Origin: Solirubrobacter pauli
GTDB lineage: Bacteria; Actinomycetota; Thermoleophilia; Solirubrobacterales; Solirubrobacteraceae
Assembly (NCBI RefSeq): GCF_003633755.1
Contig: NZ_RBIL01000001.1
Span: 2,589,426 to 2,653,425 of the forward strand
Direction of reading: 5' to 3'
DNA: 64,000 nucleotides
Positions 1 to 64,000 of this stretch are shown here, one piece after another. The notes beneath the pieces were generated by a model. That model was not told the DNA's origin. It did no database searches and was given only the letters and a program-made list of their open reading frames with translations. Both the position numbers and the translations under genes were made by a program. The number at the start of each line of letters is the position of its first letter. The first letter of the stretch is position 1.

Positions 1-1
1 C

Positions 2-2234
2 AGCGACGGCGACGGCAAGCGCGACCGCATGCACGTCGACGTCACACGCCCGGCCCAGACGGGCAGCGAAGGGCTGAAGGTGCCCGTGGTCTACGAGACC
101 AGCCCGTACTACGCGGGCACCTCCGGCCCGACGGCGAACCTGTGGGACGTCAACGTGGAGCTCGGTGCGCCGCCGAAGCCGCGCACCTCCCAGCCGGCGA
201 TCCCGTTCAACCCGAACCGCACCTCGATCTCGACGAGCGAGGTCAGCACCTGGGTGCCGCGCGGCTTCGCGGTCGTGCACTCCGAGTCCCCGGGCACCGG
301 GCTCTCGCAGGGCTGCCCCACCGTCGGCGGCACGAACGAGAACGACGCGCCGAAGGCCGTCGTCGACTGGCTCAACGGCCGCGCCAAGGGCTACACGACG
401 ATCGACGGCACCACCGAGGTCAAGGCCGACTGGTCGACGGGCAAGGTCGGCATGACCGGCACGTCCTACAACGGCACGCTGCCGATCTCCGCCGCCACGA
501 CCGGCGTCGACGGCCTCGAGGCGATCATCCCGATCGCGCCCAACACGTCCTACTACCACTACTACCGCTCCAACGGCCTCGTCCGGAACCCGGGCGGCTG
601 GGTCGGCGAGGACATCGACTTCCTCTTCGACTACATCAACAGCGGCGACACGGCGCGGCGCCAGTTCTGTATCGACACCGTCCGCGAGGGCCTGATGAAG
701 CTGCGCCAGGATCGCGTCACCGGCGACTACAACGACTTCTGGGCCGGCCGTGACCAGCTCAACCAGCTCTCGAAGGTCAAGGCCGCGACGCTGATGGCGC
801 ACGCCTTCAACGACTGGAACGTGGTGCCCGAGCACAGCGTGCGGATCGCCTCCGCGCTCAAGGGCAAGGTCCCGCTGCAGCAGTTCTACCACCAGGGTGG
901 GCACGGTGGAGCGCCGCCGCTCGGCCTGCGCAACCGCTGGTTCACGCGCTTCCTCTACGGCCAGCAGAACGGGGTCGAGAACGACCCGAAGGCGTGGGTG
1001 ACGCGTGAGGCGGCGGCCTGTCCGGCGCGGACGGCGACCGTCGTCGGCGAGCAGGCCGGCACCGCCACGCTGACCGTCGGCAGCACGAGCCAGCTCCAGG
1101 TCGGCATGACGCTCACGATCCCGCAGGCGGGCACGACGACCGTGACGCGCGCGATCCTCGCCATCCCCAACGCGACCACGGTCGTGCTCGACTCCGCCGT
1201 CCCCGGGACGGTTCCGGCCGGTGCCGTCGTGAGCATCGTCTGCTCGACCGCGAACCCGACGCCGTACGGCGACTACCCGAACCCGGCCGCCAGGGCGGTC
1301 GAGCTGCGCCCGCAGGCCGGCGGGAACACGACGGGCGCGCTGAGCACGGTCGCGGCGGCGGGCGCCGCGCGCGAGACGGTCGTCGACGACGTGTCCTGCC
1401 AGCCGGGCAGCTTCGTCAACGGCGGTCCCCAGCGGCTCCTGTACGCGACCAACGTGCTCACGGCGCCGCTGCACCTCTCGGGCACGCCGAGGATCAAGGT
1501 CCGGATGGCGGCGAGCAAGGCGGCCGCGAACCTGTCCGTGTGGCTGGTGGCGCTGCCGTTCACGCCGTCGGTGACCTGCACCTCGACGACGATCAACACC
1601 TCGCACGTGATCACGCGCGGCTGGGCCGACCCGCAGAACCGCGGCGCGGTGTCCGGCGGTGCCCCGCTCGTGCCCGGCGAGCTCGTCGACGTCGCGTTCG
1701 ACCTGCAGCCGACGGACAAGGTCGTGCTGGCCGGCCAGCAGCTCGCGCTGATGGTGTTCTCCAGCGACCGCCTGTTCACGCTGCGGCCGCAGCCGGGCAC
1801 CGCGGTCACCGTCGACCTGGCCGGCACGTCGTTGTCGCTGCCGGTCGTCGGCGGCTCGAAGACGTTCCTCAACGCCACCGGCGGAGACGAGGGCACGGTC
1901 GGCGGGACGGTGCCGGCGACGCTGTCGCTCACGCTCGGCGCGCCCGCCTCGTTCGGCACGTTCACGCCCGGCCGCGGGCAGGACTACACGGCCTCGACCG
2001 ACGCCACGGTGATCTCCACGGCCGGCGACGCGACGCTGTCGGTCGCCGACACCGGCGCCGACCCGGGATACCTGGTCAACGGTGCGTTCAAGCTCGCCCA
2101 GCCGCTCCAGGGGCTCGGCGTCGTCAAGACGTGGAGCGCGCCCGTGTCCAACGAGCAGGTGCCGATCACGTTCAAGCAGGCGATCGGCGAGCAGGAGCCG
2201 CTCCGCACCGGCGCCTACGCGAAGACGCTCACCT

Positions 2235-2260
<26 letters not shown>
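2..2260 (+). CDS. CocE/NonD-type X-Pro dipeptidyl-peptidase, 5' truncated by window edge
   Basis: Serine hydrolase of the S15 class, which removes X-Pro dipeptides or cleaves acyl esters, normally outside the cytoplasm. The frame is open from base 2, so the start and any signal peptide lie left of the window; the first visible residues (SDGDGKRDRMHVDVTRP) match the usual start of the catalytic domain. Numbering from the ATG at 29, the nucleophile is Ser146 in GTSYNG, with Asp262 in AFNDWN and His292 in HQGGHGG, so the triad is complete. A Thr/Val-rich beta insert of about 70 residues (bases 1037-1246) follows the triad, then a jelly-roll PepX_C-type domain to the end. The last 26 bases overlap the stop end of the convergent kinase gene. 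Class is secure; the true substrate is not visible. Confidence 0.88.
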
Positions 2261-5723
<3,463 letters not shown>

Positions 5724-5733
5724 GAGCGCGAGC

Positions 5734-6690
5734 CTAAAGCAGGCGCACGGACGTGCAACCGCGATGCGGTGCGAGGCGCTCGGCCGGCGCGGTCACGTCG
5801 ACGTCCGCGCCCTCGAGGGTGACCTCGAGCGTCTTGCCCTGCTTGCGGGCGCGCCACAGCGCGACGGGCGTGCCGTCGCGGGTGACCACGCCGGCGCCGC
5901 CGGCCGCGGTCCAGACCCGCTTGCGCCAGGCGGGATCGGGGATGAACGCCTCGCGGTCGCGGCGCTGGAGCTGCGGGTCGCCCGGGGCGAGCAGGCGGAC
6001 GCCGTCGAGCTGCTCCAGCCGGCCTTCGACGTGGCTGAGCGCCCACAGCCGCTGCGCGTGGGAGCGCGCGAGGCCGGACCACTCGGCGAACGCGGTCGCG
6101 TCGGATGGTCCGTAGTGGCCGCGGTAGCGGGCCACGAGCTGCTCCCCGGCGTCGTCGGGTGCGGGCGCGTCCCAGCCGACCAGCTGGTCCGTGCGCGCGA
6201 ACTCGGGCTGGCGACCCACCCGACCGGAGATGCAGAGCCGTCCCCGCAGCCCGGCGATGACCAGCAGCCCGCGGCGGGCGTGGTGGCTCTTGCAGCCCGC
6301 GCACCACGGCAGCAGGGACTCGGGCAGCCGCTGCCGGAGCTCCTCGTGCAAGTCGTCGCGGCTGAGCGCGCGCCCGTCCAGCGCGTCGCTGATCGCGTCC
6401 GTGGCGAGGTCGAAGGCGGCGCCGTGGTCGCCCTCGGGAGCGGCGTTCTTGAGCAGGTGGCTGAGCTGGTCCTCGGCGGACGGCAGCTGCGCGGTCGCGT
6501 AGGCGGCGACCTCGTCCGCGGGCACGATCGCCGTCGCCGAGCGCGCGTTGTAGAGCGCGACGACCGTCCGGTCCTCGTACAGCGCCCGGTCGAGCGCGCC
6601 GACCTCGACCGCCGTGCGGGCGACGAGCGCCGCGATCGCCGCGCCGGGCGGCGAGTCCTGCACGGCCCAGCTTCTCAGCACGTCCAGCAT
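5734..6690 (-). CDS. Winged-helix DNA-binding domain protein (HTH_42 / AlkZ-like)
   Basis: Protein of about 318 residues resembling the winged-helix family of which E. coli AlkZ (YcaQ), a crosslink-unhooking DNA glycosylase, is a member. Supporting features are the N-terminal WAVQDSPPG motif, the middle region around YRGHYGPSDATAFAEWSGL, and the C-terminal beta-rich part ending at the gene end. I chose the ATG at 6690 because the longer frame upstream runs through the divergent lipoprotein gene and does not look like protein; GTG codons just upstream are alternatives. Whether it is a glycosylase or only a DNA-binding relative cannot be decided here. It stands alone between the kinase and a divergent lipoprotein gene. 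Confidence 0.7.
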   Translation of the reverse strand: MLDVLRSWAVQDSPPGAAIAALVARTAVEVGALDRALYEDRTVVALYNARSATAIVPADEVAAYATAQLPSAEDQLSHLLKNAAPEGDHGAAFDLATDAISDALDGRALSRDDLHEELRQRLPESLLPWCAGCKSHHARRGLLVIAGLRGRLCISGRVGRQPEFARTDQLVGWDAPAPDDAGEQLVARYRGHYGPSDATAFAEWSGLARSHAQRLWALSHVEGRLEQLDGVRLLAPGDPQLQRRDREAFIPDPAWRKRVWTAAGGAGVVTRDGTPVALWRARKQGKTLEVTLEGADVDVTAPAERLAPHRGCTSVRLL

Positions 6691-6715
6691 GGCCTGAACG
6701 GGTACCACACCCTCG

Positions 6716-7102
6716 ATGCGGTGGTGCGCGCTTGTCCTCGGGCTGATCGTGGTCGGATGCGGCGGTCCGGATCGCGAGGCGTTCGTCCGCGAGGCGAACA
6801 CCGCCTGCCGTGACCGCGCGGCCGGCCAGGAGGCGCTGGGCGCGCTGCCGACCGACGAGCTGCTGGACGCCTCGACCAAGCTCTATGAGCAGGAGCTCGC
6901 CCGGCTGAAGGCGCTCGAGCCGCCCGAGAAGGACCGCGCCGCGCACGCACGCTGGGTGCGCGCGAACGCCGAGGTGGTCGAGGCGTGGCGTCGCTACGCC
7001 GCCGACGCCGACAGCCGCGCGGCGCGCGAGCGGGTGCTGGTCCGCTTCGACCGCGCCGCCGAGCTGGCCGGCGAGCTGGGCTTGTCCCAGTGCGACGGCT
7101 AA
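6716..7102 (+). CDS. Small lipoprotein of unknown function
   Basis: A 128-residue protein with a short lipoprotein signal peptide: MRWC start, hydrophobic core, then V-V-G-Cys15 as the lipobox. The mature part is helical and charged, with Cys30 and a near C-terminal Cys that could pair. I do not recognise a family. It is divergent from the winged-helix gene (25 bases between starts). Its TAA stop interlocks with the TAG stop of the next, convergent gene in the tetranucleotide CTAA (7099-7102). Confidence 0.65.
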   Translation: MRWCALVLGLIVVGCGGPDREAFVREANTACRDRAAGQEALGALPTDELLDASTKLYEQELARLKALEPPEKDRAAHARWVRANAEVVEAWRRYAADADSRAARERVLVRFDRAAELAGELGLSQCDG

Positions 7103-7425
7103 TGGTCCAGCGCCCAGCGGAGCGCCCAGCCGGCGACGAGGTCCGCCGGGAGGACGAAGCCTCCGTCCGGCGGCTCCCACTCGGCGGTCAGCGCGTCCAC
7201 CAGGTCGGCGCGGACCAGATGACCCGGGAACGCGTCGCGCAGCATCGCCTCGGCGAGCGCGCGGCGGGAACGGGTGACGAGCAGCGTCGCGCTGCCGCTG
7301 TCGGAGAGCACGTGGAGCGTCCACGTGCCGTCGTCGGACGCGTTGCCGGCGAACAGGCGGCCGGCGAGCTGAGCCGGCGGGCGGAGGGAGCGCGGGGCGG
7401 TGGCGGTGGCGGTGGCGGTGAGCAT
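7099..7425 (-). CDS. Hypothetical protein
   Basis: Unrecognised 108-residue protein beginning MLTATATATAPRSLRP. I chose the ATG at 7425, since the 26 residues before it in the longer frame are basic and low quality. The N-terminus is encoded by a short GGTGGC tandem tract (about 7398-7420), which gives the Thr-Ala repeat. The middle (WTLHVLSDSGSATLLVTRSR) reads as two beta strands followed by an amphipathic helix, and the C-terminus ends WALRWALDH. It shares an interlocked stop with the upstream lipoprotein gene. Function cannot be proposed. Confidence 0.55.
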   Translation of the reverse strand: MLTATATATAPRSLRPPAQLAGRLFAGNASDDGTWTLHVLSDSGSATLLVTRSRRALAEAMLRDAFPGHLVRADLVDALTAEWEPPDGGFVLPADLVAGWALRWALDH

Positions 7426-7556
7426 GGCTCCAGCCTTCCGGCCGCGCGTCAGGGTCAGGTATGAGAACCCTGGGAACTTCGTAAGTGAGCGCCGACGCGC
7501 CAACTCGTGGCGAAGGGCTCAAGGTCCGTGGCTGACCTGCCGATGACTGGATCGAC

Positions 7557-7580
7557 GAGCCGCCCCCCGCCGGGCGGCTC
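7557..7580. terminator. Strong hairpin, likely terminator of the PPOX gene
   Basis: GAGCCGCCC (7557-7565) pairs perfectly with GGGCGGCTC (7572-7580) across a six-base loop. It lies just beyond the stop of the minus-strand PPOX gene. There is no clear U tract, which is usual in such GC-rich genomes. Confidence 0.5.
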
Positions 7581-7586
7581 AACTCG

Positions 7587-7967
7587 TTAAGCGGCGGTCA
7601 GGTGCAGCGCGACGCGCTGCTTGTCGCTCGTCAGGCGCTCCACGCCGCGGATCACGTGGTACTCCGCGCCGTAGGCGTCCTTGAAGGCCTGCTCGATCCG
7701 GTCGGTGAACGCGCCGACGCGCGCGGTCGCCTCGACCGTGGGCGCGTCGTCGTCGACCTTGCCGAGGCGCCCGCACGGCCGCAGCGTGACGCGCGGGTTC
7801 CCGCGGACGCGCTTGACCTTGCCGCTGCCGTCGATCGTCATCACGACGAGGCCGTCGCCGTCGGGGTCGGCCGTCACCCACACGGTGGTCGGAACGCCCT
7901 CGCCGGAGCGGCGGAACGTGGTCAGGGAGACGAACGACTCGTCGGCGAGGTCACGAAGGCTGGTCAC
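7587..7967 (-). CDS. PPOX-class F420-dependent oxidoreductase
   Basis: A 126-residue split-barrel flavin/deazaflavin-binding protein. The start MTSLRDLADESFVSLTTFR and the strand pattern GVPTTVWVTAD - GLVVMTIDGSGKVKRVRGN - VTLRPCGRLG are typical of actinobacterial F420-dependent PPOX proteins, which use reduced F420 or FMN for small-molecule reduction. The Lys-Arg-Arg-Asn stretch is where F420 phosphate is bound in relatives. The family usually has about 125-150 residues, so it looks full length. It is monocistronic, with a hairpin after the stop. The substrate is unknown. Confidence 0.8.
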   Translation of the reverse strand: MTSLRDLADESFVSLTTFRRSGEGVPTTVWVTADPDGDGLVVMTIDGSGKVKRVRGNPRVTLRPCGRLGKVDDDAPTVEATARVGAFTDRIEQAFKDAYGAEYHVIRGVERLTSDKQRVALHLTAA

Positions 7968-7999
7968 GCGCGGCGACGCTAGCGGCTTTACTGGCGGGC

Positions 8000-8395
8000 A
8001 TGACCAGCACCCGTGCCGGAGTCGGGATCGTCGTCCGGGACCCGGACGGGCTGATCCTCGTCGGCCGACGGCTCGCAGAGCCCGGCCAGCCGCTCGCGAT
8101 CCCGGGCGGCAAGCTCGAAGGCGAGGAGACGATCGAGGCCTGCGCGGCGCGCGAGCTTGCCGAGGAGACCGGCATCGAGCTGGATCCGACGACCCTGCGC
8201 ACGTTCGCGGCCATCCTCGTCGACGGCTGGCTCGTCGCGGGCGTCCTGGCCGAGCCTCAGCAGCCGGTGCAGCCGCACGTGCGCGAGCCGGACAAGTTCG
8301 GCGCCTTCGAGTGGATCGACCCGGCGGGGCCGCACGAGCCGCTGTTCGCGCTCACCGCCGCGCTCCTCGCGCAGCTGCGGTCAGCGGGCGCCTGA
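8000..8395 (+). CDS. Nudix hydrolase
   Basis: A 131-residue Nudix pyrophosphohydrolase. The Nudix box is intact, with Gly, five residues, Glu, seven residues, then RELAEETGI (within GKLEGEETIEACAAR-REL...). The preceding PLAIPGG and the later phrase FEWIDPAG support the fold. Such proteins hydrolyse nucleoside diphosphates linked to other moieties and often clean nucleotide pools (MutT-like). It is divergent from the PPOX gene with a 32-base gap and convergent with the sugar isomerase gene. Confidence 0.85.
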   Translation: MTSTRAGVGIVVRDPDGLILVGRRLAEPGQPLAIPGGKLEGEETIEACAARELAEETGIELDPTTLRTFAAILVDGWLVAGVLAEPQQPVQPHVREPDKFGAFEWIDPAGPHEPLFALTAALLAQLRSAGA

Positions 8396-8423
8396 CCGAC
8401 GGCCCCCGCTCCCTGCGCGTCAT

Positions 8424-9365
8424 CTACCAGCGCACGTTGCGCAGGTAGCTGAGGCCGGCCTGCGCCGTCTTGTACTCCGCCTCCGGGTCGCCCGGATGCG
8501 AGAGCGGCGGGTTGTCGTGCTCGACGATGTAGTGCTTGTCGACCCGGCGGCCCTGCCCCGCGGCGAAGATGTCCGGGAAGTCGATCGAGCCGGGCCCGAC
8601 GTCCTCCCAGTCCTGCTCGTCCGGCCGGTCCTTCCACGTCTTGTCCTTCACGTGGTAGAGCGGATAGCGAGCCGGGTCGCGGCCCAGGTACTCGAGCGGG
8701 TTCTCGCCGCCGACGATGATCCAGTACAGGTCCAGCTCGAACTTGACGAGGTTCGCGTCGGTCTCGTTGAGCAGGATGTCGTAGAGCGGCGTGCCGTCCG
8801 GCTGCTTGTTCGCGAACTCGAAGTCGTGGTTGTGGTAGAAGAACTGCAACCCGGCCGCCGCCGCCATCGCGCCGGCGCGGTTGAAGCGCTCCGCCAGGTA
8901 CTTGTACCGGTCCACCGTGTGCGGTCCCGGATGCCAGGCGAACCCGGTGAACTTCTGCCCGAGCGTGTTCGCGTCCTCCAGCGCCTTCGCGTACGCGCTC
9001 TCCCACTGCCCGTTGGCCGCGTCGACGTTCAGCGCGTCGTGCCCGGACACCGCGCGGAGCCCGGCGTCGTCGAGCCAGTTGCGGATCTGCCGCGCGTTGA
9101 AGCCGTAGTAGCCGGCCATCTCGACCTCGGTGTAGCCGGCCCGGCCGAGCCAGTTGAACATCCGCCGGACCGCCGCCCGGTCACCTTCGGGCAGCAACCG
9201 CCGCAACGAATACAGCTGGATGCCGATCCGGTTGTTGGGAACGCTGCCGCGACCCCCGCCGCCGCCCTGCGCCCGCGCTACGGGTGACCATGCCCCGGCG
9301 GCCGCAGCCGCCGCGCCCGTGCCGATCGCGGTTCCCAAGAACCGCCGTCGGTTGACGTCATCCAT
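8424..9365 (-). CDS. Tat-exported sugar phosphate isomerase/epimerase family protein
   Basis: A 313-residue protein of the xylose-isomerase-like TIM barrel family. I start it at the ATG of MDDVNRRRFLGT because RRRFLG is a twin-arginine signal motif near the N-terminus, followed by an Ala-rich hydrophobic stretch to WSPVARAQ; a GGGAGAGAG sequence sits upstream as ribosome binding site. Barrel signatures include GIQLYSLR at the first strand, FFYHNHDFEF and YHVKD, which hold the acidic and His metal ligands of the family. Export by Tat implies a folded metalloenzyme acting outside the membrane. The substrate is unknown; relatives act on sugars, inositols or hydroxypyruvate. Confidence 0.8.
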   Translation of the reverse strand: MDDVNRRRFLGTAIGTGAAAAAAGAWSPVARAQGGGGGRGSVPNNRIGIQLYSLRRLLPEGDRAAVRRMFNWLGRAGYTEVEMAGYYGFNARQIRNWLDDAGLRAVSGHDALNVDAANGQWESAYAKALEDANTLGQKFTGFAWHPGPHTVDRYKYLAERFNRAGAMAAAAGLQFFYHNHDFEFANKQPDGTPLYDILLNETDANLVKFELDLYWIIVGGENPLEYLGRDPARYPLYHVKDKTWKDRPDEQDWEDVGPGSIDFPDIFAAGQGRRVDKHYIVEHDNPPLSHPGDPEAEYKTAQAGLSYLRNVRW

Positions 9366-9461
9366 GTTCTTCTCTCTCCCGTTAGAAGTAGTGGACGCAG
9401 GCAACCTAACAAGGTGGCTTTCCGCTGAGCGCCGCGCAGAACGTCGGCGTCACGAATCGAA

Positions 9462-9553
9462 CGGAGCGGCGCCGGAATCGAACCGACCCACCGCCGGGTT
9501 ACGACGGCTGACGAGTTTTGAAGACTCGCTGGGGCACCAGCCCCGGCCACTCC
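9462..9553 (-). tRNA. selC: tRNA-Sec (anticodon UCA), selC
   Basis: A 92-nt selenocysteine tRNA. The acceptor stem is 8 bp (GGAGTGGC at 9553-9546 pairs with GCCGCTCC at 9470-9463, one T-G pair), followed by a 5-bp T stem GTCGG/CCGGC with loop TTCGATT; the 8+5 arrangement is the bacterial tRNA-Sec hallmark. The anticodon stem CGAGT/ACTCG closes the loop CTTCAAA, giving anticodon TCA. The D arm is GGGGC-TGGT-GCCCC, and a long variable arm follows. The discriminator is G, and CCA is not encoded. No selA, selB, selD or selenoprotein gene is in the window, but the organism should decode UGA as selenocysteine somewhere. Confidence 0.93.
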
Positions 9554-10260
9554 GCGGAGCAGCCTAACGACGCCAAGCCGCGGGCAAGGAAGCCCCAAGC
9601 TGCCTGTGGGAGACCTTCCCCATGCAGCCGATCCTCGACATCGCGGACCTCGCCCACCGACGGGAGGCGGCGGAGGCCGTCGCGGACGGCGCCGCGCTCT
9701 TCTACGCCTTCGGGAACTTCTGCGCGCTCGCCGCGAAGCCCGACCTGGAGACGCTGCACGCGATGAACGCGCTCAAGGGCCGCCCGCGCGACCAGGTCGG
9801 GTCGGTCACGACCACGCCGGAGCTCGGCAACCGCGTCTTCGACTGGGACGCCGTCCGGCTCCCCTGGAGCGCGCTGGTGGCCACGATGGCCGACCTGAAC
9901 GCGCTCGGCCCGATCGGGTTCCGCGGCCCGGCCGCCGCGCACGTCCCGTCCCACCTGACCGTCGACGGCACCGTCCAGCTGATCACGCCCGGCGACGCCT
10001 GCCCGTCCAACGGGCTGGTCGGCAACATCCTCGACCTGATCGGCGAGGAGCACCTGTACATCACGTCGGCGAACGCGAACAAGGACAACACGCACTACGC
10101 GATCGCCGAGATCCGCAAGGAGTTCGGCCACCGCGACGACGTCGTCTTCATCGGCCACCGCCACGAGCGAGCGAACCGGCGGCGCTATCCGCACCACCGG
10201 CCCTGCTCGACCTCGATCATCGGATTCGACTCAGGGGCGCTCGTGCTCGAGCGCCACGGG

Positions 10261-12672
<2,412 letters not shown>

Positions 12673-12676
12673 CGGC

Positions 12677-13774
12677 CTAGCTCTCCAGCTGGAGGTTGAG
12701 CTTGCCGGCCTGCTGAGAGACCTGCCCGGCGATCGCCTCGGCCCGGCGCTGGGCCTCCGAGCCGAGCGTGTCGGCCTCCTCGGCGGTGAACGTCTTGCCG
12801 CCCTCCTCCTCGGTCAGGAGCCGCTCGGCGAACGCGTGCAGCTCCTCGAGCTGCTGCGCGGTCTGGGCGGAGCCCTCGGCGTCGACGCCCTCGATGCTCG
12901 GCTTGAGGTTGTCGTAGATCAGGACGATGCCGCCGAGGATGTCGCGGATGTCCGACAGGCGCGAGGTGGCGACGAAGCCCTTCTCCTCGGCCTTGCTGCC
13001 GGCGATGAAGCGCGAGTTCTTCCAGGCGTCGAAGTACTCCGACATCGTCGGGGTCATCACGACCACGGCCGTGAAGGCGTCCTCGGGCTTGGGCTGCCAG
13101 GCCTTGGCGGCCTCGTCGAGCTCCTTCGCGTACTTGACGAACTCGGTCGTCGCGGCCTGCAGGAACTGCGCGTCGGGCAGCGCCTCGGGGAACGCGACCT
13201 TGCCGTCGCCGTCGAGGTCGGCCTCCGCGCCCTTGGCCTGGAACTTGGGCTCGGTGCCGAACGCGGACGTCTCCACCAGCGCGAAGAAGTTGCCGGGCTG
13301 CTTGAACTCGCGCCCGTCCTCGGTCTTGAAGCTGAACGGGACCGCGCTCTCGGGGTCGGACCCGTCGCTGCCGGCGTCGATGATCACGTCGTAGTCGGCG
13401 AGCTCGGGCACGCCCGCGACGACGCCCTCCATCTCCTCGTAGGCCGGGTTGGCCTCGATGTGGTCGTCCTGGATCTTCTTGACGGCGGCCTGCACGTCCT
13501 CGCGCTTGCCGTCGAGCAGCTTGCCGTAGTCGAAGTCCTCCGCCTTGGCGAGGTCGTAGTAGGCCTGCGCGTCCGCCTGCAGCTGCTCGGTCGACGTGAC
13601 GAGCCGCTGGGTGTGGTCGAGCAGGTACGTCTTGATCGCGTCGAGGTCCGCCGTCTGCGCGCTCTGCGTCGCGGACGGCGTCGACTCGGTGGAGGCGTTC
13701 GGTTCATCGTCGCTGCCGCACGCGCTGGCGAACACGGCAAGGCAGGCGACCACAGCAAGGATGGAGCGCGACAT
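12677..13774 (-). CDS. EfeO-like iron-binding lipoprotein (imelysin/M75 family)
   Basis: A 365-residue lipoprotein: signal peptide with lipobox FASAC (Cys19), a Ser/Thr-rich spacer, then a helical EfeO/imelysin domain. It should bind iron at the cell surface and pass it to the FTR1 permease encoded 4 bases downstream. An unexpected feature is DLDGDGKVAFPE at 186-197, which fits all positions of an EF-hand calcium loop (Asp1, Asp3, Asp5, Gly6, hydrophobic 8, Glu12) and sits in a variable insert. It is the first gene of the operon. The upstream 43 bases show no convincing iron box. Confidence 0.82.
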   Translation of the reverse strand: MSRSILAVVACLAVFASACGSDDEPNASTESTPSATQSAQTADLDAIKTYLLDHTQRLVTSTEQLQADAQAYYDLAKAEDFDYGKLLDGKREDVQAAVKKIQDDHIEANPAYEEMEGVVAGVPELADYDVIIDAGSDGSDPESAVPFSFKTEDGREFKQPGNFFALVETSAFGTEPKFQAKGAEADLDGDGKVAFPEALPDAQFLQAATTEFVKYAKELDEAAKAWQPKPEDAFTAVVVMTPTMSEYFDAWKNSRFIAGSKAEEKGFVATSRLSDIRDILGGIVLIYDNLKPSIEGVDAEGSAQTAQQLEELHAFAERLLTEEEGGKTFTAEEADTLGSEAQRRAEAIAGQVSQQAGKLNLQLES

Positions 13775-13817
13775 GGACCCTCGGGGGCATTCGGGAGTTA
13801 GGGGACCCGAATACCTA

Positions 13818-14765
13818 TCAGATGAGTCGGAATAGCGCAGCCTCGCGTTCCGCGCTCATCGGCTGCGGACGGTGTTCTGACCGCCAGTCGTGCAGCTCCT
13901 CCGCGCCGCCGTTCTCCAGCCAGATCCGCACGTCCCGCACGGTTTCCGCGACCGGCCGCGTGGTCAGCCCCGCCGCCTGCGCACGCGTGGTGTCGATGCG
14001 CCAGGTTCCCGCATATCTCGCCGCCGGCAGCCACATCGGCAGCTCGACCCACTCCTGGACCTCGGCCTGCTCGAGCCGCTCGTCGGGGATCCAGACGAGC
14101 TCCGCCTCGTCGCCGGCGGCGCCGAGCAGCTCGCCCCAGGTCGTCTGCCCGATCGGGCCCGTTCCGTTGAACGCGCCCGCGGTGCGCTGCTCCGCGAGGT
14201 CGACCAGGAACCGCGCCAGATCCCGGGCATCGATGATCTGCAGCTCGTTCTCCGGCCGCCCGGGGGCCGGCACCCTCCCGCCCCGCATGACCCGGCTCAC
14301 CCACCACGGCAGCCGGAACACGTTGTCGTGCGGCCCGACGATGAGCCCGGCCCGCACCGTCGCGAACCGCCCGCCCATCGCTTCGTGCGCCGCCCGCTCG
14401 GCCGCCGCCTTGCCCTGCCCGTACCCCTCGCCCTCCTGCCACGTCGGCGAGTCCTCGCTGACCGGCCGGTCGGGCCAGTCGGGATACACGTTGCAGCTCG
14501 ACACGAACACGTAGTGCCCGAGGTCGAGCCCCGCGCTGGCGCCGACCGTGTCCGCGTCATAGCCGGACGTGTCGATCGCGGCGTCCCAGCCGCGGCCTTC
14601 GAGCGGCGTGACGTCCGCGCGGTCCCCCTTGACGTGCTCGGCGTGCGCGTGCGGCGTGCCGTGCAGCCCGCGCGAGTACGTCGTCACTTCATGGCCGCGG
14701 GCGAGCGCCTCGTCGACCACATGGCGGCCGAGGAAGACGGTCCCGCCGAGTACGAGCAGCTTCAT
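13818..14765 (-). CDS. NAD-dependent epimerase/dehydratase family protein
   Basis: A 315-residue extended SDR. The N-terminal GGTVFLG is the dinucleotide-binding loop of the subgroup that includes isoflavone-reductase-like and chloroplast-RNA-binding-like SDRs. Later motifs are FVSSCNVYP, YGQGKAAAE (catalytic Tyr and Lys), RAGLIVGP and IDARDLARF. It should act on a nucleotide sugar or other small substrate in the cytoplasm, which the sequence does not identify. A 7-bp inverted repeat lies directly before the start codon. Confidence 0.8.
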   Translation of the reverse strand: MKLLVLGGTVFLGRHVVDEALARGHEVTTYSRGLHGTPHAHAEHVKGDRADVTPLEGRGWDAAIDTSGYDADTVGASAGLDLGHYVFVSSCNVYPDWPDRPVSEDSPTWQEGEGYGQGKAAAERAAHEAMGGRFATVRAGLIVGPHDNVFRLPWWVSRVMRGGRVPAPGRPENELQIIDARDLARFLVDLAEQRTAGAFNGTGPIGQTTWGELLGAAGDEAELVWIPDERLEQAEVQEWVELPMWLPAARYAGTWRIDTTRAQAAGLTTRPVAETVRDVRIWLENGGAEELHDWRSEHRPQPMSAEREAALFRLI

Positions 14766-14767
14766 AT

Positions 14768-14787
14768 GCGCAACCTATCAGTTGCGC
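14768..14787 (-). promoter_or_regulatory. Inverted repeat in the epimerase 5' leader
   Basis: GCGCAAC (14768-14774) and GTTGCGC (14781-14787) are perfect complements around CTATCA. The repeat starts 3 bases upstream of the epimerase start codon, so it could act as operator or as RNA hairpin limiting initiation. No binding protein is known. Confidence 0.45.
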
Positions 14788-14807
14788 GAATACCGTCTGG
14801 GTAGTTT

Positions 14808-14851
14808 CCGTTCCGGATTCCGTAACTCGGACTACCCACCCCGGGGGGACC
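14808..14851 (+). repeat. 44-bp dispersed palindromic repeat, copy 1
   Basis: Intergenic element that reads from TGGGTAGTTTCCGTT through to GGACTACCCACCC. A second copy on the other strand at 46019-46062 matches 39 of 44 positions. Each copy is an imperfect palindrome: GGGTAGT pairs with ACTACCC at the ends, and an 8-bp inner stem with one mismatch surrounds the centre. Confidence 0.7.
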
Positions 14852-14870
14852 GCGGGCGTGCCGTCGCCGT

Positions 14871-15734
14871 TCAGGGCAACCCGTGTTCGAGCGCGCCCTT
14901 CACGGACGCGTCCAGCGCGTTCAGCCGGTACAGGGCCAGCGCCTCCGCCGACCCGAAGCGCCGCCCCGGCGCCGTGTCCGCCCCGTGGTGCGTCAACACG
15001 CAGTGCAGCAGCGGCAACCGCCGCTCGTCCGGCAGCGGATAGGCCGCCAGCAGCTGCTGGCCCAGGACCACGTGCCCGAGCAGGCGGCCCTCGTCGCTCA
15101 GGCCGATCTCGGCGCCGTAGGTGAACTCGCGCGTCTTGCCGAGGTCGTGGACCAGGGCCGCGGTGATCAGCAGGTCGGAGTTCAGGCGCGGGTGGAGCTG
15201 GCAGGCCTCCAGGGCGAGCGTCCCGACCGCGACCGTGTGTTCGAGCAACCCGCCGAGGTAGGCGTGGTGCCCCGACCGCGTGCACGGTGCGCGGCGCCAC
15301 TGCACGCGGAGGTTCGCGTCGCCCAGGACGGCGTCGAGGAAGCCGCGGTACGCTGGGTCGTGGACCTCGCGCGCGAGGTGCTCGAGGAAGCCGTCGAGCT
15401 CGTCGAGGTCGCGGTAGGCGACGGGCAGGAACGCGGCCGGGTCCGACGACTCGACCTTCATGATCGCGCGGACCTCGAGCTGGAGCTCGTCGCGGAAGCG
15501 CTCGACGCGGCCGGCCACGCGGACGAGGTCGCCCTTCTCGAAGCGGCCGGCGAGGACGTCGGCGTCGCGGAAGGCGCGGCCGGGGATCGCGCCGGTCTTG
15601 TCGCGGAACTCGAGCGCGAGGTAGGGGGAGCCCGAACGGGCGGTCAGGCGGTCCTTACGCGAGCAGGCGAAGACCGCGTCGACGGCGTCTCCGGCGCGGA
15701 GCGAGGCGATCGTGGTGTCGGTCGGGGCGGTCAT
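14871..15734 (-). CDS. YhaM-like 3'-5' exoribonuclease (OB-fold plus HD domain)
   Basis: A 287-residue protein. Residues 1-95 form an OB-fold nucleic-acid-binding domain (SLRAGDAVDAVFACSRKD, then GDLVRVAGRVERF). The rest is an HD hydrolase with SGHHAYLGGLLEHT and the HD pair in AALVHDLGKT, plus HVVLGQ and LTHHG as further metal ligands. This order is that of YhaM, which trims RNA or single-stranded DNA from the 3' end. I start at the ATG at 15734 because GGAG lies nine bases before it; an ATG at 15749 in frame is weaker. It is divergent from the PAC2 gene. Confidence 0.82.
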   Translation of the reverse strand: MTAPTDTTIASLRAGDAVDAVFACSRKDRLTARSGSPYLALEFRDKTGAIPGRAFRDADVLAGRFEKGDLVRVAGRVERFRDELQLEVRAIMKVESSDPAAFLPVAYRDLDELDGFLEHLAREVHDPAYRGFLDAVLGDANLRVQWRRAPCTRSGHHAYLGGLLEHTVAVGTLALEACQLHPRLNSDLLITAALVHDLGKTREFTYGAEIGLSDEGRLLGHVVLGQQLLAAYPLPDERRLPLLHCVLTHHGADTAPGRRFGSAEALALYRLNALDASVKGALEHGLP

Positions 15735-15772
15735 CGCGAGCGGCTCCATCTTGACGCGGTACCGTGAAGTGA

Positions 15773-16648
15773 ATGCAGCCGCTGCGCTGGGAGCGCCGTC
15801 CAGATGGCCTGCGGGCCCCCGCGCTCGTGTGTGCCTTCAAGGGCTGGAACGACGCAGGCGAGTCCGCCACGTCGGCCCTGTCCTTCGTGGCCTCGAGCCT
15901 CGGCGCGGAGTCGTTCGCGCGGATCGACGCCGAGGAGTTCGTCGACTTCCAGAACACGCGCCCGACGGTGCGGCTGGTGGACGGCTCGTCGCGCGCGATC
16001 GACTGGCCCGACTACGAGCTCCACGCCGTGCGGATCCCACGCGCGCCGCGGGATCTCGTGCTGCTGTCCGGACCCGAGCCGGCGTTCCGCTGGCGCACGT
16101 TCAGCCGCGTGGTCGTCGACCTGGCCGAGGCGCTCGGCGTCCAGATGGGCGTCCTCCTGGGCGCGCTGCTGGCCGACGTGCCGCACTCGCGTCCCGTCTC
16201 GGTGACGGCCCACGCGTCCGATCCGGGCCTGGTCGAGCGGCTCGCGCTGACGCCGCCGACCTACGAGGGCCCGACCGGCATCGTCGGCGTGCTCCACCAG
16301 GCCTTCACGGACGCCGGCCTGCCCGCCGCCTCGCTGTGGGCCGCCGTGCCGCACTACGTCGCCGTCGCGCCGAACCCGAAGGGCGCGCTCGCGCTGCTGC
16401 GCCGCCTCGAGTCGCTCGTCGGCGTGACCGTCGACGCGACCGACCTCGAGGACGCGGCCACCGAGTACGAGACGCAGGTCTCCCGCGCGGTCGAGCTGGA
16501 CCCCGACGTGCAGGCCTTCGTCGAGCGCCTCGAGCGTGCCGCCGACGAGGAATCCGGCCGCCCGGACCCGGGCAGCCTCCCGTCCGGCGACGTGATCGCC
16601 CGCGAGTTCCAGCGCTTCCTCAAGCAGCGCGGCAGCGAACCAAACTAA
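15773..16648 (+). CDS. PAC2 family protein
   Basis: A 291-residue protein of the PAC2 (proteasome assembly chaperone 2) family, common in Actinobacteria with or without a proteasome. The start PALVCAFKGWNDAGESATSAL and the later LLADVPHSRPV and TGIVGVLHQAF segments are characteristic. The C-terminal quarter (ELDPDVQAFVERLERAADEE) is an acidic helix. The molecular role in bacteria is not established. No proteasome genes are near. The start is divergent from the YhaM-like gene with 38 bases between starts. Confidence 0.85.
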   Translation: MQPLRWERRPDGLRAPALVCAFKGWNDAGESATSALSFVASSLGAESFARIDAEEFVDFQNTRPTVRLVDGSSRAIDWPDYELHAVRIPRAPRDLVLLSGPEPAFRWRTFSRVVVDLAEALGVQMGVLLGALLADVPHSRPVSVTAHASDPGLVERLALTPPTYEGPTGIVGVLHQAFTDAGLPAASLWAAVPHYVAVAPNPKGALALLRRLESLVGVTVDATDLEDAATEYETQVSRAVELDPDVQAFVERLERAADEESGRPDPGSLPSGDVIAREFQRFLKQRGSEPN

Positions 16649-16650
16649 GG

Positions 16651-16662
16651 GGGGACATCCCC
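16651..16662. terminator. Short G/C hairpin between convergent genes
   Basis: GGGG-ACAT-CCCC lies 2 bases after the PAC2 stop and 31 bases from the helicase stop. The stem is short, so a terminator role is only suggested by position. Confidence 0.3.
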
Positions 16663-16692
16663 TCCGCCCCACCCCGATCATCCGACCTTAGG

Positions 16693-19600
16693 TCAACGCT
16701 CGGCCGCAGGACACGCGATCCGGTAGTCGCACATCGAGCAGGCCGACCATGACGGCGTCGGCTCGAAGCCCTGCGACTGGATGCCGTCGGCGACGGTCAT
16801 CACCGTCTCGGTGATCCAGTCGCGGTCCTGCTCGGAGCGCTCGACCGGCACCTTCTCGTCGTCGAGCACGTAGTAGTAGGCCTGGGAGGCGGCGTCGAGC
16901 TCCCACGACTCGCGTGCGCCGACCGCGTAGAGCGACAGCTGCACGTCCTCGCGCAGCTGCGCGGGCGTCTTCGGGCGACCGGTCTTGTAGTCGATCAGCT
17001 CGTAGCCGCCGTCGGGCTTGCGGTCCACGCGGTCCACGCGCCCGCGCAAGACGTGCGGGCCCATCCGGAACTGGAAGGACTTCTCGAACCACACCGGCTC
17101 GCCGTCCTCCTCCTTGAAGCGATCGTGGTAGCGCACCAGCGCGGAGGTCGCCTTCGCGCGGAACTGGCGCTCCTCCTCGGAATCCCCGAAGCCGCCGCGG
17201 CGCCAGCCGGCCTCCAGCAGGCCCAGCAGCTCCGGCAGCCCGGCGTCGGCCGCGCCGTGGTAGCGCTCGAGCACCTGGTGGACGAGGATGCCGAAGCGCT
17301 GGTTCATCGTCGGCTCGCTCGGGATCCGGAAGACCCGCGCGAACTTGTACTTGAGCGGGCACGAGCGGTAGGTCTCGATGTCCGTGGCGCTGAGCAGCAG
17401 CCCGTCGCCGCGCTGCGGCAGGAACGGCTCCAGCGACGGCTCGTTGCGCTTGGCGACGGCCCGCGCGCGGGCCTGCTCGTCGCGCTCGGCGTCCAGCAGG
17501 TACTCGTCCAGCGCGCTCGTCTGCAGGATCTCGCGCTGCTCGCTCGTCGCCGCCTGCAGCAGGCGCGCGTTGATGTCCGGCAGCGCCTCCTCGACCGACA
17601 GCTCGCCGGACCGCGTGCGCTCCAGCAGCGCGCTCAGCTTCAGCAGCTCCAGGTAGCGGACGACCGCGTGCGACACGTCGAGGTCCGTGTCGAAGCGCAG
17701 CTCGCCGAGCCGCCCGCCGACCTCCGCGACCGTCGTCAGCAGCTCGTCGCGCAGGAGCCGGAACGTCGACTGCAGCGTCTCCGCCGGCCCGAACAGCTCC
17801 TCCTCGCGCGGTTCCCACTCGCCGCCGACCGCCGCGCGCGCCTCCTCGGCGAACGGCGACGGCTGCTGGATCGCGCCCTTGTCCGTCTTTTCCGGATAGG
17901 CGAGCACGAGCCGGGAGCGCGCGCGGGTCATGGCCACGTGCAGCAGGCGCCGCATCCCCGCCGCGTGCGTCTCGCGCGACGCGCGCGGGAGCGCCTCCTT
18001 GAGCAGCGCGTCCGCGATCGGCTCGAGCGTCTGGCGCCGCGGGCCGGGCATCCGCGCGCTCATCAGCCCCAGCACGAAGACGTGCTCGAACTCGTGGCCC
18101 TTCGCGTCGTGCATCGTCATCACGCGCACGCCGCGGGCCGACTCCGCGCCCGTCGCCTCCTCCTCGCGCAGCCCCGCGTCCGCCACGGCCGCGATCGACC
18201 GCGCGAACTCGCGCGCCGTGGCCTGCGGCGCCCTGCGCACGTACGCCGCCGCGATCTCCGCGAAGCGCGCGAGGTTGCGCAGCCGCTCGACCACCTCGGT
18301 CGTCGCCGCGAACAGCAATTGCCGGCGCAGGCCGAGCCGCTCCACCAGCCGGTGCACGTACAGGTCGGGACGCGTGGTGTCGATCGCGCCCGCCGCGCTG
18401 CGGTAGAGCTTGAGGAAGACCTGGATGCGGTCGCGCGCCTCCGGCGGGATCTGCGGCGACTCCAGGGCCGCGCTGAGCGCCGCGACCATGTCCAGCTTGC
18501 GCCGCCGCGCGATCTGCGTCACGCGGGCGAGGTCGACCGCGCGCAGCTCGACCGGCGAGCGTGCCAGCGCGCGCACCACGGCGCCGGCGTCGCCCGGGTC
18601 GACGAGCAGCCGCAGCCACGCGATCAGGTCGCGGATCTCCGCGCGCTGGAAGAACGCCGCGGCGCCGGACAGGTAGTACGGCACGGCGCGCTCCTCGAAC
18701 GCGACCGCCACGGCCTGCCCCTCGGCCCGCACGGACCGCACGAGCACGCAGATGTCCTCCGGGGCGCACGTGCCGCGGGCGATCAGGCGCTCCACCTCGG
18801 CCGCGACGGCCTGCGCCTGCGCCCGCTCGGACGAGCATTGCCAGAACGCGACCTCACCCTCGGCGGCGGTGTCGGCCGCGACCAGCGTCTTGTCCAGGCG
18901 GTCCTCGATCGGCTCCACGACGGCCTGCGCCGCGCGCACGACCGAGCGCGAGGACCGCAGCGACGTGTTCAGGCGGATGACGGTCGCCAGCGGCCACTCG
19001 GCGCGGAAGTCGCGGATGTTCTTGGTCGCCGCGCCGCGGTAGCGGTGGATCGCCTGGTCGTCGTCGGCGAACGCGCTGATCCCGCCGTGCTCGGCGACGA
19101 GCAGCCGCAGCAGCAGGCCCTGGGCGAAGCTCGCGTCCTGCAGCTCGTCGACCAGCACGTGCCGGTAGCGCTTGGCGAGCCGCGTGCGGACGTGCGGCTT
19201 CTCACGCAGCAGCCGGAAGGCGTGCAGGACGAGATCGCCGGTGTCGAGCGCTCCCGCCTCGTTCAGCAGCGCGTCGTGGGCGGCGAACAGCGCCGCGAAC
19301 TCGCGCTCGCGCGCGCCGAGCGGATCCTCGGGCAGGCGCGCCGCCCAGGCCCGGTAGTCCGCGGCCGAGACCAGCTCCTCCTTGAGGTGGTCGATCCGGC
19401 GGACGATCTCCCCGAGCGTCGCCGACGGGTTCCCGCGCAGGTCGTGGTGGCGCAGCGGAAGGGCGTTGATGTGCTCCAGGAGCATCGCGAGGCGGTCGGC
19501 GGCGGCCACGGGCGTCGCGAACGGGTCCACGCCCGCCTCCAGCGCCTCGTCGCGCAGCAGCCGCGCGCACAGGCCGCTGAACGTCGTGACCGACAGCTCG

Positions 19601-19845
19601 TCGTAGGAGACGGTGAGCCGCTCCTCGATCCGCTCGCGCAGGGAGTCGGCGTCAAGGGTGAGCGCGAGCAACTCGTCCGGCGGGCGCAGCGCGGCCAGGC
19701 GCACGAACCGCTCGACGAGCGCGGTCGTCTTGCCCGTGCCGGCGCCACCGAGCACGAGGAGCGGGCCGCCGGCATGCTCGACGGCCTCGCGCTGGGCGGA
19801 GGTCGGCTCGAGCACGGCAGGCACCGCCGTAGGATAGGCCCGCAT
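16693..19845 (-). CDS. UvrD/Rep-type helicase fused to RecB-family nuclease (AdnAB-like)
   Basis: A protein of about 1050 residues that joins a superfamily 1A helicase to a PD-(D/E)XK nuclease. Helicase motifs include TSAQREAVEH (Q motif), GGAGTGKTT (motif I) and VDELQDAS (motif II). The nuclease part carries GRVDRVDRK and ELIDYKTGRPK, the catalytic Asp and Lys motifs. One Cys in YRSCPLKYKF and three in CSMCDYRIAC form the iron-sulfur staple of AdnA/AdnB, AddB and Cas4 nucleases. The probable role is DNA end resection in recombination repair. The ATG at 19845 interlocks with the divergent gene's start in CATG; GTG at 19824 or 19815 may be the real start. The frame extends further upstream but is not coding there. 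Confidence 0.88.
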   Translation of the reverse strand: MRAYPTAVPAVLEPTSAQREAVEHAGGPLLVLGGAGTGKTTALVERFVRLAALRPPDELLALTLDADSLRERIEERLTVSYDELSVTTFSGLCARLLRDEALEAGVDPFATPVAAADRLAMLLEHINALPLRHHDLRGNPSATLGEIVRRIDHLKEELVSAADYRAWAARLPEDPLGAREREFAALFAAHDALLNEAGALDTGDLVLHAFRLLREKPHVRTRLAKRYRHVLVDELQDASFAQGLLLRLLVAEHGGISAFADDDQAIHRYRGAATKNIRDFRAEWPLATVIRLNTSLRSSRSVVRAAQAVVEPIEDRLDKTLVAADTAAEGEVAFWQCSSERAQAQAVAAEVERLIARGTCAPEDICVLVRSVRAEGQAVAVAFEERAVPYYLSGAAAFFQRAEIRDLIAWLRLLVDPGDAGAVVRALARSPVELRAVDLARVTQIARRRKLDMVAALSAALESPQIPPEARDRIQVFLKLYRSAAGAIDTTRPDLYVHRLVERLGLRRQLLFAATTEVVERLRNLARFAEIAAAYVRRAPQATAREFARSIAAVADAGLREEEATGAESARGVRVMTMHDAKGHEFEHVFVLGLMSARMPGPRRQTLEPIADALLKEALPRASRETHAAGMRRLLHVAMTRARSRLVLAYPEKTDKGAIQQPSPFAEEARAAVGGEWEPREEELFGPAETLQSTFRLLRDELLTTVAEVGGRLGELRFDTDLDVSHAVVRYLELLKLSALLERTRSGELSVEEALPDINARLLQAATSEQREILQTSALDEYLLDAERDEQARARAVAKRNEPSLEPFLPQRGDGLLLSATDIETYRSCPLKYKFARVFRIPSEPTMNQRFGILVHQVLERYHGAADAGLPELLGLLEAGWRRGGFGDSEEERQFRAKATSALVRYHDRFKEEDGEPVWFEKSFQFRMGPHVLRGRVDRVDRKPDGGYELIDYKTGRPKTPAQLREDVQLSLYAVGARESWELDAASQAYYYVLDDEKVPVERSEQDRDWITETVMTVADGIQSQGFEPTPSWSACSMCDYRIACPAAER

Positions 19846-20686
19846 GGCCGCCGACTCAGCCCCTGACTGGCTTGGAGCGTGTCGGCGATCCGCCGACGCG
19901 ATCCGGGAGATGCTCTCCGACCGCCCGACGATCGCCGAGCGCGTGATCGAGACCGGCACCCGCGGCGAGGGCGGTGACAAGACCCTCGAGATCGACCAGG
20001 CCGCCGAGGACTTCGTCTTCGCCGAGCTGAAGAAGCTGCACGACGCGGGCGCGCGTTTCACCGCCATCAGCGAGGAGGCCGGCACCGTCGACTTCGGGTC
20101 CTCCGACGTGCTCGTGGTGATCGACCCGATCGACGGCTCGGTCAACGCGAAGCGCGGCCTGCCCCACCACGCGCTGTCCGTCGCGGTCGCCGAGGGCGCA
20201 ACCATGGCTGACGTGGTGTTCGGGTTCGTACAGGACTTCGGGCCCAACGAGGAATGGGTCGCGGCGCGCGGCGAGGGCGCGACGCTCGACGGGATCGAGC
20301 TCGACTGCTCGATCGGCGAGCGCCGGACGAGCGACGGCAAGCTCGAGGTGCTCGGCATCGAGTCGGCCGACCCGCGCTGGGTCGTGCAGTCGGCGGACGC
20401 GCTCGCCGACACCGCGCACCGGCTGCGCGCGATCGGCGCGATCGCCGTGTCACTGTGCCAGGTGGCGGCCGGCCGGTTCGACGCGATGGCGTCGCTGAAG
20501 CGCTGCCGTGCCGTCGACGCGGCCGCCGCGCAGCTGATCGTCCGCGAGGCGGGCGGGCTCGTCGAGTTCATCGCCTACGACGACCCGCTGGCCGCGCCGC
20601 TCGACCTCGAGCCGCGCTCGCCGGTGATCGCCGCGCGCACCGAGACCGGTCTCGCGGGCGTGCGCCGGGTTCCCGCCTGGCCTTAG
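19844..20686 (+). CDS. Inositol monophosphatase family protein
   Basis: A 280-residue metal-dependent phosphatase. Motifs in order are FTAISEEAG (metal-binding Glu pair), VVIDPIDGSVN (DPIDG metal loop, with Ser-Val in place of the usual Thr) and CRAVDAAAAQLIVREAGG (the C-terminal metal Asp). The family hydrolyses inositol phosphates, fructose bisphosphate, PAP or histidinol phosphate; which of these applies here is not clear. The start ATG is supported by AGGATAGG five bases upstream. The gene is divergent from the helicase and 22 bases before the zincin gene, so the two plus-strand genes may be cotranscribed. Confidence 0.85.
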   Translation: MAADSAPDWLGACRRSADAIREMLSDRPTIAERVIETGTRGEGGDKTLEIDQAAEDFVFAELKKLHDAGARFTAISEEAGTVDFGSSDVLVVIDPIDGSVNAKRGLPHHALSVAVAEGATMADVVFGFVQDFGPNEEWVAARGEGATLDGIELDCSIGERRTSDGKLEVLGIESADPRWVVQSADALADTAHRLRAIGAIAVSLCQVAAGRFDAMASLKRCRAVDAAAAQLIVREAGGLVEFIAYDDPLAAPLDLEPRSPVIAARTETGLAGVRRVPAWP

Positions 20687-20708
20687 CCTCCTCTGAGGGC
20701 GCCCTGGC

Positions 20709-21749
20709 ATGCTGGGCCAGGTGATCGACTGGAAGCTCGCCGGGACCGTGGCCCGCGGCGTCGCCAACCTGCAGCCCAGCGGCAACCCGGAGCCGTTCGA
20801 GCAGCTGGCCGCGCCGGCCGTCGAGGCCGAGCGCCTCGTCTCCGCGTACACCGGGCTGGTGGCGGCGCAGCCCGTGCCCGTCGCCGAGGCGGTCGAGCGA
20901 CCGGGCTGGATCGACGCGAACCTCGCCTCGCTGCAGACCGTGCTCACGCCCGCGACCGAGCGGCTCAACGGCAAGCTCGGCCCGCTGGGCGTCGTGGCCG
21001 GCGGCGTGATGGCGATCGAGGCGGGCGCGATCAGCGGCTTCCTCGCCGGGCGCGTGCTCGGCCAGTACGAGTTCCCGGTCCTGGAGCCGGACCGGCCCGC
21101 GCGGCTGCTGTTCGTCACGCCGAACCTGGCCCAGGCGGCGGAGTCGCTGGAGGCGGACGCCGACCAGCTCCTGCGCTGGGTCGCGCTGCACGAGATGACG
21201 CACGCGCTGCAGTTCGGCGGCGTGCCCTGGCTGCGCGAGCACCTCGCCGGGATGCTCCGCGAGCTGCTCGGCGGGCTGCAGATAAACCCGGCGTCGATGC
21301 TGCGTGTGCCCGACCTCACAGATCTGCGCGCGATGCTCGAGCGGGTCCGCGAGGACGGTCTCGCGACCGTGATGATCGGGGCCGACAAGCGCGAGACCCT
21401 GGACCGCGTGCAGGCGTTCATGGCCGTGCTCGAGGGCTACGCCGAGCACGTGATGGACGCGGTCGGCGCGGACGTGCTGGACGACCTGCCGGCGCTCCGC
21501 AGCGCGCTGTCGCGCCGGCGCCGGGACCGCTCTGGCCTGCTGAAGATCCTGGAACGGCTGATCGGTATGGACCTCAAGCTCAAGCAGTACGAGCTGGGCA
21601 AGCAGTTCTGCGACGGCGTGGTCGCCCGCGCCGGGATCGACGGCCTCAACCGGGTCTGGCTGGCGCCCGAGACCATGCCCACGTGGGCCGAGCTGAGCGA
21701 CCCGGCCGGGTGGCTCGCGCGCACCGAACGCGTCGAACCAGCGTTCTGA
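20709..21749 (+). CDS. Zinc-dependent metalloprotease-like protein (DUF2342, zincin_2)
   Basis: A 346-residue protein of the DUF2342/zincin_2 family, often annotated as coenzyme F420 biosynthesis-associated. The zinc motif is HEMTH at 161-165, in the phrase LRWVALHEMTHALQFGGVPWLREHL, and matches HExxH. The N-terminal region (VIDWKLAGTVARGVANLQPSG) and the C-terminal helix LKQYELGKQFCDGV are also typical. No signal peptide is seen, so it is probably cytosolic. Its substrate is unknown. It follows the inositol phosphatase gene by 22 bases. Confidence 0.85.
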   Translation: MLGQVIDWKLAGTVARGVANLQPSGNPEPFEQLAAPAVEAERLVSAYTGLVAAQPVPVAEAVERPGWIDANLASLQTVLTPATERLNGKLGPLGVVAGGVMAIEAGAISGFLAGRVLGQYEFPVLEPDRPARLLFVTPNLAQAAESLEADADQLLRWVALHEMTHALQFGGVPWLREHLAGMLRELLGGLQINPASMLRVPDLTDLRAMLERVREDGLATVMIGADKRETLDRVQAFMAVLEGYAEHVMDAVGADVLDDLPALRSALSRRRRDRSGLLKILERLIGMDLKLKQYELGKQFCDGVVARAGIDGLNRVWLAPETMPTWAELSDPAGWLARTERVEPAF

Positions 21750-21931
21750 TCCGCACAAACTTCTGGGTGGTTTACCGCTCGTTCACGGCTGGTATCCCAG
21801 TTAGTGCTACAAACTGAGGCACAAGTTGTAACCCGTCCAGGGCTTCGGTTTACGTACATATGTTCGGCCGCATCGAGCGAGGCGAACATAGTCTTAAGAC
21901 TCCGAGCAGGAAAGGACAGGGGATCGTCCTA
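21750..21931 (+). promoter_or_regulatory. AT-richer promoter and leader of the histone/phasin-like gene
   Basis: This 182-base gap is distinctly less GC-rich than its surroundings. It contains nested symmetric elements: ACATATGT at 21857-21864; inverted repeat TATGTTCG (21859-21866) with CGAACATA (21883-21890); the perfect palindrome AGTCTTAAGACT (21890-21901); and AGGAC/GTCCT (21913-21917, 21926-21930), which flanks the probable ribosome binding site. A weak TTGTAA/TACGTA pair could be the promoter, though its spacing is 19. Confidence 0.5.
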
Positions 21932-22555
21932 ATGGCCGAGAACACCACCTCCACTTCCACCACGACGTCGACGGCGAAGAAGCCGGCGGCTGCCAAGCGC
22001 AAGCCCGCTGCCGCCAAGCGCAAGCCCGCCGCGCGCCGCGCCACGGCCACCACGCCGTCGCGCACGACGGGTCGTCGCGTCCGCACGCAGGCCGCCAACG
22101 AGACGCGTGAGGCCGCCTCCGCGCAGGCCCGCGCCGCGCGCATCACGGCCGAGCAGGGCAAGTCGCTCGCCGAGCGCGCCGCGCTCACCTACATCGGCGC
22201 CACGCTGGAGGCGCGCGACCGCGTCGTCGGCGCCGCCACCACGATCGTCGACACCTTCGGCACGCGCAAGGCGGCCGGCCGTGAGCTGAACAAGCTCCAG
22301 GGCCGCTACGAGCGCCGCGGCGCCAAGGCCCGCAACGGCCTCGAGCGCGACGTCAAGAAGGCCCGCACGCGCCTCGAGCGCACGGTCCGCCGCAACCGCA
22401 ACGCCGTCGAGCGTGACGCCGAGCGCCGCAGCAACGTCGTCACCGAGCAGCTCGCAGGCGTCTCCTCGCGCGTCGAGGGCGTCGCCCAGGTCGGCCTCGC
22501 CACCGCCACGCGCGTGGGCACGATCGCCAGGGAGCGCGTCACGGCGCTCGTGTAG
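21932..22555 (+). CDS. Lys/Ala-rich basic protein, histone H1-like tail plus phasin-like coiled coil
   Basis: A 207-residue very basic protein. Residues 1-12 are Ser/Thr-rich, and residues 13-45 carry KKPAAAKRKPAAAKRKPAARR, like histone H1 or mycobacterial HupB tails. The rest is a long amphipathic helix region with QAARxT-type heptads, resembling phasin or apolipoprotein-like coiled coils. I chose ATG 21932 because GGACAGGGG precedes it by nine bases, while the longer frame starts inside the structured leader. It may be a nucleoid- or granule-associated protein; nothing here separates the two. The gene stands alone with a strong-looking leader, which suggests high or conditional expression. 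Confidence 0.6.
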   Translation: MAENTTSTSTTTSTAKKPAAAKRKPAAAKRKPAARRATATTPSRTTGRRVRTQAANETREAASAQARAARITAEQGKSLAERAALTYIGATLEARDRVVGAATTIVDTFGTRKAAGRELNKLQGRYERRGAKARNGLERDVKKARTRLERTVRRNRNAVERDAERRSNVVTEQLAGVSSRVEGVAQVGLATATRVGTIARERVTALV

Positions 22556-22578
22556 CACCGGTTTCCCCCGCCCGCACC

Positions 22579-22668
22579 GGAGAGGGTGCGGCCCGCGGGT
22601 AAGCCTGCCGACCTCATATCCCGTCGGCGGGACTCACTGGGTCCACCAGTGGGTGTAGCACCCTCTCC
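22579..22668 (+). ncRNA. Candidate structured RNA, three-way junction
   Basis: GGAGAGGGTGC (22579-22589) is perfectly complementary to GCACCCTCTCC (22658-22668). Inside lie two 9-bp hairpins: CCTGCCGAC (22604-22612) with GTCGGCGGG (22623-22631), and ACTCACTGG (22632-22640) with CCAGTGGGT (22646-22654). A terminator-like hairpin follows at 22677-22701. The whole could be an independent small RNA or a leader of the HTH gene at 22766. It matches no RNA class I know. The strand is taken from the following hairpin and gene. Confidence 0.5.
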
Positions 22669-22676
22669 TCCCTCAG

Positions 22677-22701
22677 CCGCCGTCCCCTTGTGGGGCGGCG
22701 G
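22677..22701 (+). terminator. Terminator-like hairpin after the structured RNA
   Basis: CCGCCG-T-CCCC pairs with GGGGCGGCGG across TTGT, giving ten base pairs with one bulged T at 22683. It is followed by TGGTGTTTA, a weak U-rich tail. Confidence 0.5.
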
Positions 22702-22721
22702 TGGTGTTTAAGGAGGACCGA

Positions 22722-22735
22722 CGATCCCTGGATGC
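22722..22735. promoter_or_regulatory. Putative operator of the HTH regulator, site 1
   Basis: CGATCC-CT-GGATGC, a near palindrome 31 bases before the HTH start codon. It matches site 2 (23615-23628) at 11 of 14 positions, including the whole CGATCC...GGAT core. Confidence 0.45.
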
Positions 22736-22765
22736 GTGGTCCGCGCGCGTCGATACTTGCGGGCG

Positions 22766-23602
22766 ATGACGGACCGCGCGCAACTCGCCGACTTCCTGCG
22801 CCTGCGGCGCGAGCGGCTGCAACCCGACGACGTGGGGTTCGGGACCGGGCCACGCCGGCGGACGAAGGGGCTGCGACGCGAGGAGGTGGCGATGCTCGCG
22901 CACATGTCGACGGACTACTACGCGCGGCTGGAGCAGCAGCGCGGGCCGCAGCCGTCAGAGCCGATGCTGGCGGCGCTCGCGCGGGCCCTGCGGCTCAGCC
23001 AGGACGAGCGCGACCACCTGTTCCGGCTCGCCGGCCACACGCCGGGGCCACGGGCGCGGCGCACCGATCACGTGAACCCGGCGCTGATGCGCGTGCTCGA
23101 CCGGATCGACGCGCCCGCCCAGGTGGTGTCGGACCTGGGCGAGACGTTGGTGCAGAACCCGCTCGCGGTCGCGCTCGTCGGCGACCAGACGCGCTTCACC
23201 GGCCCGGCGCGGAGCCTGCTGTATCGGTGGTTCACGGACCCGTCCGAACGCGCGCTGTACCCGCCCGAGGAGCACCTGCACCACTCGCGCGTGTACGTCG
23301 CCTACGCGCGCGGCGTCCTCGCCCGCGACCCGTCCGACGTCAAGGCCGCCGACCTCGTCGAGCAGGTACGGGCCCGCAGCGCCGAGTTCGTGGCCCTGTG
23401 GGCCGAGCACGAGGTCGCCGTCGAGTTCACCGAGCGCAAGCGCTTCGTGCACCCGCGCGTCGGCCCTCTGGAGCTGCATTGCCAGGAGCTGATCGCCGCC
23501 GACGAGGGGCAGCTGCTGCTCGTCTACACCGCCACGCCGGGGACCGAGGACTACGAGAAGCTCCAGCTGCTGTCGGTGATCGGCACGCAGCAGTTCGCCT
23601 GA
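22766..23602 (+). CDS. XRE-type helix-turn-helix regulator with MmyB-like ligand domain
   Basis: A 278-residue transcription factor. Residues 1-80 are an XRE HTH (LADFLRLRRERLQPDDVG, LRREEVAMLAHMSTDYYARLEQQRG). Residues 100-275 form the MmyB-like PAS-type ligand domain (ALMRVLDRIDAPAQVVSDLGETLVQN, MLYRWF-like segment LLYRWFTDP). I chose ATG 22766 as the normal family start. In Actinobacteria such regulators commonly sit beside an SDR oxidoreductase they control; here an SDR gene follows by 69 bases, and palindromic sites lie before both genes. The ligand may be a lipid or small metabolite. Confidence 0.85.
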   Translation: MTDRAQLADFLRLRRERLQPDDVGFGTGPRRRTKGLRREEVAMLAHMSTDYYARLEQQRGPQPSEPMLAALARALRLSQDERDHLFRLAGHTPGPRARRTDHVNPALMRVLDRIDAPAQVVSDLGETLVQNPLAVALVGDQTRFTGPARSLLYRWFTDPSERALYPPEEHLHHSRVYVAYARGVLARDPSDVKAADLVEQVRARSAEFVALWAEHEVAVEFTERKRFVHPRVGPLELHCQELIAADEGQLLLVYTATPGTEDYEKLQLLSVIGTQQFA

Positions 23603-23608
23603 TCCAGG

Positions 23609-23634
23609 GAGCGTCGATCCGTGGATCGGCGCTC
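23609..23634. promoter_or_regulatory. Putative operator site 2 / hairpin between regulator and SDR
   Basis: GAGCGTCGATCC (23609-23620) and GGATCGGCGCTC (23623-23634) pair over twelve positions with one G-T. The core CGATCC-GT-GGATCG repeats the motif of site 1. It can be a dyad operator for the HTH regulator and, followed by TCTTC, also a terminator. Confidence 0.5.
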
Positions 23635-23671
23635 TCTTCAACCGGGGCGCGCGGTCCGCGACGCTCGTCGC

Positions 23672-24610
23672 ATGCCTCGCACCCCCGTCGACATCACCGT
23701 CCCCGACCTGAGCGGCACACGCGCGCTCGTCACCGGCGCCAGCGACGGCGTCGGCCTGATCGTCGCCGAGCGCCTCGCCCGCGCCGGCGCCGACGTGCTG
23801 ATGCCCGTCCGCAACCGGGCCAAGGGCATCGCCGCGGCCGACCGCATCCGCGCGGCCGCGCCCGGCGCCACCCTCGACGTGCGCGAGCTCGACCTCGCCT
23901 CGCAGGCCTCTGTCCGGCGCCTGGCGACCGAGCTGCTGGCCGAAGGCCGGCCGCTCGACCTGCTGATCAACAACGCGGGCGTGATGACGCCGCCCGAGCG
24001 GCGCGTCACCGAGGACGGCTTCGAGCTCCAGCTCGCGACGAACCACCTCGGGCACTTCGCGCTCGTCGGCCGCCTGCTCCCGTTGCTGCGCGGGGCCCGC
24101 GTCACCACGCAGTCCAGCGTCGCCGTCCGCCGCGCCGCGGTGCACTGGGACGACCTGCAGTGGCAGCAGGGCTACGACGCCCAGAAGGCGTACGCGAGCT
24201 CCAAGCTCGCGGTCTCGCTCTTCGGCCTGCACCTGGACCGGCTGAGCCGCGAGCGCGGGTGGGGGCTGGCGAGCAACGTCTCGCACCCGGGCATCTCGGC
24301 CACCAACCTGCTCGCCTCGCAGCCCGCCATGGGCCGCGCCGAGGACACGCGGGCCGTCCGCGTCATCCGCTGGCTCGCCACGAGCCGCCTGCCGTTCGCC
24401 CAGACCGCCGCCGAAGGCGCCCTGCCCGCGCTGTACGCCGCGACCGATCCGCGCGCCGAGGGCGGCCGCTTCTACGGTCCCGGCGGCTTCCAGCACGCCA
24501 GCGGGGCGCCCGCCGAGCAGAAGCCGTACCCGCCGCTCACCGACGTCGCCGAGGCCGAACGGGTCTGGGCGGTCTCCGGGGAGCTGACGGGGGTCAAGTG
24601 GACGCCTTAG
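23672..24610 (+). CDS. SDR family oxidoreductase
   Basis: A 312-residue short-chain dehydrogenase of the retinol dehydrogenase/protochlorophyllide reductase-like kind. TGASDGVG is the NADP-binding loop, LLINNAGVM the structural motif, and YASSK the catalytic Tyr-Lys pair. I start at ATG 23672, since the earlier GTG in frame lies inside the operator hairpin. Target of the adjacent HTH regulator by context; substrate unknown. Confidence 0.85.
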
Positions 24611-24784
24611 GTCCCGTTTAGCGGGTCACCCCCGACCCCATATGCAGGGTTCCCCCCATGGCACGAATGAGACGGACGTGTGAGTATTCCCAGTGCGACA
24701 TGGACGTAGGGCCCACCGGCATCGCTAGCCGTTTCACTGGCGGCGTGCCCGCGGCCAGACCCCCTCGAGCACGCTTCGGTTAGC

Positions 24785-25789
24785 GTGCCGGTGGCGCCCG
24801 ACTCCGTCCCTCCCGTTGCCGTCAGACTGGGAGCCGTGTCCCCTCGTTCGCGCGGTCCCGCCCTCTTCTGGCGCGTGGCCATCGGCAACGCCGTCGTGCT
24901 CGCCGCCGCGTGCGCCATCACCGCGCTCGTGTTCGCCCCGAGCGGGACCGACATCGCGTTGCGCGAGCTGGCGATCTTCGGCGGCAGCCTCGTCTCGATG
25001 CTGGCGATCAACCTGCTGCTCCTGCGCCGCGCCCTCGGGCCGCTGCGCGAGCTGACCGGCTTCGCGCGCCGGATCAACCCGCTCGAGCCGGGCCTGCGTC
25101 TCCAGGTCGCCGGCGGGGACTCGGAGGCGACCGAGCTCGCGGACGCCTTCAACGACATGCTCGACCGGCTCGAGGACGAGCGCCGCGCGAGCGTCGGGCG
25201 CGCGCTCGCGGCGCAGGAGGGCGAGCGCCTGCGCGTGGCCCAGGAGCTCCACGACGGCGTCGGCCAGAGCCTCACAGGCGTGGTCCTGCAGCTCGGGCGC
25301 GTGGTCCGCGACGTGGACGACGCCGCCCGCCCACGCGTGGTGGAGGCGCAGGAGACCGCGCGCGAGAGCCTGGAGGAGATCCGCCGGATCGCGCGCCGGC
25401 TCCGGCCGGAGGCGCTCGACGACCTCGGCCTCGCCAGTGCGCTGCTGGTCCTTGGCGAGCGCGTGGCCGAGCACTCCGAGCTGCGCGTCGAGGTGCACGT
25501 GCAGCCGGGCCTGGAGTTCGGCGCCGACGAGGAGCTCGTGATCTACCGGGTCGCCCAGGAGGCCCTGACCAACGTCGCGCGCCACGCCGGCGCGAAGCGC
25601 GCCGAGGTTCGGTTGGAGCGTGCGCGGCTGGAGGTCGACGACGACGGCAGCGGGCTGCCGGCGAACGCCCACGAGGGCAGCGGCGTGCTCGGGATGCGCG
25701 AGCGCGCGGTCCTCGTCGGCGGCACTTTGAAGCTCACGCGGAGTCCGCTCGGCGGCGCACGCGTCACCCTGGAGCTCCCCACACCATGA
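24785..25789 (+). CDS. NarL-type sensor histidine kinase
   Basis: A membrane sensor of about 334 residues. Two hydrophobic segments near residues 28-50 and 60-80 flank a very short external loop, and a HAMP-like linker (RALGPLRELTGFARRINPLEPG) follows. The phospho-His is in QELHDGVGQSLTG of the HisKA_3 type, and the ATP-binding part holds VAQEALTNVARHA, DDDGSGLP and GMRERAVLVGG. The GTG at 24785 is used; GTG at 24836 has GGGAG just before it and may be the true start. The stop overlaps the response regulator start by 4 bases (ATGA), so both are translationally coupled. The signal is unknown. Confidence 0.88.
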   Translation: MPVAPDSVPPVAVRLGAVSPRSRGPALFWRVAIGNAVVLAAACAITALVFAPSGTDIALRELAIFGGSLVSMLAINLLLLRRALGPLRELTGFARRINPLEPGLRLQVAGGDSEATELADAFNDMLDRLEDERRASVGRALAAQEGERLRVAQELHDGVGQSLTGVVLQLGRVVRDVDDAARPRVVEAQETARESLEEIRRIARRLRPEALDDLGLASALLVLGERVAEHSELRVEVHVQPGLEFGADEELVIYRVAQEALTNVARHAGAKRAEVRLERARLEVDDDGSGLPANAHEGSGVLGMRERAVLVGGTLKLTRSPLGGARVTLELPTP

Positions 25790-26439
25790 CGTTGCAGACC
25801 CGGATCATGCTCGCCGACGACCACGCCGTGGTCCGTCGCGGCCTCCGCCTCGTGCTCGAGGGGGAACCCGACCTGCGCGTGGTCGCGGAGGTCGGCGACG
25901 GCGCGGAGGCGGTCGAGCGCGGCCTTCAGGACGACGTCGACCTCGCCGTGCTGGACATCTCCATGCCGCGGATGACCGGCCTGCAGGCCGCCCGGGAGCT
26001 GACGAACCGCCGCGAGGGCCTGCGTGTGCTGATCCTGAGCATGCACGACAACGAGCAGTACCTGTTCGAGGCGCTGCGCGCGGGCGCCTCCGGCTACGTG
26101 CTCAAGAGCGTCGCCGACCGTGACCTCGTCGAGGCCTGCCGCGCCACGATGCGCGGCGAGCCGTTCCTCTACCCCGGCGCGGTCCGCGCGCTGATGCGCG
26201 ACTTCATCGACCGCGCGCGCCGCGGGGAGACGCCGCCCGACGACCCGCTCACCCCGCGCGAGGTCGAGATCGTGAAGCTGATCGCCGAGGCCCGAACGAC
26301 CCGCGAGATCGCCGCCGAGCTGGTGCTGAGCGAGAAGACGGTGGAACGCCACCGCACGAACATCCTCGCCAAGCTCGGCATGCGCGACCGCGTCGAGCTC
26401 GTGCGCTACGCCATCCGGCGCGGATTGGTGGAGCCCTAG
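25786..26439 (+). CDS. NarL/FixJ-type response regulator
   Basis: A 217-residue regulator coupled to the preceding kinase. The receiver has the acidic pocket ADDH (11-12), phospho-acceptor Asp57 in LDISMP and the conserved Lys in YVLKSV. The output domain is LuxR-type HTH (LTPREVEIVKLIAEARTTREIAAELVLSEKTVERHRTNI). It binds DNA as a dimer after phosphorylation. It starts at the ATG that shares ATGA with the kinase stop. Confidence 0.9.
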   Translation: MTLQTRIMLADDHAVVRRGLRLVLEGEPDLRVVAEVGDGAEAVERGLQDDVDLAVLDISMPRMTGLQAARELTNRREGLRVLILSMHDNEQYLFEALRAGASGYVLKSVADRDLVEACRATMRGEPFLYPGAVRALMRDFIDRARRGETPPDDPLTPREVEIVKLIAEARTTREIAAELVLSEKTVERHRTNILAKLGMRDRVELVRYAIRRGLVEP

Positions 26440-26498
26440 CCCCCAGATCAGGGGCATCCCGGATAGGCAGCGCTTCCGGCCGCCGCGATCATCGGCGG

Positions 26499-27059
26499 AT
26501 GCTGGATCTCGTGATCGTCGACGACCATCCCGCCGTCCGCACCGGGCTGCGCGGGCTGCTCGACTCCGAGGACGGCCTGCGGGTGGTCGCGACCGCCGCC
26601 ACGGCGCGCGAGGGCTTCGAGGCGATCGCGGACCTGCGTCCGGCCGTCGCGCTCGTGGACCTGCACCTGCCCGACGACGACGGCCTCTCGCTGTGCCTGC
26701 GCACGCGCGCGCTCCCCGAGCCGCCACGCGTCGTCATCTACAGCGCCTTCGCCGATGCTGCACTGGGGGTACGGGCGGCGATCGCCGGCGCTTACGCCGT
26801 GCTCGCGAAGTCCGCGTCGCCGCGCGCGCTCACCGCGGTGCTCCGCGGTGAGCTGCGCCCGGCGCTGGACCCGCGCGCGCTGCGGGCGCTCGGCGAGCGG
26901 CTCGACCCGCCCGAGCTCGCGATCCTCGGCATGCTCGCCCACGGGGTGTCGGAGGCGGAGATGGCGGCGACGCTCGGACTTACGCCGGAGAAGGCGCTTA
27001 CGCAGCGTCAGCAGATGCTCGCGCGGCTCTCCAGCCGGCGTCCCCTCGCAGCCGCGTAG
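26499..27059 (+). CDS. Response regulator with degenerate output domain
   Basis: A 186-residue receiver protein. The receiver is complete: DDH at 8-10, Asp54 in LVDLHLP, and a Lys in LAKSASP. The C-terminal 60 residues look like a worn LuxR-type HTH (ERLDPPELAILGMLAHGVSEAEMAATLG), but the DNA-recognition helix is replaced by an Arg/Gln-rich tail. It lies 59 bases after the coupled two-component pair and may modulate it. DNA binding is doubtful. Confidence 0.78.
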   Translation: MLDLVIVDDHPAVRTGLRGLLDSEDGLRVVATAATAREGFEAIADLRPAVALVDLHLPDDDGLSLCLRTRALPEPPRVVIYSAFADAALGVRAAIAGAYAVLAKSASPRALTAVLRGELRPALDPRALRALGERLDPPELAILGMLAHGVSEAEMAATLGLTPEKALTQRQQMLARLSSRRPLAAA

Positions 27060-27073
27060 CCGAGGCTGCCAAA

Positions 27074-28255
27074 ATGGTGGGCATGCCCACGAGAGACCAG
27101 ATCCTCGAGGCGCTTAAGGTCGTCATCGATCCCGAGCTCCACAAGGACATCGTCACGCTCGGGATGGTCCGGTCGGTCGACATCGCCGACTCCGGTGCCG
27201 TGAACGTCACGGTCTCGCTGACGACCCCCGGCTGCCCGATCAAGGGCCACTTCCAGACCGGAGTGGCCACCGCCGTCAAGGCCGTTGAAGGCGTCACCGC
27301 CGTCAACGTCGGCTTCGACGTGCTGTCCGACGCCGAGAAGCAGGGCCTCCAGCGCACGCTGGGCCGCGCCGCGGGGCTTCCCGAGGGCGCGCTCGCGCAG
27401 GTCGCGAACGTCGTCTGCATCGGCTCGGGCAAGGGTGGGGTCGGCAAGTCCACGCTGACCGTCAACCTCGCCGCCGCGCTGCAGGCCGAGGGCAAGAAGG
27501 TCGGCGTCCTGGACGCGGACGTGTGGGGCTACAGCATCCCGCGCATGCTCGGCCTCGGCGGCCAGCGCCCGAAGGTCTCTCCCGAGCGCAAGATCCTCCC
27601 GCTGGAGGCGCACGGGCTGAAGGTCATCTCGATCGGCTTCTTCCTCAAGGAGGACGAGGCGGTCGTGTGGCGCGGCCCGATGCTGCACAAGGCGCTCACG
27701 CAGTTCCTCGACGACGTCGCCTGGGGCGAGCTGGACTACCTGCTGATCGACCTGCCGCCGGGCACCGGCGACGTGTCGATGACGCTGTCGCAGCTGCTGC
27801 CGCAGGCCACGTTCATGATCGTCACGACGCCGCAGGACGCCGCCCAGAAGGTCGCGCGCCGCGCCGCCCAGATGGCCGACAAGGTCGACCTGACGATCAG
27901 CTCCGTGATCGAGAACATGTCCGGGTTCACCGCGCCGGACGGCGCGTTCTACCCGATCTTCGGCGAGGGCGGCGGCCAGAACCTGGCCGACGAGCTCGAC
28001 GTGCCGCTGATCGGCCAGGTGCCGCTGACGATGCCGCTGCGCGCCCACGCGGACGCCGGCATCCCGCTCGTGGCCGTCGACCCCGACGACGCCGCGGCGC
28101 AGGCCATCCGCCACGCCGCCCAGGGTCTGATCGCCCTCGCGCCGGCCAAGCCGATCGCGCTGCCGACGCTGCCGAACGAGCCCGCCCCCGCGCTCCAGGT
28201 CGTGCAGGCCGGCCCGCCGCAGCCGGTCGGCATGTCCCTGCCGATGGCCGGCTAG
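27074..28255 (+). CDS. mrp: Mrp/NBP35-type iron-sulfur cluster carrier ATPase
   Basis: A 393-residue P-loop ATPase. Residues 1-95 form a MIP18/SufT-like domain (VVIDPELHKDIVTLGMV, TTPGCPIKGHF). The deviant Walker A GSGKGGVGKST starts near residue 117, followed by DADVWGYS and LIDLPPGTGD. It should carry Fe-S clusters to apoproteins in the cytosol. The usual CxxC pair of the family is absent: the segment ENMSGFTAPDGAFYPIFG has no Cys. GAGG eight bases before ATG 27074 supports that start; ATG 27083 is also possible. The Pro/Ala-rich C-tail is a lineage extension. Confidence 0.88.
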   Translation: MVGMPTRDQILEALKVVIDPELHKDIVTLGMVRSVDIADSGAVNVTVSLTTPGCPIKGHFQTGVATAVKAVEGVTAVNVGFDVLSDAEKQGLQRTLGRAAGLPEGALAQVANVVCIGSGKGGVGKSTLTVNLAAALQAEGKKVGVLDADVWGYSIPRMLGLGGQRPKVSPERKILPLEAHGLKVISIGFFLKEDEAVVWRGPMLHKALTQFLDDVAWGELDYLLIDLPPGTGDVSMTLSQLLPQATFMIVTTPQDAAQKVARRAAQMADKVDLTISSVIENMSGFTAPDGAFYPIFGEGGGQNLADELDVPLIGQVPLTMPLRAHADAGIPLVAVDPDDAAAQAIRHAAQGLIALAPAKPIALPTLPNEPAPALQVVQAGPPQPVGMSLPMAG

Positions 28256-28266
28256 GACGAGCTTCG

Positions 28267-28294
28267 CGAGGCGGCGGCGTGTGCCGCCGCCTCG
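28267..28294. terminator. Bidirectional terminator hairpin between mrp and tyrS
   Basis: CGAGGCGGCGGC (28267-28278) pairs perfectly with GCCGCCGCCTCG (28283-28294) over loop GTGT. It lies exactly between the convergent stops of mrp and tyrS. Confidence 0.7.
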
Positions 28295-29548
28295 TCAGCC
28301 TTCGATGCGGACGAGCGCGTGGTTGCGCCGGCCGCGGCGCAGGAGCAGGAACGTCGCGTCGGCGACGTCCAGCTCGGCTTCGGCGCGCTCGCCGTTGACG
28401 TAGGCGCCGCCCGACTCGACCGTGCGCCGGCCCTCGGAGTAGCTCGAGACGAGCCCGGCGGCCTGCAGCAGCCCGGCCGTGTTCTTCTCGGCCAGCTCGG
28501 CGCGCGTGAAGCGGAAGGTCGGGATCTCGCCGTCCAGGACGTCGAGGTCGCGCTCCTCGAGGTTGCCGCTGAACAGCGCGGCGCGAGCGCGGTTGGCCGC
28601 CTCGGTGGCCTCCGGGCCATGCACCCAGGTGGTCAGCTCGTCGGCGAGCCGGGCCTGCGGGATCCGCGCGCCCCGGTTCTGCTCGTGCTGCGCCATCAGC
28701 GCGTCGACCTCGTCCACGGGCAGCTCGGTGAACTTCAGCAGCAGCGAGCGGACGTCGTCGTCGGCGCTGTTGAGCCAGAACTGGTGGAACGCGTACGGCG
28801 ACGTGCGCTCGGGATCGAGCCAGACGCTGCCGCCCTCGGTCTTGCCGAACTTGGTGCCGTCGGCCTTGGTCATCAGCGGCCACACGAGCCCGAAGGCGCG
28901 GTTGAGCCCGCGCTTGCGGATCATGTCCGTGCCGGCCGTGATGTTGCCGTACTGGTCGGAGCCACCGACCTGCAGCTCGCAGTCCTGCGCGCGGCGCAGG
29001 TGCACGAAGTCGTAGGCCTGGAGGATCTGGTAGCTGAACTCGGTGTAGGAGAGCCCCGCCTCCGACGCCAGCCGCGTGCGGACCGACGTGCGGTTGAGCA
29101 TGTCCGGGACCGACACGAGCTTGCCGATCTCCCGCAGCAGCTCCAGGGCGGAGATCCCCAGCCACCACTCGCGGTTGTCGGTCATGATCGGGTCGGCGCC
29201 GTCGAGCAGACGCGACATCTGCTCGTAGAGGGCCGCGCGGTTGCGGTCCAGCTCCTCCTCGCCGAGCAGGTTGCGCTCGGCGCTCTTGCCCGACGGGTCC
29301 CCGACCATGCCGGTGAACCCGCCCACGAGCGCGATCGGCCGGTGGCCGAAGCGCGCGAACAGGCGCAGCACCGCCAGCCCTTGCAGGTGGCCTACATGCA
29401 GGCTGGACGCCGTCGGATCGAACCCGCAGTAGAGCCGGAGCGGCCCTTCAGCGAGACGCGCGCGGAGCGCCTCCTCGTCGGTGCATGCTTCGAGGAGGCC
29501 GCGGGCGTGAAGCTCGTCGAGGACGGTGACCGACTCAGCGACCGGCAA
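28295..29548 (-). CDS. tyrS: Tyrosyl-tRNA synthetase
   Basis: A 417-residue class I synthetase that charges tRNA-Tyr. LHVGHLQG is the HIGH motif, [12 protein letters not shown] the tyrosine pocket start, [11 protein letters not shown] the middle motif and KFGKTEGG the KMSKS-type loop. The C-terminal 70 residues form the S4 RNA-binding domain. The start is TTG at 29548, giving [13 protein letters not shown]; it overlaps the ferredoxin gene's end by 14 bases. No T-box leader was seen. Confidence 0.95.
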
Positions 29549-29798
29549 AGTAGGCGGCGTTGCGCTCAGCGAAGGAGGCCCACTCCTCCGGCAGCTGGTC
29601 TTCAGCGAAGCACGCGTCTACCGGGCACGCTTCGACGCAGGCGTCGCAGTCGATGCACTCGTCCGGGTCGATGAACAGCATCTCGACCTTGTCGTAGTCC
29701 GGCTCGTCGGGCGTCGGGTGGATGCAGTCGACGGGGCAGACCTCGACGCAGGAGTTGTCCTTGGTTCCAATGCAGGGCTCGGCGATCACGTAGGCCAT
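29535..29798 (-). CDS. fdxA: Ferredoxin, 7Fe/8Fe type
   Basis: An 87-residue ferredoxin. The first cluster motif has Cys9, Cys17, Cys21 and Cys25 ([17 protein letters not shown]), with the wide spacing typical of 7Fe FdxA proteins. The second is [16 protein letters not shown]. The acidic middle and the C-terminal AYFAGR are also normal. It transfers electrons to cytosolic oxidoreductases. It precedes tyrS in the same direction with a 14-base overlap. Confidence 0.9.
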
Positions 29799-29830
29799 GG
29801 CGTCAATGGTCGCATAGGCTGAGGATCGAG

Positions 29831-30772
29831 TTGCTTCTTCTGACAGGTGCCACAGGACTGCTGGGTCATCCGGTCGTGCGCCGGCTGGTCGCGCGAGGCG
29901 TCCCCGTCCGTTGTCTGGTGCGGGATCCGCGCCGTCTGGGGCCGGAGCGCGTAAGGGTCCAATTGGCGATCGGAGATCTGGCCGATCCGTCCTCGTGGCG
30001 CAATGCGCTGCGCGGTGTCGACACGGTCGTGCATCTCGCGGGCGGCGCGCGCGACCAGGCGCGCGCGTCCGTCGAGGAGCTCAACGGCCTCGCCACGTTC
30101 CGGCTGCTGCAGGCGGCCGAGCGCGTGGGCGCGAAGCACTTCGTCTGGATCACGCCGCTCGGGGCCACCCCGCACCACCCGATGCGGATGCAGCGCGCGA
30201 AGGCGCTCGCCGCGGCGGTGGTGGAGGAGGCGGGCATCCCGACCACGACGCTCGCGCACTCGCTCATCTACGCGCCCGGCGATCGCCACCTGCTGTGGAT
30301 CGAGCGGCTGGGCTACCTGCCCGCGGTGCCGCTGGTCGGCCGCGGGATCGCGCGCACCCAGCCGATCTGGGTCGAGGACATGGCCGACGCGGTGCTCGCC
30401 GCGCTGGACGCACCCGAGGGCCATCGCCGCTTCGAGCTCGCCGGCCCCGACGTCCTGTCGCAGCGCGAGGTCGTGCGGCTCGTGCTGGCGGCGGCCGGCC
30501 GCCGCCGGCGGCCGCTCCCGCTGCCGCTGGTGGGTCTGCGGGCCGCGCTGCGCGCCGAGGAGACGCTCGCCGGCCCGACGTCGCTGATCACCTGGGACGA
30601 GGCGCAGCTGCTGGCGGTGGAGATGCTCTCCGCGCGCGGCACCGAGGACGCCCGTGCCCTCGGCATCAGCCCCCGGCGGATGTCGGAGGTCTTAGGTGCG
30701 CCCAGGGATTCGCGTACTCAAGCTGCCGTGCCAGCTGCAGCAGCCGATCCTCGGCCAGCGGCCGGCCGATGA
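29831..30772 (+). CDS. Atypical SDR / NAD(P)-binding NmrA-like protein
   Basis: A 313-residue Rossmann protein with [12 protein letters not shown] at the N-terminus and an early [10 protein letters not shown]. It lacks a classical YxxxK, as expected of atypical SDRs (complex I NDUFA9-like or NmrA-like). The start is TTG at 29831. The Ala/Pro-rich last 35 residues overlap the convergent amidase by 107 bases, and the amidase frame there is clearly coding, so this tail may be recent readthrough past a lost stop. The role is unknown. Confidence 0.75.
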
Positions 30773-32093
30773 GCTGCACGGCGGTCGGCAGGCCGTCGGC
30801 GCCCATGCCGACCGGCACGGCGATCGCCGGCTGGCCGGTGACGTTGAACAACGACGTGTAGGGCGTGAACCGGCCGGAGCGCGCGAGGTCGGCCAGCGGG
30901 TCCTCGCCGCAGCCGTGGCACTCGCCGATCGCCAGCGGCCGCTCGCCGAGCGCCGGGGTGAGCAGAGCGTCGTAGTCGGCGAAGAAGGCGACCAGCCGCC
31001 GCGCCAGGGCCTGCAGCTGCGCCTGCGTGGTCAGATAGGCGACGGCGGGTGTGGTGCGCGCGCGGTCCAGCAGCGCGCGTGAGAGCGGCTCGATCTCGTC
31101 CTCGCCCGGCTCGTGGCCGGCGAGCCGCACCGCCGCCTGGATGCCCAGCGCGATCGCCGGGCCGAAGACGTTGATGAACGCCTCCAGCACCTCGGCGGGC
31201 GGGAACGGCGGCGTGACCTCCTCGACCTCGTGCCCGACGCCCTGCAGGATCTCCGCGGCGATCCGCACGCCGGCCAGCGCGTCGGGCGGCGGCGTCACGC
31301 CGAGCGGGTTCGCGGCGGTCACCGCGATCCGCAGCTTGCCCGGGTCGCGCCGCAGGGCGGTCGCGTACGGCTCGGGCGGCTTCGGCGCCCAGTTGGCGTC
31401 GCCGACCTCGTAGCCGCTGATCACGTCCAGCGCGTGCGCGGTGTCGGCGACCGTGCGCGTGAGCACGCCGTTGGCGGCCAGGAACGACTCGCCCATGTCC
31501 GGGCCCACCGACACCCGGCCGCGGCTCGGCTTCAGCCCCACGAGCCCGCAGCAGGCCGCGGGGATCCGCAGCGAGCCGCCCCCGTCGTTGCCGTGGCCGA
31601 TCGGGACGAGCCCGGCCGCGACCGCCGCCGCCGACCCGCCGCTGGACCCGCCGGGCGTGCGGTCGAGGTCCCACGGGTTGCGGGTCGGGCCGCCGAAGCG
31701 CGGCTCGGTGGTGGGCAGGATCCCGAACTCCGGCAGGTTCGTGATACCGACGATCACGAAGCCCGCCTCCCGCAGCCGCTGCACCAGGTAGGCGGAGTGG
31801 TCGGGCCGGAAGCCGGCGAGCAGCCGGGAGCCGTTGCTGAGCGGATACCCCTCCACCGGCACGTTGCCCTTGACCGCGATCGGCACGCCGGCGAACGGCT
31901 GCGCGTCGCCCGGCCGCACCCGGTCCGCCGCGGCGAGCGCCCGCTCGGCCTCGACGGCCGTGAAGGCGTTCAGCGTGGGGTTGGCGGCCTCGATCCGGCG
32001 CAGCGCGTCCTCGGTGACCTCCCGCGCGGTCGCCTGTCCGCTGCGCACGAGCGCAGAGATCTCCACGGCCGAAGCGAAGCCCAGATCGCCCAC
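30666..32093 (-). CDS. Amidase (amidase signature family)
   Basis: A 475-residue amidase. The catalytic Lys is in IAVKGN, the cis-Ser in TPGGSSGGSAAAVAAG and the nucleophile Ser in GGGSLRIPA, so the Ser-cisSer-Lys triad is intact. It hydrolyses an amide bond, with substrate not defined; a GatA role is unlikely because gatB and gatC are not beside it and the length is that of free amidases. Its end overlaps the convergent SDR by 107 bases, and its start is divergent from tdh. Confidence 0.88.
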   Translation of the reverse strand: MGDLGFASAVEISALVRSGQATAREVTEDALRRIEAANPTLNAFTAVEAERALAAADRVRPGDAQPFAGVPIAVKGNVPVEGYPLSNGSRLLAGFRPDHSAYLVQRLREAGFVIVGITNLPEFGILPTTEPRFGGPTRNPWDLDRTPGGSSGGSAAAVAAGLVPIGHGNDGGGSLRIPAACCGLVGLKPSRGRVSVGPDMGESFLAANGVLTRTVADTAHALDVISGYEVGDANWAPKPPEPYATALRRDPGKLRIAVTAANPLGVTPPPDALAGVRIAAEILQGVGHEVEEVTPPFPPAEVLEAFINVFGPAIALGIQAAVRLAGHEPGEDEIEPLSRALLDRARTTPAVAYLTTQAQLQALARRLVAFFADYDALLTPALGERPLAIGECHGCGEDPLADLARSGRFTPYTSLFNVTGQPAIAVPVGMGADGLPTAVQLIGRPLAEDRLLQLARQLEYANPWAHLRPPTSAGG

Positions 32094-32128
32094 GCCTGGA
32101 CCCTACCTACTAGTGTCGTCGCCGCTCT

Positions 32129-33157
32129 ATGCGCGCACTTGTGAAAGCCCACGCCGAGCCCGGTCTCTGGCTCCAGGACGTACCCGAGCCCGAGATCGGG
32201 ATCAACGACGTGCTCATCCGCGTCGACCGTGCCGGGATCTGCGGCACGGACCTGCACATCTCCAACTGGGACGCCTGGGCCCAGAAGACGATCCCGGTCG
32301 GGCTGGTGATCGGCCACGAGTTCGTGGGCGACGTCGTCGCCGTCGGGGACAACGTCACCGGCTTCCAGCCCGGTGACCTCGTGTCCGGGGAGGGCCACCT
32401 CGTCTGCGGGCGCTGCCGCAACTGCATGGCGGGCCGGCGCCACCTGTGCGCGCACACCGAGGGCATCGGCGTGTCGCGGACGGGCGCGTTCGCCGAGTAC
32501 ATCGCGCTGCCGATGACGAACGTCTGGCATCACGGTCGCAGCATCGATCGCGACGTCGCCTCGATCTTCGACCCGTTCGGCAACGCGGTGCACACGGCGC
32601 TGGCGTTCCCGGTGCTCGGCGAGGACGTGCTGATCACCGGTGCCGGGCCGATCGGCGCGATGGCCGCCGCGGTCGTCCGCCACGCGGGCGCGCGCCACGT
32701 CGTGATCACCGACGTCAACCCGCACCGGCTGGACCTGGCGCGGAAGATGGGCGTCACGCGCGCCGTCGACGTGCGCAGCGAGAAGCTCGAGGACGTCCAG
32801 CGCGAGCTCGGCATGGAGGAGGGCTTCGACGTCGGCCTCGAGATGTCGGGCAACGCCAGCGCGCTGCGCGAGATGATCGCCAACATGTCGCACGGCGGGA
32901 AGCTGGCGCTGCTCGGCATCCCGCCGGAGGAGTTCGCGATCGACTGGAACCAGGTCGTGTTCAACATGCTCACGATCAAGGGCATCTACGGCCGCGAGAT
33001 GTACGAGACGTGGTACGCGATGACGGTGATGGTCCAGAGCGGGCTCGACATCTCGCCCGTGATCACCCACCACTTCGCGGCGTCCGACCACGAGGAGGCG
33101 TTCGCCACGGCGGCGAGCGGCGAGGCGGGCAAGGTCATCCTGCACTGGAGGGACTAG
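32129..33157 (+). CDS. tdh: L-threonine 3-dehydrogenase
   Basis: A 342-residue zinc MDR alcohol dehydrogenase that oxidises L-threonine to 2-amino-3-ketobutyrate with NAD. Catalytic zinc residues are Cys38 in GICGTDLH and the His of IGHEFVG. The structural zinc Cys cluster is [15 protein letters not shown], and the NAD fold is [11 protein letters not shown]. Length and motifs are those of Tdh. kbl follows by 3 bases, and the pair makes the standard two-step threonine to glycine pathway. Confidence 0.93.
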
Positions 33158-33160
33158 GCG

Positions 33161-34333
33161 ATGTACTCGGTACGTGAGCAGCTCGCGGGTGAGCTCGACG
33201 AGATCCGCGCGGCGGGCCTGTTCAAGGCCGAGCGGATCATCCAGACCCCGCAGCAGGCCAACGTCGCGGTCGAGGGCGACAGCGTCCTCAACCTCTGCGC
33301 GAACAACTACCTCGGGCTGGCCGACCATCCGGCGCTGGTCGAGGCGGCGCAGGCGGCGCTGGACCGCTGGGGCTTCGGCATGGCCTCCGTGCGGTTCATC
33401 TGCGGCACGCAGGAGATCCACAAGGAGCTCGAGGCGAAGATCTCCGGCTTCCTCGGCACTGAGGACACGATCCTCTACGGCTCCTGCTTCGACGCCAACG
33501 GCGGCCTCTTCGAGACGATCCTCGGCCCCGAGGACGCGGTCATCTCCGACGCGCTCAACCACGCGTCGATCATCGACGGCATCCGCCTCTGCAAGGCCCA
33601 GCGCTACCGCTACGCGAACTCCGACATGGACGAGCTCGAGGCGCACCTGAAGGCCTCCCAGGGCGCCCGTCGGCGGCTGATCGCCACGGACGGCGTCTTC
33701 TCCATGGACGGCTACGTGGCCAAGCTCGACGAGATCTGCGACCTGGCCGAGCGCTACGACGCCATGGTCATGGTCGACGACTCGCACGCCGTCGGCTTCG
33801 TCGGCGAGGGCGGGCGCGGCACGCCGGAGCTCAAGGGCGTGATGGACCGCGTGGACATCATCACCGGCACGCTCGGCAAGGCCCTCGGCGGCGCGTCGGG
33901 CGGCTACACGAGCGGCAAGGCCGAGATCGTCGCGCTGCTGCGCCAGCGCTCGCGGCCCTACCTGTTCTCCAACACGCTCGCCCCGCCGATCGTCGCCGCT
34001 TCGCTGAAGGCGTTCGAGCTGCTCGAGAGCGGCGGCGAGCTGCGCGCGAAGCTGCGCGCCAACACCGAGCGCTTCCGCTCCCGCATGACCGAGCTCGGCT
34101 TCGACGTCCTGCCGGGCGACCACCCGATCGCACCCGTGATGTTCGGCGACGCGGTGCTGGCCGGCCGCACCGCCGACGCGATGCTCGAGCGCGGCGTGTA
34201 CGTGATCGCCTTCTCGTTCCCGGTCGTCCCGCGCGAGCAGGCCCGCATCCGCACCCAGATGTCCGCGGCGCACTCGTCCGACGACATCGACCGCGCGATC
34301 GCGGCGTTCGTCGACGTGCGCGACTCGCTCTAA
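33161..34333 (+). CDS. kbl: Glycine C-acetyltransferase (2-amino-3-ketobutyrate CoA ligase)
   Basis: A 390-residue PLP enzyme of the alpha-oxoamine synthase family, which splits 2-amino-3-ketobutyrate with CoA into glycine and acetyl-CoA. The PLP Lys is Lys240 in GTLGKALGG; other motifs are CANNYLGL near the start, SVRFICGTQ and DDSHAVGF. It forms an operon with tdh. Its TAA stop interlocks with the TAG stop of the convergent tetR gene (CTAA, 34330-34333). Confidence 0.93.
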
Positions 34334-34887
34334 CCGGCGCTCAGCAGGGCCGCGGCCGCCGCCTGGGCGGCCGCGCCCGGCGCCGGGCTGCGGTCGAGCT
34401 GCGCGCCGACCATCGACCCGTCGTAGAGCAGCACCAGCTGCTCCGACAGCGCGCCCGGGTCACGCACGCCCGCTTCGCGTCCGAGGCCCTCGAACAGCGA
34501 CCGCACCCAGGCGCGGTGGCGGTCGCGGACCTCCTCGACGGCCGCCTGCGAGCTGGTCTCGGCGCTGGCGTTGATGAACGGGCAGCCGTTGTAGCCCGGA
34601 GCCATGAACCACTCCGTCAGGAGGGCGAAGATCCCGACGATCCGCTCAGCGGGTGCGCTCCAGCGCTCGGGGAGCACCTCCGCGACATAGGCCTGCCATG
34701 CGTCGCTGCGCCGCTGCAGGTAGGCGCGGACGAGCTCGTCCTTGGACCCGTAGGTGGTGTAGAGCGACGCGCGCGCCACGTCGGCGCGCTTGAGGATGCG
34801 GTCCACGCCCACGGAGCAGATGCCCTCCTCGTAGAAGAGCTCGTCGGCCGCTTCGAGCAGGCGGTCGCGGGGTGCGGGGCGGTCCAT
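34330..34887 (-). CDS. TetR/AcrR-family repressor, NemR-like
   Basis: A 185-residue repressor. The N-terminal HTH ([34 protein letters not shown]) is followed by a ligand domain with [12 protein letters not shown], the GCPF motif seen in NemR/LmrA-type repressors. The Cys there is a candidate redox or electrophile sensor. It is divergent from an SDR gene, and two TAGACC-type palindromes fill the 73-base gap, so it should repress both itself and the SDR-aldo/keto reductase operon, perhaps responding to reactive carbonyls. Confidence 0.88.
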
Positions 34888-34898
34888 AGATCACAGTC

Positions 34899-34914
34899 TA
34901 GACCGACCGGTCTA
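34899..34914. promoter_or_regulatory. NemR-type operator 1
   Basis: TAGACCG-AC-CGGTCTA, a perfect 7-bp dyad with a 2-base centre, 11 bases before the tetR start. It fits the TAGACC-N4-GGTCTA pattern known for NemR. Confidence 0.7.
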
Positions 34915-34931
34915 TCCGACGTGCTAGCGTC

Positions 34932-34947
34932 CAGACCGACCGTTCTA
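34932..34947. promoter_or_regulatory. NemR-type operator 2
   Basis: CAGACCG-AC-CGTTCTA, a second copy 33 bases from the first (start to start), with two changes from it. It lies 13 bases before the SDR start codon, where binding would block transcription or initiation. Confidence 0.65.
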
Positions 34948-34960
34948 TCTAGGAGTTGGC

Positions 34961-35695
34961 ATGGACCTCAACGGCAAGACCGCGCTCGTCACCGGCGCGA
35001 CCTCGGGCATCGGCCGCGCGATCGCGCTCGAGCTCGCCCGTGACGGCGCGAGCGTGATCGTGTCCGGGCGCGACGCCGACCGCGGCGAGGCGACCGTCGC
35101 GGCGATCGAGGCGGAGGGCGGGCGCGCGCGGTTCGTGGCCGCCGATCTCGGCGACCTCGGCTCGGTCGCGCAGTTGGCCGACGCGGCCGCGGACGCGGAC
35201 GTGCTCGTCAACAACGCCGGCGTGTTCGGCTTCGCGCCGACCGCCGACCAGGACGTGGCGTCCTTCGAGACGATGTTCGACGTCAACGTGCGCGGGCCGT
35301 TCTTCCTCACGGCGGCACTCGCGCCCAAGATGGCGGCCCGCGGGGGCGGCAGCATCATCAACGTCACGACGATGGCCGCCGAGATCGGGATGGTCGGCGC
35401 GGCGGCGTACGGCGCGTCCAAGGCGGCGATGGCGGCCGCCACCCGTTCCTGGGCGGCGGAGTTCGCCGATCAGGACGTGCGGGTGAACGCCGTCTCGCCC
35501 GGGCCCACGCCGACCGAGGGCACGCTCGCGGCGATGGGCGCGGACGGCGCCGGTCAGGTCAGCGCGACCGTCCCGCTCAAGCGGCCGGCGCGGGTCGAGG
35601 AGATCGCGCGCGTCGTCGCGTTCGTCGCCTCACCGCGGGCCAGCTACGTCACCGGCGCGACCTTCGCCGCCGACGGCGGGCGCGCCGCGGTCTGA
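34961..35695 (+). CDS. SDR family oxidoreductase (FabG-like)
   Basis: A 244-residue classical SDR. TGATSGIG is the cofactor loop, VNNAGVFG the NNAG motif, and YGASK the catalytic Tyr-Lys. The C-terminal VTGATFAADGGRAAV is typical. It probably reduces a carbonyl with NADPH. AGGAG lies nine bases before the ATG. It is controlled, by context, by the divergent NemR-like repressor, and an aldo/keto reductase gene follows by 26 bases. Confidence 0.9.
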   Translation: MDLNGKTALVTGATSGIGRAIALELARDGASVIVSGRDADRGEATVAAIEAEGGRARFVAADLGDLGSVAQLADAAADADVLVNNAGVFGFAPTADQDVASFETMFDVNVRGPFFLTAALAPKMAARGGGSIINVTTMAAEIGMVGAAAYGASKAAMAAATRSWAAEFADQDVRVNAVSPGPTPTEGTLAAMGADGAGQVSATVPLKRPARVEEIARVVAFVASPRASYVTGATFAADGGRAAV

Positions 35696-35721
35696 GCCTC
35701 GGAATGGGGTAGGCCCAGGGC

Positions 35722-36693
35722 ATGCTGGAGCAACGCACCCTGGGCGCCCTGACCGTCTCCGAGCTCGGGCTCGGCTGCATGGGCATGTCGTTCGCCTACG
35801 GGCCGGGCGACGACGACGAGTCGATCCGCACCATCCACCGCGCGCTGGAGCTCGGCGTGACATTCCTGGACACCGCCGACATCTACGGCGCAGGCGTCAA
35901 CGAGGAGCTGGTCGGGCGCGCGGTGGCCGGACGGCGCGACGACTTCGTGATCGCCACGAAGTTCGCCAACCGCACCGACGCCGACGGCAACCGCTTCATC
36001 GACAACTCGCCGGACTGGATCCGGCAGGCCGTCGACGACTCGCTGCGGCGGCTGGGCACGGACTACATCGACCTCTACTACATGCACCGCCGCGACCCCG
36101 ACGTGCCGATCGAGGAGAGCGTCGGCGTGATGGCCGAGCAGGTGCAGGCGGGCAAGGTCCGTCACCTGGGCCTGAGCGAGGTGAGCGCGGAGACGTTGCG
36201 CGCGGCGACGACCGTGCACCCGATCGCGGCGCTGCAGAGCGAGTGGTCGCTGTTCACGCGCGGCCTGGAGGCAGAGATCGTCCCGGTCGCGCGCGAGCTG
36301 GGCGTCGGGCTGGTGCCGTACTCGCCGCTCGGCCGCGGGCTGCTGGCGGGCGCTCTGACGAGCACCGAGTCGCTCGCGCCCGACGACTTCCGCCGCAACA
36401 ACCCGCGCTGGCAGGGCGAGAACCTCGAGCACAACCTGGCGCTCGTCCAGAAGATGCGCGACCTGGCCGAGCAGGCCGGCTGCTCACCGGTGCAGCTCGC
36501 GCTCGCGTGGCTGCTCGCCCAGGGCGACGACGTCGTCCCGATCCCGGGCACCAAGCGCGTCAAGTACCTGGAGGAGAACACCGCCGCGGCCGACGTGAAC
36601 GTGCCCGCGGACGTGCTGGCGCAGCTCGACGCGCTCGGCGAGGCCGCCGGTGACCGCTACCAAGGCGCGATGATGCAGGCGGTGGAGCGCTAG
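35722..36693 (+). CDS. Aldo/keto reductase
   Basis: A 323-residue TIM-barrel NADPH-dependent carbonyl reductase. The tetrad is visible as Asp and Tyr in LDTADIYG, Lys in IATKF and His in YYMHRRD. The C-terminal [14 protein letters not shown] is the NADP phosphate-binding part. With the SDR upstream it forms a carbonyl-detoxifying operon under the NemR-like repressor. Its TAG stop abuts the cupin gene's stop (TAG|CTA). Confidence 0.92.
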
Positions 36694-37113
36694 CTACAAC
36701 GCCTCGTCCTCCGGCAGGGGCACTTCCTGCGGCGGGGCGCCCGTCTCCTGGTCCCAGGAGGTGAACGCCTCGCCGTCGCGGCCGACGTGCTCGTTCGCGC
36801 CTCCGAGGGCGAGGATGAGGACGTCGGCGTTCGGGTCGCGGTTGACGAGCTGGCGCTTGACGCCCGGCGCCACGCGGGCCAGCTCCCCTTGCGTGAGGAC
36901 GCGCTCCTCGCCCTCGACGCCGAGGGTGAGCGTGCCGGCCAGGACGAGGAACACCTCCTCCTGGTGGTGATGCAGGTGGATGCGCCCGCGCTGGCCGGGC
37001 CGCAGGCGGATCTGGTTGATGCCGATCGTGGTGACGCCCAGCTCCCGTCGCAAGGACAGGAAGCGCTCGGGGTGGTCGGGATCGAGCTTCGCGTAGCTGA
37101 CGCCGGTCTCCAT
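36694..37113 (-). CDS. Cupin domain protein
   Basis: A 139-residue single-domain cupin. HLHHHQEEVFLVLAGTL is motif 1, with three His and one Glu as metal ligands, and VAPGVKRQLVNRD is motif 2, in which the usual His is absent (Arg-Gln instead). The family covers dioxygenases, isomerases and binding proteins, so function stays open. It is last in the tetR-phosphodiesterase-cupin operon, 7 bases after the phosphodiesterase stop. Confidence 0.85.
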   Translation of the reverse strand: METGVSYAKLDPDHPERFLSLRRELGVTTIGINQIRLRPGQRGRIHLHHHQEEVFLVLAGTLTLGVEGEERVLTQGELARVAPGVKRQLVNRDPNADVLILALGGANEHVGRDGEAFTSWDQETGAPPQEVPLPEDEAL

Positions 37114-37120
37114 GGTCAGA

Positions 37121-38116
37121 TCATGCCTGGATCCCGATCCAGGTCTCCGACTCGGCGGCCGTGAGCCCGCCGTGGTGGCCCTTGAAGCGGCGCTCCGGGC
37201 TGGGCGCGCTCGTCAGGCCGACCATGCGGCCGGGGGCCGGCAGCACGCACACGTCCGCGAGGCGCTCACGCAACCGCGGGCCGACGTGGGTGAACAGCTC
37301 GTGCGCGAGACGGACCTCGGCACGGTGCTCGAGCCGCCGCTGCAGCTCCTCGACGACCCGCTCCGGCTCGTCGACGTGCAGGAACAGGTCACGCGCGGAG
37401 CCGGCGGGCGGGCGCGTGAGGTGCTCTGTCAGCTCCGGCCAGAACAGGTCCAGGCTGTCCGTCGTGTGGACGTCCAGCTGGCCGTGGTCGGCGGTGACCA
37501 GCAGCGGTGTGTCGACGGCCGCGAGCGCGTCGAGCGCGTGCAGCGACGCGTCCACGAACGCTTGGCTCGACGGGCCCTCCCGGTGGCCGGTGGCGTCGAT
37601 CGCGTCCCAGTACAGGTAGGAGACGCCCGGCGTCGACCGCAGCTGCGCCACGCCGTCGGCCAGGTGCTCGAACCCGACGACGGTCGCTCCGGCGAAGGCG
37701 GCCGATCCGTAAGGCGTGTCCGCGATCGCGGCCGGCTGCAGGACGGTGGCGCCCGCGCAGCGGCTCGGCCACGGGAACAGCGCTCGCGGCGCGATCGGCA
37801 GCGGCTCGTCGCGATCGGCGAACGCGAACCGCAGCGGCCGCACGACGTCACCGACGAGCGGCTCGAAGCAGCGCCACTCGTAGAGGCCGTGCTCGCCGAC
37901 GGGCAGGCCGCTGTAGAGCGTCGTCAGGTGCGCGGTCGTGGTCGACGGGAACTGCGAGCGCATCGGCTCGATCTCGAGCCGATGCAGGAGCGGATGGTCG
38001 GCGTGGCGTTGCACGAACGCCCAGCCGAACGCGTCCAGCAGCACGACGCCGAGCTGGTCGTGCTCGGCCGCCAGCGCGTCGATGCGGGCCGGCAGGTCGG
38101 CGAAGCCGAGGCTCAC
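37121..38116 (-). CDS. Alkaline phosphatase superfamily phosphodiesterase
   Basis: A 331-residue enzyme of the nucleotide pyrophosphatase/phosphodiesterase type. The nucleophile region is PSTTTAHLTTLYSG (Thr), the metal ligands are in LLDAFGW, DAIDATGHREG, TADHGQ and FKGHHGGL. It hydrolyses a phosphodiester or phosphonate, with substrate unknown, and has no signal peptide. The start overlaps the upstream tetR stop by 4 bases (ATGA), so expression is coupled to the regulator. Confidence 0.87.
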   Translation of the reverse strand: MSLGFADLPARIDALAAEHDQLGVVLLDAFGWAFVQRHADHPLLHRLEIEPMRSQFPSTTTAHLTTLYSGLPVGEHGLYEWRCFEPLVGDVVRPLRFAFADRDEPLPIAPRALFPWPSRCAGATVLQPAAIADTPYGSAAFAGATVVGFEHLADGVAQLRSTPGVSYLYWDAIDATGHREGPSSQAFVDASLHALDALAAVDTPLLVTADHGQLDVHTTDSLDLFWPELTEHLTRPPAGSARDLFLHVDEPERVVEELQRRLEHRAEVRLAHELFTHVGPRLRERLADVCVLPAPGRMVGLTSAPSPERRFKGHHGGLTAAESETWIGIQA

Positions 38117-38700
38117 GGGGTGGCGGCGCGCGAGCGGACGAGCGTCTGCGCGAGCGTCACCGTCAGCGGCTCGACCTCGTGGATCGACGCCGTGTGCAGC
38201 AGCCGCACGCCCGCGTTCACCACGCCCTGCACGAGCTGGGCGGCCAGCTCGGCGTCCGGGTCGCCCTTGAGCTTGAGCTCGTCGACCAGCAGCGCCGCCG
38301 GGCGGTAGGCGAGCGCGTTGATGCGCGCGCGGACCGCGGGCCCGAGCGGCGCGTCCCCGAGCAGCTGCGCGAGCCGGTGCGCGCCGGCGACGACCAGCCG
38401 CAGCTGCGTCGCGACGAACGCCTCGATGCGCGCGTCCGCGTCCGGGGCGTCGTCCATCGCCGACCGCAGGTCCTTCAGCCAGCGCGGCATGTCACGCTCG
38501 CACAGCGCCGCGATCAGGTCGTCGCGGGAGCTGAAGTAGCGGTAGATCGAGTTGCGCGCCAGGCCCGTCCGGTCGCCGAGGCGCCCGAACGTGAGCGCGG
38601 CATGACCCTCCTCCATGAGGATCTGCTCCGCGGCGTCCAACAGCGCCTCGCGCTGCTGCGCGCGGTGCTCGGCGACGGTGGGCGCGTCGATCTGTGGCAT
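38113..38700 (-). CDS. TetR-family regulator
   Basis: A 195-residue TetR protein with N-terminal HTH (LLDAAEQILMEEGHAALTFGRLGDRTGLARNSIYRYFSSRD broken over two helices) and a helical ligand domain. It is the first gene of a three-gene operon with the phosphodiesterase and cupin, which it may regulate. An inverted repeat GGGCGGA/TCCGCCC at 38723-38729 and 38743-38749, 22 bases upstream of the start, could be its operator. Confidence 0.85.
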   Translation of the reverse strand: MPQIDAPTVAEHRAQQREALLDAAEQILMEEGHAALTFGRLGDRTGLARNSIYRYFSSRDDLIAALCERDMPRWLKDLRSAMDDAPDADARIEAFVATQLRLVVAGAHRLAQLLGDAPLGPAVRARINALAYRPAALLVDELKLKGDPDAELAAQLVQGVVNAGVRLLHTASIHEVEPLTVTLAQTLVRSRAATP

Positions 38701-38722
38701 CGCGCCGAAATGCTAGGCGGTC

Positions 38723-38749
38723 GGGCGGAGCGCGTGAAGCGGTCCGCCC
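38723..38749. promoter_or_regulatory. Inverted repeat between hugZ-like stop and tetR start
   Basis: GGGCGGA and TCCGCCC form a perfect 7-bp dyad with a 13-base spacer. Position allows an autoregulatory operator of the TetR gene or a terminator of the upstream gene; no U tract follows. Confidence 0.4.
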
Positions 38750-38766
38750 TCCCGAGCGTGCGTGCG

Positions 38767-39582
38767 CTACTCGCCGCGGGCGCGGCGGGCGAGCTCGACC
38801 GTGGCGCCCCGCAGGTCCCCCGCCCGGTTCGCGGTCTCCGCGAAGGCGATCCGCGTGGTGGTGAACCCGCGCGGCGTCTGGACGTTGAGGTTGAGGCCGT
38901 ACCGGTCGATCGCCGAGCACGTGGCCTCGGTCGCGTCCGGGTGGCCGCCGAGTGCCCGCGCCATGTCCAGCAGGTTCTGCGCGTGGTCCTCGTTGAGGTG
39001 CTTGATCGCGTACGCCGCGCCCTTGGCCGTCGGGTCGGCCTCCGCCGCGTGGTAGCTCGCGGCGTCCGCGGAGTCCATCCGGCCGTAGCCGCCGACCCAG
39101 CGCACGCGCTCCACGCGCAGCGCGTAGTACGTGAAGTCGCCGAACCCGCCGTACAGCCCCGACGCGGGCGACGCGGCCTTGTAGGCCTCCTTCGCGACGG
39201 CCTCGGCCTCGCCCGTGAGCGCTTCGACCCGGCCCGCGAGCGTCACGCGACCGCTGTCGAGCGGGTCACCGGCGGGCTCGGCCTCGCCGATCATCAGCGA
39301 CGCGCGTGGCTCGCGCGTGAGGTTGCGGCCGTGCTCGGCCAGCGTGGACAGGCACAGGATCGGCGTGCCGTCCTCGAGCGCCGCGTAGAGGACCGCGGAC
39401 GCCCACGGGGTGCCGTCCTCGCTCGTCGTGGCCAGCGCGGCCATCTTGCCCTGGGCGACGAGCGTGCGCGCCTCCTCGGCGGCGGTCCGCGTCTGAGAGG
39501 GGGCGACGGGAGTCAGCGGCTGAGCACCCATGTAGGCGTCGACCGGGGCAACGTGGTCAGTCGGGAAGGCGGGAGCGGCCAT
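38767..39582 (-). CDS. HugZ-family heme oxygenase candidate (PPOX split barrel plus DUF2470)
   Basis: A 271-residue protein. Residues about 30-175 are a split-barrel PPOX-type domain (LVAQGKMAALATTSEDGTPWASAV). Residues 185-265 are a DUF2470 domain with KHLNEDHAQNLLDMARALGG, the His-rich region found in HugZ heme-degrading enzymes. Its position beside three HtaA heme-binding genes and hmuTUV makes heme degradation and iron release in the cytoplasm the likely job. The promoter shows a possible near-leaderless start inside an 11-bp inverted repeat. Without the context it could be called only a PPOX protein. Confidence 0.8.
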   Translation of the reverse strand: MAAPAFPTDHVAPVDAYMGAQPLTPVAPSQTRTAAEEARTLVAQGKMAALATTSEDGTPWASAVLYAALEDGTPILCLSTLAEHGRNLTREPRASLMIGEAEPAGDPLDSGRVTLAGRVEALTGEAEAVAKEAYKAASPASGLYGGFGDFTYYALRVERVRWVGGYGRMDSADAASYHAAEADPTAKGAAYAIKHLNEDHAQNLLDMARALGGHPDATEATCSAIDRYGLNLNVQTPRGFTTTRIAFAETANRAGDLRGATVELARRARGE

Positions 39583-39589
39583 GTCCCGG

Positions 39590-39630
39590 CACGTTAGCGA
39601 CAGGTGTCCCTAAGATCAAGACACCTGTCG
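39590..39630 (-). promoter_or_regulatory. Promoter with embedded 11-bp inverted repeat, hugZ-like gene
   Basis: CGACAGGTGTC (39598-39608) and GACACCTGTCG (39620-39630) are perfect complements with an 11-base spacer. On the minus strand TTGATC (39619-39614) and TAACGT (39596-39591) form a sigma70-like promoter with 17-base spacing, and the predicted start is about 2 bases before the ATG. The dyad covers the spacer and -35, the position of a repressor or activator. Confidence 0.6.
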
Positions 39631-39649
39631 CCAAGATTGTGAGGTGACC

Positions 39650-40675
39650 CTAACGCAGGGTGATCGTGGTCTGCAGCTTGCCCTTGGCCTTCTTGGCGGT
39701 GCGCTTGAGCGTGTAGGTGCCCTTGAGCTTCGTGCCGGAGAGGAGGGACAGGCGTAGGGTGCGGCCCTGAACGGTGCCGGTGGCGATCGACTTCTTCGTC
39801 GTGCGGTCGATCAGGCGGACGTGGACCTCGGCCTTGGTGGCGAACGCGGCCTTGGCGAGGCGGATGACCTTGAGCGTGGCGTCGCGGCCGGCGGGACCGG
39901 CGGGGCCTGCCGGCCCGGCGGGACCGGTGGTCGGGGCGGCCTGGGTCACCGGCAGTGGCTTCTCCTCGAGGCCGAGCGTCAGCGCCATCGTGCCGAACAG
40001 GCGCGAGTTCGCCGGGAAGCCCGAAAGCACGGTGGCGGGGTTGTTGGCCACCGGGACGATGCCCGTGATCGCGCGCGTGCCGTCCGCGCGCTGGACGACG
40101 GTCGCGTTGCTCAGGTCGAGGTTGAACTGCACGTCGGTGCGGTCGTAGGTCACGACGGTCGTCGCGGCCTTCGTGCCCGTGCTGCGCAGCGTGCCGGTCG
40201 AGCCGTCGATCGTGATCTGCGGGTTGACGATCGTGATCGGCTTGAAGCCGCGCGCCTCATGGATCTGGAACTTGAACGTTCCCGCGAGCTCGATCGAGGC
40301 CTTGATCGGGCCGAACGTCGTGGCGCTGTAGGTGCTGCCCGTCGTGGCGACAGGGTAGCTGAGCCTGTAGAGCTCGTTGACCCCGCGCACGTTGGTGCCG
40401 TTGACCAGGTCGACGGCCGTCCCGGCCGCGTTCGTCAGCGTCGCCGGGGCGACGGGGGAGACGTACCCGTTGGCCGCACCGCCGCCCACCGTGTTGGTGG
40501 CGTAGCCGAGCCACGTGCGGACCGGGTCGCTCGTGCTGTCGAACTGGTTCGCCATCGTCCAGTCGAGCTTGCCGCCCGTGACCGTGTAGTCCGCCGCGCC
40601 GGCGGGAGCGGCGGCGGCGAGCAGCGCGGCCGCGGAGACGGTCAGCGCCGCGAGGCGGCGATTGAGGGTGATCAA
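39650..40675 (-). CDS. Secreted HtaA-domain heme-binding protein with collagen-like linker
   Basis: A 341-residue exported protein. Residues 1-27 are a signal peptide ending GAA. Residues about 30-240 are an HtaA domain (GGKLDWTMANQF, then the beta phrases FKFQIHEARGF and DVQFNLDLSNATV). A short Gly-Pro-Ala collagen-like run of five triplets follows near residue 245, then a basic C-terminal domain of about 75 residues that may anchor in the wall. HtaA domains bind heme at the actinobacterial surface. It is the last of three tandem HtaA genes. Confidence 0.85.
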   Translation of the reverse strand: MITLNRRLAALTVSAAALLAAAAPAGAADYTVTGGKLDWTMANQFDSTSDPVRTWLGYATNTVGGGAANGYVSPVAPATLTNAAGTAVDLVNGTNVRGVNELYRLSYPVATTGSTYSATTFGPIKASIELAGTFKFQIHEARGFKPITIVNPQITIDGSTGTLRSTGTKAATTVVTYDRTDVQFNLDLSNATVVQRADGTRAITGIVPVANNPATVLSGFPANSRLFGTMALTLGLEEKPLPVTQAAPTTGPAGPAGPAGPAGRDATLKVIRLAKAAFATKAEVHVRLIDRTTKKSIATGTVQGRTLRLSLLSGTKLKGTYTLKRTAKKAKGKLQTTITLR

Positions 40676-40694
40676 TGGAGTCCTTTCACTGGGA

Positions 40695-41861
40695 TCAGTC
40701 CGTGGTGAACGAGATGGAGAGCCACCCGAACGGCTCGCCCGGGAGGTAGTAGCCGGCGAAGACGGAGCTGGCGGCGCCCGGCGGCACGGCCCCGGGGACC
40801 CGCTCGTAGGAGAAGGTCGTGCCGCCGCCGGAGGTGAGGGCCTTCGACACGTCGAGCGTCTCCACTACCTGCCGCCGGTTCCCGCCGGCGGTGTCGCCGG
40901 AGCCGGTCATGCGGAAGATCACGCGCGAGGCGGGACCGTCCAGCTCGACCTCGGGGTCGTTGGCAACGAGGTCGATGCCGTGCGCGGCGTAGCGGAATGC
41001 GACCGTGCCCGAGAAGGTGATCCGCGCCGCGCCCGTGGCCGGATCGCACCAGCCCTCGGCGAAGGGGAATCGGTACGAGTAGACGAGCGGCGGCGCGCCC
41101 TCGAGCGCCTCGGCCGGGGCGCCGGCGGCGCCGCGCGAGGAGGTCGTGCCCTCGCCGCTGGCGATGTAGCGGATGAACGACTCGCGCACGCGCCACGTGA
41201 GCGTCGCGGACGTGATCGTGCGCGCGCCCGCGGGGCGCGTCTTCACCGGGGGCTCGGCGCTGCCGGGCACGGGCGGCGTGCCCGCCGCGGTGTTGAGCGT
41301 GCACGGGCCGGCAGCAGGCGTGGCCGGCGTGGACGGGGGAGCGGCGAACGTGCCGGCGGCGGCGACGGTTACAAACGCCTCCCGCGGCACCTTGGTCACC
41401 CGCAGGCGGCGTTGGATCGTCTTCGCGGCCGTGGCCGAGAGGTTCGCGCCGGTCGCCTCGAGCGAGAACCCCGTGGCGGTCTTCAGCGGAGCGACCGTGA
41501 GCGTGAGCACGGTGACCCGGCGGCCGCCGAGCACGGCGGTCACGCGCGGACGGGCGCCGAGCTCCAACCGCGGCGCGCCGAGCGTGACCGACCGCTCGCG
41601 CGTCTTCAGCCGGAGCGCTCCGGCGGCTCGGAGCGCGGTCGTCGTGGTCGACGTCGCGGGCAGCGTGAACCGACGTCCGGCGCGGGCGGCGACCCCGGTC
41701 GCCTGCACGGTGATCCCGCGGGCGCGCAGCGCGCGGTCGGTCTTCGACGTCACGGTCAGCGTGAGGGCGTCAGGCGCGGTCGCGCCGGTCGCGACGGACG
41801 GGAGCAGCGAGCCGCCGGCGAGCGCCAGCGCGACCGCGGCGGCTGCTCGCGTGCGCGTCAT
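40695..41861 (-). CDS. Secreted HtaA-domain heme-binding protein
   Basis: A 388-residue exported protein. I choose the ATG at 41861, which gives a signal peptide (MTRTRAAAAVALALAGGSLLP) and overlaps the preceding stop as ATGA. The N-terminal 190 residues contain two TLTV-type beta repeats. The C-terminal half is an HtaA domain with LTWRVRESFIRYIASGEG, FSGTVAFRYAAHGIDLV and the conserved ExELDGPASRVIF pattern. It should bind heme and relay it to the HmuT protein encoded nearby. It is translationally coupled to the first HtaA gene. Confidence 0.85.
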   Translation of the reverse strand: MTRTRAAAAVALALAGGSLLPSVATGATAPDALTLTVTSKTDRALRARGITVQATGVAARAGRRFTLPATSTTTTALRAAGALRLKTRERSVTLGAPRLELGARPRVTAVLGGRRVTVLTLTVAPLKTATGFSLEATGANLSATAAKTIQRRLRVTKVPREAFVTVAAAGTFAAPPSTPATPAAGPCTLNTAAGTPPVPGSAEPPVKTRPAGARTITSATLTWRVRESFIRYIASGEGTTSSRGAAGAPAEALEGAPPLVYSYRFPFAEGWCDPATGAARITFSGTVAFRYAAHGIDLVANDPEVELDGPASRVIFRMTGSGDTAGGNRRQVVETLDVSKALTSGGGTTFSYERVPGAVPPGAASSVFAGYYLPGEPFGWLSISFTTD

Positions 41862-43102
41862 CCGACCGCGGGCAGGGCGATCGTGAATGTGCCCCACGGC
41901 TGTCCGGCGCCGTACTCGCCGCCGCCGAGGCGCTCTGCCGGGGCGGTCACCTTGGCCGGGACGCGGATGTAGCGGCCGCCGGTCAGCGGGCTGCCCGAGA
42001 GGTCGAGGTCCATGACCTTCTGGTCCGTGTACGTCTCCGGCGCGGTGACGCAGAAGATGCCGTTACGCGCGGCGCTGCGGCCGCTCGCGTAGACGCTGCC
42101 GGTCTGACCGCTCCGGTCGATCTCGATCTTCAGGTTCGTGATCGCCTCGTCGATGCCGTGTGCCGGCATCGAGTAGGTGATCGAGCCGGCGAGCTGGATC
42201 GTCCGCGCGAGGTCGACGCCGGGCGTGTTGCTCGTGATCGTGAAGCGGTGGTCGTAGGCGGAGACCGGGTCCAGCCGGGTCGCCCCGCCGGACGCCACGA
42301 TCGACGGCGGCTGCACCGAGCACCCGGCGGCCGGCGTCAGGACGTACCGGGTCCAGCTGCGCAGGTCGCGGTTGCCCGGCAGGTCGCAGCTGAACCAGTC
42401 GACGCTGCCGGCCGGCGTCGCCGCGTAGCGCGCCGGGTCGCACGAGGGCGGCTCGGTCGGGTCGGGCGTCGGGGTGGCGGTCGCGCTCGATGCCGGCGTC
42501 GCGGTCGGCGCCGGCGCGGCCGGGAGCGGCGTCGAGACCGACCCGTTGTCGATCGCCACCGACGGCGGCGGTGCGACGGTCAGCGAGAACGTCCCGAGCG
42601 TGGAGGTCGGCGGCGTGCGCTTGAGCTTGAGCGTCTTGCGCAGGGCCTTGGCGGCCGCGGGCGTGAGCGCGATGCGCGCGCCGGTCACCGACAGGCGGCC
42701 GGCGGACGGGTTGAGCTCCACCGGCCGCGTGGCCTTGATGGTGAGCAGCCGCACGGTCTTCTTCGCCAGCTTGGCGGTCACGTACGAGGTGGAACGGCCG
42801 ATCGTGAGCTTCAGGGCCGTGGCGTTCGCGGTGCGCTTGCCTGAGGTGAATCGGAGCGCGCCCGCGAGCTCGACGGTCGCCGACGATCCCAGCGTGGTCT
42901 TGCCGCGCATGAGCATCAGGCGAGGCTGCGTCTTCGTGCTGCGCGAGGAGGCGGACACGCTCAGCGAGGACTGCTTGAGCGCACGCTGACCAGAGGCCGA
43001 CAGCTCGACGACGGCGGGCGCCGGCACGTAGGCGGCGGCGGTGCTGGGAACCGCGGCGCAGAGCGCGATCGCGGCAGCGAAGACAGAGCGAGAGTAAGAC
43101 AT
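41858..43102 (-). CDS. Secreted HtaA-domain heme-binding protein
   Basis: A 414-residue exported protein, first of the three-gene HtaA operon. Residues 1-24 are a signal peptide (CAAVPSTAAA). The N-terminal 190 residues are beta-repeat-like and rich in Lys/Arg. A Pro/Ala/Thr linker (about 195-225) leads to an HtaA domain (AGSVDWFSCDLPGNRDLRSWTRYV, IQLAGSITYSMPAHGIDEAI). Five Cys are in the HtaA part, which suggests disulfides. It is divergent from hmuT, and both operons share the iron-box region. Confidence 0.85.
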   Translation of the reverse strand: MSYSRSVFAAAIALCAAVPSTAAAYVPAPAVVELSASGQRALKQSSLSVSASSRSTKTQPRLMLMRGKTTLGSSATVELAGALRFTSGKRTANATALKLTIGRSTSYVTAKLAKKTVRLLTIKATRPVELNPSAGRLSVTGARIALTPAAAKALRKTLKLKRTPPTSTLGTFSLTVAPPPSVAIDNGSVSTPLPAAPAPTATPASSATATPTPDPTEPPSCDPARYAATPAGSVDWFSCDLPGNRDLRSWTRYVLTPAAGCSVQPPSIVASGGATRLDPVSAYDHRFTITSNTPGVDLARTIQLAGSITYSMPAHGIDEAITNLKIEIDRSGQTGSVYASGRSAARNGIFCVTAPETYTDQKVMDLDLSGSPLTGGRYIRVPAKVTAPAERLGGGEYGAGQPWGTFTIALPAVG

Positions 43103-43136
43103 CAGTCCAATTCCGACCGTGGTGGACGGAAACGGA

Positions 43137-43165
43137 CCCTAACACACCGGCTTAGGGTAGCCTAA
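43137..43165. promoter_or_regulatory. DtxR/IdeR-like iron box in htaA-hmuT divergent promoter
   Basis: TTAGGGTAGCCTAA at 43152-43165 matches 13 of the first 14 positions of the 19-base DtxR/IdeR consensus (TTAGGTTAGCCTAACCTAA); the last five do not match. CCCTAA at 43137-43142 faces TTAGGG at 43152-43157 as a second dyad. The box touches the first ATG of hmuT, so iron-loaded repressor would block both operons. Confidence 0.7.
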
Positions 43166-44019
43166 TGGCCCCCATGAACCGCCTTGTCGTCGCCCTCCTG
43201 CTGGCGCTCCTCGCCTTTGCCGCCCCCGCGCAGGCCGCTCCTCGCGTTGCCGCGCTGACGCCCTTCTCCGCCTCCACGATCACCCGCCTCGGCGTACGTC
43301 CGGTGGTGCTCGGCCAGACCCTCGGGGGCACCGACCAGTACCTCGCGTCGCTGCGCGGCGTGCCGGTGCTCACGCTCACGCACCCGCTGGGGCCGAACAT
43401 GGAGCAGCTCGCCACCTACAACCCGAGCATCGTGCTGTCCAGCAAGACGTGGCAGCGCGGGTCCGCGCCGATGCGGCGGCTCGGGATGAAGGTCTACGAG
43501 TCCGACCCCACGAGCGTCGCGGCCGTCGGCCGCGAGACCCGTGCGATCGGCAAGGTCCTGGGCCGCACGCGGGCCGCCAACGCGCTCGCGACCAAGATCG
43601 AGAACGACGTGCGCGCCGCCCAGCGGGGCATCAAGCGCCGCCCGCGCGTGCTCGTCATCCTCGGCGTGGGCCGCACGCCGCACGCGATGCTCGCGAACTC
43701 CTGGGGCGGCGACGTCGTCGCCAAGGCCGGCGGCCAGCTGCTCACGGCGGGGCTGCGGTCGCCGAGCGGGATCGCGCGCATCTCGGACGAGATCGTCGTC
43801 AAGCGCAACCCGGACATCATCATCGCCGTCCCGCACGGCAGCCCGGGCGCGATCAACAAGCTCGCCGCCTACTACCAGAACAACCCGAGCTGGCGGAACA
43901 CGCGCGCGGTGAAGAACAAGCGCGTGTACGTCGCGACCGGCAACCAGCTGCTGCAGCCGTACCCGGGCGTGGCGGCGACGATCCGCAGCGTCCGCGCCAA
44001 GTTCCTGAAGAACTACTAG
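43165..44019 (+). CDS. hmuT: Heme ABC transporter substrate-binding protein
   Basis: A 284-residue exported protein of the TroA-like BtuF/HmuT class. The signal peptide ends at PAQA. Signatures include VRPVVLGQTLGGTDQY, PNMEQLATYNPSIVLSS and RKVLVILG-like RPRVLVILGVGRTPHAML. It delivers heme to HmuUV. It has no lipobox Cys, unlike corynebacterial HmuT, so attachment must be by other means. ATG 43165 overlaps the iron box; ATG 43174 would leave it free. It is first in hmuTUV. Confidence 0.87.
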   Translation: MAPMNRLVVALLLALLAFAAPAQAAPRVAALTPFSASTITRLGVRPVVLGQTLGGTDQYLASLRGVPVLTLTHPLGPNMEQLATYNPSIVLSSKTWQRGSAPMRRLGMKVYESDPTSVAAVGRETRAIGKVLGRTRAANALATKIENDVRAAQRGIKRRPRVLVILGVGRTPHAMLANSWGGDVVAKAGGQLLTAGLRSPSGIARISDEIVVKRNPDIIIAVPHGSPGAINKLAAYYQNNPSWRNTRAVKNKRVYVATGNQLLQPYPGVAATIRSVRAKFLKNY

Positions 44020-44026
44020 GCACCCC

Positions 44027-45013
44027 TTGACGCTCCGACGCTCCTCCGTGGTCGTGACGGCCACCGTCGCGCTGCTCGCGGCCGCGACGGCGTCGATGAT
44101 CTTCGGCGCGGTCCACGTGCCGTTCTCGGACATCTGGGCCTCGCTGACCGGGCAGGCGGAGGAGGGGCCGCTGCGGCAGATCATCGTCGAGCTGCGGCTG
44201 CCGCGGACGGTCTCGGCGATCGTCGTCGGCGCGGCGCTCGGCGTGGCGGGAGCGCTGCTGCAGGGCGCGCTCGCGAACCCGCTCGCCTCGCCGGACGTGA
44301 TCGGCGTGACGGGCGGCGCCGGCTTCGGCGCGATGCTGACGCTGCTCGTGTGGCCGAGCGCGATCGCGCTGCTGCCGGTCGGCGCGCTCGTGTTCGGCAT
44401 CACCGCCGCCGCGATCGTCTTCGCGATCGGCTGGTCGGGCGCGCACGCGGGGTCGATCGGGCGCGTGATCCTCGCCGGCATCGCGATCACCGCGCTGTTC
44501 GGTGCGGCGACGACGTCGCTGATGGTCGCCTACAGCGACCGGGTGCAGTCGGCGATCTTCTGGCTCGCGGGCGGCCTGTCGTCGGACGGCTGGTCGTCGC
44601 TGAGCGTCGTCTGGCCGTACTTCACGGTCGGGTTCCTGATGGCCGTGTTCCTCGCTCGCCCGCTCGACCGGCTGGCGCTCGGCGACGACGTGGCGTCCTC
44701 GCTCGGCGGGCGGCCGCGGCTCGTGCGGTTGAGCGCCGCCGCCGCCGCGGCGCTGCTCGCGTCCTCCGCGGCCGCGATCGCCGGCCTGCTCGGCTTCCTC
44801 GGGCTCGTGATCCCGCACCTCGTGCGGCTGGCGGGCGGGACCGCGTCGCACCGCTTCGTCATCCCGGCGAGCGCGATCACCGGCGCGGCGCTGCTCGTCG
44901 CGGCGGACACGCTCGCGCGGGTCGTGCTCGCGCCGATCGAGCTGCCGGTCGGCCCGCTGATGGTCGTCCTCGGCGTGCCGCTGTTCCTGTGGCTGCTCCG
45001 GGAAGCCGTATGA
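44027..45013 (+). CDS. hmuU: Heme ABC transporter permease
   Basis: A 328-residue FecCD-type permease with about nine hydrophobic segments. RLPRTVSAIVVGAALGVAGALLQG and GLLGFLGLVIPHLVRL are the classical FecCD motifs; the latter lies at the ATPase contact. The start is TTG at 44027, 7 bases after hmuT (GTG 44048 is possible). Its stop overlaps the hmuV start by 4 bases (ATGA). Confidence 0.9.
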   Translation: MTLRRSSVVVTATVALLAAATASMIFGAVHVPFSDIWASLTGQAEEGPLRQIIVELRLPRTVSAIVVGAALGVAGALLQGALANPLASPDVIGVTGGAGFGAMLTLLVWPSAIALLPVGALVFGITAAAIVFAIGWSGAHAGSIGRVILAGIAITALFGAATTSLMVAYSDRVQSAIFWLAGGLSSDGWSSLSVVWPYFTVGFLMAVFLARPLDRLALGDDVASSLGGRPRLVRLSAAAAAALLASSAAAIAGLLGFLGLVIPHLVRLAGGTASHRFVIPASAITGAALLVAADTLARVVLAPIELPVGPLMVVLGVPLFLWLLREAV

Positions 45014-45783
45014 GCGAGGCGCGGCTGGTCGCCGAGGACGTCCACGTCAAGATCGGCGACACGCCGATCCTGCACGGCGCGTCGATGTCCGTGCACGCGG
45101 GCGAGCTGCTCGCGGTCGTCGGGCCCAACGGCGCCGGCAAGTCGACGTTCTCGCGCGCCGTGTCGGGCCTGCAGCCGATGGAGCAGGGCGACGTCCGCTG
45201 GAGCGGCACCCCGCTCGGCGAGCTCAAGGGGCGCAAGATCGCGCGGCTGCGCGCGTTCGTCCCCCAGCGCGCGCCGGTTCCCGCGGGCGTGACCGTCCGC
45301 GAGGCGGTCGAGCTCGGCCGCTCCCCGCACATCAAGGCCTTCCAGCGCCCCACGCGCCACGACCACGAAGCGGTCGAACACGCCCTCGAGCGCACCAACA
45401 CCCTCCAGTTCGCGGACCGGCGCCTGACCACGCTGTCGGGCGGCGAGCTCCAGCGCGTCCAGATCGCCGTCGGCCTCGCGCAAGAGGCCCCGGTGCTGAT
45501 CGCCGACGAGCCCACCTCGCACCTCGACCTCGGCGCGACCGCGATCGTCGCCCGGCTCCTGCGCCGCCTCGCCGACGACGGCCTCTCCGTGATCCTCGTC
45601 GTCCACGACCTCGCGTTGGCCGCGGCGATCGCGGATACCGTGGTCGTCATGGCCGCAGGCAAGACCGCCGCGACGGGCAAGCCCGCCGACGTCCTCACCC
45701 CCGAGCGCCTCAACGACGTCTGGCGCGTCGACGCCCAGCTCGACGAGGCCGGCGCGCTGCGCGTGAACTGGCTCGGGCGCTGA
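45010..45783 (+). CDS. hmuV: Heme ABC transporter ATP-binding protein
   Basis: A 257-residue ABC ATPase of the HmuV/FecE class. GPNGAGKST is Walker A, LSGGELQRVQIAVGLAQ the signature, VLIADEPTSHLD Walker B, and VVHDLALAA the switch His. It powers heme import through HmuU. It is translationally coupled to hmuU by ATGA. Confidence 0.92.
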   Translation: MSEARLVAEDVHVKIGDTPILHGASMSVHAGELLAVVGPNGAGKSTFSRAVSGLQPMEQGDVRWSGTPLGELKGRKIARLRAFVPQRAPVPAGVTVREAVELGRSPHIKAFQRPTRHDHEAVEHALERTNTLQFADRRLTTLSGGELQRVQIAVGLAQEAPVLIADEPTSHLDLGATAIVARLLRRLADDGLSVILVVHDLALAAAIADTVVVMAAGKTAATGKPADVLTPERLNDVWRVDAQLDEAGALRVNWLGR

Positions 45784-45789
45784 CCCGCC

Positions 45790-46002
45790 GTGCCGCGCCG
45801 CAACCGCCGCGCGCCCGGTCCACCGCCGGTCGAGTTCCGGCCGCCGCGCGCCGCGCGGGCGAGCTGCGAGAACAAGGAGCGCTACGCCAGCGAGGCCGAG
45901 GCGCGATCGATCGCGCTGATGAACGCGGCGCCGGGCCGGCCGGCCGCGACGCGCCCGTACCAGTGCTCCATCTGCGGCGCCTGGCACTTGACCTCGCGCT
46001 GA
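45790..46002 (+). CDS. Small zinc-ribbon-like protein
   Basis: A 70-residue basic protein with one Cys in ASCENKERY and a C-terminal YQCSICGAWHLTSR. The CxxC-x-x-WHLT ending is that of small zinc proteins common in Actinobacteria and their phages. The N-terminus is Arg/Pro-rich. The start is GTG at 45790, 6 bases after hmuV, so it may be cotranscribed with the heme operon. Function is unknown. Confidence 0.7.
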   Translation: MPRRNRRAPGPPPVEFRPPRAARASCENKERYASEAEARSIALMNAAPGRPAATRPYQCSICGAWHLTSR

Positions 46003-46018
46003 ATACGGCCGAGACCAC

Positions 46019-46062
46019 GGGTGGGTAGTCCAGGTAACGGAATCCGTAACGGAAACGACCCA
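46019..46062 (-). repeat. 44-bp dispersed palindromic repeat, copy 2
   Basis: Reverse-oriented copy of the element at 14808-14851, with 39 of 44 identical positions (changes at element positions 6, 16, 27, 30 and 31). It lies between the zinc-ribbon gene and the groEL terminator. Confidence 0.7.
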
Positions 46063-46105
46063 CCCGAGGCGGACGTGGTGCCCGCGGGTGTGATCAGCCG
46101 TTGCC

Positions 46106-46137
46106 TTAAACGCAACGGGGCCCCTTCCGGGGCCCCG
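46106..46137 (-). terminator. groEL intrinsic terminator
   Basis: On the minus strand CGGGGCCCC-GGAA-GGGGCCCCG (46137-46116) forms a 9-bp stem with a tetraloop, followed by TTGCGTTTAA. It lies 27 bases after the groEL stop. Confidence 0.85.
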
Positions 46138-46163
46138 AAGTACTGCTCAGCCGTGAGGCTGAT

Positions 46164-47798
46164 CTACATCATGCCGCCCATGTCGGGCATGCCGCCGCCC
46201 ATGCCGCCGCCGGCGCCATCCTTCTCCGGGACCTCGGCGACGATCGCCTCGGTGGTGAGGATGTTCTTGGCGATGGAGGCCGCGTTCTGCAGCGCGGAGC
46301 GCGTGACCATGGCGGGGTCGATGACGCCCGCGCCGACCAGGTCGACGTACTCGCCGGTGGCCGCGTTGAGGCCGATGCCGGCCTCGGAGCGACGCACCTC
46401 GTTGACGACGACCGAGCCCTCGAAGCCGGCGTTCTCGGAGATCTGACGCAGCGGCTCCTCGAGCGCGCGCAGGACGATGCGCATGCCGGTCTTCTCGTCG
46501 TCGATGCCGGTGGCGTCGACGTTGATGGAGGCCGCGGCCTCGACCAGGGCGATGCCGCCACCCGGGACGATGCCCTCCTCGAGCGCAGCGCGGGTCGCCT
46601 GGAGGGCGTCCTCGACGCGGTGCTTCTTCTCCTTCATCTCCGTCTCGGTGGCCGCGCCGACCTTGACGACGGCGACACCGCCGGAGAGCTTGGCGAGGCG
46701 CTCCTGCAGCTTCTCGCGATCGAAGTCCGAGTCGGTGTTCTCGATCTCGCCCTTGATCTGGTTGATGCGGCCCTTGATGGCCTCAGCCTCGCCGGCGCCG
46801 TCGACGATCGTCGAGTTGTCCTTGGCGACGACCACGCGACGGGCGCGACCGAGCTGCGAGATCTGCGTGTTCTCGAGCTTGAGGCCCATCTCCTCGGTGA
46901 TGACCTCGGCGCCCGTGAGGATCGCGATGTCCTCGAGCATGCGCTTGCGGCGGTCGCCGAAGCCCGGGGCCTTCACGGCGACGCCGGTGAACGTGCCGCG
47001 GAGCTTGTTGACGATGAGCGTGGCCAGAGCCTCGCCCTCGACGTCCTCGGCGATGATCAGCAGCGGGCGGCCGGACTGGATGACCTGCTCCAGGACGGGC
47101 AGGAGATCGCGGACGGAGCCGATCTTCTGGTTGGCGATGAGGATGTAGGGGTCCTCGAGAACCGCCTCCATGCGCTCCTGGTCCGTCGCCATGTAGGGCG
47201 AGATGTAGCCCTTGTCGAACTGCATGCCCTCGGTGAACTCGAGGTCCATGCCGAAGGTCTGACCCTCTTCGACGTTGACGACGCCGTCCTTGCCGACCTT
47301 GTCGATGGCGTCGGCGATGACGTCGCCGATCTCCTCGTCGCCGGCCGAGATCGTCGCGACGCGAGCGATCTGGTCCTTGCCGGAGATCTCCTTGGCCTGG
47401 CCGCGGATGTGCTCGACGACCTGGTCGACGGCGATCTCGATGCCCTTCTTGAGGGACAGCGGGTTCGCGCCGGCGGCAACGTTCTTCAGGCCCTGGCGGA
47501 CGATCGCCTGGGCGAGTACCGTCGCCGTCGTCGTGCCGTCGCCGGCAACATCGTTGGTCGCCGTGGCGACCTCGCGCACGAGCTGGGCGCCCTGGTTCTG
47601 GAAGACGTCCTCGACCTCGATCTCACGCGCGATGGTCACACCGTCGTTCGTGATCGTGGGAGCACCGAACTTCTTGTCCAGGACGACGTAGCGGCCGCGC
47701 GGGCCGAGCGTCACCTTGACGGCGTTGGCGACCGCGTCAACACCCTGCTCGAGGGCCTTGCGGGCCTCGACGTCGTACTTCAGTTCCTTGTGAGCCAT
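46164..47798 (-). CDS. groL: Chaperonin GroEL (HSP60)
   Basis: A 544-residue ATP-dependent chaperonin forming the double-ring folding machine with Gro[41 protein letters not shown] and the [12 protein letters not shown] signature are all present, and the C-terminus is the Gly-Met repeat tail typical of housekeeping GroEL. It follows groES by 27 bases in a CIRCE-controlled operon. Confidence 0.98.
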
Positions 47799-47825
47799 GT
47801 GTGCTTGGTCTCCTTGAAAAGCCGG

Positions 47826-48116
47826 TTAGCCGGCGACCTTGGCGAGGACGTCGGACTCGCGCAGGACCAGCAGGTCCTCGCCGTCGACCGTGATCTCGGT
47901 GCCGCCGTACTTCGAGTAGAGGACCTCGTCGCCCTCGACGACGTCGAGGGGCTGGCGCGTGCCGTTGTCGTCGAGCTTGCCGTCGCCGACGGCGAGGACC
48001 TTGCCCTTCTGCGGCTTTTCCTTGGCCGTGTCAGGAAGAACGATGCCGGAAGCGGTGGTCGCTTCCTCCTCGACGGCCTTGACGATCAGACGATCGCCCA
48101 GCGGCTTGAGCTTCAT
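47826..48116 (-). CDS. groS: Co-chaperonin GroES
   Basis: A 96-residue co-chaperonin that caps the GroEL ring. [14 protein letters not shown] is the N-terminal strand, [15 protein letters not shown] the mobile loop, and [15 protein letters not shown] the later signature. It is the first gene of the groES-groEL operon, behind two CIRCE elements. Confidence 0.97.
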
Positions 48117-48155
48117 TGAGTGACCTCCACTCAGATGGGTGCCTGGAAAATCCTC

Positions 48156-48182
48156 TTGGCACTCTCACGGGGAGAGTGCCAG
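48156..48182. promoter_or_regulatory. CIRCE operator, proximal
   Basis: TTGGCACTC-N9-GAGTGCCAG, the HrcA-binding dyad with one mismatched end base. It lies 40 bases before the groES start. Confidence 0.9.
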
Positions 48183-48226
48183 CGGCGGCCCATGATACGA
48201 CGAAAGTCGAGGTCGTCAAGGGTGAA

Positions 48227-48253
48227 TTGGCACTCTCTTCACAAGAGTGCCAA
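48227..48253. promoter_or_regulatory. CIRCE operator, distal
   Basis: TTGGCACTC-N9-GAGTGCCAA, a perfect dyad, 71 bases upstream of the proximal copy and 15 bases after the ASCH gene stop. The two sites suggest tight HrcA repression released by heat. Confidence 0.9.
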
Positions 48254-48267
48254 TTCTTTAGGCGGCG

Positions 48268-48666
48268 CTAATTCTGCGCGCCGCCGACTCCGCGGAGTCG
48301 GTCCTGGAAATCCGGCGGGTTCTCGACGATCTGCGAGAAGCGCACAACCGTGACCGTGTCGTCCAGGGCGACTTCGCGGTCATAGATCTGCTTGAGGAAG
48401 TGCACGAGCTCCTCCGTACGGCGGAACTCGGGGTTGTCGTGCTCGATGTCCCGCGGAGACAGGTCCTTGACCCGCTTGACCTCCACGTTGTCGATGACGG
48501 CGTGGAACAGCTTCTCGCGTGGCGAGTACTGGTAGCCGACGGTGACGAGCACGACCTGGTTCTTGCGGTACTTGTGCCGCTTGTCGCCGAGGCGGATGGT
48601 GGCGGTCTTGCGACCACGCTTCATCTGGTCGGCGAACACCGTGGAGTAGAAGTTGAGGACCTGCAC
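48268..48666 (-). CDS. ASCH-domain RNA-binding protein
   Basis: A 132-residue protein with an ASCH fold: MQVLNFYSTVFADQMKRGRKTATIRLGDK, then VVLVTVGYQYSPREKLFHAVIDNVEVKRVKDL over two lines of strand. ASCH domains bind RNA or act as small nucleases/amidohydrolases. It lies directly upstream of the groES promoter on the same strand and after a Nudix gene (11-base gap). Confidence 0.8.
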   Translation of the reverse strand: MQVLNFYSTVFADQMKRGRKTATIRLGDKRHKYRKNQVVLVTVGYQYSPREKLFHAVIDNVEVKRVKDLSPRDIEHDNPEFRRTEELVHFLKQIYDREVALDDTVTVVRFSQIVENPPDFQDRLRGVGGAQN

Positions 48667-48677
48667 GAGGCGGCAGA

Positions 48678-49091
48678 CTAGCGTCCGGAGGCCTTCTGGG
48701 CCAACAACCGCTCGATCAAGGCTCGCTCGCCCGGGTACGAAAGGGCTCCAGGCGCCTGAGAAAGCTCGATCCAGCGCGCATCGTCGACCTCGTGGTCATG
48801 GTCGCTCGTCGAGCCGTCGACGTACTCGCAGAGGAAGAAGTGGACGGTCTTGCGCACCCGCCGGCCGCCGCGGCGGTAGGTGTAGCGAACATCGCCGAGG
48901 GGCTCGAGCACGTTCGCCACGACGCCCGTCTCCTCCCGCACCTCGCGCGCCGCGACCTGCTCCGGCGTCTCGCCCTGCTCCATGCCGCCCTTCGGGAGCC
49001 CGGTGACCGTCTTGCCCGCGGGGGTGATCACGAGGAGCTCTTCTCCTCGCAGGACCACCCCGCCGTAAGACGTCTCGAGCTCAGTAGACAT
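48678..49091 (-). CDS. Nudix hydrolase
   Basis: A 137-residue Nudix protein. GLPKGGMEQGETPEQVAAR followed by EVREETGV is the complete Nudix box. The TYRRGGRRVRKTVHFFLCEY segment resembles diadenosine polyphosphate hydrolases and MutT-like proteins. Its start overlaps the Crp/Fnr gene's end by 11 bases. Confidence 0.87.
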   Translation of the reverse strand: MSTELETSYGGVVLRGEELLVITPAGKTVTGLPKGGMEQGETPEQVAAREVREETGVVANVLEPLGDVRYTYRRGGRRVRKTVHFFLCEYVDGSTSDHDHEVDDARWIELSQAPGALSYPGERALIERLLAQKASGR

Positions 49092-49776
49092 AGTTGCGAA
49101 GCGCGTCAGGGTCGTGGACGACCAGCCGTCCGCGCCCCTGAGAGATCACCCCTGCCCGTTCGAGCGTTGCCAGGAACCGGGAAGCGGACTCGCGTGAGGA
49201 ACCCGCGAGCATCGCGAGGTCGGCCTGCGTGGCCGTGATCTGGACCTCTTCGGACGGCGCGCCCTCGGCCACCGCCTGGGCGACGAGCTGCCCGATCACG
49301 CTCGCCACGCGCGACTGCACCGTCTGGAACGACTGGCTCGCGAGCCGCTCGTTGGTGGCGCGCAGGCGCCGGGCGAGCGAACCGGCCAGCGCGACCGCGA
49401 GCTGCGGCCGGCGCAGCATCAGGCGGCGCATGTCCGGCCCGAGGATCGCGAGCGCCTCGACGGGGTCGATCGTCTCGACCGTGGCGCTGCGGCGCTCGTC
49501 GTCGAACATCGCCAGCTCGCCGAAGATGTCGCCCGGGCCGAACGTGGCCAGCGCGATCTGACGACCGTCGGCGTGCTCGCGGACGGCGCGCGCATGGCCG
49601 GTCCGGACGACGTAGCAGGTGTTGGACTCGTCGCCCTCGCGGAAGACGACCTCACCCGCGCCGAAGCGGCGCGGGTGGGACACCTCGGCGACGAGGGCGA
49701 GGTCGTCGGGGGCCAGTGAATGGAACACCGGGACCCGGGAGAGAAGCTCGGCGGTTGGGAGTGTGCTGCCCGTCAC
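49081..49776 (-). CDS. Crp/Fnr-family transcription regulator
   Basis: A 231-residue regulator. The N-terminal cyclic-nucleotide-binding beta roll has FGPGDIFGELAMFDDERRSATVET, near the cAMP pocket consensus including GE and RS. The C-terminal winged helix is ATQADLAMLAGSSRESASRFLATLERAGVI. No Fnr-type N-terminal Cys cluster is present, so a Crp-like nucleotide sensor is more likely. It leads the Crp-Nudix-ASCH gene set. Confidence 0.9.
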   Translation of the reverse strand: MTGSTLPTAELLSRVPVFHSLAPDDLALVAEVSHPRRFGAGEVVFREGDESNTCYVVRTGHARAVREHADGRQIALATFGPGDIFGELAMFDDERRSATVETIDPVEALAILGPDMRRLMLRRPQLAVALAGSLARRLRATNERLASQSFQTVQSRVASVIGQLVAQAVAEGAPSEEVQITATQADLAMLAGSSRESASRFLATLERAGVISQGRGRLVVHDPDALRNYVY

Positions 49777-49808
49777 GTACCCCGGGGGTCTACCACTCCC
49801 AGCGGAAT

Positions 49809-50885
49809 CTATGCCCCTTCAAGTGCGCGCTCCCGCCGCTTCCGGGTGGTGATCCGCACCGCAATCCACGCCAGGACGCCGATCGCGGCGATCGGCAGGA
49901 GAATTGCGAGGACGATCAACGCGACGCCCGCGACGACCTCCAGGACGCGCACGGCGTCGCCGAGCGCGTCGCCGGGCGTCCACCGGTCGTCCGAGCCGGC
50001 GGCCGCGCCGGCGCCGGACCGCGTGCCACGGATCTCCAGGTCGACCGTCGCGTAGCTCACCTCGCGGCCGAGCTCGTTGACCTGGCGCGTGCGCTGGGTG
50101 ACCCGGCGCGTCGCGCGGTCCAGCAGAGCCCGCAGCCGTGCGCGTTCCTTGTCCGTCGTCGCCTTCTGAAGCCGGTTGCGCAGGCCCTCGCGGTCGGCGC
50201 GCGCGTCCCGCACGGCCGCCTCGAGCGCCTCGCGCTGGTCGGTCAGGTCCTCGGTCTGCTGCGTGCGCGACTGCACGTTGGCGAGCTTGGAGATCCGGCC
50301 GAGGCCGTCGTCGAGCTTGCCGGACGGGATCCGCAGCGACAGGTTGGCGACCGCCTGGCGCGGGCTCGGCTGGTCGATCTCCGAGCTCTGGACGAAGCCG
50401 TCGAGCTGGTCGACGATCGTGATCGCGCGGTTCGTGATGCCCTGGACGCGGTCCGGCGTCGTCGAGAGCGTGAGGGATGCGCTGGCCTTGACGGCCCGCT
50501 GCGCGCGCCGCTCGGGCGTGACGCCGCCCGGCGCCGTCGTGGGTGCCGCGAGCGGCTCCTCGGTCGCCGCCGCCTGCGGGGCCGAAGACGCACCGCCGCT
50601 GTTGCTCTCGGCGGAGTCCGCGGCGTACGAGCCGCTGCTCGTCGCCGCCTCATCGTCGCCGCCACTGACGCCGGAGAACGCGGCGACGACGACGATCCCG
50701 AGCACGCCGGCCACCGCGAGCGAGGCGAAGATCGCCAGCAGGTGGTCGCGGATCGTCGTCAACGTCCGCCGGGCCCGCGAAGGCGGCGTAGGGAAACGGT
50801 GCGCGACCTGGCTGTCCATGCGCAGCGTCCACGCCGGGTCGGGGGCGGGCTTGGTCTCCCGCAGCAGGGTCTCGAGGTCAGGCAT
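49809..50885 (-). CDS. DUF4349 membrane protein, probable anti-sigma factor
   Basis: A 358-residue protein. A cytosolic N-terminus of about 50 residues precedes a first membrane helix (IFASLAVAGVLGIVVVAAF). A Ser/Ala-rich linker and a DUF4349 domain with coiled coil (EDLTDQREALEAAVRDARADR split by heptads) follow, then a second membrane helix near the C-terminus. It starts 8 bases inside the end of the ECF sigma gene, the usual arrangement of sigma and anti-sigma pairs, so it may hold the sigma factor at the membrane. Confidence 0.8.
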   Translation of the reverse strand: MPDLETLLRETKPAPDPAWTLRMDSQVAHRFPTPPSRARRTLTTIRDHLLAIFASLAVAGVLGIVVVAAFSGVSGGDDEAATSSGSYAADSAESNSGGASSAPQAAATEEPLAAPTTAPGGVTPERRAQRAVKASASLTLSTTPDRVQGITNRAITIVDQLDGFVQSSEIDQPSPRQAVANLSLRIPSGKLDDGLGRISKLANVQSRTQQTEDLTDQREALEAAVRDARADREGLRNRLQKATTDKERARLRALLDRATRRVTQRTRQVNELGREVSYATVDLEIRGTRSGAGAAAGSDDRWTPGDALGDAVRVLEVVAGVALIVLAILLPIAAIGVLAWIAVRITTRKRRERALEGA

Positions 50886-51429
50886 CGAGGGCCTCCCGGA
50901 GCTTGTTCATGGCGCGGTTCAGGAGCGTGCCGGCGTTGGACACGCTGACGCCGAGGACGTCCGCGACCTCGGCGTTGGACAGGTCGGCGTGGTACTTGAG
51001 CGCGATCACCTCGCGGTCGCGGGCGGCGAGGCCCGAGAGCGCGACGCGGACCGCGTCCCGCTCGGCGGCCTGCTCGGCCGCCTCGTCGGGACCGGGCTCG
51101 TGCAGCGGGCCGGGGAGCGGTGCCGTCGCCGCGCGCTTGCGCTTGCGCAGCTCGTCCAGGGCCGCGTTGCGGGCGATGCCGAACAGCCAGGCACGCGGCG
51201 AGCCGCGGCGGGCGTCGAAGCGCGAGCGCTTGCGGTAAGCGCGCTCGAACGCAGAGGCGGTCACGTCCTCGGCGGCCGCGCTGTCCCGGAGGAGCGTCGC
51301 GGCGTAGGCGAAGACGTCATCCCGCGACTCGCGGTACAGCGCGTCGAAGTCCAACGCGCGGTCGGCGGTGTCGGGAACGGTCGCAGTGGTGGCCGTCACA
51401 CCCTCACTACGACGGTCTCTGGAAACCAT
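50878..51429 (-). CDS. ECF-type RNA polymerase sigma factor
   Basis: A 183-residue sigma-70 family factor. Region 2 is LYRESRDDVFAYAATLLRDSAAAEDVTASAFERAY with the WLFGIARNAALDELRKR part, and region 4 is LAARDREVIALKYHADLSNAEVADVLGVSVSNAGTLLNRAMNKL in two helices. I start at ATG 51429, since the ATG at 51465 overlaps the divergent gene. It is coupled to the DUF4349 gene. Its promoter targets are not known. Confidence 0.9.
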   Translation of the reverse strand: MVSRDRRSEGVTATTATVPDTADRALDFDALYRESRDDVFAYAATLLRDSAAAEDVTASAFERAYRKRSRFDARRGSPRAWLFGIARNAALDELRKRKRAATAPLPGPLHEPGPDEAAEQAAERDAVRVALSGLAARDREVIALKYHADLSNAEVADVLGVSVSNAGTLLNRAMNKLREALDA

Positions 51430-51458
51430 CACATCCCGCGCTAGATTCTTCGCCGACC

Positions 51459-51932
51459 ATGCCACGCGCGCTGCTTGCCGCTCTGTTGATCCTCGCGCTG
51501 GCGCTGGCGCCGGCCACGGCCTCGGCGAGGCAGGAGGCGGAGGCCTGGGCGACGGTCAACGTCTGCGACACGCCCAAGCAGCCTGACGCCGTCGGCGTCC
51601 GGGCGTCGATGCCGGGCACACCGAAGGGTGCGCGCCTGTCGATGCGCTTCCGGATGCAGTACCGCGCAGCGGACGGGCAATGGGAGAACGTCGAGGGCGC
51701 CGACTCGGGCTGGCGTGTGGTCGGCACCGCACGCGGCGTGCCGGTCGAGTACGGCTGGAGCTTCACGTTCGCCAAGCGCTCCACGCCGGTCACGCTGCGG
51801 GGCGTCGTGAAGTTCCGCTGGCGCAAGGGGGACACGCTCCCGCGCCAGCAGGAGGTGGCCACGGAGGCCGGGCACGCGTCCAAGGCGGGCTCCGACCCCG
51901 CGGGCTACTCCGCGGCGACCTGCGTGCTCTGA
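51459..51932 (+). CDS. Secreted hypothetical protein
   Basis: A 157-residue protein with signal peptide ([23 protein letters not shown]) and a mature beta-rich part. Cys residues in VNVCDTPKQ and at the C-terminal ATCVL could form a disulfide joining the ends. Similar small secreted proteins exist in Solirubrobacterales as far as I recall, but no function is known. It is divergent from the sigma gene with 29 bases between starts and overlaps the GDPD stop end by 28 bases. Confidence 0.7.
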
Positions 51933-52621
51933 GGGCGTGGGCCGAAGAGCCGGGGGTCGTTGGTGATGACCCCGGTCACGCCGAGCTGCTCGAGCTTGCC
52001 GATCCGCGGCCCGTCGTCGACGGTCCACACGTAGAGCTCGCCGCCGGCCTCGCCGATCGCGCGCACCAGGCGCGGCGTGACGAGCCGCCAGTGGCACATC
52101 AGCGCGTCGCACCGGCCCGCGGCGATGTGCGCGGCCGCGCTGCGCGGGAGCTTCGTCCGCAGCCACGCCGCGCCCGCGTAGGCGGGGACCTTCGTCAGCC
52201 ACGACTGCGTCGGGTCGCTGCGCAGGCGCGGCACGCTCCAGCCGAGGCGCAGCTTCGGCTCCAGCGCCCGCAGCTTGACCAGCGACCGCATCCACAGCGT
52301 CGACACGAGCGTGCGCTCGACGAGGCCGTGCTCGCGCAACGCGGCCAGCGCCCGCTCCTCGTACCCGGGCAGCTTGAGGTCGACGTCGAGCTCGACGCCG
52401 TCGAACGCGCTGCTCGCGAGGTGCGCGAGGCCCTCCTCGAGCGTCGGCGCGCCGTCGGTGTGCTCGAAGTCGTGTGCGAGCACGAGCCGGCCCTCGTGCT
52501 CGAGCACGTCGAACTCGATCATGTCCACGTCGTGCGCGAGCGCCGCGTCGAACGAGGCGGGCGTGTTGCCCGGGACGATGAGGTCGGCGCCCTTGTGCCC
52601 GATCCGTCTCAGTGCTGGCAT
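51905..52621 (-). CDS. Glycerophosphodiester phosphodiesterase family protein
   Basis: A 238-residue GDPD TIM barrel without signal peptide. [19 protein letters not shown] is the HRG...PENT region (Lys-Gly and Gly-Asn variants), [16 protein letters not shown] carries the metal Glu/Asp and second His, and ELDVDLK is a further acidic strand. The late VWTVDDG phrase is typical. It hydrolyses glycerophosphodiesters to glycerol phosphate. Start ATG 52621 overlaps the nei stop by 13 bases; third gene of the PIN-nei-GDPD operon. Confidence 0.88.
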
Positions 52622-53382
52622 CTCGGACACCAGTATGTGATGCGGTTGTCGTCGCCCTGCCCGCGCGAGCGGATCTTGGACAGCGCGCCGCAGCGCGGGC
52701 AGTTCTGCCCGACCGTCCCGTAGACCTCCTTGAAGCGGTCCTGCATGCCGTCGCGCGCGGAGCGCTGCATCCGCGGCCGCGTGATCCGCAGGATCTTCAG
52801 GACCTCCTCGTCGGACACGTCGCCGGTCTTGCGCCACGGGTCGATCTCGGCGGCGAAGCAGCCCTCGACCTTCCACAGGTTCCCGATCCCGGCGAGGATC
52901 CGCTGGTCGAGCAGCGCGTCGCCGATCGTCCGCGTCGGGTCGTCCTCGCGCAGGCGGCGCAGGATGCCCCGCTCGTCGAGCTCCGGAGCGAGGATGTCCG
53001 GGCCGAGCATGGCCAGGCGCCGGTCGAAGCGCGTGCGGCTGTCGGTCATCAGCTCCAGCACCGGGCCGTTGATCTGGGCGACGAGCATGTTCCCGCGGCG
53101 GATGATCAGCCACGTGTTGCGCGGCGTCGGCCAGTCGGCGGCGCGGGTGCGCCACTTGCCGGTCATCCGCAGGTGGCTGTGGATCGTCAGCCCGCCCTCG
53201 AAGCGCAGGAACAGGTGCTTGCCGTGCGCGTCGACCGACCGCACGGCGCGTCCGGCGAGCTTCTCGGGCCAGCGGTCGCGCCCGAAGCGTGGGTGCGGCG
53301 TCTCGATCGAGTCCGGCACGTGCCCCTCGAGCACGGGCCGGATCTTGCTCGCCGCGTAGTGGATGGTGTCGCCCTCAGGCAC
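52609..53382 (-). CDS. nei: Endonuclease VIII-type DNA glycosylase (Fpg/Nei family)
   Basis: A 257-residue DNA repair glycosylase/AP lyase. The start is GTG at 53382, giving (M)[10 protein letters not shown], so catalytic Pro2 and Glu3 are in place. A helix-two-turn-helix ([18 protein letters not shown]) and a C-terminal zinc finger with CPRCG and CPRCQ follow. It removes oxidised bases. PEGDTIH marks Nei rather than Fpg (PELPEV). It is coupled by overlaps to the PIN gene (8 bases) and GDPD gene (13 bases). Confidence 0.92.
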
Positions 53383-53809
53383 CGTGGCGTCCCTTCGCCC
53401 AACCGAGTAGCTCCGCGCTGGACCACACGTCGTTGCCGAGCTCGTACGCCTCACGGGCCAGGCGCCGGTCGTCGGTCACGAGCAGGTCCGCTCGCGCGGC
53501 CGTCGCGTCCGCGATCAACGAGTCCTGGAAGTGGCGCACGTCGCGCATACGGGCGTACGGGTTGCGCGGGCTCACCCGCGCCCGGCCGGTGCGGGTCACG
53601 CCCTCGACGACCACCGACGACGGCACGACCGTCCGCGGCAGCTGCTGGAGCGCCTTGCGCCGCGCCGGGTCGCGGATCGCCGCGATCTGATCCTCCTGCA
53701 CGTGGGTCGTCAGCAGGTCCAGCTCGCCGTGGCGGATCGCGGCCAGCACCGCCTCACGCCCCGCCGGGTCGTCGTGCAGCGCGTCGAACACCATCGTGTC
53801 GATCATCAT
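53375..53809 (-). CDS. PIN-domain protein
   Basis: A 144-residue PIN-like nuclease. MMIDTMVFDAL gives the first Asp, FQDSLIADATAARADLLVTDDRRL gives the later acidic residues, and the fold order matches VapC-like proteins. No antitoxin gene is attached; the downstream partner is nei. It may cut structured RNA. It is divergent from the retron RNA, with 38 bases between its start and the predicted a1 segment. Confidence 0.75.
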   Translation of the reverse strand: MMIDTMVFDALHDDPAGREAVLAAIRHGELDLLTTHVQEDQIAAIRDPARRKALQQLPRTVVPSSVVVEGVTRTGRARVSPRNPYARMRDVRHFQDSLIADATAARADLLVTDDRRLAREAYELGNDVWSSAELLGWAKGRHGA

Positions 53810-53820
53810 CCTGCGGATCA

Positions 53821-53845
53821 CGCCGCACCTGAGTATGGTGCGCCG
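53821..53845. promoter_or_regulatory. Dyad between PIN gene and retron RNA
   Basis: CGCCGCACC (53821-53829) and GGTGCGCCG (53837-53845) are complementary except for one C-C pair, around TGAGTAT. It lies in the shared divergent promoter and could be an operator acting on both sides. Confidence 0.4.
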
Positions 53846-53847
53846 TC

Positions 53848-54033
53848 GCGATGATGCCCGCCCGAGCCCGCACCGGACATGAAGGGTCAGACCCCTTGTG
53901 TTCGCGAGGTGCGTCTCCGGGGTTCCCCCGGGGAGATCGAGGTACCAGAGGCAGTGCATCGCGTGTGCGCGGGTGCGCCCGTCCGGGGCACGTCTGCACA
54001 CGCACGACAGGAGCCGTCGGGTGGCATCGTCGC
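53848..54033 (+). ncRNA. Predicted retron msr-msd RNA
   Basis: Predicted 186-nt template RNA for the adjacent reverse transcriptase. a1 is GCGATGATGCC (53848-53858) plus CCCGA (53861-53865). It pairs with a2, TCGGG (54017-54021) plus GGCATCGTCGC (54023-54033), giving 16 pairs including one G-U and a small internal loop. AGC at 53865-53867, directly after a1, offers G53866 as branch guanosine. Two msr-type hairpins follow: AAGGG/CCCTT (53882-53897) and one built on CCGGGG/CCCCGG (53914-53936). Then comes an msd-type hairpin with GCGTGTGC (53961-53968) and GCACACGC (53996-54003). The order a1-branch G-msr-msd-a2 is that of retrons. The boundaries are predictions. Confidence 0.7.
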
Positions 54034-55232
54034 TGAGCCGTCGGGAGACCGCGCGAGTGCTCGCCGGCTCCTTCCTGGGCGGTGAGTGGGAGCTGGAGGC
54101 GATGGCGAAGCGCGCCGGACGCGCGCTCGGCCGCCGCGTGTGGCACAGGCGCGTCGCCGAGCGCACGCTGCGCGCGTACCGGCATCCGCCGCGCGACCGC
54201 CCGCGCGAGCTGGCGGACTTCGTCTTCACGTTGCTCGACGACGTCCGGCTGCCGCCGCGGCTCCTGCGCGAGCCGGTCTTCCACACCGAGATGGCGCCCG
54301 GTCGCTGGCCGGTCCCGCGGATCGACACGCTGGGCGATCTCGCCGACCGGCTCGAGCTCGAACCCGGCCAGCTCGGCTGGCTCGCGGACGTCCGCGGGCT
54401 CGAGCGCACGAGCACCGGGAAGCTGCGCAACTACACGTACGTCCGCGTGCCGCGGCGCAGCGGGCCGCCGCGCGTGCTCGAGCGGCCGAAGGCGCGCCTG
54501 AAGGAGATCCAGCGCTGGATCCTGCGCGAGCTGCTGGCCTGGATCCCGACGCACGACGCCGCGCACGGGTTCGTGAAGGGGCGCTCCGCGCACACCCACG
54601 CGGCGCTGCACGTCGGGCGCAAGGTCGTGGTCCGGCTCGACCTCGAGGACTTCTTCGCCGCCGTCAGCGCGGCGCGGGTGTACGGCGTCTTCCGCACCGC
54701 GGGCTATCCGGAGGCCGTCGCGCACACGCTCACCGGGCTGTGCACGAACGTCGTCCCGGCGGACGAGTCGGTGCCCGGCCACTTCCGGCTCGCCCGCCGG
54801 CTCGCGACGCCGCACCTGCCCCAGGGCGCACCCACCTCGCCCGCGCTGGCGAACCTCGCCGCGCACGCCCTCGACCGCCGGCTCACCGGTCTGGCCCGCG
54901 AGATCGGCGCGACGTACTCCCGCTACGCCGACGACCTCGTCCTCTCCGCCGACCACCACCTGCGCACCCCGCACGCCGCGGTCACGGAGCTCGCGCGCGA
55001 CGAGGGCTTCACCGTCAACCGGGGCAAGACCCGCACGATGGGGCGCGGCTCGCGCCAGGTCGTGACCGGCATCGTCGTCAACGCCCATCCGAACGTCCCG
55101 CGCGCCGAGTACGACCGTCTGAAGGCGATCATCCATCGCGGCGACTACGACCGCGAGCACGTGCTCGGCCGGATCGCGTGGATCGCGGCGATCAACCCGG
55201 CGCGAGCGGCGAAGCTCAGGTCGTCAATGTGA
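54021..55232 (+). CDS. Retron-type reverse transcriptase
   Basis: A reverse transcriptase of about 403 residues that should prime on the 2'-OH of its own RNA and make msDNA. Catalytic motifs are RLDLEDFFAAV (motif A) and YADD with Tyr302, Asp304 and Asp305 (motif C); LPQGAPTSPALANL is the motif before it. Retron-specific marks are VTG at 348-350 and HAALH at 193-197 in place of NAxxH. An N-terminal domain of about 100 residues (VLAGSFLGGEWELEAMAKRAG) recalls the myxobacterial Mx162-like RTs, so I use GTG 54021, which overlaps a2; GTG 54057 or ATG 54102 (after GGAGG) are alternatives. Stop overlaps convergent lhr by 17 bases. Confidence 0.88.
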   Translation: MASSLSRRETARVLAGSFLGGEWELEAMAKRAGRALGRRVWHRRVAERTLRAYRHPPRDRPRELADFVFTLLDDVRLPPRLLREPVFHTEMAPGRWPVPRIDTLGDLADRLELEPGQLGWLADVRGLERTSTGKLRNYTYVRVPRRSGPPRVLERPKARLKEIQRWILRELLAWIPTHDAAHGFVKGRSAHTHAALHVGRKVVVRLDLEDFFAAVSAARVYGVFRTAGYPEAVAHTLTGLCTNVVPADESVPGHFRLARRLATPHLPQGAPTSPALANLAAHALDRRLTGLAREIGATYSRYADDLVLSADHHLRTPHAAVTELARDEGFTVNRGKTRTMGRGSRQVVTGIVVNAHPNVPRAEYDRLKAIIHRGDYDREHVLGRIAWIAAINPARAAKLRSSM

Positions 55233-58200
55233 GCTTGCGCGGACCGGCGCGGAAGCCGAGCTCGATCAGCAGCTCCTCGTACGGCGAGCCCACGACGGGC
55301 TCGCCGTCGACCTTCTCGAGCGCGAGCCGCTTGATCCGGCCGCGCTTGACCGACTCGACGAGCGCCTCCAGCGACGGCTGCACGCGCGGGTCGTCGGCCT
55401 CGACGAGCACCTGCAGGCCCTTGCCGCCCTTCTCGATGAACAGCACCGGCTCGGCGCCCGCGAGCACGACGTACGCGCCGGCCGCCCGCTGCGGGCGGCG
55501 CGGCGTGTCCGGCCACTTCAGGACGGCGCCGTAAGGCTGCGCGGGGTCGGTCGCGGCGAGGACGATCGGCGGCGCGGCGTCGTCGTCCTTCTGCGCCCGC
55601 AGCCGCTCGACCGCGCCCGGCAGCGCGAACTGCGCGCCGCCGAGGCCCTCGACGAAGTAGCCGCGCCGCGCGACGCCGATCGTCTCCAACGCGGCCAGCG
55701 AGTCGTACAAGCTCGAGAAGCCGCCCGGGATGCCCTCCGCCAGCACCTGCTCGCGCGTGACGATGCCGTAGCGCTCGAGCAGCAACTCGGCCTGCGTGCG
55801 GCGACGCAGCGCAGGGTCGTCGTCGCCCGCCCGGAACAGCGGCGGGGTGAGCGACCAGCGGCCCTGCACGGCCGGCTGCGCGCCGCCACGCCGGCGGGAG
55901 CCGAACGTGCGCTTGCGCTCGGCGCGAGCGCGCTGGGACCACTGCGGCGTGGCCGCGGTGAGCTTCGGCGAGCGCAGCGGCGCGAACGCGTCGTTGGTGG
56001 CCTCGCCCGCCCAGACGAGGTCCCAGAGCCCGTTCTGAAGCTCCTCCGTCGGGAAGCCGTTGACGTCCGTCAGCAGGTCGGTGAAGAAGCACGGGCCGGC
56101 GGCGAGCCGCGCGCGGATGGCCTCGTGGACGGGCTCGGTCGGCGCTTCGGCGGTCTTCGGTGGCGGGCCGATCAGCGGCGCGTCGTCGCGGAAGTAGAGC
56201 GCCACGCGGCCGCTGCGCCGGCCGAGCGCGCCCGCGCCGACCCACACGACCTCGCCCGACGCGCACAGCTGATCCAGCCACGACGGCGAGTAGGCGCCCG
56301 TGCGGCGCGGGATCACGTCGCGCTCCCAGACCTCGAGCGGGAGCGGCAGCCCCTGGAGCGGCACGAGGATCTCGCGCAGCCGGTCCACGCCCGCGCCCGC
56401 GGGCGGGTGACGGTCCACGCCCTGCCAGTTGGCCTGGAAGCGGGCGAGCGCACGCTGGTCGGCGGGCTCGATCTCGGCGCGCAGCGCGGCCAACGAGGCG
56501 CGGCGCAGGCGGCGCAGCACCTCGGGGTCGCACCACTCGCGCGTGGTGCCGCCGGGGCGCAGCTCGCCGCGGACGAGGTCGCCCGCGGACTCGAGCCGCT
56601 CGAGCACGGGCGTGAAGTCGATCGTGTAGCGGTCGCGCAGGGCGGCGGACTCGAACGGGCCGTGCGTGCGCGCGTACCGGCGCACGAGCCGGTCCATCGC
56701 GTCCGGGACGTCGGCGATGAACGCCTCGGGCAGGCCGGACGGCGGCACGACGCCCAGCGCGTCGCGGTACAGGCCCGCGTCCTCGGCCGCGATCCAGCGC
56801 TGCTCGCCGCCGACGCGCAGGAACGCGGCGCGGCGCTCGCCCTTGAGCTGCTCGAGCCAGGCGAGCGTGCCGCCGCGCGCCTCGGCCTCGGCCTGCGTGA
56901 GGTCGCCCACGCGGCGCAGCACGTCGTGGAGGGCGTCCACGCTGTCGGCCTGCGTTCGCTCGGAGAGCCGCTGGAGGTCGGCCTCGACCGTGTCCAGCGC
57001 GACGGGGTCCAGCAGGTCGCGCAGCTCCTCCTGGCCGAGCAGCTCGCGCAGCAGCTCGCGGTCCAGCGCCAGTGCGGCAGCACGGCGCTCGGCGTTGGGC
57101 TGGTCGCCCTCGTACATGTACGTGGCGACGTAGTCGAAGAGCAGCGAGGACGCGAACGGCGAGGCCGTCTCGGTCTCCACCTCGACGAGGGAGATCTCGC
57201 GCCGGTGCAGCTTCGTCAGCAGCTCGGTCAGCCCCGGGAGGTCGAGCACGTCGCGCAGGACCTCGCGGTAGGTCTCCAGCACGATCGGGAACTGCGCGTA
57301 CCGCCGGGCGACCTCCAGCAGCGACTGCGACTTCAGGCGCTGCTGCCACAGCGGCGTGCGGCGCCCGGGATAGGCGCGCGGGATCAGCAGCGCGCGGCCC
57401 GCGTTCTCGCGGAAGCGCGCGCCGAACAGCGCGCTGCCGCCCAGCTCGCCGACCACGAGGTCCTCGAGCTCGTCCGGCTCGATCAGCATCAGCTCCTCGC
57501 CCGGCGGCTCGTCGGCGTCGGGAAGGTGGACGATGATGCCGTCGTCGCTCCAGATCGCGTCCGACTCCAGGCCGTGCACCTCGCGGATGCGGGCGCTCAG
57601 CGCGAGCCCCCAGGCGGCGTGCACACGGCCGCCGAACGGCGACAGCACGCAGACGCGCCAGTCGCCGATCTCGTCCCGGAAGCGCTCGACCACGATCGTG
57701 TTGTCGCTCGGGATCACCCGCGTCGCCTCCTGCTGCTCACGCAGGAAGCCGACGAGGTTGACGGCGGCCTTCTCGTCGAGGTGGTGGCTCTCGGCGAGCG
57801 CGGACGGCTCCTGGTCCACGGCCCAGCGCGAGAACGCGCCGATCGCCTCGCCGAGCTCACGCGGGCGGCCCAGCCCGTCGCCCTTCCAGAACGGCACCGC
57901 GCCCGGCACGCCCGGCGCGGGGGTGACGATCACGCGGTCGCGCGTGATCTCCTCGATCCGCCAGCTCGACGCGCCCAGCAGGAACGTCTGGCCCGGCCGC
58001 GCCTCGTAGACCATCTCCTCGTCGAGCTCGCCGACGCGGCGGCCGTCCGGGAGGTTGACCGAGTACAGGCCGCGGTCCGGGATCGTGCCCGCGTTGGTGA
58101 TCGCCAGCGCCCGCGAGCCCTTGCGCGGCCGGATCGTGCCGTTCACGCGGTCCCACACGATCCGCGGCCGCAGCTCGCCGAACTCCTCGCTCGGGTAGCG

Positions 58201-59574
58201 GCCGTCGAGCATGTCCAGCACGTTCTCCAGCTGCTGGCGCGAGAGCTCGCCGTAGGAGTACGTGCGGGCGAGCATGGCCGCAAGCGCGTCGACGGCGACC
58301 GGCGAGTCCTCGTCCGTGGCCGCGATCGCGACGATCTGCTGCGCGAGCACGTCCAGCGGGTTGCGCGGGACGACCGTCGTCTCGATCTTGCCCTCGCGCA
58401 TGCGCTGCGCGACGACCGCGCACTCGAGCAGGTCAGCACGGAACTTCGGGAAGATCCGGCCCTTCGACGTGTCCCCGACGTTGTGGCCGGCGCGGCCGAT
58501 CCGCTGCAGGCCGGCGGTGACCGACTTCGGCGACTCGACCTGCAGCACGAGGTCCACGGCGCCCATGTCGATGCCGAGCTCCAGCGACGACGTCGCCACC
58601 AGGCACGGCAGCTCGCCCGCCTTGAGCATCTCCTCGACGATCAGCCGCTCCTCGCGGGCGAGCGAGCCGTGGTGCGCGCGGGCGATGTTCTCCTCGGCGA
58701 TCTCGTTCAGCCGCAGCGCGAGCCGCTCGGCCGCGCGCCGGTTGTTGACGAAGATCAGCGTCGAGGTGTGCTCCTTGACCAGCTTGAGCAGCTCGGGGTA
58801 GATCGCCGGCCAGATCGACTTGCGGGTGGCCTCGCCGCCCGCGAACGGGTCAAGGTCGAGGTCCATCGTCTCCGGCTCGACCATCGACTCCACCGGCACG
58901 TGGATCTTCAGGTCCAGCGGCTTGCGCACGCCCGTGTCGACGATCGTCGCCTTGCGCTTGGGGCCGACCATGAACCGCCCGACTTCCTCCAGCGGGTTCT
59001 GGGTCGCGGAGAGCCCCACGCGCTGCACGTCGCGGTCGGCCTGCTCGACCAGCCGCTCGAGCGTGATCGCCAGGTGCGCGCCGCGCTTGGTCTGCGCGAC
59101 GGCGTGGATCTCGTCGAGGATCACGGTCTCCGTGCCCTCGAAGATCGCGCGGGCGCCGCTCGTGAGCATCAGGTAGAGCGACTCGGGCGTGGTGATCAGC
59201 ACGTCGGGCGGGTGCTTGACCATGTCCCGCCGCTCCTTCTGCGGCGTGTCGCCCGTGCGGATGGCGACGTTCAGGTCGGCCCCGATCCCGCGCAGCGGCG
59301 CGCGCAGGTTCTTCTCGACGTCGTAGGACAGCGCCTTCAGCGGCGAGACGTACACGAGCCGCGTCTGCTCGTGCGTGGGGTTCGCCACGAAGCGGTCCAG
59401 CCCGTAGAGGAACGCGGCCAGCGTCTTGCCCGAGCCGGTCGGCGCGGAGATGAGCACGTGCTCGCCCGTGGCGATCGCCGGCCAGGCCTGCGCCTGCGCC
59501 TCGGTGGGCGACGCGAACGCCCGGCCGAACCACTCGCGAACCTGAGGCGTGAACTGAGCGAGCGGATCGGTCAT
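55216..59574 (-). CDS. lhr: Lhr-type ATP-dependent helicase
   Basis: A 1452-residue superfamily 2 helicase. TEAQAQAWPAI is the Q motif, SAPTGSGKTLAAF motif I, VILDEIHAV motif II (DEIH), GLSATQNPLEE motif III and GRAGHNVGD motif VI. A winged helix and the Lhr core follow, and the long C-terminal Lhr-CTD ends the protein. Mycobacterial Lhr unwinds RNA:DNA hybrids and takes part in DNA repair. This protein is near the usual 1500 residues. It is divergent from nothing close; the MFS gene ends 39 bases upstream on the same strand. Confidence 0.93.
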   Translation of the reverse strand: MTDPLAQFTPQVREWFGRAFASPTEAQAQAWPAIATGEHVLISAPTGSGKTLAAFLYGLDRFVANPTHEQTRLVYVSPLKALSYDVEKNLRAPLRGIGADLNVAIRTGDTPQKERRDMVKHPPDVLITTPESLYLMLTSGARAIFEGTETVILDEIHAVAQTKRGAHLAITLERLVEQADRDVQRVGLSATQNPLEEVGRFMVGPKRKATIVDTGVRKPLDLKIHVPVESMVEPETMDLDLDPFAGGEATRKSIWPAIYPELLKLVKEHTSTLIFVNNRRAAERLALRLNEIAEENIARAHHGSLAREERLIVEEMLKAGELPCLVATSSLELGIDMGAVDLVLQVESPKSVTAGLQRIGRAGHNVGDTSKGRIFPKFRADLLECAVVAQRMREGKIETTVVPRNPLDVLAQQIVAIAATDEDSPVAVDALAAMLARTYSYGELSRQQLENVLDMLDGRYPSEEFGELRPRIVWDRVNGTIRPRKGSRALAITNAGTIPDRGLYSVNLPDGRRVGELDEEMVYEARPGQTFLLGASSWRIEEITRDRVIVTPAPGVPGAVPFWKGDGLGRPRELGEAIGAFSRWAVDQEPSALAESHHLDEKAAVNLVGFLREQQEATRVIPSDNTIVVERFRDEIGDWRVCVLSPFGGRVHAAWGLALSARIREVHGLESDAIWSDDGIIVHLPDADEPPGEELMLIEPDELEDLVVGELGGSALFGARFRENAGRALLIPRAYPGRRTPLWQQRLKSQSLLEVARRYAQFPIVLETYREVLRDVLDLPGLTELLTKLHRREISLVEVETETASPFASSLLFDYVATYMYEGDQPNAERRAAALALDRELLRELLGQEELRDLLDPVALDTVEADLQRLSERTQADSVDALHDVLRRVGDLTQAEAEARGGTLAWLEQLKGERRAAFLRVGGEQRWIAAEDAGLYRDALGVVPPSGLPEAFIADVPDAMDRLVRRYARTHGPFESAALRDRYTIDFTPVLERLESAGDLVRGELRPGGTTREWCDPEVLRRLRRASLAALRAEIEPADQRALARFQANWQGVDRHPPAGAGVDRLREILVPLQGLPLPLEVWERDVIPRRTGAYSPSWLDQLCASGEVVWVGAGALGRRSGRVALYFRDDAPLIGPPPKTAEAPTEPVHEAIRARLAAGPCFFTDLLTDVNGFPTEELQNGLWDLVWAGEATNDAFAPLRSPKLTAATPQWSQRARAERKRTFGSRRRGGAQPAVQGRWSLTPPLFRAGDDDPALRRRTQAELLLERYGIVTREQVLAEGIPGGFSSLYDSLAALETIGVARRGYFVEGLGGAQFALPGAVERLRAQKDDDAAPPIVLAATDPAQPYGAVLKWPDTPRRPQRAAGAYVVLAGAEPVLFIEKGGKGLQVLVEADDPRVQPSLEALVESVKRGRIKRLALEKVDGEPVVGSPYEELLIELGFRAGPRKLTLTT

Positions 59575-59612
59575 GGACCGAAGAACACTACGCGGTCAGT
59601 CCGATGGATAGA

Positions 59613-60803
59613 TCAAATCGGACGTGGCGTGGGGACCAGCGTGCGGCGGCCGACGAGGGCGACGAGGGCACCGGTCGAGGCGACCGCGGCGGCGATCACG
59701 AACGACGTCCGCCAGCCCGGGCCTTCGACGAGGGAGCCGCTGAGCGCCGCGCCGGCGGCGATCCCGCCGACGAACGCCGTGATCGGCCAGGTGTAGGCCT
59801 CGGTGCGCATGCCCGGCGGGGCCACGCCGCCGACCAGCTCGTTGCGCGTGGCGAGCAGCGGCGCGATGCAGCAGCCGGCCGGCAGCACCAGCAGCGCGAT
59901 CGCCCACACGCCCGGCGCGACCGCCAGTGGCAGCAGCGTGAGCGGGAGCACCGCCGTGAGGATCAGGTGCGTCCGGTGCACCGAACGCCGCGGGAGCGTC
60001 CCGTAGGCCAGCCCGCCGATCAGGCTGCCGAAGGACCAGATCGCCAGCAGGACGCCGGCCAGCGCGGGCGCGCCCTCCGCCCGGCTGGCCGCCGGGATGC
60101 CGACCTCGAGCATGCCCAGGCCGACGCCGGCCGGGAACGACGTGAACACCAGCGTCCGCACACCGGGGGAGGTCAGCGCTCCCAGCAGCCCGTGGTGCTC
60201 GCGCTCCTCGGCGTTCTCGACGTGGCGGGTCGGCGGCAGGGCGGTGAAGATCGCGGTGCCGACCACGACCGCCACGGCGCTGACGATCAACGCGCCCGCC
60301 GGAGAGGCGATCGCTGCGATCGCCGCCGTCAGCAGCGGGCCGCTGATGAAGATCAGCTCGATCATCGTGCTGTCGAGCGCGTACGCGGCCTGGTGCAGGC
60401 GCGGCTCGACCAGGTCCGTCCACATCGAGCGCAGCACGGACGACGTCGGCGGGACGGCGAAGCCGGCGACGAAGCCGCACACGAGCAGGATCGCCGTCGG
60501 CGCGCTGAGCTCGGCCAGGCCGACGATCGCGCCCAGGCTGACCGCGTGCAGCACGGCGATCGGCAGGAGCACGCGGCGCGCGCCGAGCCGGTCGACGAGC
60601 CGCCCCTGGACGGGCGCGCCGATCGCCGACCCGAGCGCCAGCGTCCCGCTCACCCCGCCCGCGACCGCGAACGAGCCGGTCTGCTCGCGCAGGTAGAGCA
60701 CGATCGCGAGCGCGTTGATGCCGATCGGCAGCCGCGAGAACAGCGACGAGGCGACGAGCACGCCCACGTACGGCGAGCGGAGGATCTCGAGGTAGCGCTT
60801 CAC
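59613..60803 (-). CDS. MFS transporter
   Basis: A 396-residue transporter with about twelve hydrophobic segments. The motif A-like loop is GRLVDRLGARRVL between helices 2 and 3. The GTG start at 60803 (MKRYLEILRS-like VVKRYLEIL) overlaps the udgB stop by 4 bases (GTGA), so the two are coupled. Close relatives are drug or sugar efflux pumps; the substrate is not inferable. Confidence 0.87.
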   Translation of the reverse strand: MKRYLEILRSPYVGVLVASSLFSRLPIGINALAIVLYLREQTGSFAVAGGVSGTLALGSAIGAPVQGRLVDRLGARRVLLPIAVLHAVSLGAIVGLAELSAPTAILLVCGFVAGFAVPPTSSVLRSMWTDLVEPRLHQAAYALDSTMIELIFISGPLLTAAIAAIASPAGALIVSAVAVVVGTAIFTALPPTRHVENAEEREHHGLLGALTSPGVRTLVFTSFPAGVGLGMLEVGIPAASRAEGAPALAGVLLAIWSFGSLIGGLAYGTLPRRSVHRTHLILTAVLPLTLLPLAVAPGVWAIALLVLPAGCCIAPLLATRNELVGGVAPPGMRTEAYTWPITAFVGGIAAGAALSGSLVEGPGWRTSFVIAAAVASTGALVALVGRRTLVPTPRPI

Positions 60804-61486
60804 GACGCCCAGGCCAGCGCCTTCGCCTGCTCGAGCACCTCGTCGAGCATCGGCGGCGTCAGCTTGCCCGTGAACGTGTTCTGCTGGCTGGGGTGGAAGC
60901 AGCCGAGCAGCGGCCACGGCTCGCCGTCGGCGACGACGCCGTGCCCGAACTTCGGCTTGGGACGCGGCATCGGCGTGCGGGTGAGCGTGGACCGCAGCCG
61001 CAGCGCGCTCTCCCACGCGAAGCCGCCGAGGCAGACGACCACGTGCACGTCCGGCAGCAGGATCACTTCCCGCTCCAGCCAGTCGGAGCAGTTCGCGCGC
61101 TCCTCCGGCGTGGGCAGGTTGGCGGGCGGTGCGCAGCGCACCGCGGCGACCATGTAGGCGCCCTGAAGACGCAGCCCGTCGTCCTTGTGGACCGACTCCG
61201 CCTGGTTGGCGAGCCCGACCCGGTGCAGCCCGGCGAACAGGAAGTCGCCCGAGCGGTCGCCGGTGAAGATCCGGCCCGTGCGGTTCCCGCCGTGCGCGGC
61301 GGGCGCCAGGCCCAGGATCAGGATCCGGGCGGCCGGATCGCCGAAGCCCGGCATCGGCCGGCCCCAGTAGTCCCAGTCCCGGAACGCCGCGCGCTTCTCC
61401 CGCGCCACCTGCTCACGCCACTCGACGAGCCGCGGGCAGCGGCGGCAGTCGACGACCGCCTCGTTGAGCGCATCCAAGGCGGCCAT
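60800..61486 (-). CDS. Family 5 uracil-DNA glycosylase (UdgB)
   Basis: A 228-residue Fe-S DNA glycosylase. Cys14 and Cys17 in CRRCPRL with later Cys in VRCAPP and RANC hold the 4Fe-4S cluster. Motif 1 is GLAPAAHGGNRTGRIFTGD (uracil pocket), and the late motif is HPSQQNTFTG. UdgB removes uracil, hypoxanthine and related deaminated bases. It is upstream of and coupled to the MFS gene. Confidence 0.92.
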   Translation of the reverse strand: MAALDALNEAVVDCRRCPRLVEWREQVAREKRAAFRDWDYWGRPMPGFGDPAARILILGLAPAAHGGNRTGRIFTGDRSGDFLFAGLHRVGLANQAESVHKDDGLRLQGAYMVAAVRCAPPANLPTPEERANCSDWLEREVILLPDVHVVVCLGGFAWESALRLRSTLTRTPMPRPKPKFGHGVVADGEPWPLLGCFHPSQQNTFTGKLTPPMLDEVLEQAKALAWAS

Positions 61487-61527
61487 AGGACCGTTGGAGC
61501 GTAGCTACGGCTAGGCTCATAACCCGT

Positions 61528-61941
61528 ATGCGCCGCGCTTTCCTTGCCGCCCCTGTCATCGCCCTGCTCGTGAGCGGGTGCGGTACCGCTCAGGAGGCCT
61601 CGGACACCCAGTTCAAGGACACCGAGCAGCAGCAGGTCGCCAAGGTCGTCGACGAGCTCTCGACCGCCGCCGCCCGCGGCAACACCGAGAAGATCTGCAA
61701 CGACATCCTGGCCTCCCAGCTCAAGACCGAGATCAAGAACGCCGGCAGCGACTGCGTGACCGAGATCGACCGCGTCATCAAGGACGCCAGCGACTACGAC
61801 CTCGACGTGACCGACGTCAAGGTCACCGGCACCAGCGCGACCGCGAAGGTCCAGCAGGGCGACGACACCAAGAACATCGCCACCTTCTCCTTCATCAAGG
61901 AGAAGGGCGCGTGGCGCGCGTCCGCTCTCGGCGGGGCCTAG
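61528..61941 (+). CDS. Small lipoprotein
   Basis: A 137-residue lipoprotein: signal peptide with LVSGC lipobox (Cys18), then an NTF2-like alpha+beta domain (VAKVVDELSTAAARGNTEKICNDIL, VKVTGTSATAKVQQGDDTK). Two further Cys (ICND, SDCV) could pair. Such domains occur in envelope and Ser/Thr kinase sensor proteins of Actinobacteria, but no function is assigned. Its TAG stop interlocks with the KAP gene stop in CTAG (61938-61941). Confidence 0.75.
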   Translation: MRRAFLAAPVIALLVSGCGTAQEASDTQFKDTEQQQVAKVVDELSTAAARGNTEKICNDILASQLKTEIKNAGSDCVTEIDRVIKDASDYDLDVTDVKVTGTSATAKVQQGDDTKNIATFSFIKEKGAWRASALGGA

Positions 61942-64000
61942 CGCTTCGCGTAGACCTCCTGGCCCGCCGCGAACGAGTAACGGGCCAGCTCCAGCGCGTG
62001 CCGGCGGAACGGCTCCGTCGACGTCGTCGCGCCGTTGATCGCCTGCTCGGTCGCGCGGTCGAGGAAGGCTCCCAGTTCCCCGCCGATCTGGCGCGATGAC
62101 CACGCGCCCTGCTGTTCGTCGAGCTTGAGCAGCAGGCCGCTGGCCTCGTCGGGATAGGCGATCAGGACGGTCAGCAAGATCAGCACCGCCTGGAATTCGG
62201 GCATGTCGGCCCCTCGCGTTGCGATGAACGCCTCGGCGTCCTCTTCCAGCCGAGCGCGCACGAGCCGGTAGATGTTCGTGAGCTTCTTGACGGCGCGCGG
62301 GGTGTGGAGCTCGCGGGCCACGAGGGCCGCGAAGTCGCGTTCGCGCTCTGTCAGGACGAGCTGGCGCGGATTCAGCAGAGCGGGCGCGGGTGTCCGTGGC
62401 GTCGGGGTCCCGGTGGCCGGAGCCGGGGCGAGGGTCACGGGTGCTGACGGGGTGGCGGGCGTCGCCGTCTCCGCAGGACTGTCGGTCACGGGCACGTACA
62501 CGGGCAGCAGGCTGGAGACCAGCGCGGTCGTCCCGGCCGGTCCCATCGGCCGAAGCGTGAACGGGATCTGGATGATCTTCTCGAGGTAGTTCAGCGGAGT
62601 CGACTGCCAATGCGGCTCGTCCTGCGCTTTCAGCAACTCGGCGTAGTGGAGCTTCAGCGACTGGAGCAGCCAGCGGGGATCGACCGCGATCACGACGACG
62701 AACAAGGGGAGCGCAAGGATCAGGTGCACCGCCTCGAGCACCTCGACGACGCGCTTGGGGGAGCAGCGGTCGAGGTCGTCGATGTAAAGCACGATCCGGT
62801 CGATCTGCGGTAGGTCCTTGTCGCCGCCTCTGGCACCGCGCTGGCCCGTCAGGAGGTCGCTCATCCGTTCGAAGTCCTCGTGGATGCGCGAGATGAGGCC
62901 GAGTTGGGACCGGTAGTCGCCGCTGCCGCCGCGCTTCGCCGCATACCGCGCAAGGGCACGTCCGTGCGCGAGGTCGTCGTACTCCTCGCGCAGACCGGCT
63001 TCGCGTGCCTTCGCTGCCTCCACCTCGGCCTTGGCGTTCTTGACGGTCTCGACCGACGTCGGGCTGAAGCTGCCGAGCGCATCCGCAACGCGCTTGGCCG
63101 TCACGCCGAACGTCGCCGCCGCGGCGAGGGCGGCGGTCACGGACGTCTTGGCGGCGTCGAGGCCCACCAGGCCGATCAGCACCGCGGCCAGCACCCCGAT
63201 CGGGACGATGACGCCAAGCAGGATCCGCAGCCAGGTCCACGCGTCCTTGAGCTCGCCGAGCGTCTTCTCGCTGTCACGCCCGAGGGCCAGGAATCCGAGC
63301 CTGCGCAACGTCTGCGCCCGCACGGCTTTCCGGTGCGCGCGCTCGAGCTGGCGGCCGGTCGCCGACTCGGCGGCGAGCAGCTCTTCGAGCTTCGCCAGGC
63401 GCGCCGCGGCCGTCCGCGCGTCCGTGCCTGCCTCGGGCTTGGCCATCGCGTCGAGGATGTGGCTCGCGAGGCTGGCCCACAGGTTCGCGTCCGCGAAGTG
63501 CCACGCGTTGAACTCGACGTTGCGCACGTGCGCACAGTGCGCCGCCGCGTCCGGGTTGCCGCTCGCCCGGCGCGAGAGGATCCGCACCCGTTCCTGGATC
63601 AGCTTGATCAGGAACGACTTGCCCGACCCCCAGTCGGCGAACAGCCCGATCGACAGCGGCGGGCTGGTCGTCTTCGCGGAGATCACGTCCGCGAGCGCCG
63701 CGGCGTCGGCGGCGACGCCGAGCAGGTCCGTCCCGCCGAGCGAGTCCGGCGCGACCTCGGCCAGCGTCATGTGGCCCGCGACCGGCTCGTAGACGGCAGT
63801 GCCGGAATCCGAGGCGACCGCGACCATCCCGTTGGGTCCGGTCGCGCAACGCCACACCGTCCCGAGCGCGGCTCCATCGGAGGTGCCGAGCGGCGCGCCC
63901 GAGACGACGTCGAATCCACGTACCCCGTCCTCGTCGGCGGCGAGCACCACGCGCCCGTCGTCGCTGAATCCGCACCCGCGGACGCCTCGGCTCGCTGCGG
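61938..64000 (-). CDS. WD40-KAP P-loop NTPase fusion, 5' end beyond window
   Basis: A multidomain ATPase of which 687 residues are visible; the frame is open through base 64000. The visible start carries WD40-like blades (VRGCGFSDDGRVVLAADEDGV, GTVWRCATGPNGMVAVASDS). Next is a KAP domain: Walker A FADWGSGKSFLI, the NAWHF segment, a pair of membrane helices in the insert (LLGVIVPIGVLAAVLIGLVG and a second), Walker B VLYIDDLDRC and VVIAVDPRW. A Pro/Thr/Ala linker interrupts the KAP domain, and a helical tail ends in EVYAKR. KAP NTPases are membrane-linked and occur in several antiphage systems; the WD40 part suggests sensing. Confidence 0.85.
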   Translation of the reverse strand, partial: AASRGVRGCGFSDDGRVVLAADEDGVRGFDVVSGAPLGTSDGAALGTVWRCATGPNGMVAVASDSGTAVYEPVAGHMTLAEVAPDSLGGTDLLGVAADAAALADVISAKTTSPPLSIGLFADWGSGKSFLIKLIQERVRILSRRASGNPDAAAHCAHVRNVEFNAWHFADANLWASLASHILDAMAKPEAGTDARTAAARLAKLEELLAAESATGRQLERAHRKAVRAQTLRRLGFLALGRDSEKTLGELKDAWTWLRILLGVIVPIGVLAAVLIGLVGLDAAKTSVTAALAAAATFGVTAKRVADALGSFSPTSVETVKNAKAEVEAAKAREAGLREEYDDLAHGRALARYAAKRGGSGDYRSQLGLISRIHEDFERMSDLLTGQRGARGGDKDLPQIDRIVLYIDDLDRCSPKRVVEVLEAVHLILALPLFVVVIAVDPRWLLQSLKLHYAELLKAQDEPHWQSTPLNYLEKIIQIPFTLRPMGPAGTTALVSSLLPVYVPVTDSPAETATPATPSAPVTLAPAPATGTPTPRTPAPALLNPRQLVLTERERDFAALVARELHTPRAVKKLTNIYRLVRARLEEDAEAFIATRGADMPEFQAVLILLTVLIAYPDEASGLLLKLDEQQGAWSSRQIGGELGAFLDRATEQAINGATTSTEPFRRHALELARYSFAAGQEVYAKR

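What the first reader, a model, noticed from the sequence alone, without database searches (positions are those of the whole stretch)
9462..9553. selC: the organism probably uses selenocysteine
The 8-bp acceptor, UCA anticodon and long variable arm identify tRNA-Sec. Selenocysteine use is patchy in Actinobacteria. UGA is a common stop here, so selenoprotein genes in this genome may be misannotated as truncated.
Basis: partly seen in the sequence, partly recalled or inferred. Interest (0 to 1): 0.65.

Follow-up and report, generated by a model that had tools for sequence, protein, structure and literature searches.

The report
Working selenocysteine tRNA in a soil actinobacterium
The window carries a normal gene for the tRNA that inserts selenocysteine, the 21st amino acid, and the rest of the same genome holds every partner gene plus a formate dehydrogenase whose active-site codon is UGA with the right RNA hairpin after it, so the organism very probably uses selenocysteine in the ordinary way.

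Summary
ARAGORN and Rfam both call one tRNA-Sec at 9462-9553 on the minus strand. It has an 8-bp acceptor stem, a 5-bp T stem, anticodon UCA and a long variable arm, and all five helices covary across 19 relatives. selA, selB and selD are present, each over its curated cut-off. A formate dehydrogenase alpha gene (G000:C1:3378868-3382143) has one in-frame TGA exactly where selenocysteine formate dehydrogenases carry that residue. Coding bias is the same on both sides of that TGA. A stem-loop with apical GGUCU follows and shows compensatory changes in relatives. No selenouridine synthase was found, so selD most likely serves selenocysteine only. Selenocysteine use is patchy in this class of actinobacteria: SelA passes its cut-off in 82 of 149 genomes. 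This is an ordinary member of a well-known system. The mild side findings are dispersed sel genes here, which relatives keep in one cluster, and glycine-reductase selenoproteins GrdA/GrdB in relatives that lack this formate dehydrogenase.

The parts
9462..9553 (-). selC, tRNA-Sec (92 nt, no encoded CCA)
9546..9553 (-). acceptor stem, 5' arm (8 nt, GGAGUGGC)
   Evidence: fold; 99.3% of cells paired across 19 relatives
9531..9544 (-). D arm, 5-bp stem and 4-nt loop
9511..9529 (-). anticodon arm, 6-bp stem, loop CUUCAAA
   Evidence: loop invariant in 19 relatives
9519..9521 (-). anticodon UCA, reads UGA
   Evidence: invariant
9488..9510 (-). long variable arm, 7-bp stem
9471..9487 (-). T arm, 5-bp stem, loop UUCGAUU
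9463..9470 (-). acceptor stem, 3' arm (8 nt); 9462 is the discriminator G
9554..9621 (-). intergenic stretch that should hold the selC promoter (TAGGCT, a TANNNT-type -10 candidate, lies a few nt upstream of the mature 5' end); inference, not tested
   Evidence: sequence read directly

Best explanation
This is a functional selC gene. Its product is serylated by seryl-tRNA synthetase, converted to Sec-tRNA by SelA with selenophosphate from SelD, and carried by SelB to a UGA codon that is followed by a SECIS hairpin in the mRNA. At least one client exists in this genome: the catalytic subunit FdhA of a membrane-linked formate dehydrogenase (fdhA, a 4Fe-4S fdhB and an NrfD-type membrane subunit, directly downstream of cytochrome bd genes). 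Its selenocysteine is residue 190 in the motif NQARI-Sec-HSS. Shown here by sequence: the tRNA, the three Sel proteins, the in-frame UGA at the catalytic position, the hairpin and its covariation. Inferred from established bacterial Sec biology: charging, SelB-SECIS delivery, actual Sec insertion and formate oxidation to the quinone pool.
For: tRNA identity and covariation. SelA, SelB, SelD over curated cut-offs in the same genome. SelB has the EF-Tu-like domains and the C-terminal SelB winged helix PF09107, the domain type known to bind SECIS. FdhA with one in-frame TGA; NF041513 at 1640 bits (cut-off 1400) on the read-through protein; best solved relatives are formate dehydrogenases, many named as selenocysteine-containing (1h0h, 1kqf, 8cm4 and others), and in 1h0h the residue aligns with a modified residue written X just before the conserved H. 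GC at third codon positions is 0.974 before and 0.973 after the TGA. SECIS: GGUCCCC-GGUCU-GGGGACC starting shortly after the UGA; Rfam SECIS_3 full-length match, E 6.2e-4, below its gathering score; 94% of pair cells kept across 19 FdhA genes against at most 54% for slid partners, with 12 two-sided changes; the model's only significant hit in the whole genome is this site (E 5e-9; the model was built with this site included). No SelU found, so selD has no other well-known job here.
Against: No expression, charging or mass-spectrometry data. The single FdhA hairpin by itself folds no better than shuffles (z -0.6 to +0.6), because the region is so G+C-rich; only the comparative evidence makes it convincing. 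The sel genes are scattered over 1.2 Mb rather than clustered as in relatives, which could in principle mark a decaying trait, though none of them is broken.
Confidence: 0.96

Rival explanations
1. selC is a relic: the tRNA gene survives but the organism no longer inserts selenocysteine.
For: The sel genes are dispersed (selD 1.59 Mb, selC 2.60 Mb, selA 2.79 Mb, selB 2.80 Mb, fdhA 3.38 Mb on the same contig), unlike the compact cluster of relatives.
Against: selA, selB, selD and a TGA-containing fdhA with conserved SECIS are all intact. A lost trait should soon show stops or the loss of one partner.
Confidence: 0.02
2. The gene is a class II tRNA (Ser or Leu type) or a UGA suppressor that only resembles tRNA-Sec.
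For: RF01852 also rings at about 50 bits on other tRNAs, including in control genomes without Sec (reading those hits as class II Ser/Leu tRNAs is inference).
Against: 58.1 bits against at most about 54 for the likely cross-hits, UCA anticodon, 8+5 acceptor/T stems, and alignment to 18 tRNA-Sec genes of relatives.
Confidence: 0.01
3. The TGA in fdhA is a sequencing error, or fdhA is a pseudogene, so there is no selenoprotein to serve.
For: Only one genome sequence of this species was at hand.
Against: The same TGA stands at the same residue in more than a dozen other genomes of the class. Both halves keep the same coding bias and the hairpin covaries.
Confidence: 0.01

Closest known systems
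Bacterial tRNA-Sec (selC), Rfam RF01852
   Same: 8-bp acceptor, 5-bp T stem, UCA anticodon, long variable arm, discriminator G
   Different: Nothing of substance; it scores lower (58 bits) than many relatives (60-80) and its D stem is 5 bp
Escherichia coli selenocysteine system (selABCD; fdhF/fdnG)
   Same: All four genes, UGA-coded Sec in formate dehydrogenase, GGUCU apical loop at the same distance from UGA as in fdhF (fdhF sequence from memory)
   Different: SelB is shorter (490 aa), the U that is bulged in the fdhF hairpin is paired here, sel genes are dispersed, no selenouridine synthase found
NCBIfam NF041513, actinobacterial formate dehydrogenase (formate_DH_Act)
   Same: Full-length match, 1640 bits, TGA at the active-site codon
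   Different: None of note

Membership tests
tRNA-Sec (RF01852) | 8-bp acceptor plus 5-bp T stem | tested here: met
   fold and covariation
tRNA-Sec (RF01852) | anticodon UCA | tested here: met
   invariant in 19 relatives
tRNA-Sec (RF01852) | long variable arm | tested here: met
   7-bp stem
tRNA-Sec (RF01852) | score over gathering threshold | tested here: met
   58.1 against 47 bits
tRNA-Sec (RF01852) | charged with serine and converted by SelA | not testable with these tools
   needs biochemistry
Bacterial Sec-decoding trait | selA in the genome | tested here: met
Bacterial Sec-decoding trait | selB with C-terminal winged-helix domain | tested here: met
Bacterial Sec-decoding trait | selD in the genome | tested here: met
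   Cys form
Bacterial Sec-decoding trait | at least one gene with in-frame UGA at a redox-active residue | tested here: met
   fdhA
Bacterial Sec-decoding trait | SECIS hairpin just downstream of the UGA | tested here: met
   the fold of the single sequence alone is inconclusive
Bacterial Sec-decoding trait | Sec actually inserted | not testable with these tools
   needs 75Se labelling or mass spectrometry
Actinobacterial formate dehydrogenase NF041513 | score over curated cut-off on the read-through protein | tested here: met
   1640 against 1400 bits

The most novel reading that the evidence does not exclude
The genome holds further selenoproteins of unrecognised families beyond FdhA. Only formate-dehydrogenase-type, GrdB, CMD/AhpD and SelD genes were checked, and no unbiased scan of the whole genome for in-frame UGA was possible.
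Probability: 0.25. Interest if true: 0.35.

Novelty: new member of a known kind. Interest (0 to 1): 0.2.

Why it matters
It settles, as far as sequence can, that an actinobacterium of this poorly studied class reads UGA as selenocysteine. Automatic annotation that ignores this will cut its formate dehydrogenase in two and hide its likely capacity to respire on formate. The wider class survey shows that selenocysteine use is common but patchy here and is tied to at least two different enzymes, formate dehydrogenase and glycine reductase.

Tried and rejected
Relic selC: rejected, since all partners are intact. Class II tRNA mimic: rejected on score, anticodon and comparative structure. GrdB-type glycine reductase in this genome: searched, not found. 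CMD/AhpD selenoprotein with CxxU in this genome: four CMD genes found, none with an internal stop. Selenouridine synthase as a second use of selD: not found. A second SECIS of the FdhA type: none, the next hit has E 1.9. Single-sequence folding of the SECIS: uninformative in this G+C-rich DNA. An all-against-all read-through scan over every fetched frame timed out; a filtered version worked.

Full report
What was claimed. It named the absence of selA/selB/selD as the refuting result.

The observation. ARAGORN finds one tRNA in the whole window, tRNA-SeC at 9462-9553 on the minus strand, anticodon TCA. Rfam agrees, with RF01852 at 58.1 bits over 9463-9553. Written 5' to 3' it folds as 8-bp acceptor, 5-bp D stem with 4-nt loop, 6-bp anticodon stem around CUUCAAA, 7-bp variable-arm stem, 5-bp T stem and a final unpaired G. 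It encodes no CCA. Across 19 tRNA-Sec genes from the same class, 95% of pair cells are standard against about 50% for slid controls, and 18 pairs show changes on both sides. The structure is real and under selection.

The machinery. The window lies at G000:C1:2589426-2653425 of a 7.1-Mb genome. That genome has selA at C1:2791637-2792908 (coordinates), selB at C1:2795570-2797042 (coordinates) and selD near C1:1589001-1589918, each over NCBIfam's curated cut-off. SelB, 490 aa, has the EF-Tu-like GTPase domain, domain 2, the SelB beta-barrel and the C-terminal SelB winged helix. SelB of the relatives is similarly short, for example a 511-codon frame in L093, so the length is a group feature rather than a truncation. 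SelD is the Cys form, GAGCGCK. No selenouridine synthase was found.

The client. A search for molybdopterin oxidoreductases found eight matches, and one had a stop inside, a TGA. Read through that TGA, the frame C1:3378868-3382143 gives 1091 residues with the motif NQARI-Sec-HSSSVPGLGTSFGRG, Sec at residue 190. It matches NF041513 (actinobacterial formate dehydrogenase) at 1640 bits. Its best solved relatives are formate dehydrogenases, many named as selenocysteine-containing, and in the printed alignment (1h0h) the residue falls on a modified residue written X before the conserved H. GC at third codon positions is 0.974 before and 0.973 after the TGA. The neighbours make functional sense: cytochrome bd subunits I and II just upstream, a 4Fe-4S subunit starting at the stop codon, and an NrfD-type membrane subunit. 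A formate-to-quinone route is the likely function (inference). Without Sec decoding the gene would be called as a 189-codon and an 864-codon ORF.

The SECIS. Shortly after the UGA a hairpin GGUCCCC-GGUCU-GGGGACC begins. The GGU that opens the apical loop stands at positions 22-24 counted from the U of UGA, the same place as in E. coli fdhF (that comparison is from memory). Rfam's SECIS_3 matches full length with E 6.2e-4, but at 29 bits it is below its gathering score of 63. Energy alone does not distinguish it from shuffles. Comparison does: in 19 FdhA-type genes of the class, 94% of pair cells are kept (54% at best for slid partners), with 12 two-sided changes in the stem while the loop stays nearly constant. 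A covariance model of this element finds exactly one significant place in the genome, this one, which was itself in the training set.

Distribution. SelA passes its cut-off in 82 of 149 genomes of the class. NF041513 passes in 11, all with one TGA in the frame, and several more distant or fragmentary relatives also carry it. The RF01852 tally (149 of 149) is inflated by what are most likely class II tRNAs at about 50 bits, as the control genomes show; by my count 72 genomes have a hit of 55 bits or more.

Relatives. In several relatives selD, selC, selA and selB sit in one compact cluster beside fdhA or beside grdAB. In the present genome they are spread over 1.2 Mb, with only selA and selB close together (2.7 kb apart, an acetolactate-synthase-like gene between, named from its sequence by eye). 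Three relatives with selC and SelA but no full-length formate dehydrogenase of this family (G011, G107, G124) carry GrdB with UGA in TATUGTGTRCG, and G011 also GrdA with UGA in CFVUTASGAM. SelD of G011, G107 and G124 is the Cys form. A 2006 survey stated that every Sec-decoding bacterium without FdhA has a Sec-containing SelD (PMC1794560); these genomes appear not to fit that early rule, though only FdhA of the NF041513 type and its distant relatives was searched class-wide.

Verdict. The observation and the interpretation are both right. The system is the textbook bacterial selenocysteine trait with formate dehydrogenase as client. FdhA is the commonest bacterial selenoprotein (PMC5029168), and NCBI already has a model for this actinobacterial enzyme. 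Searches for papers that link Sec to Solirubrobacter or Thermoleophilia gave nothing on point, so the specific case may be undescribed, but it is a new member of a known kind. The organism's name was not established; that it belongs near Solirubrobacterales is my guess from its gene content.

Noticed in passing
L093:12396-17307 (G011:C37) and L110 (G087:C11): Glycine-reductase cluster (component B subunit, GrdB and GrdA each with in-frame UGA, thioredoxin) beside selD-selC-selA-selB in relatives of the same family; G107 and G124 have GrdB with UGA but no full formate dehydrogenase of the NF041513 type.
   Followed up: partly
L097:10231-10821, L099:4964, L101:11394 (minus strand): CMD/AhpD-like protein with CHYU (UGA) in three genomes of another family of the class, a known type of selenoprotein.
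   Followed up: partly
L143 (G077:C24): Formate dehydrogenase with in-frame TGA in a 97% complete genome in which SelA, a true SelD and a clear selC were not found; assembly gap, contamination or trait loss.
   Followed up: partly
G000:C1 1589001-3382143: sel genes and fdhA dispersed over 1.8 Mb in this genome, whereas relatives keep them in one cluster.
   Followed up: partly
window 10261-12672 (minus): 803-aa protein with a C-terminal FTR1-type iron permease domain, beside a weakly Sua5/YciO-like gene at 9622-10398.
   Followed up: no
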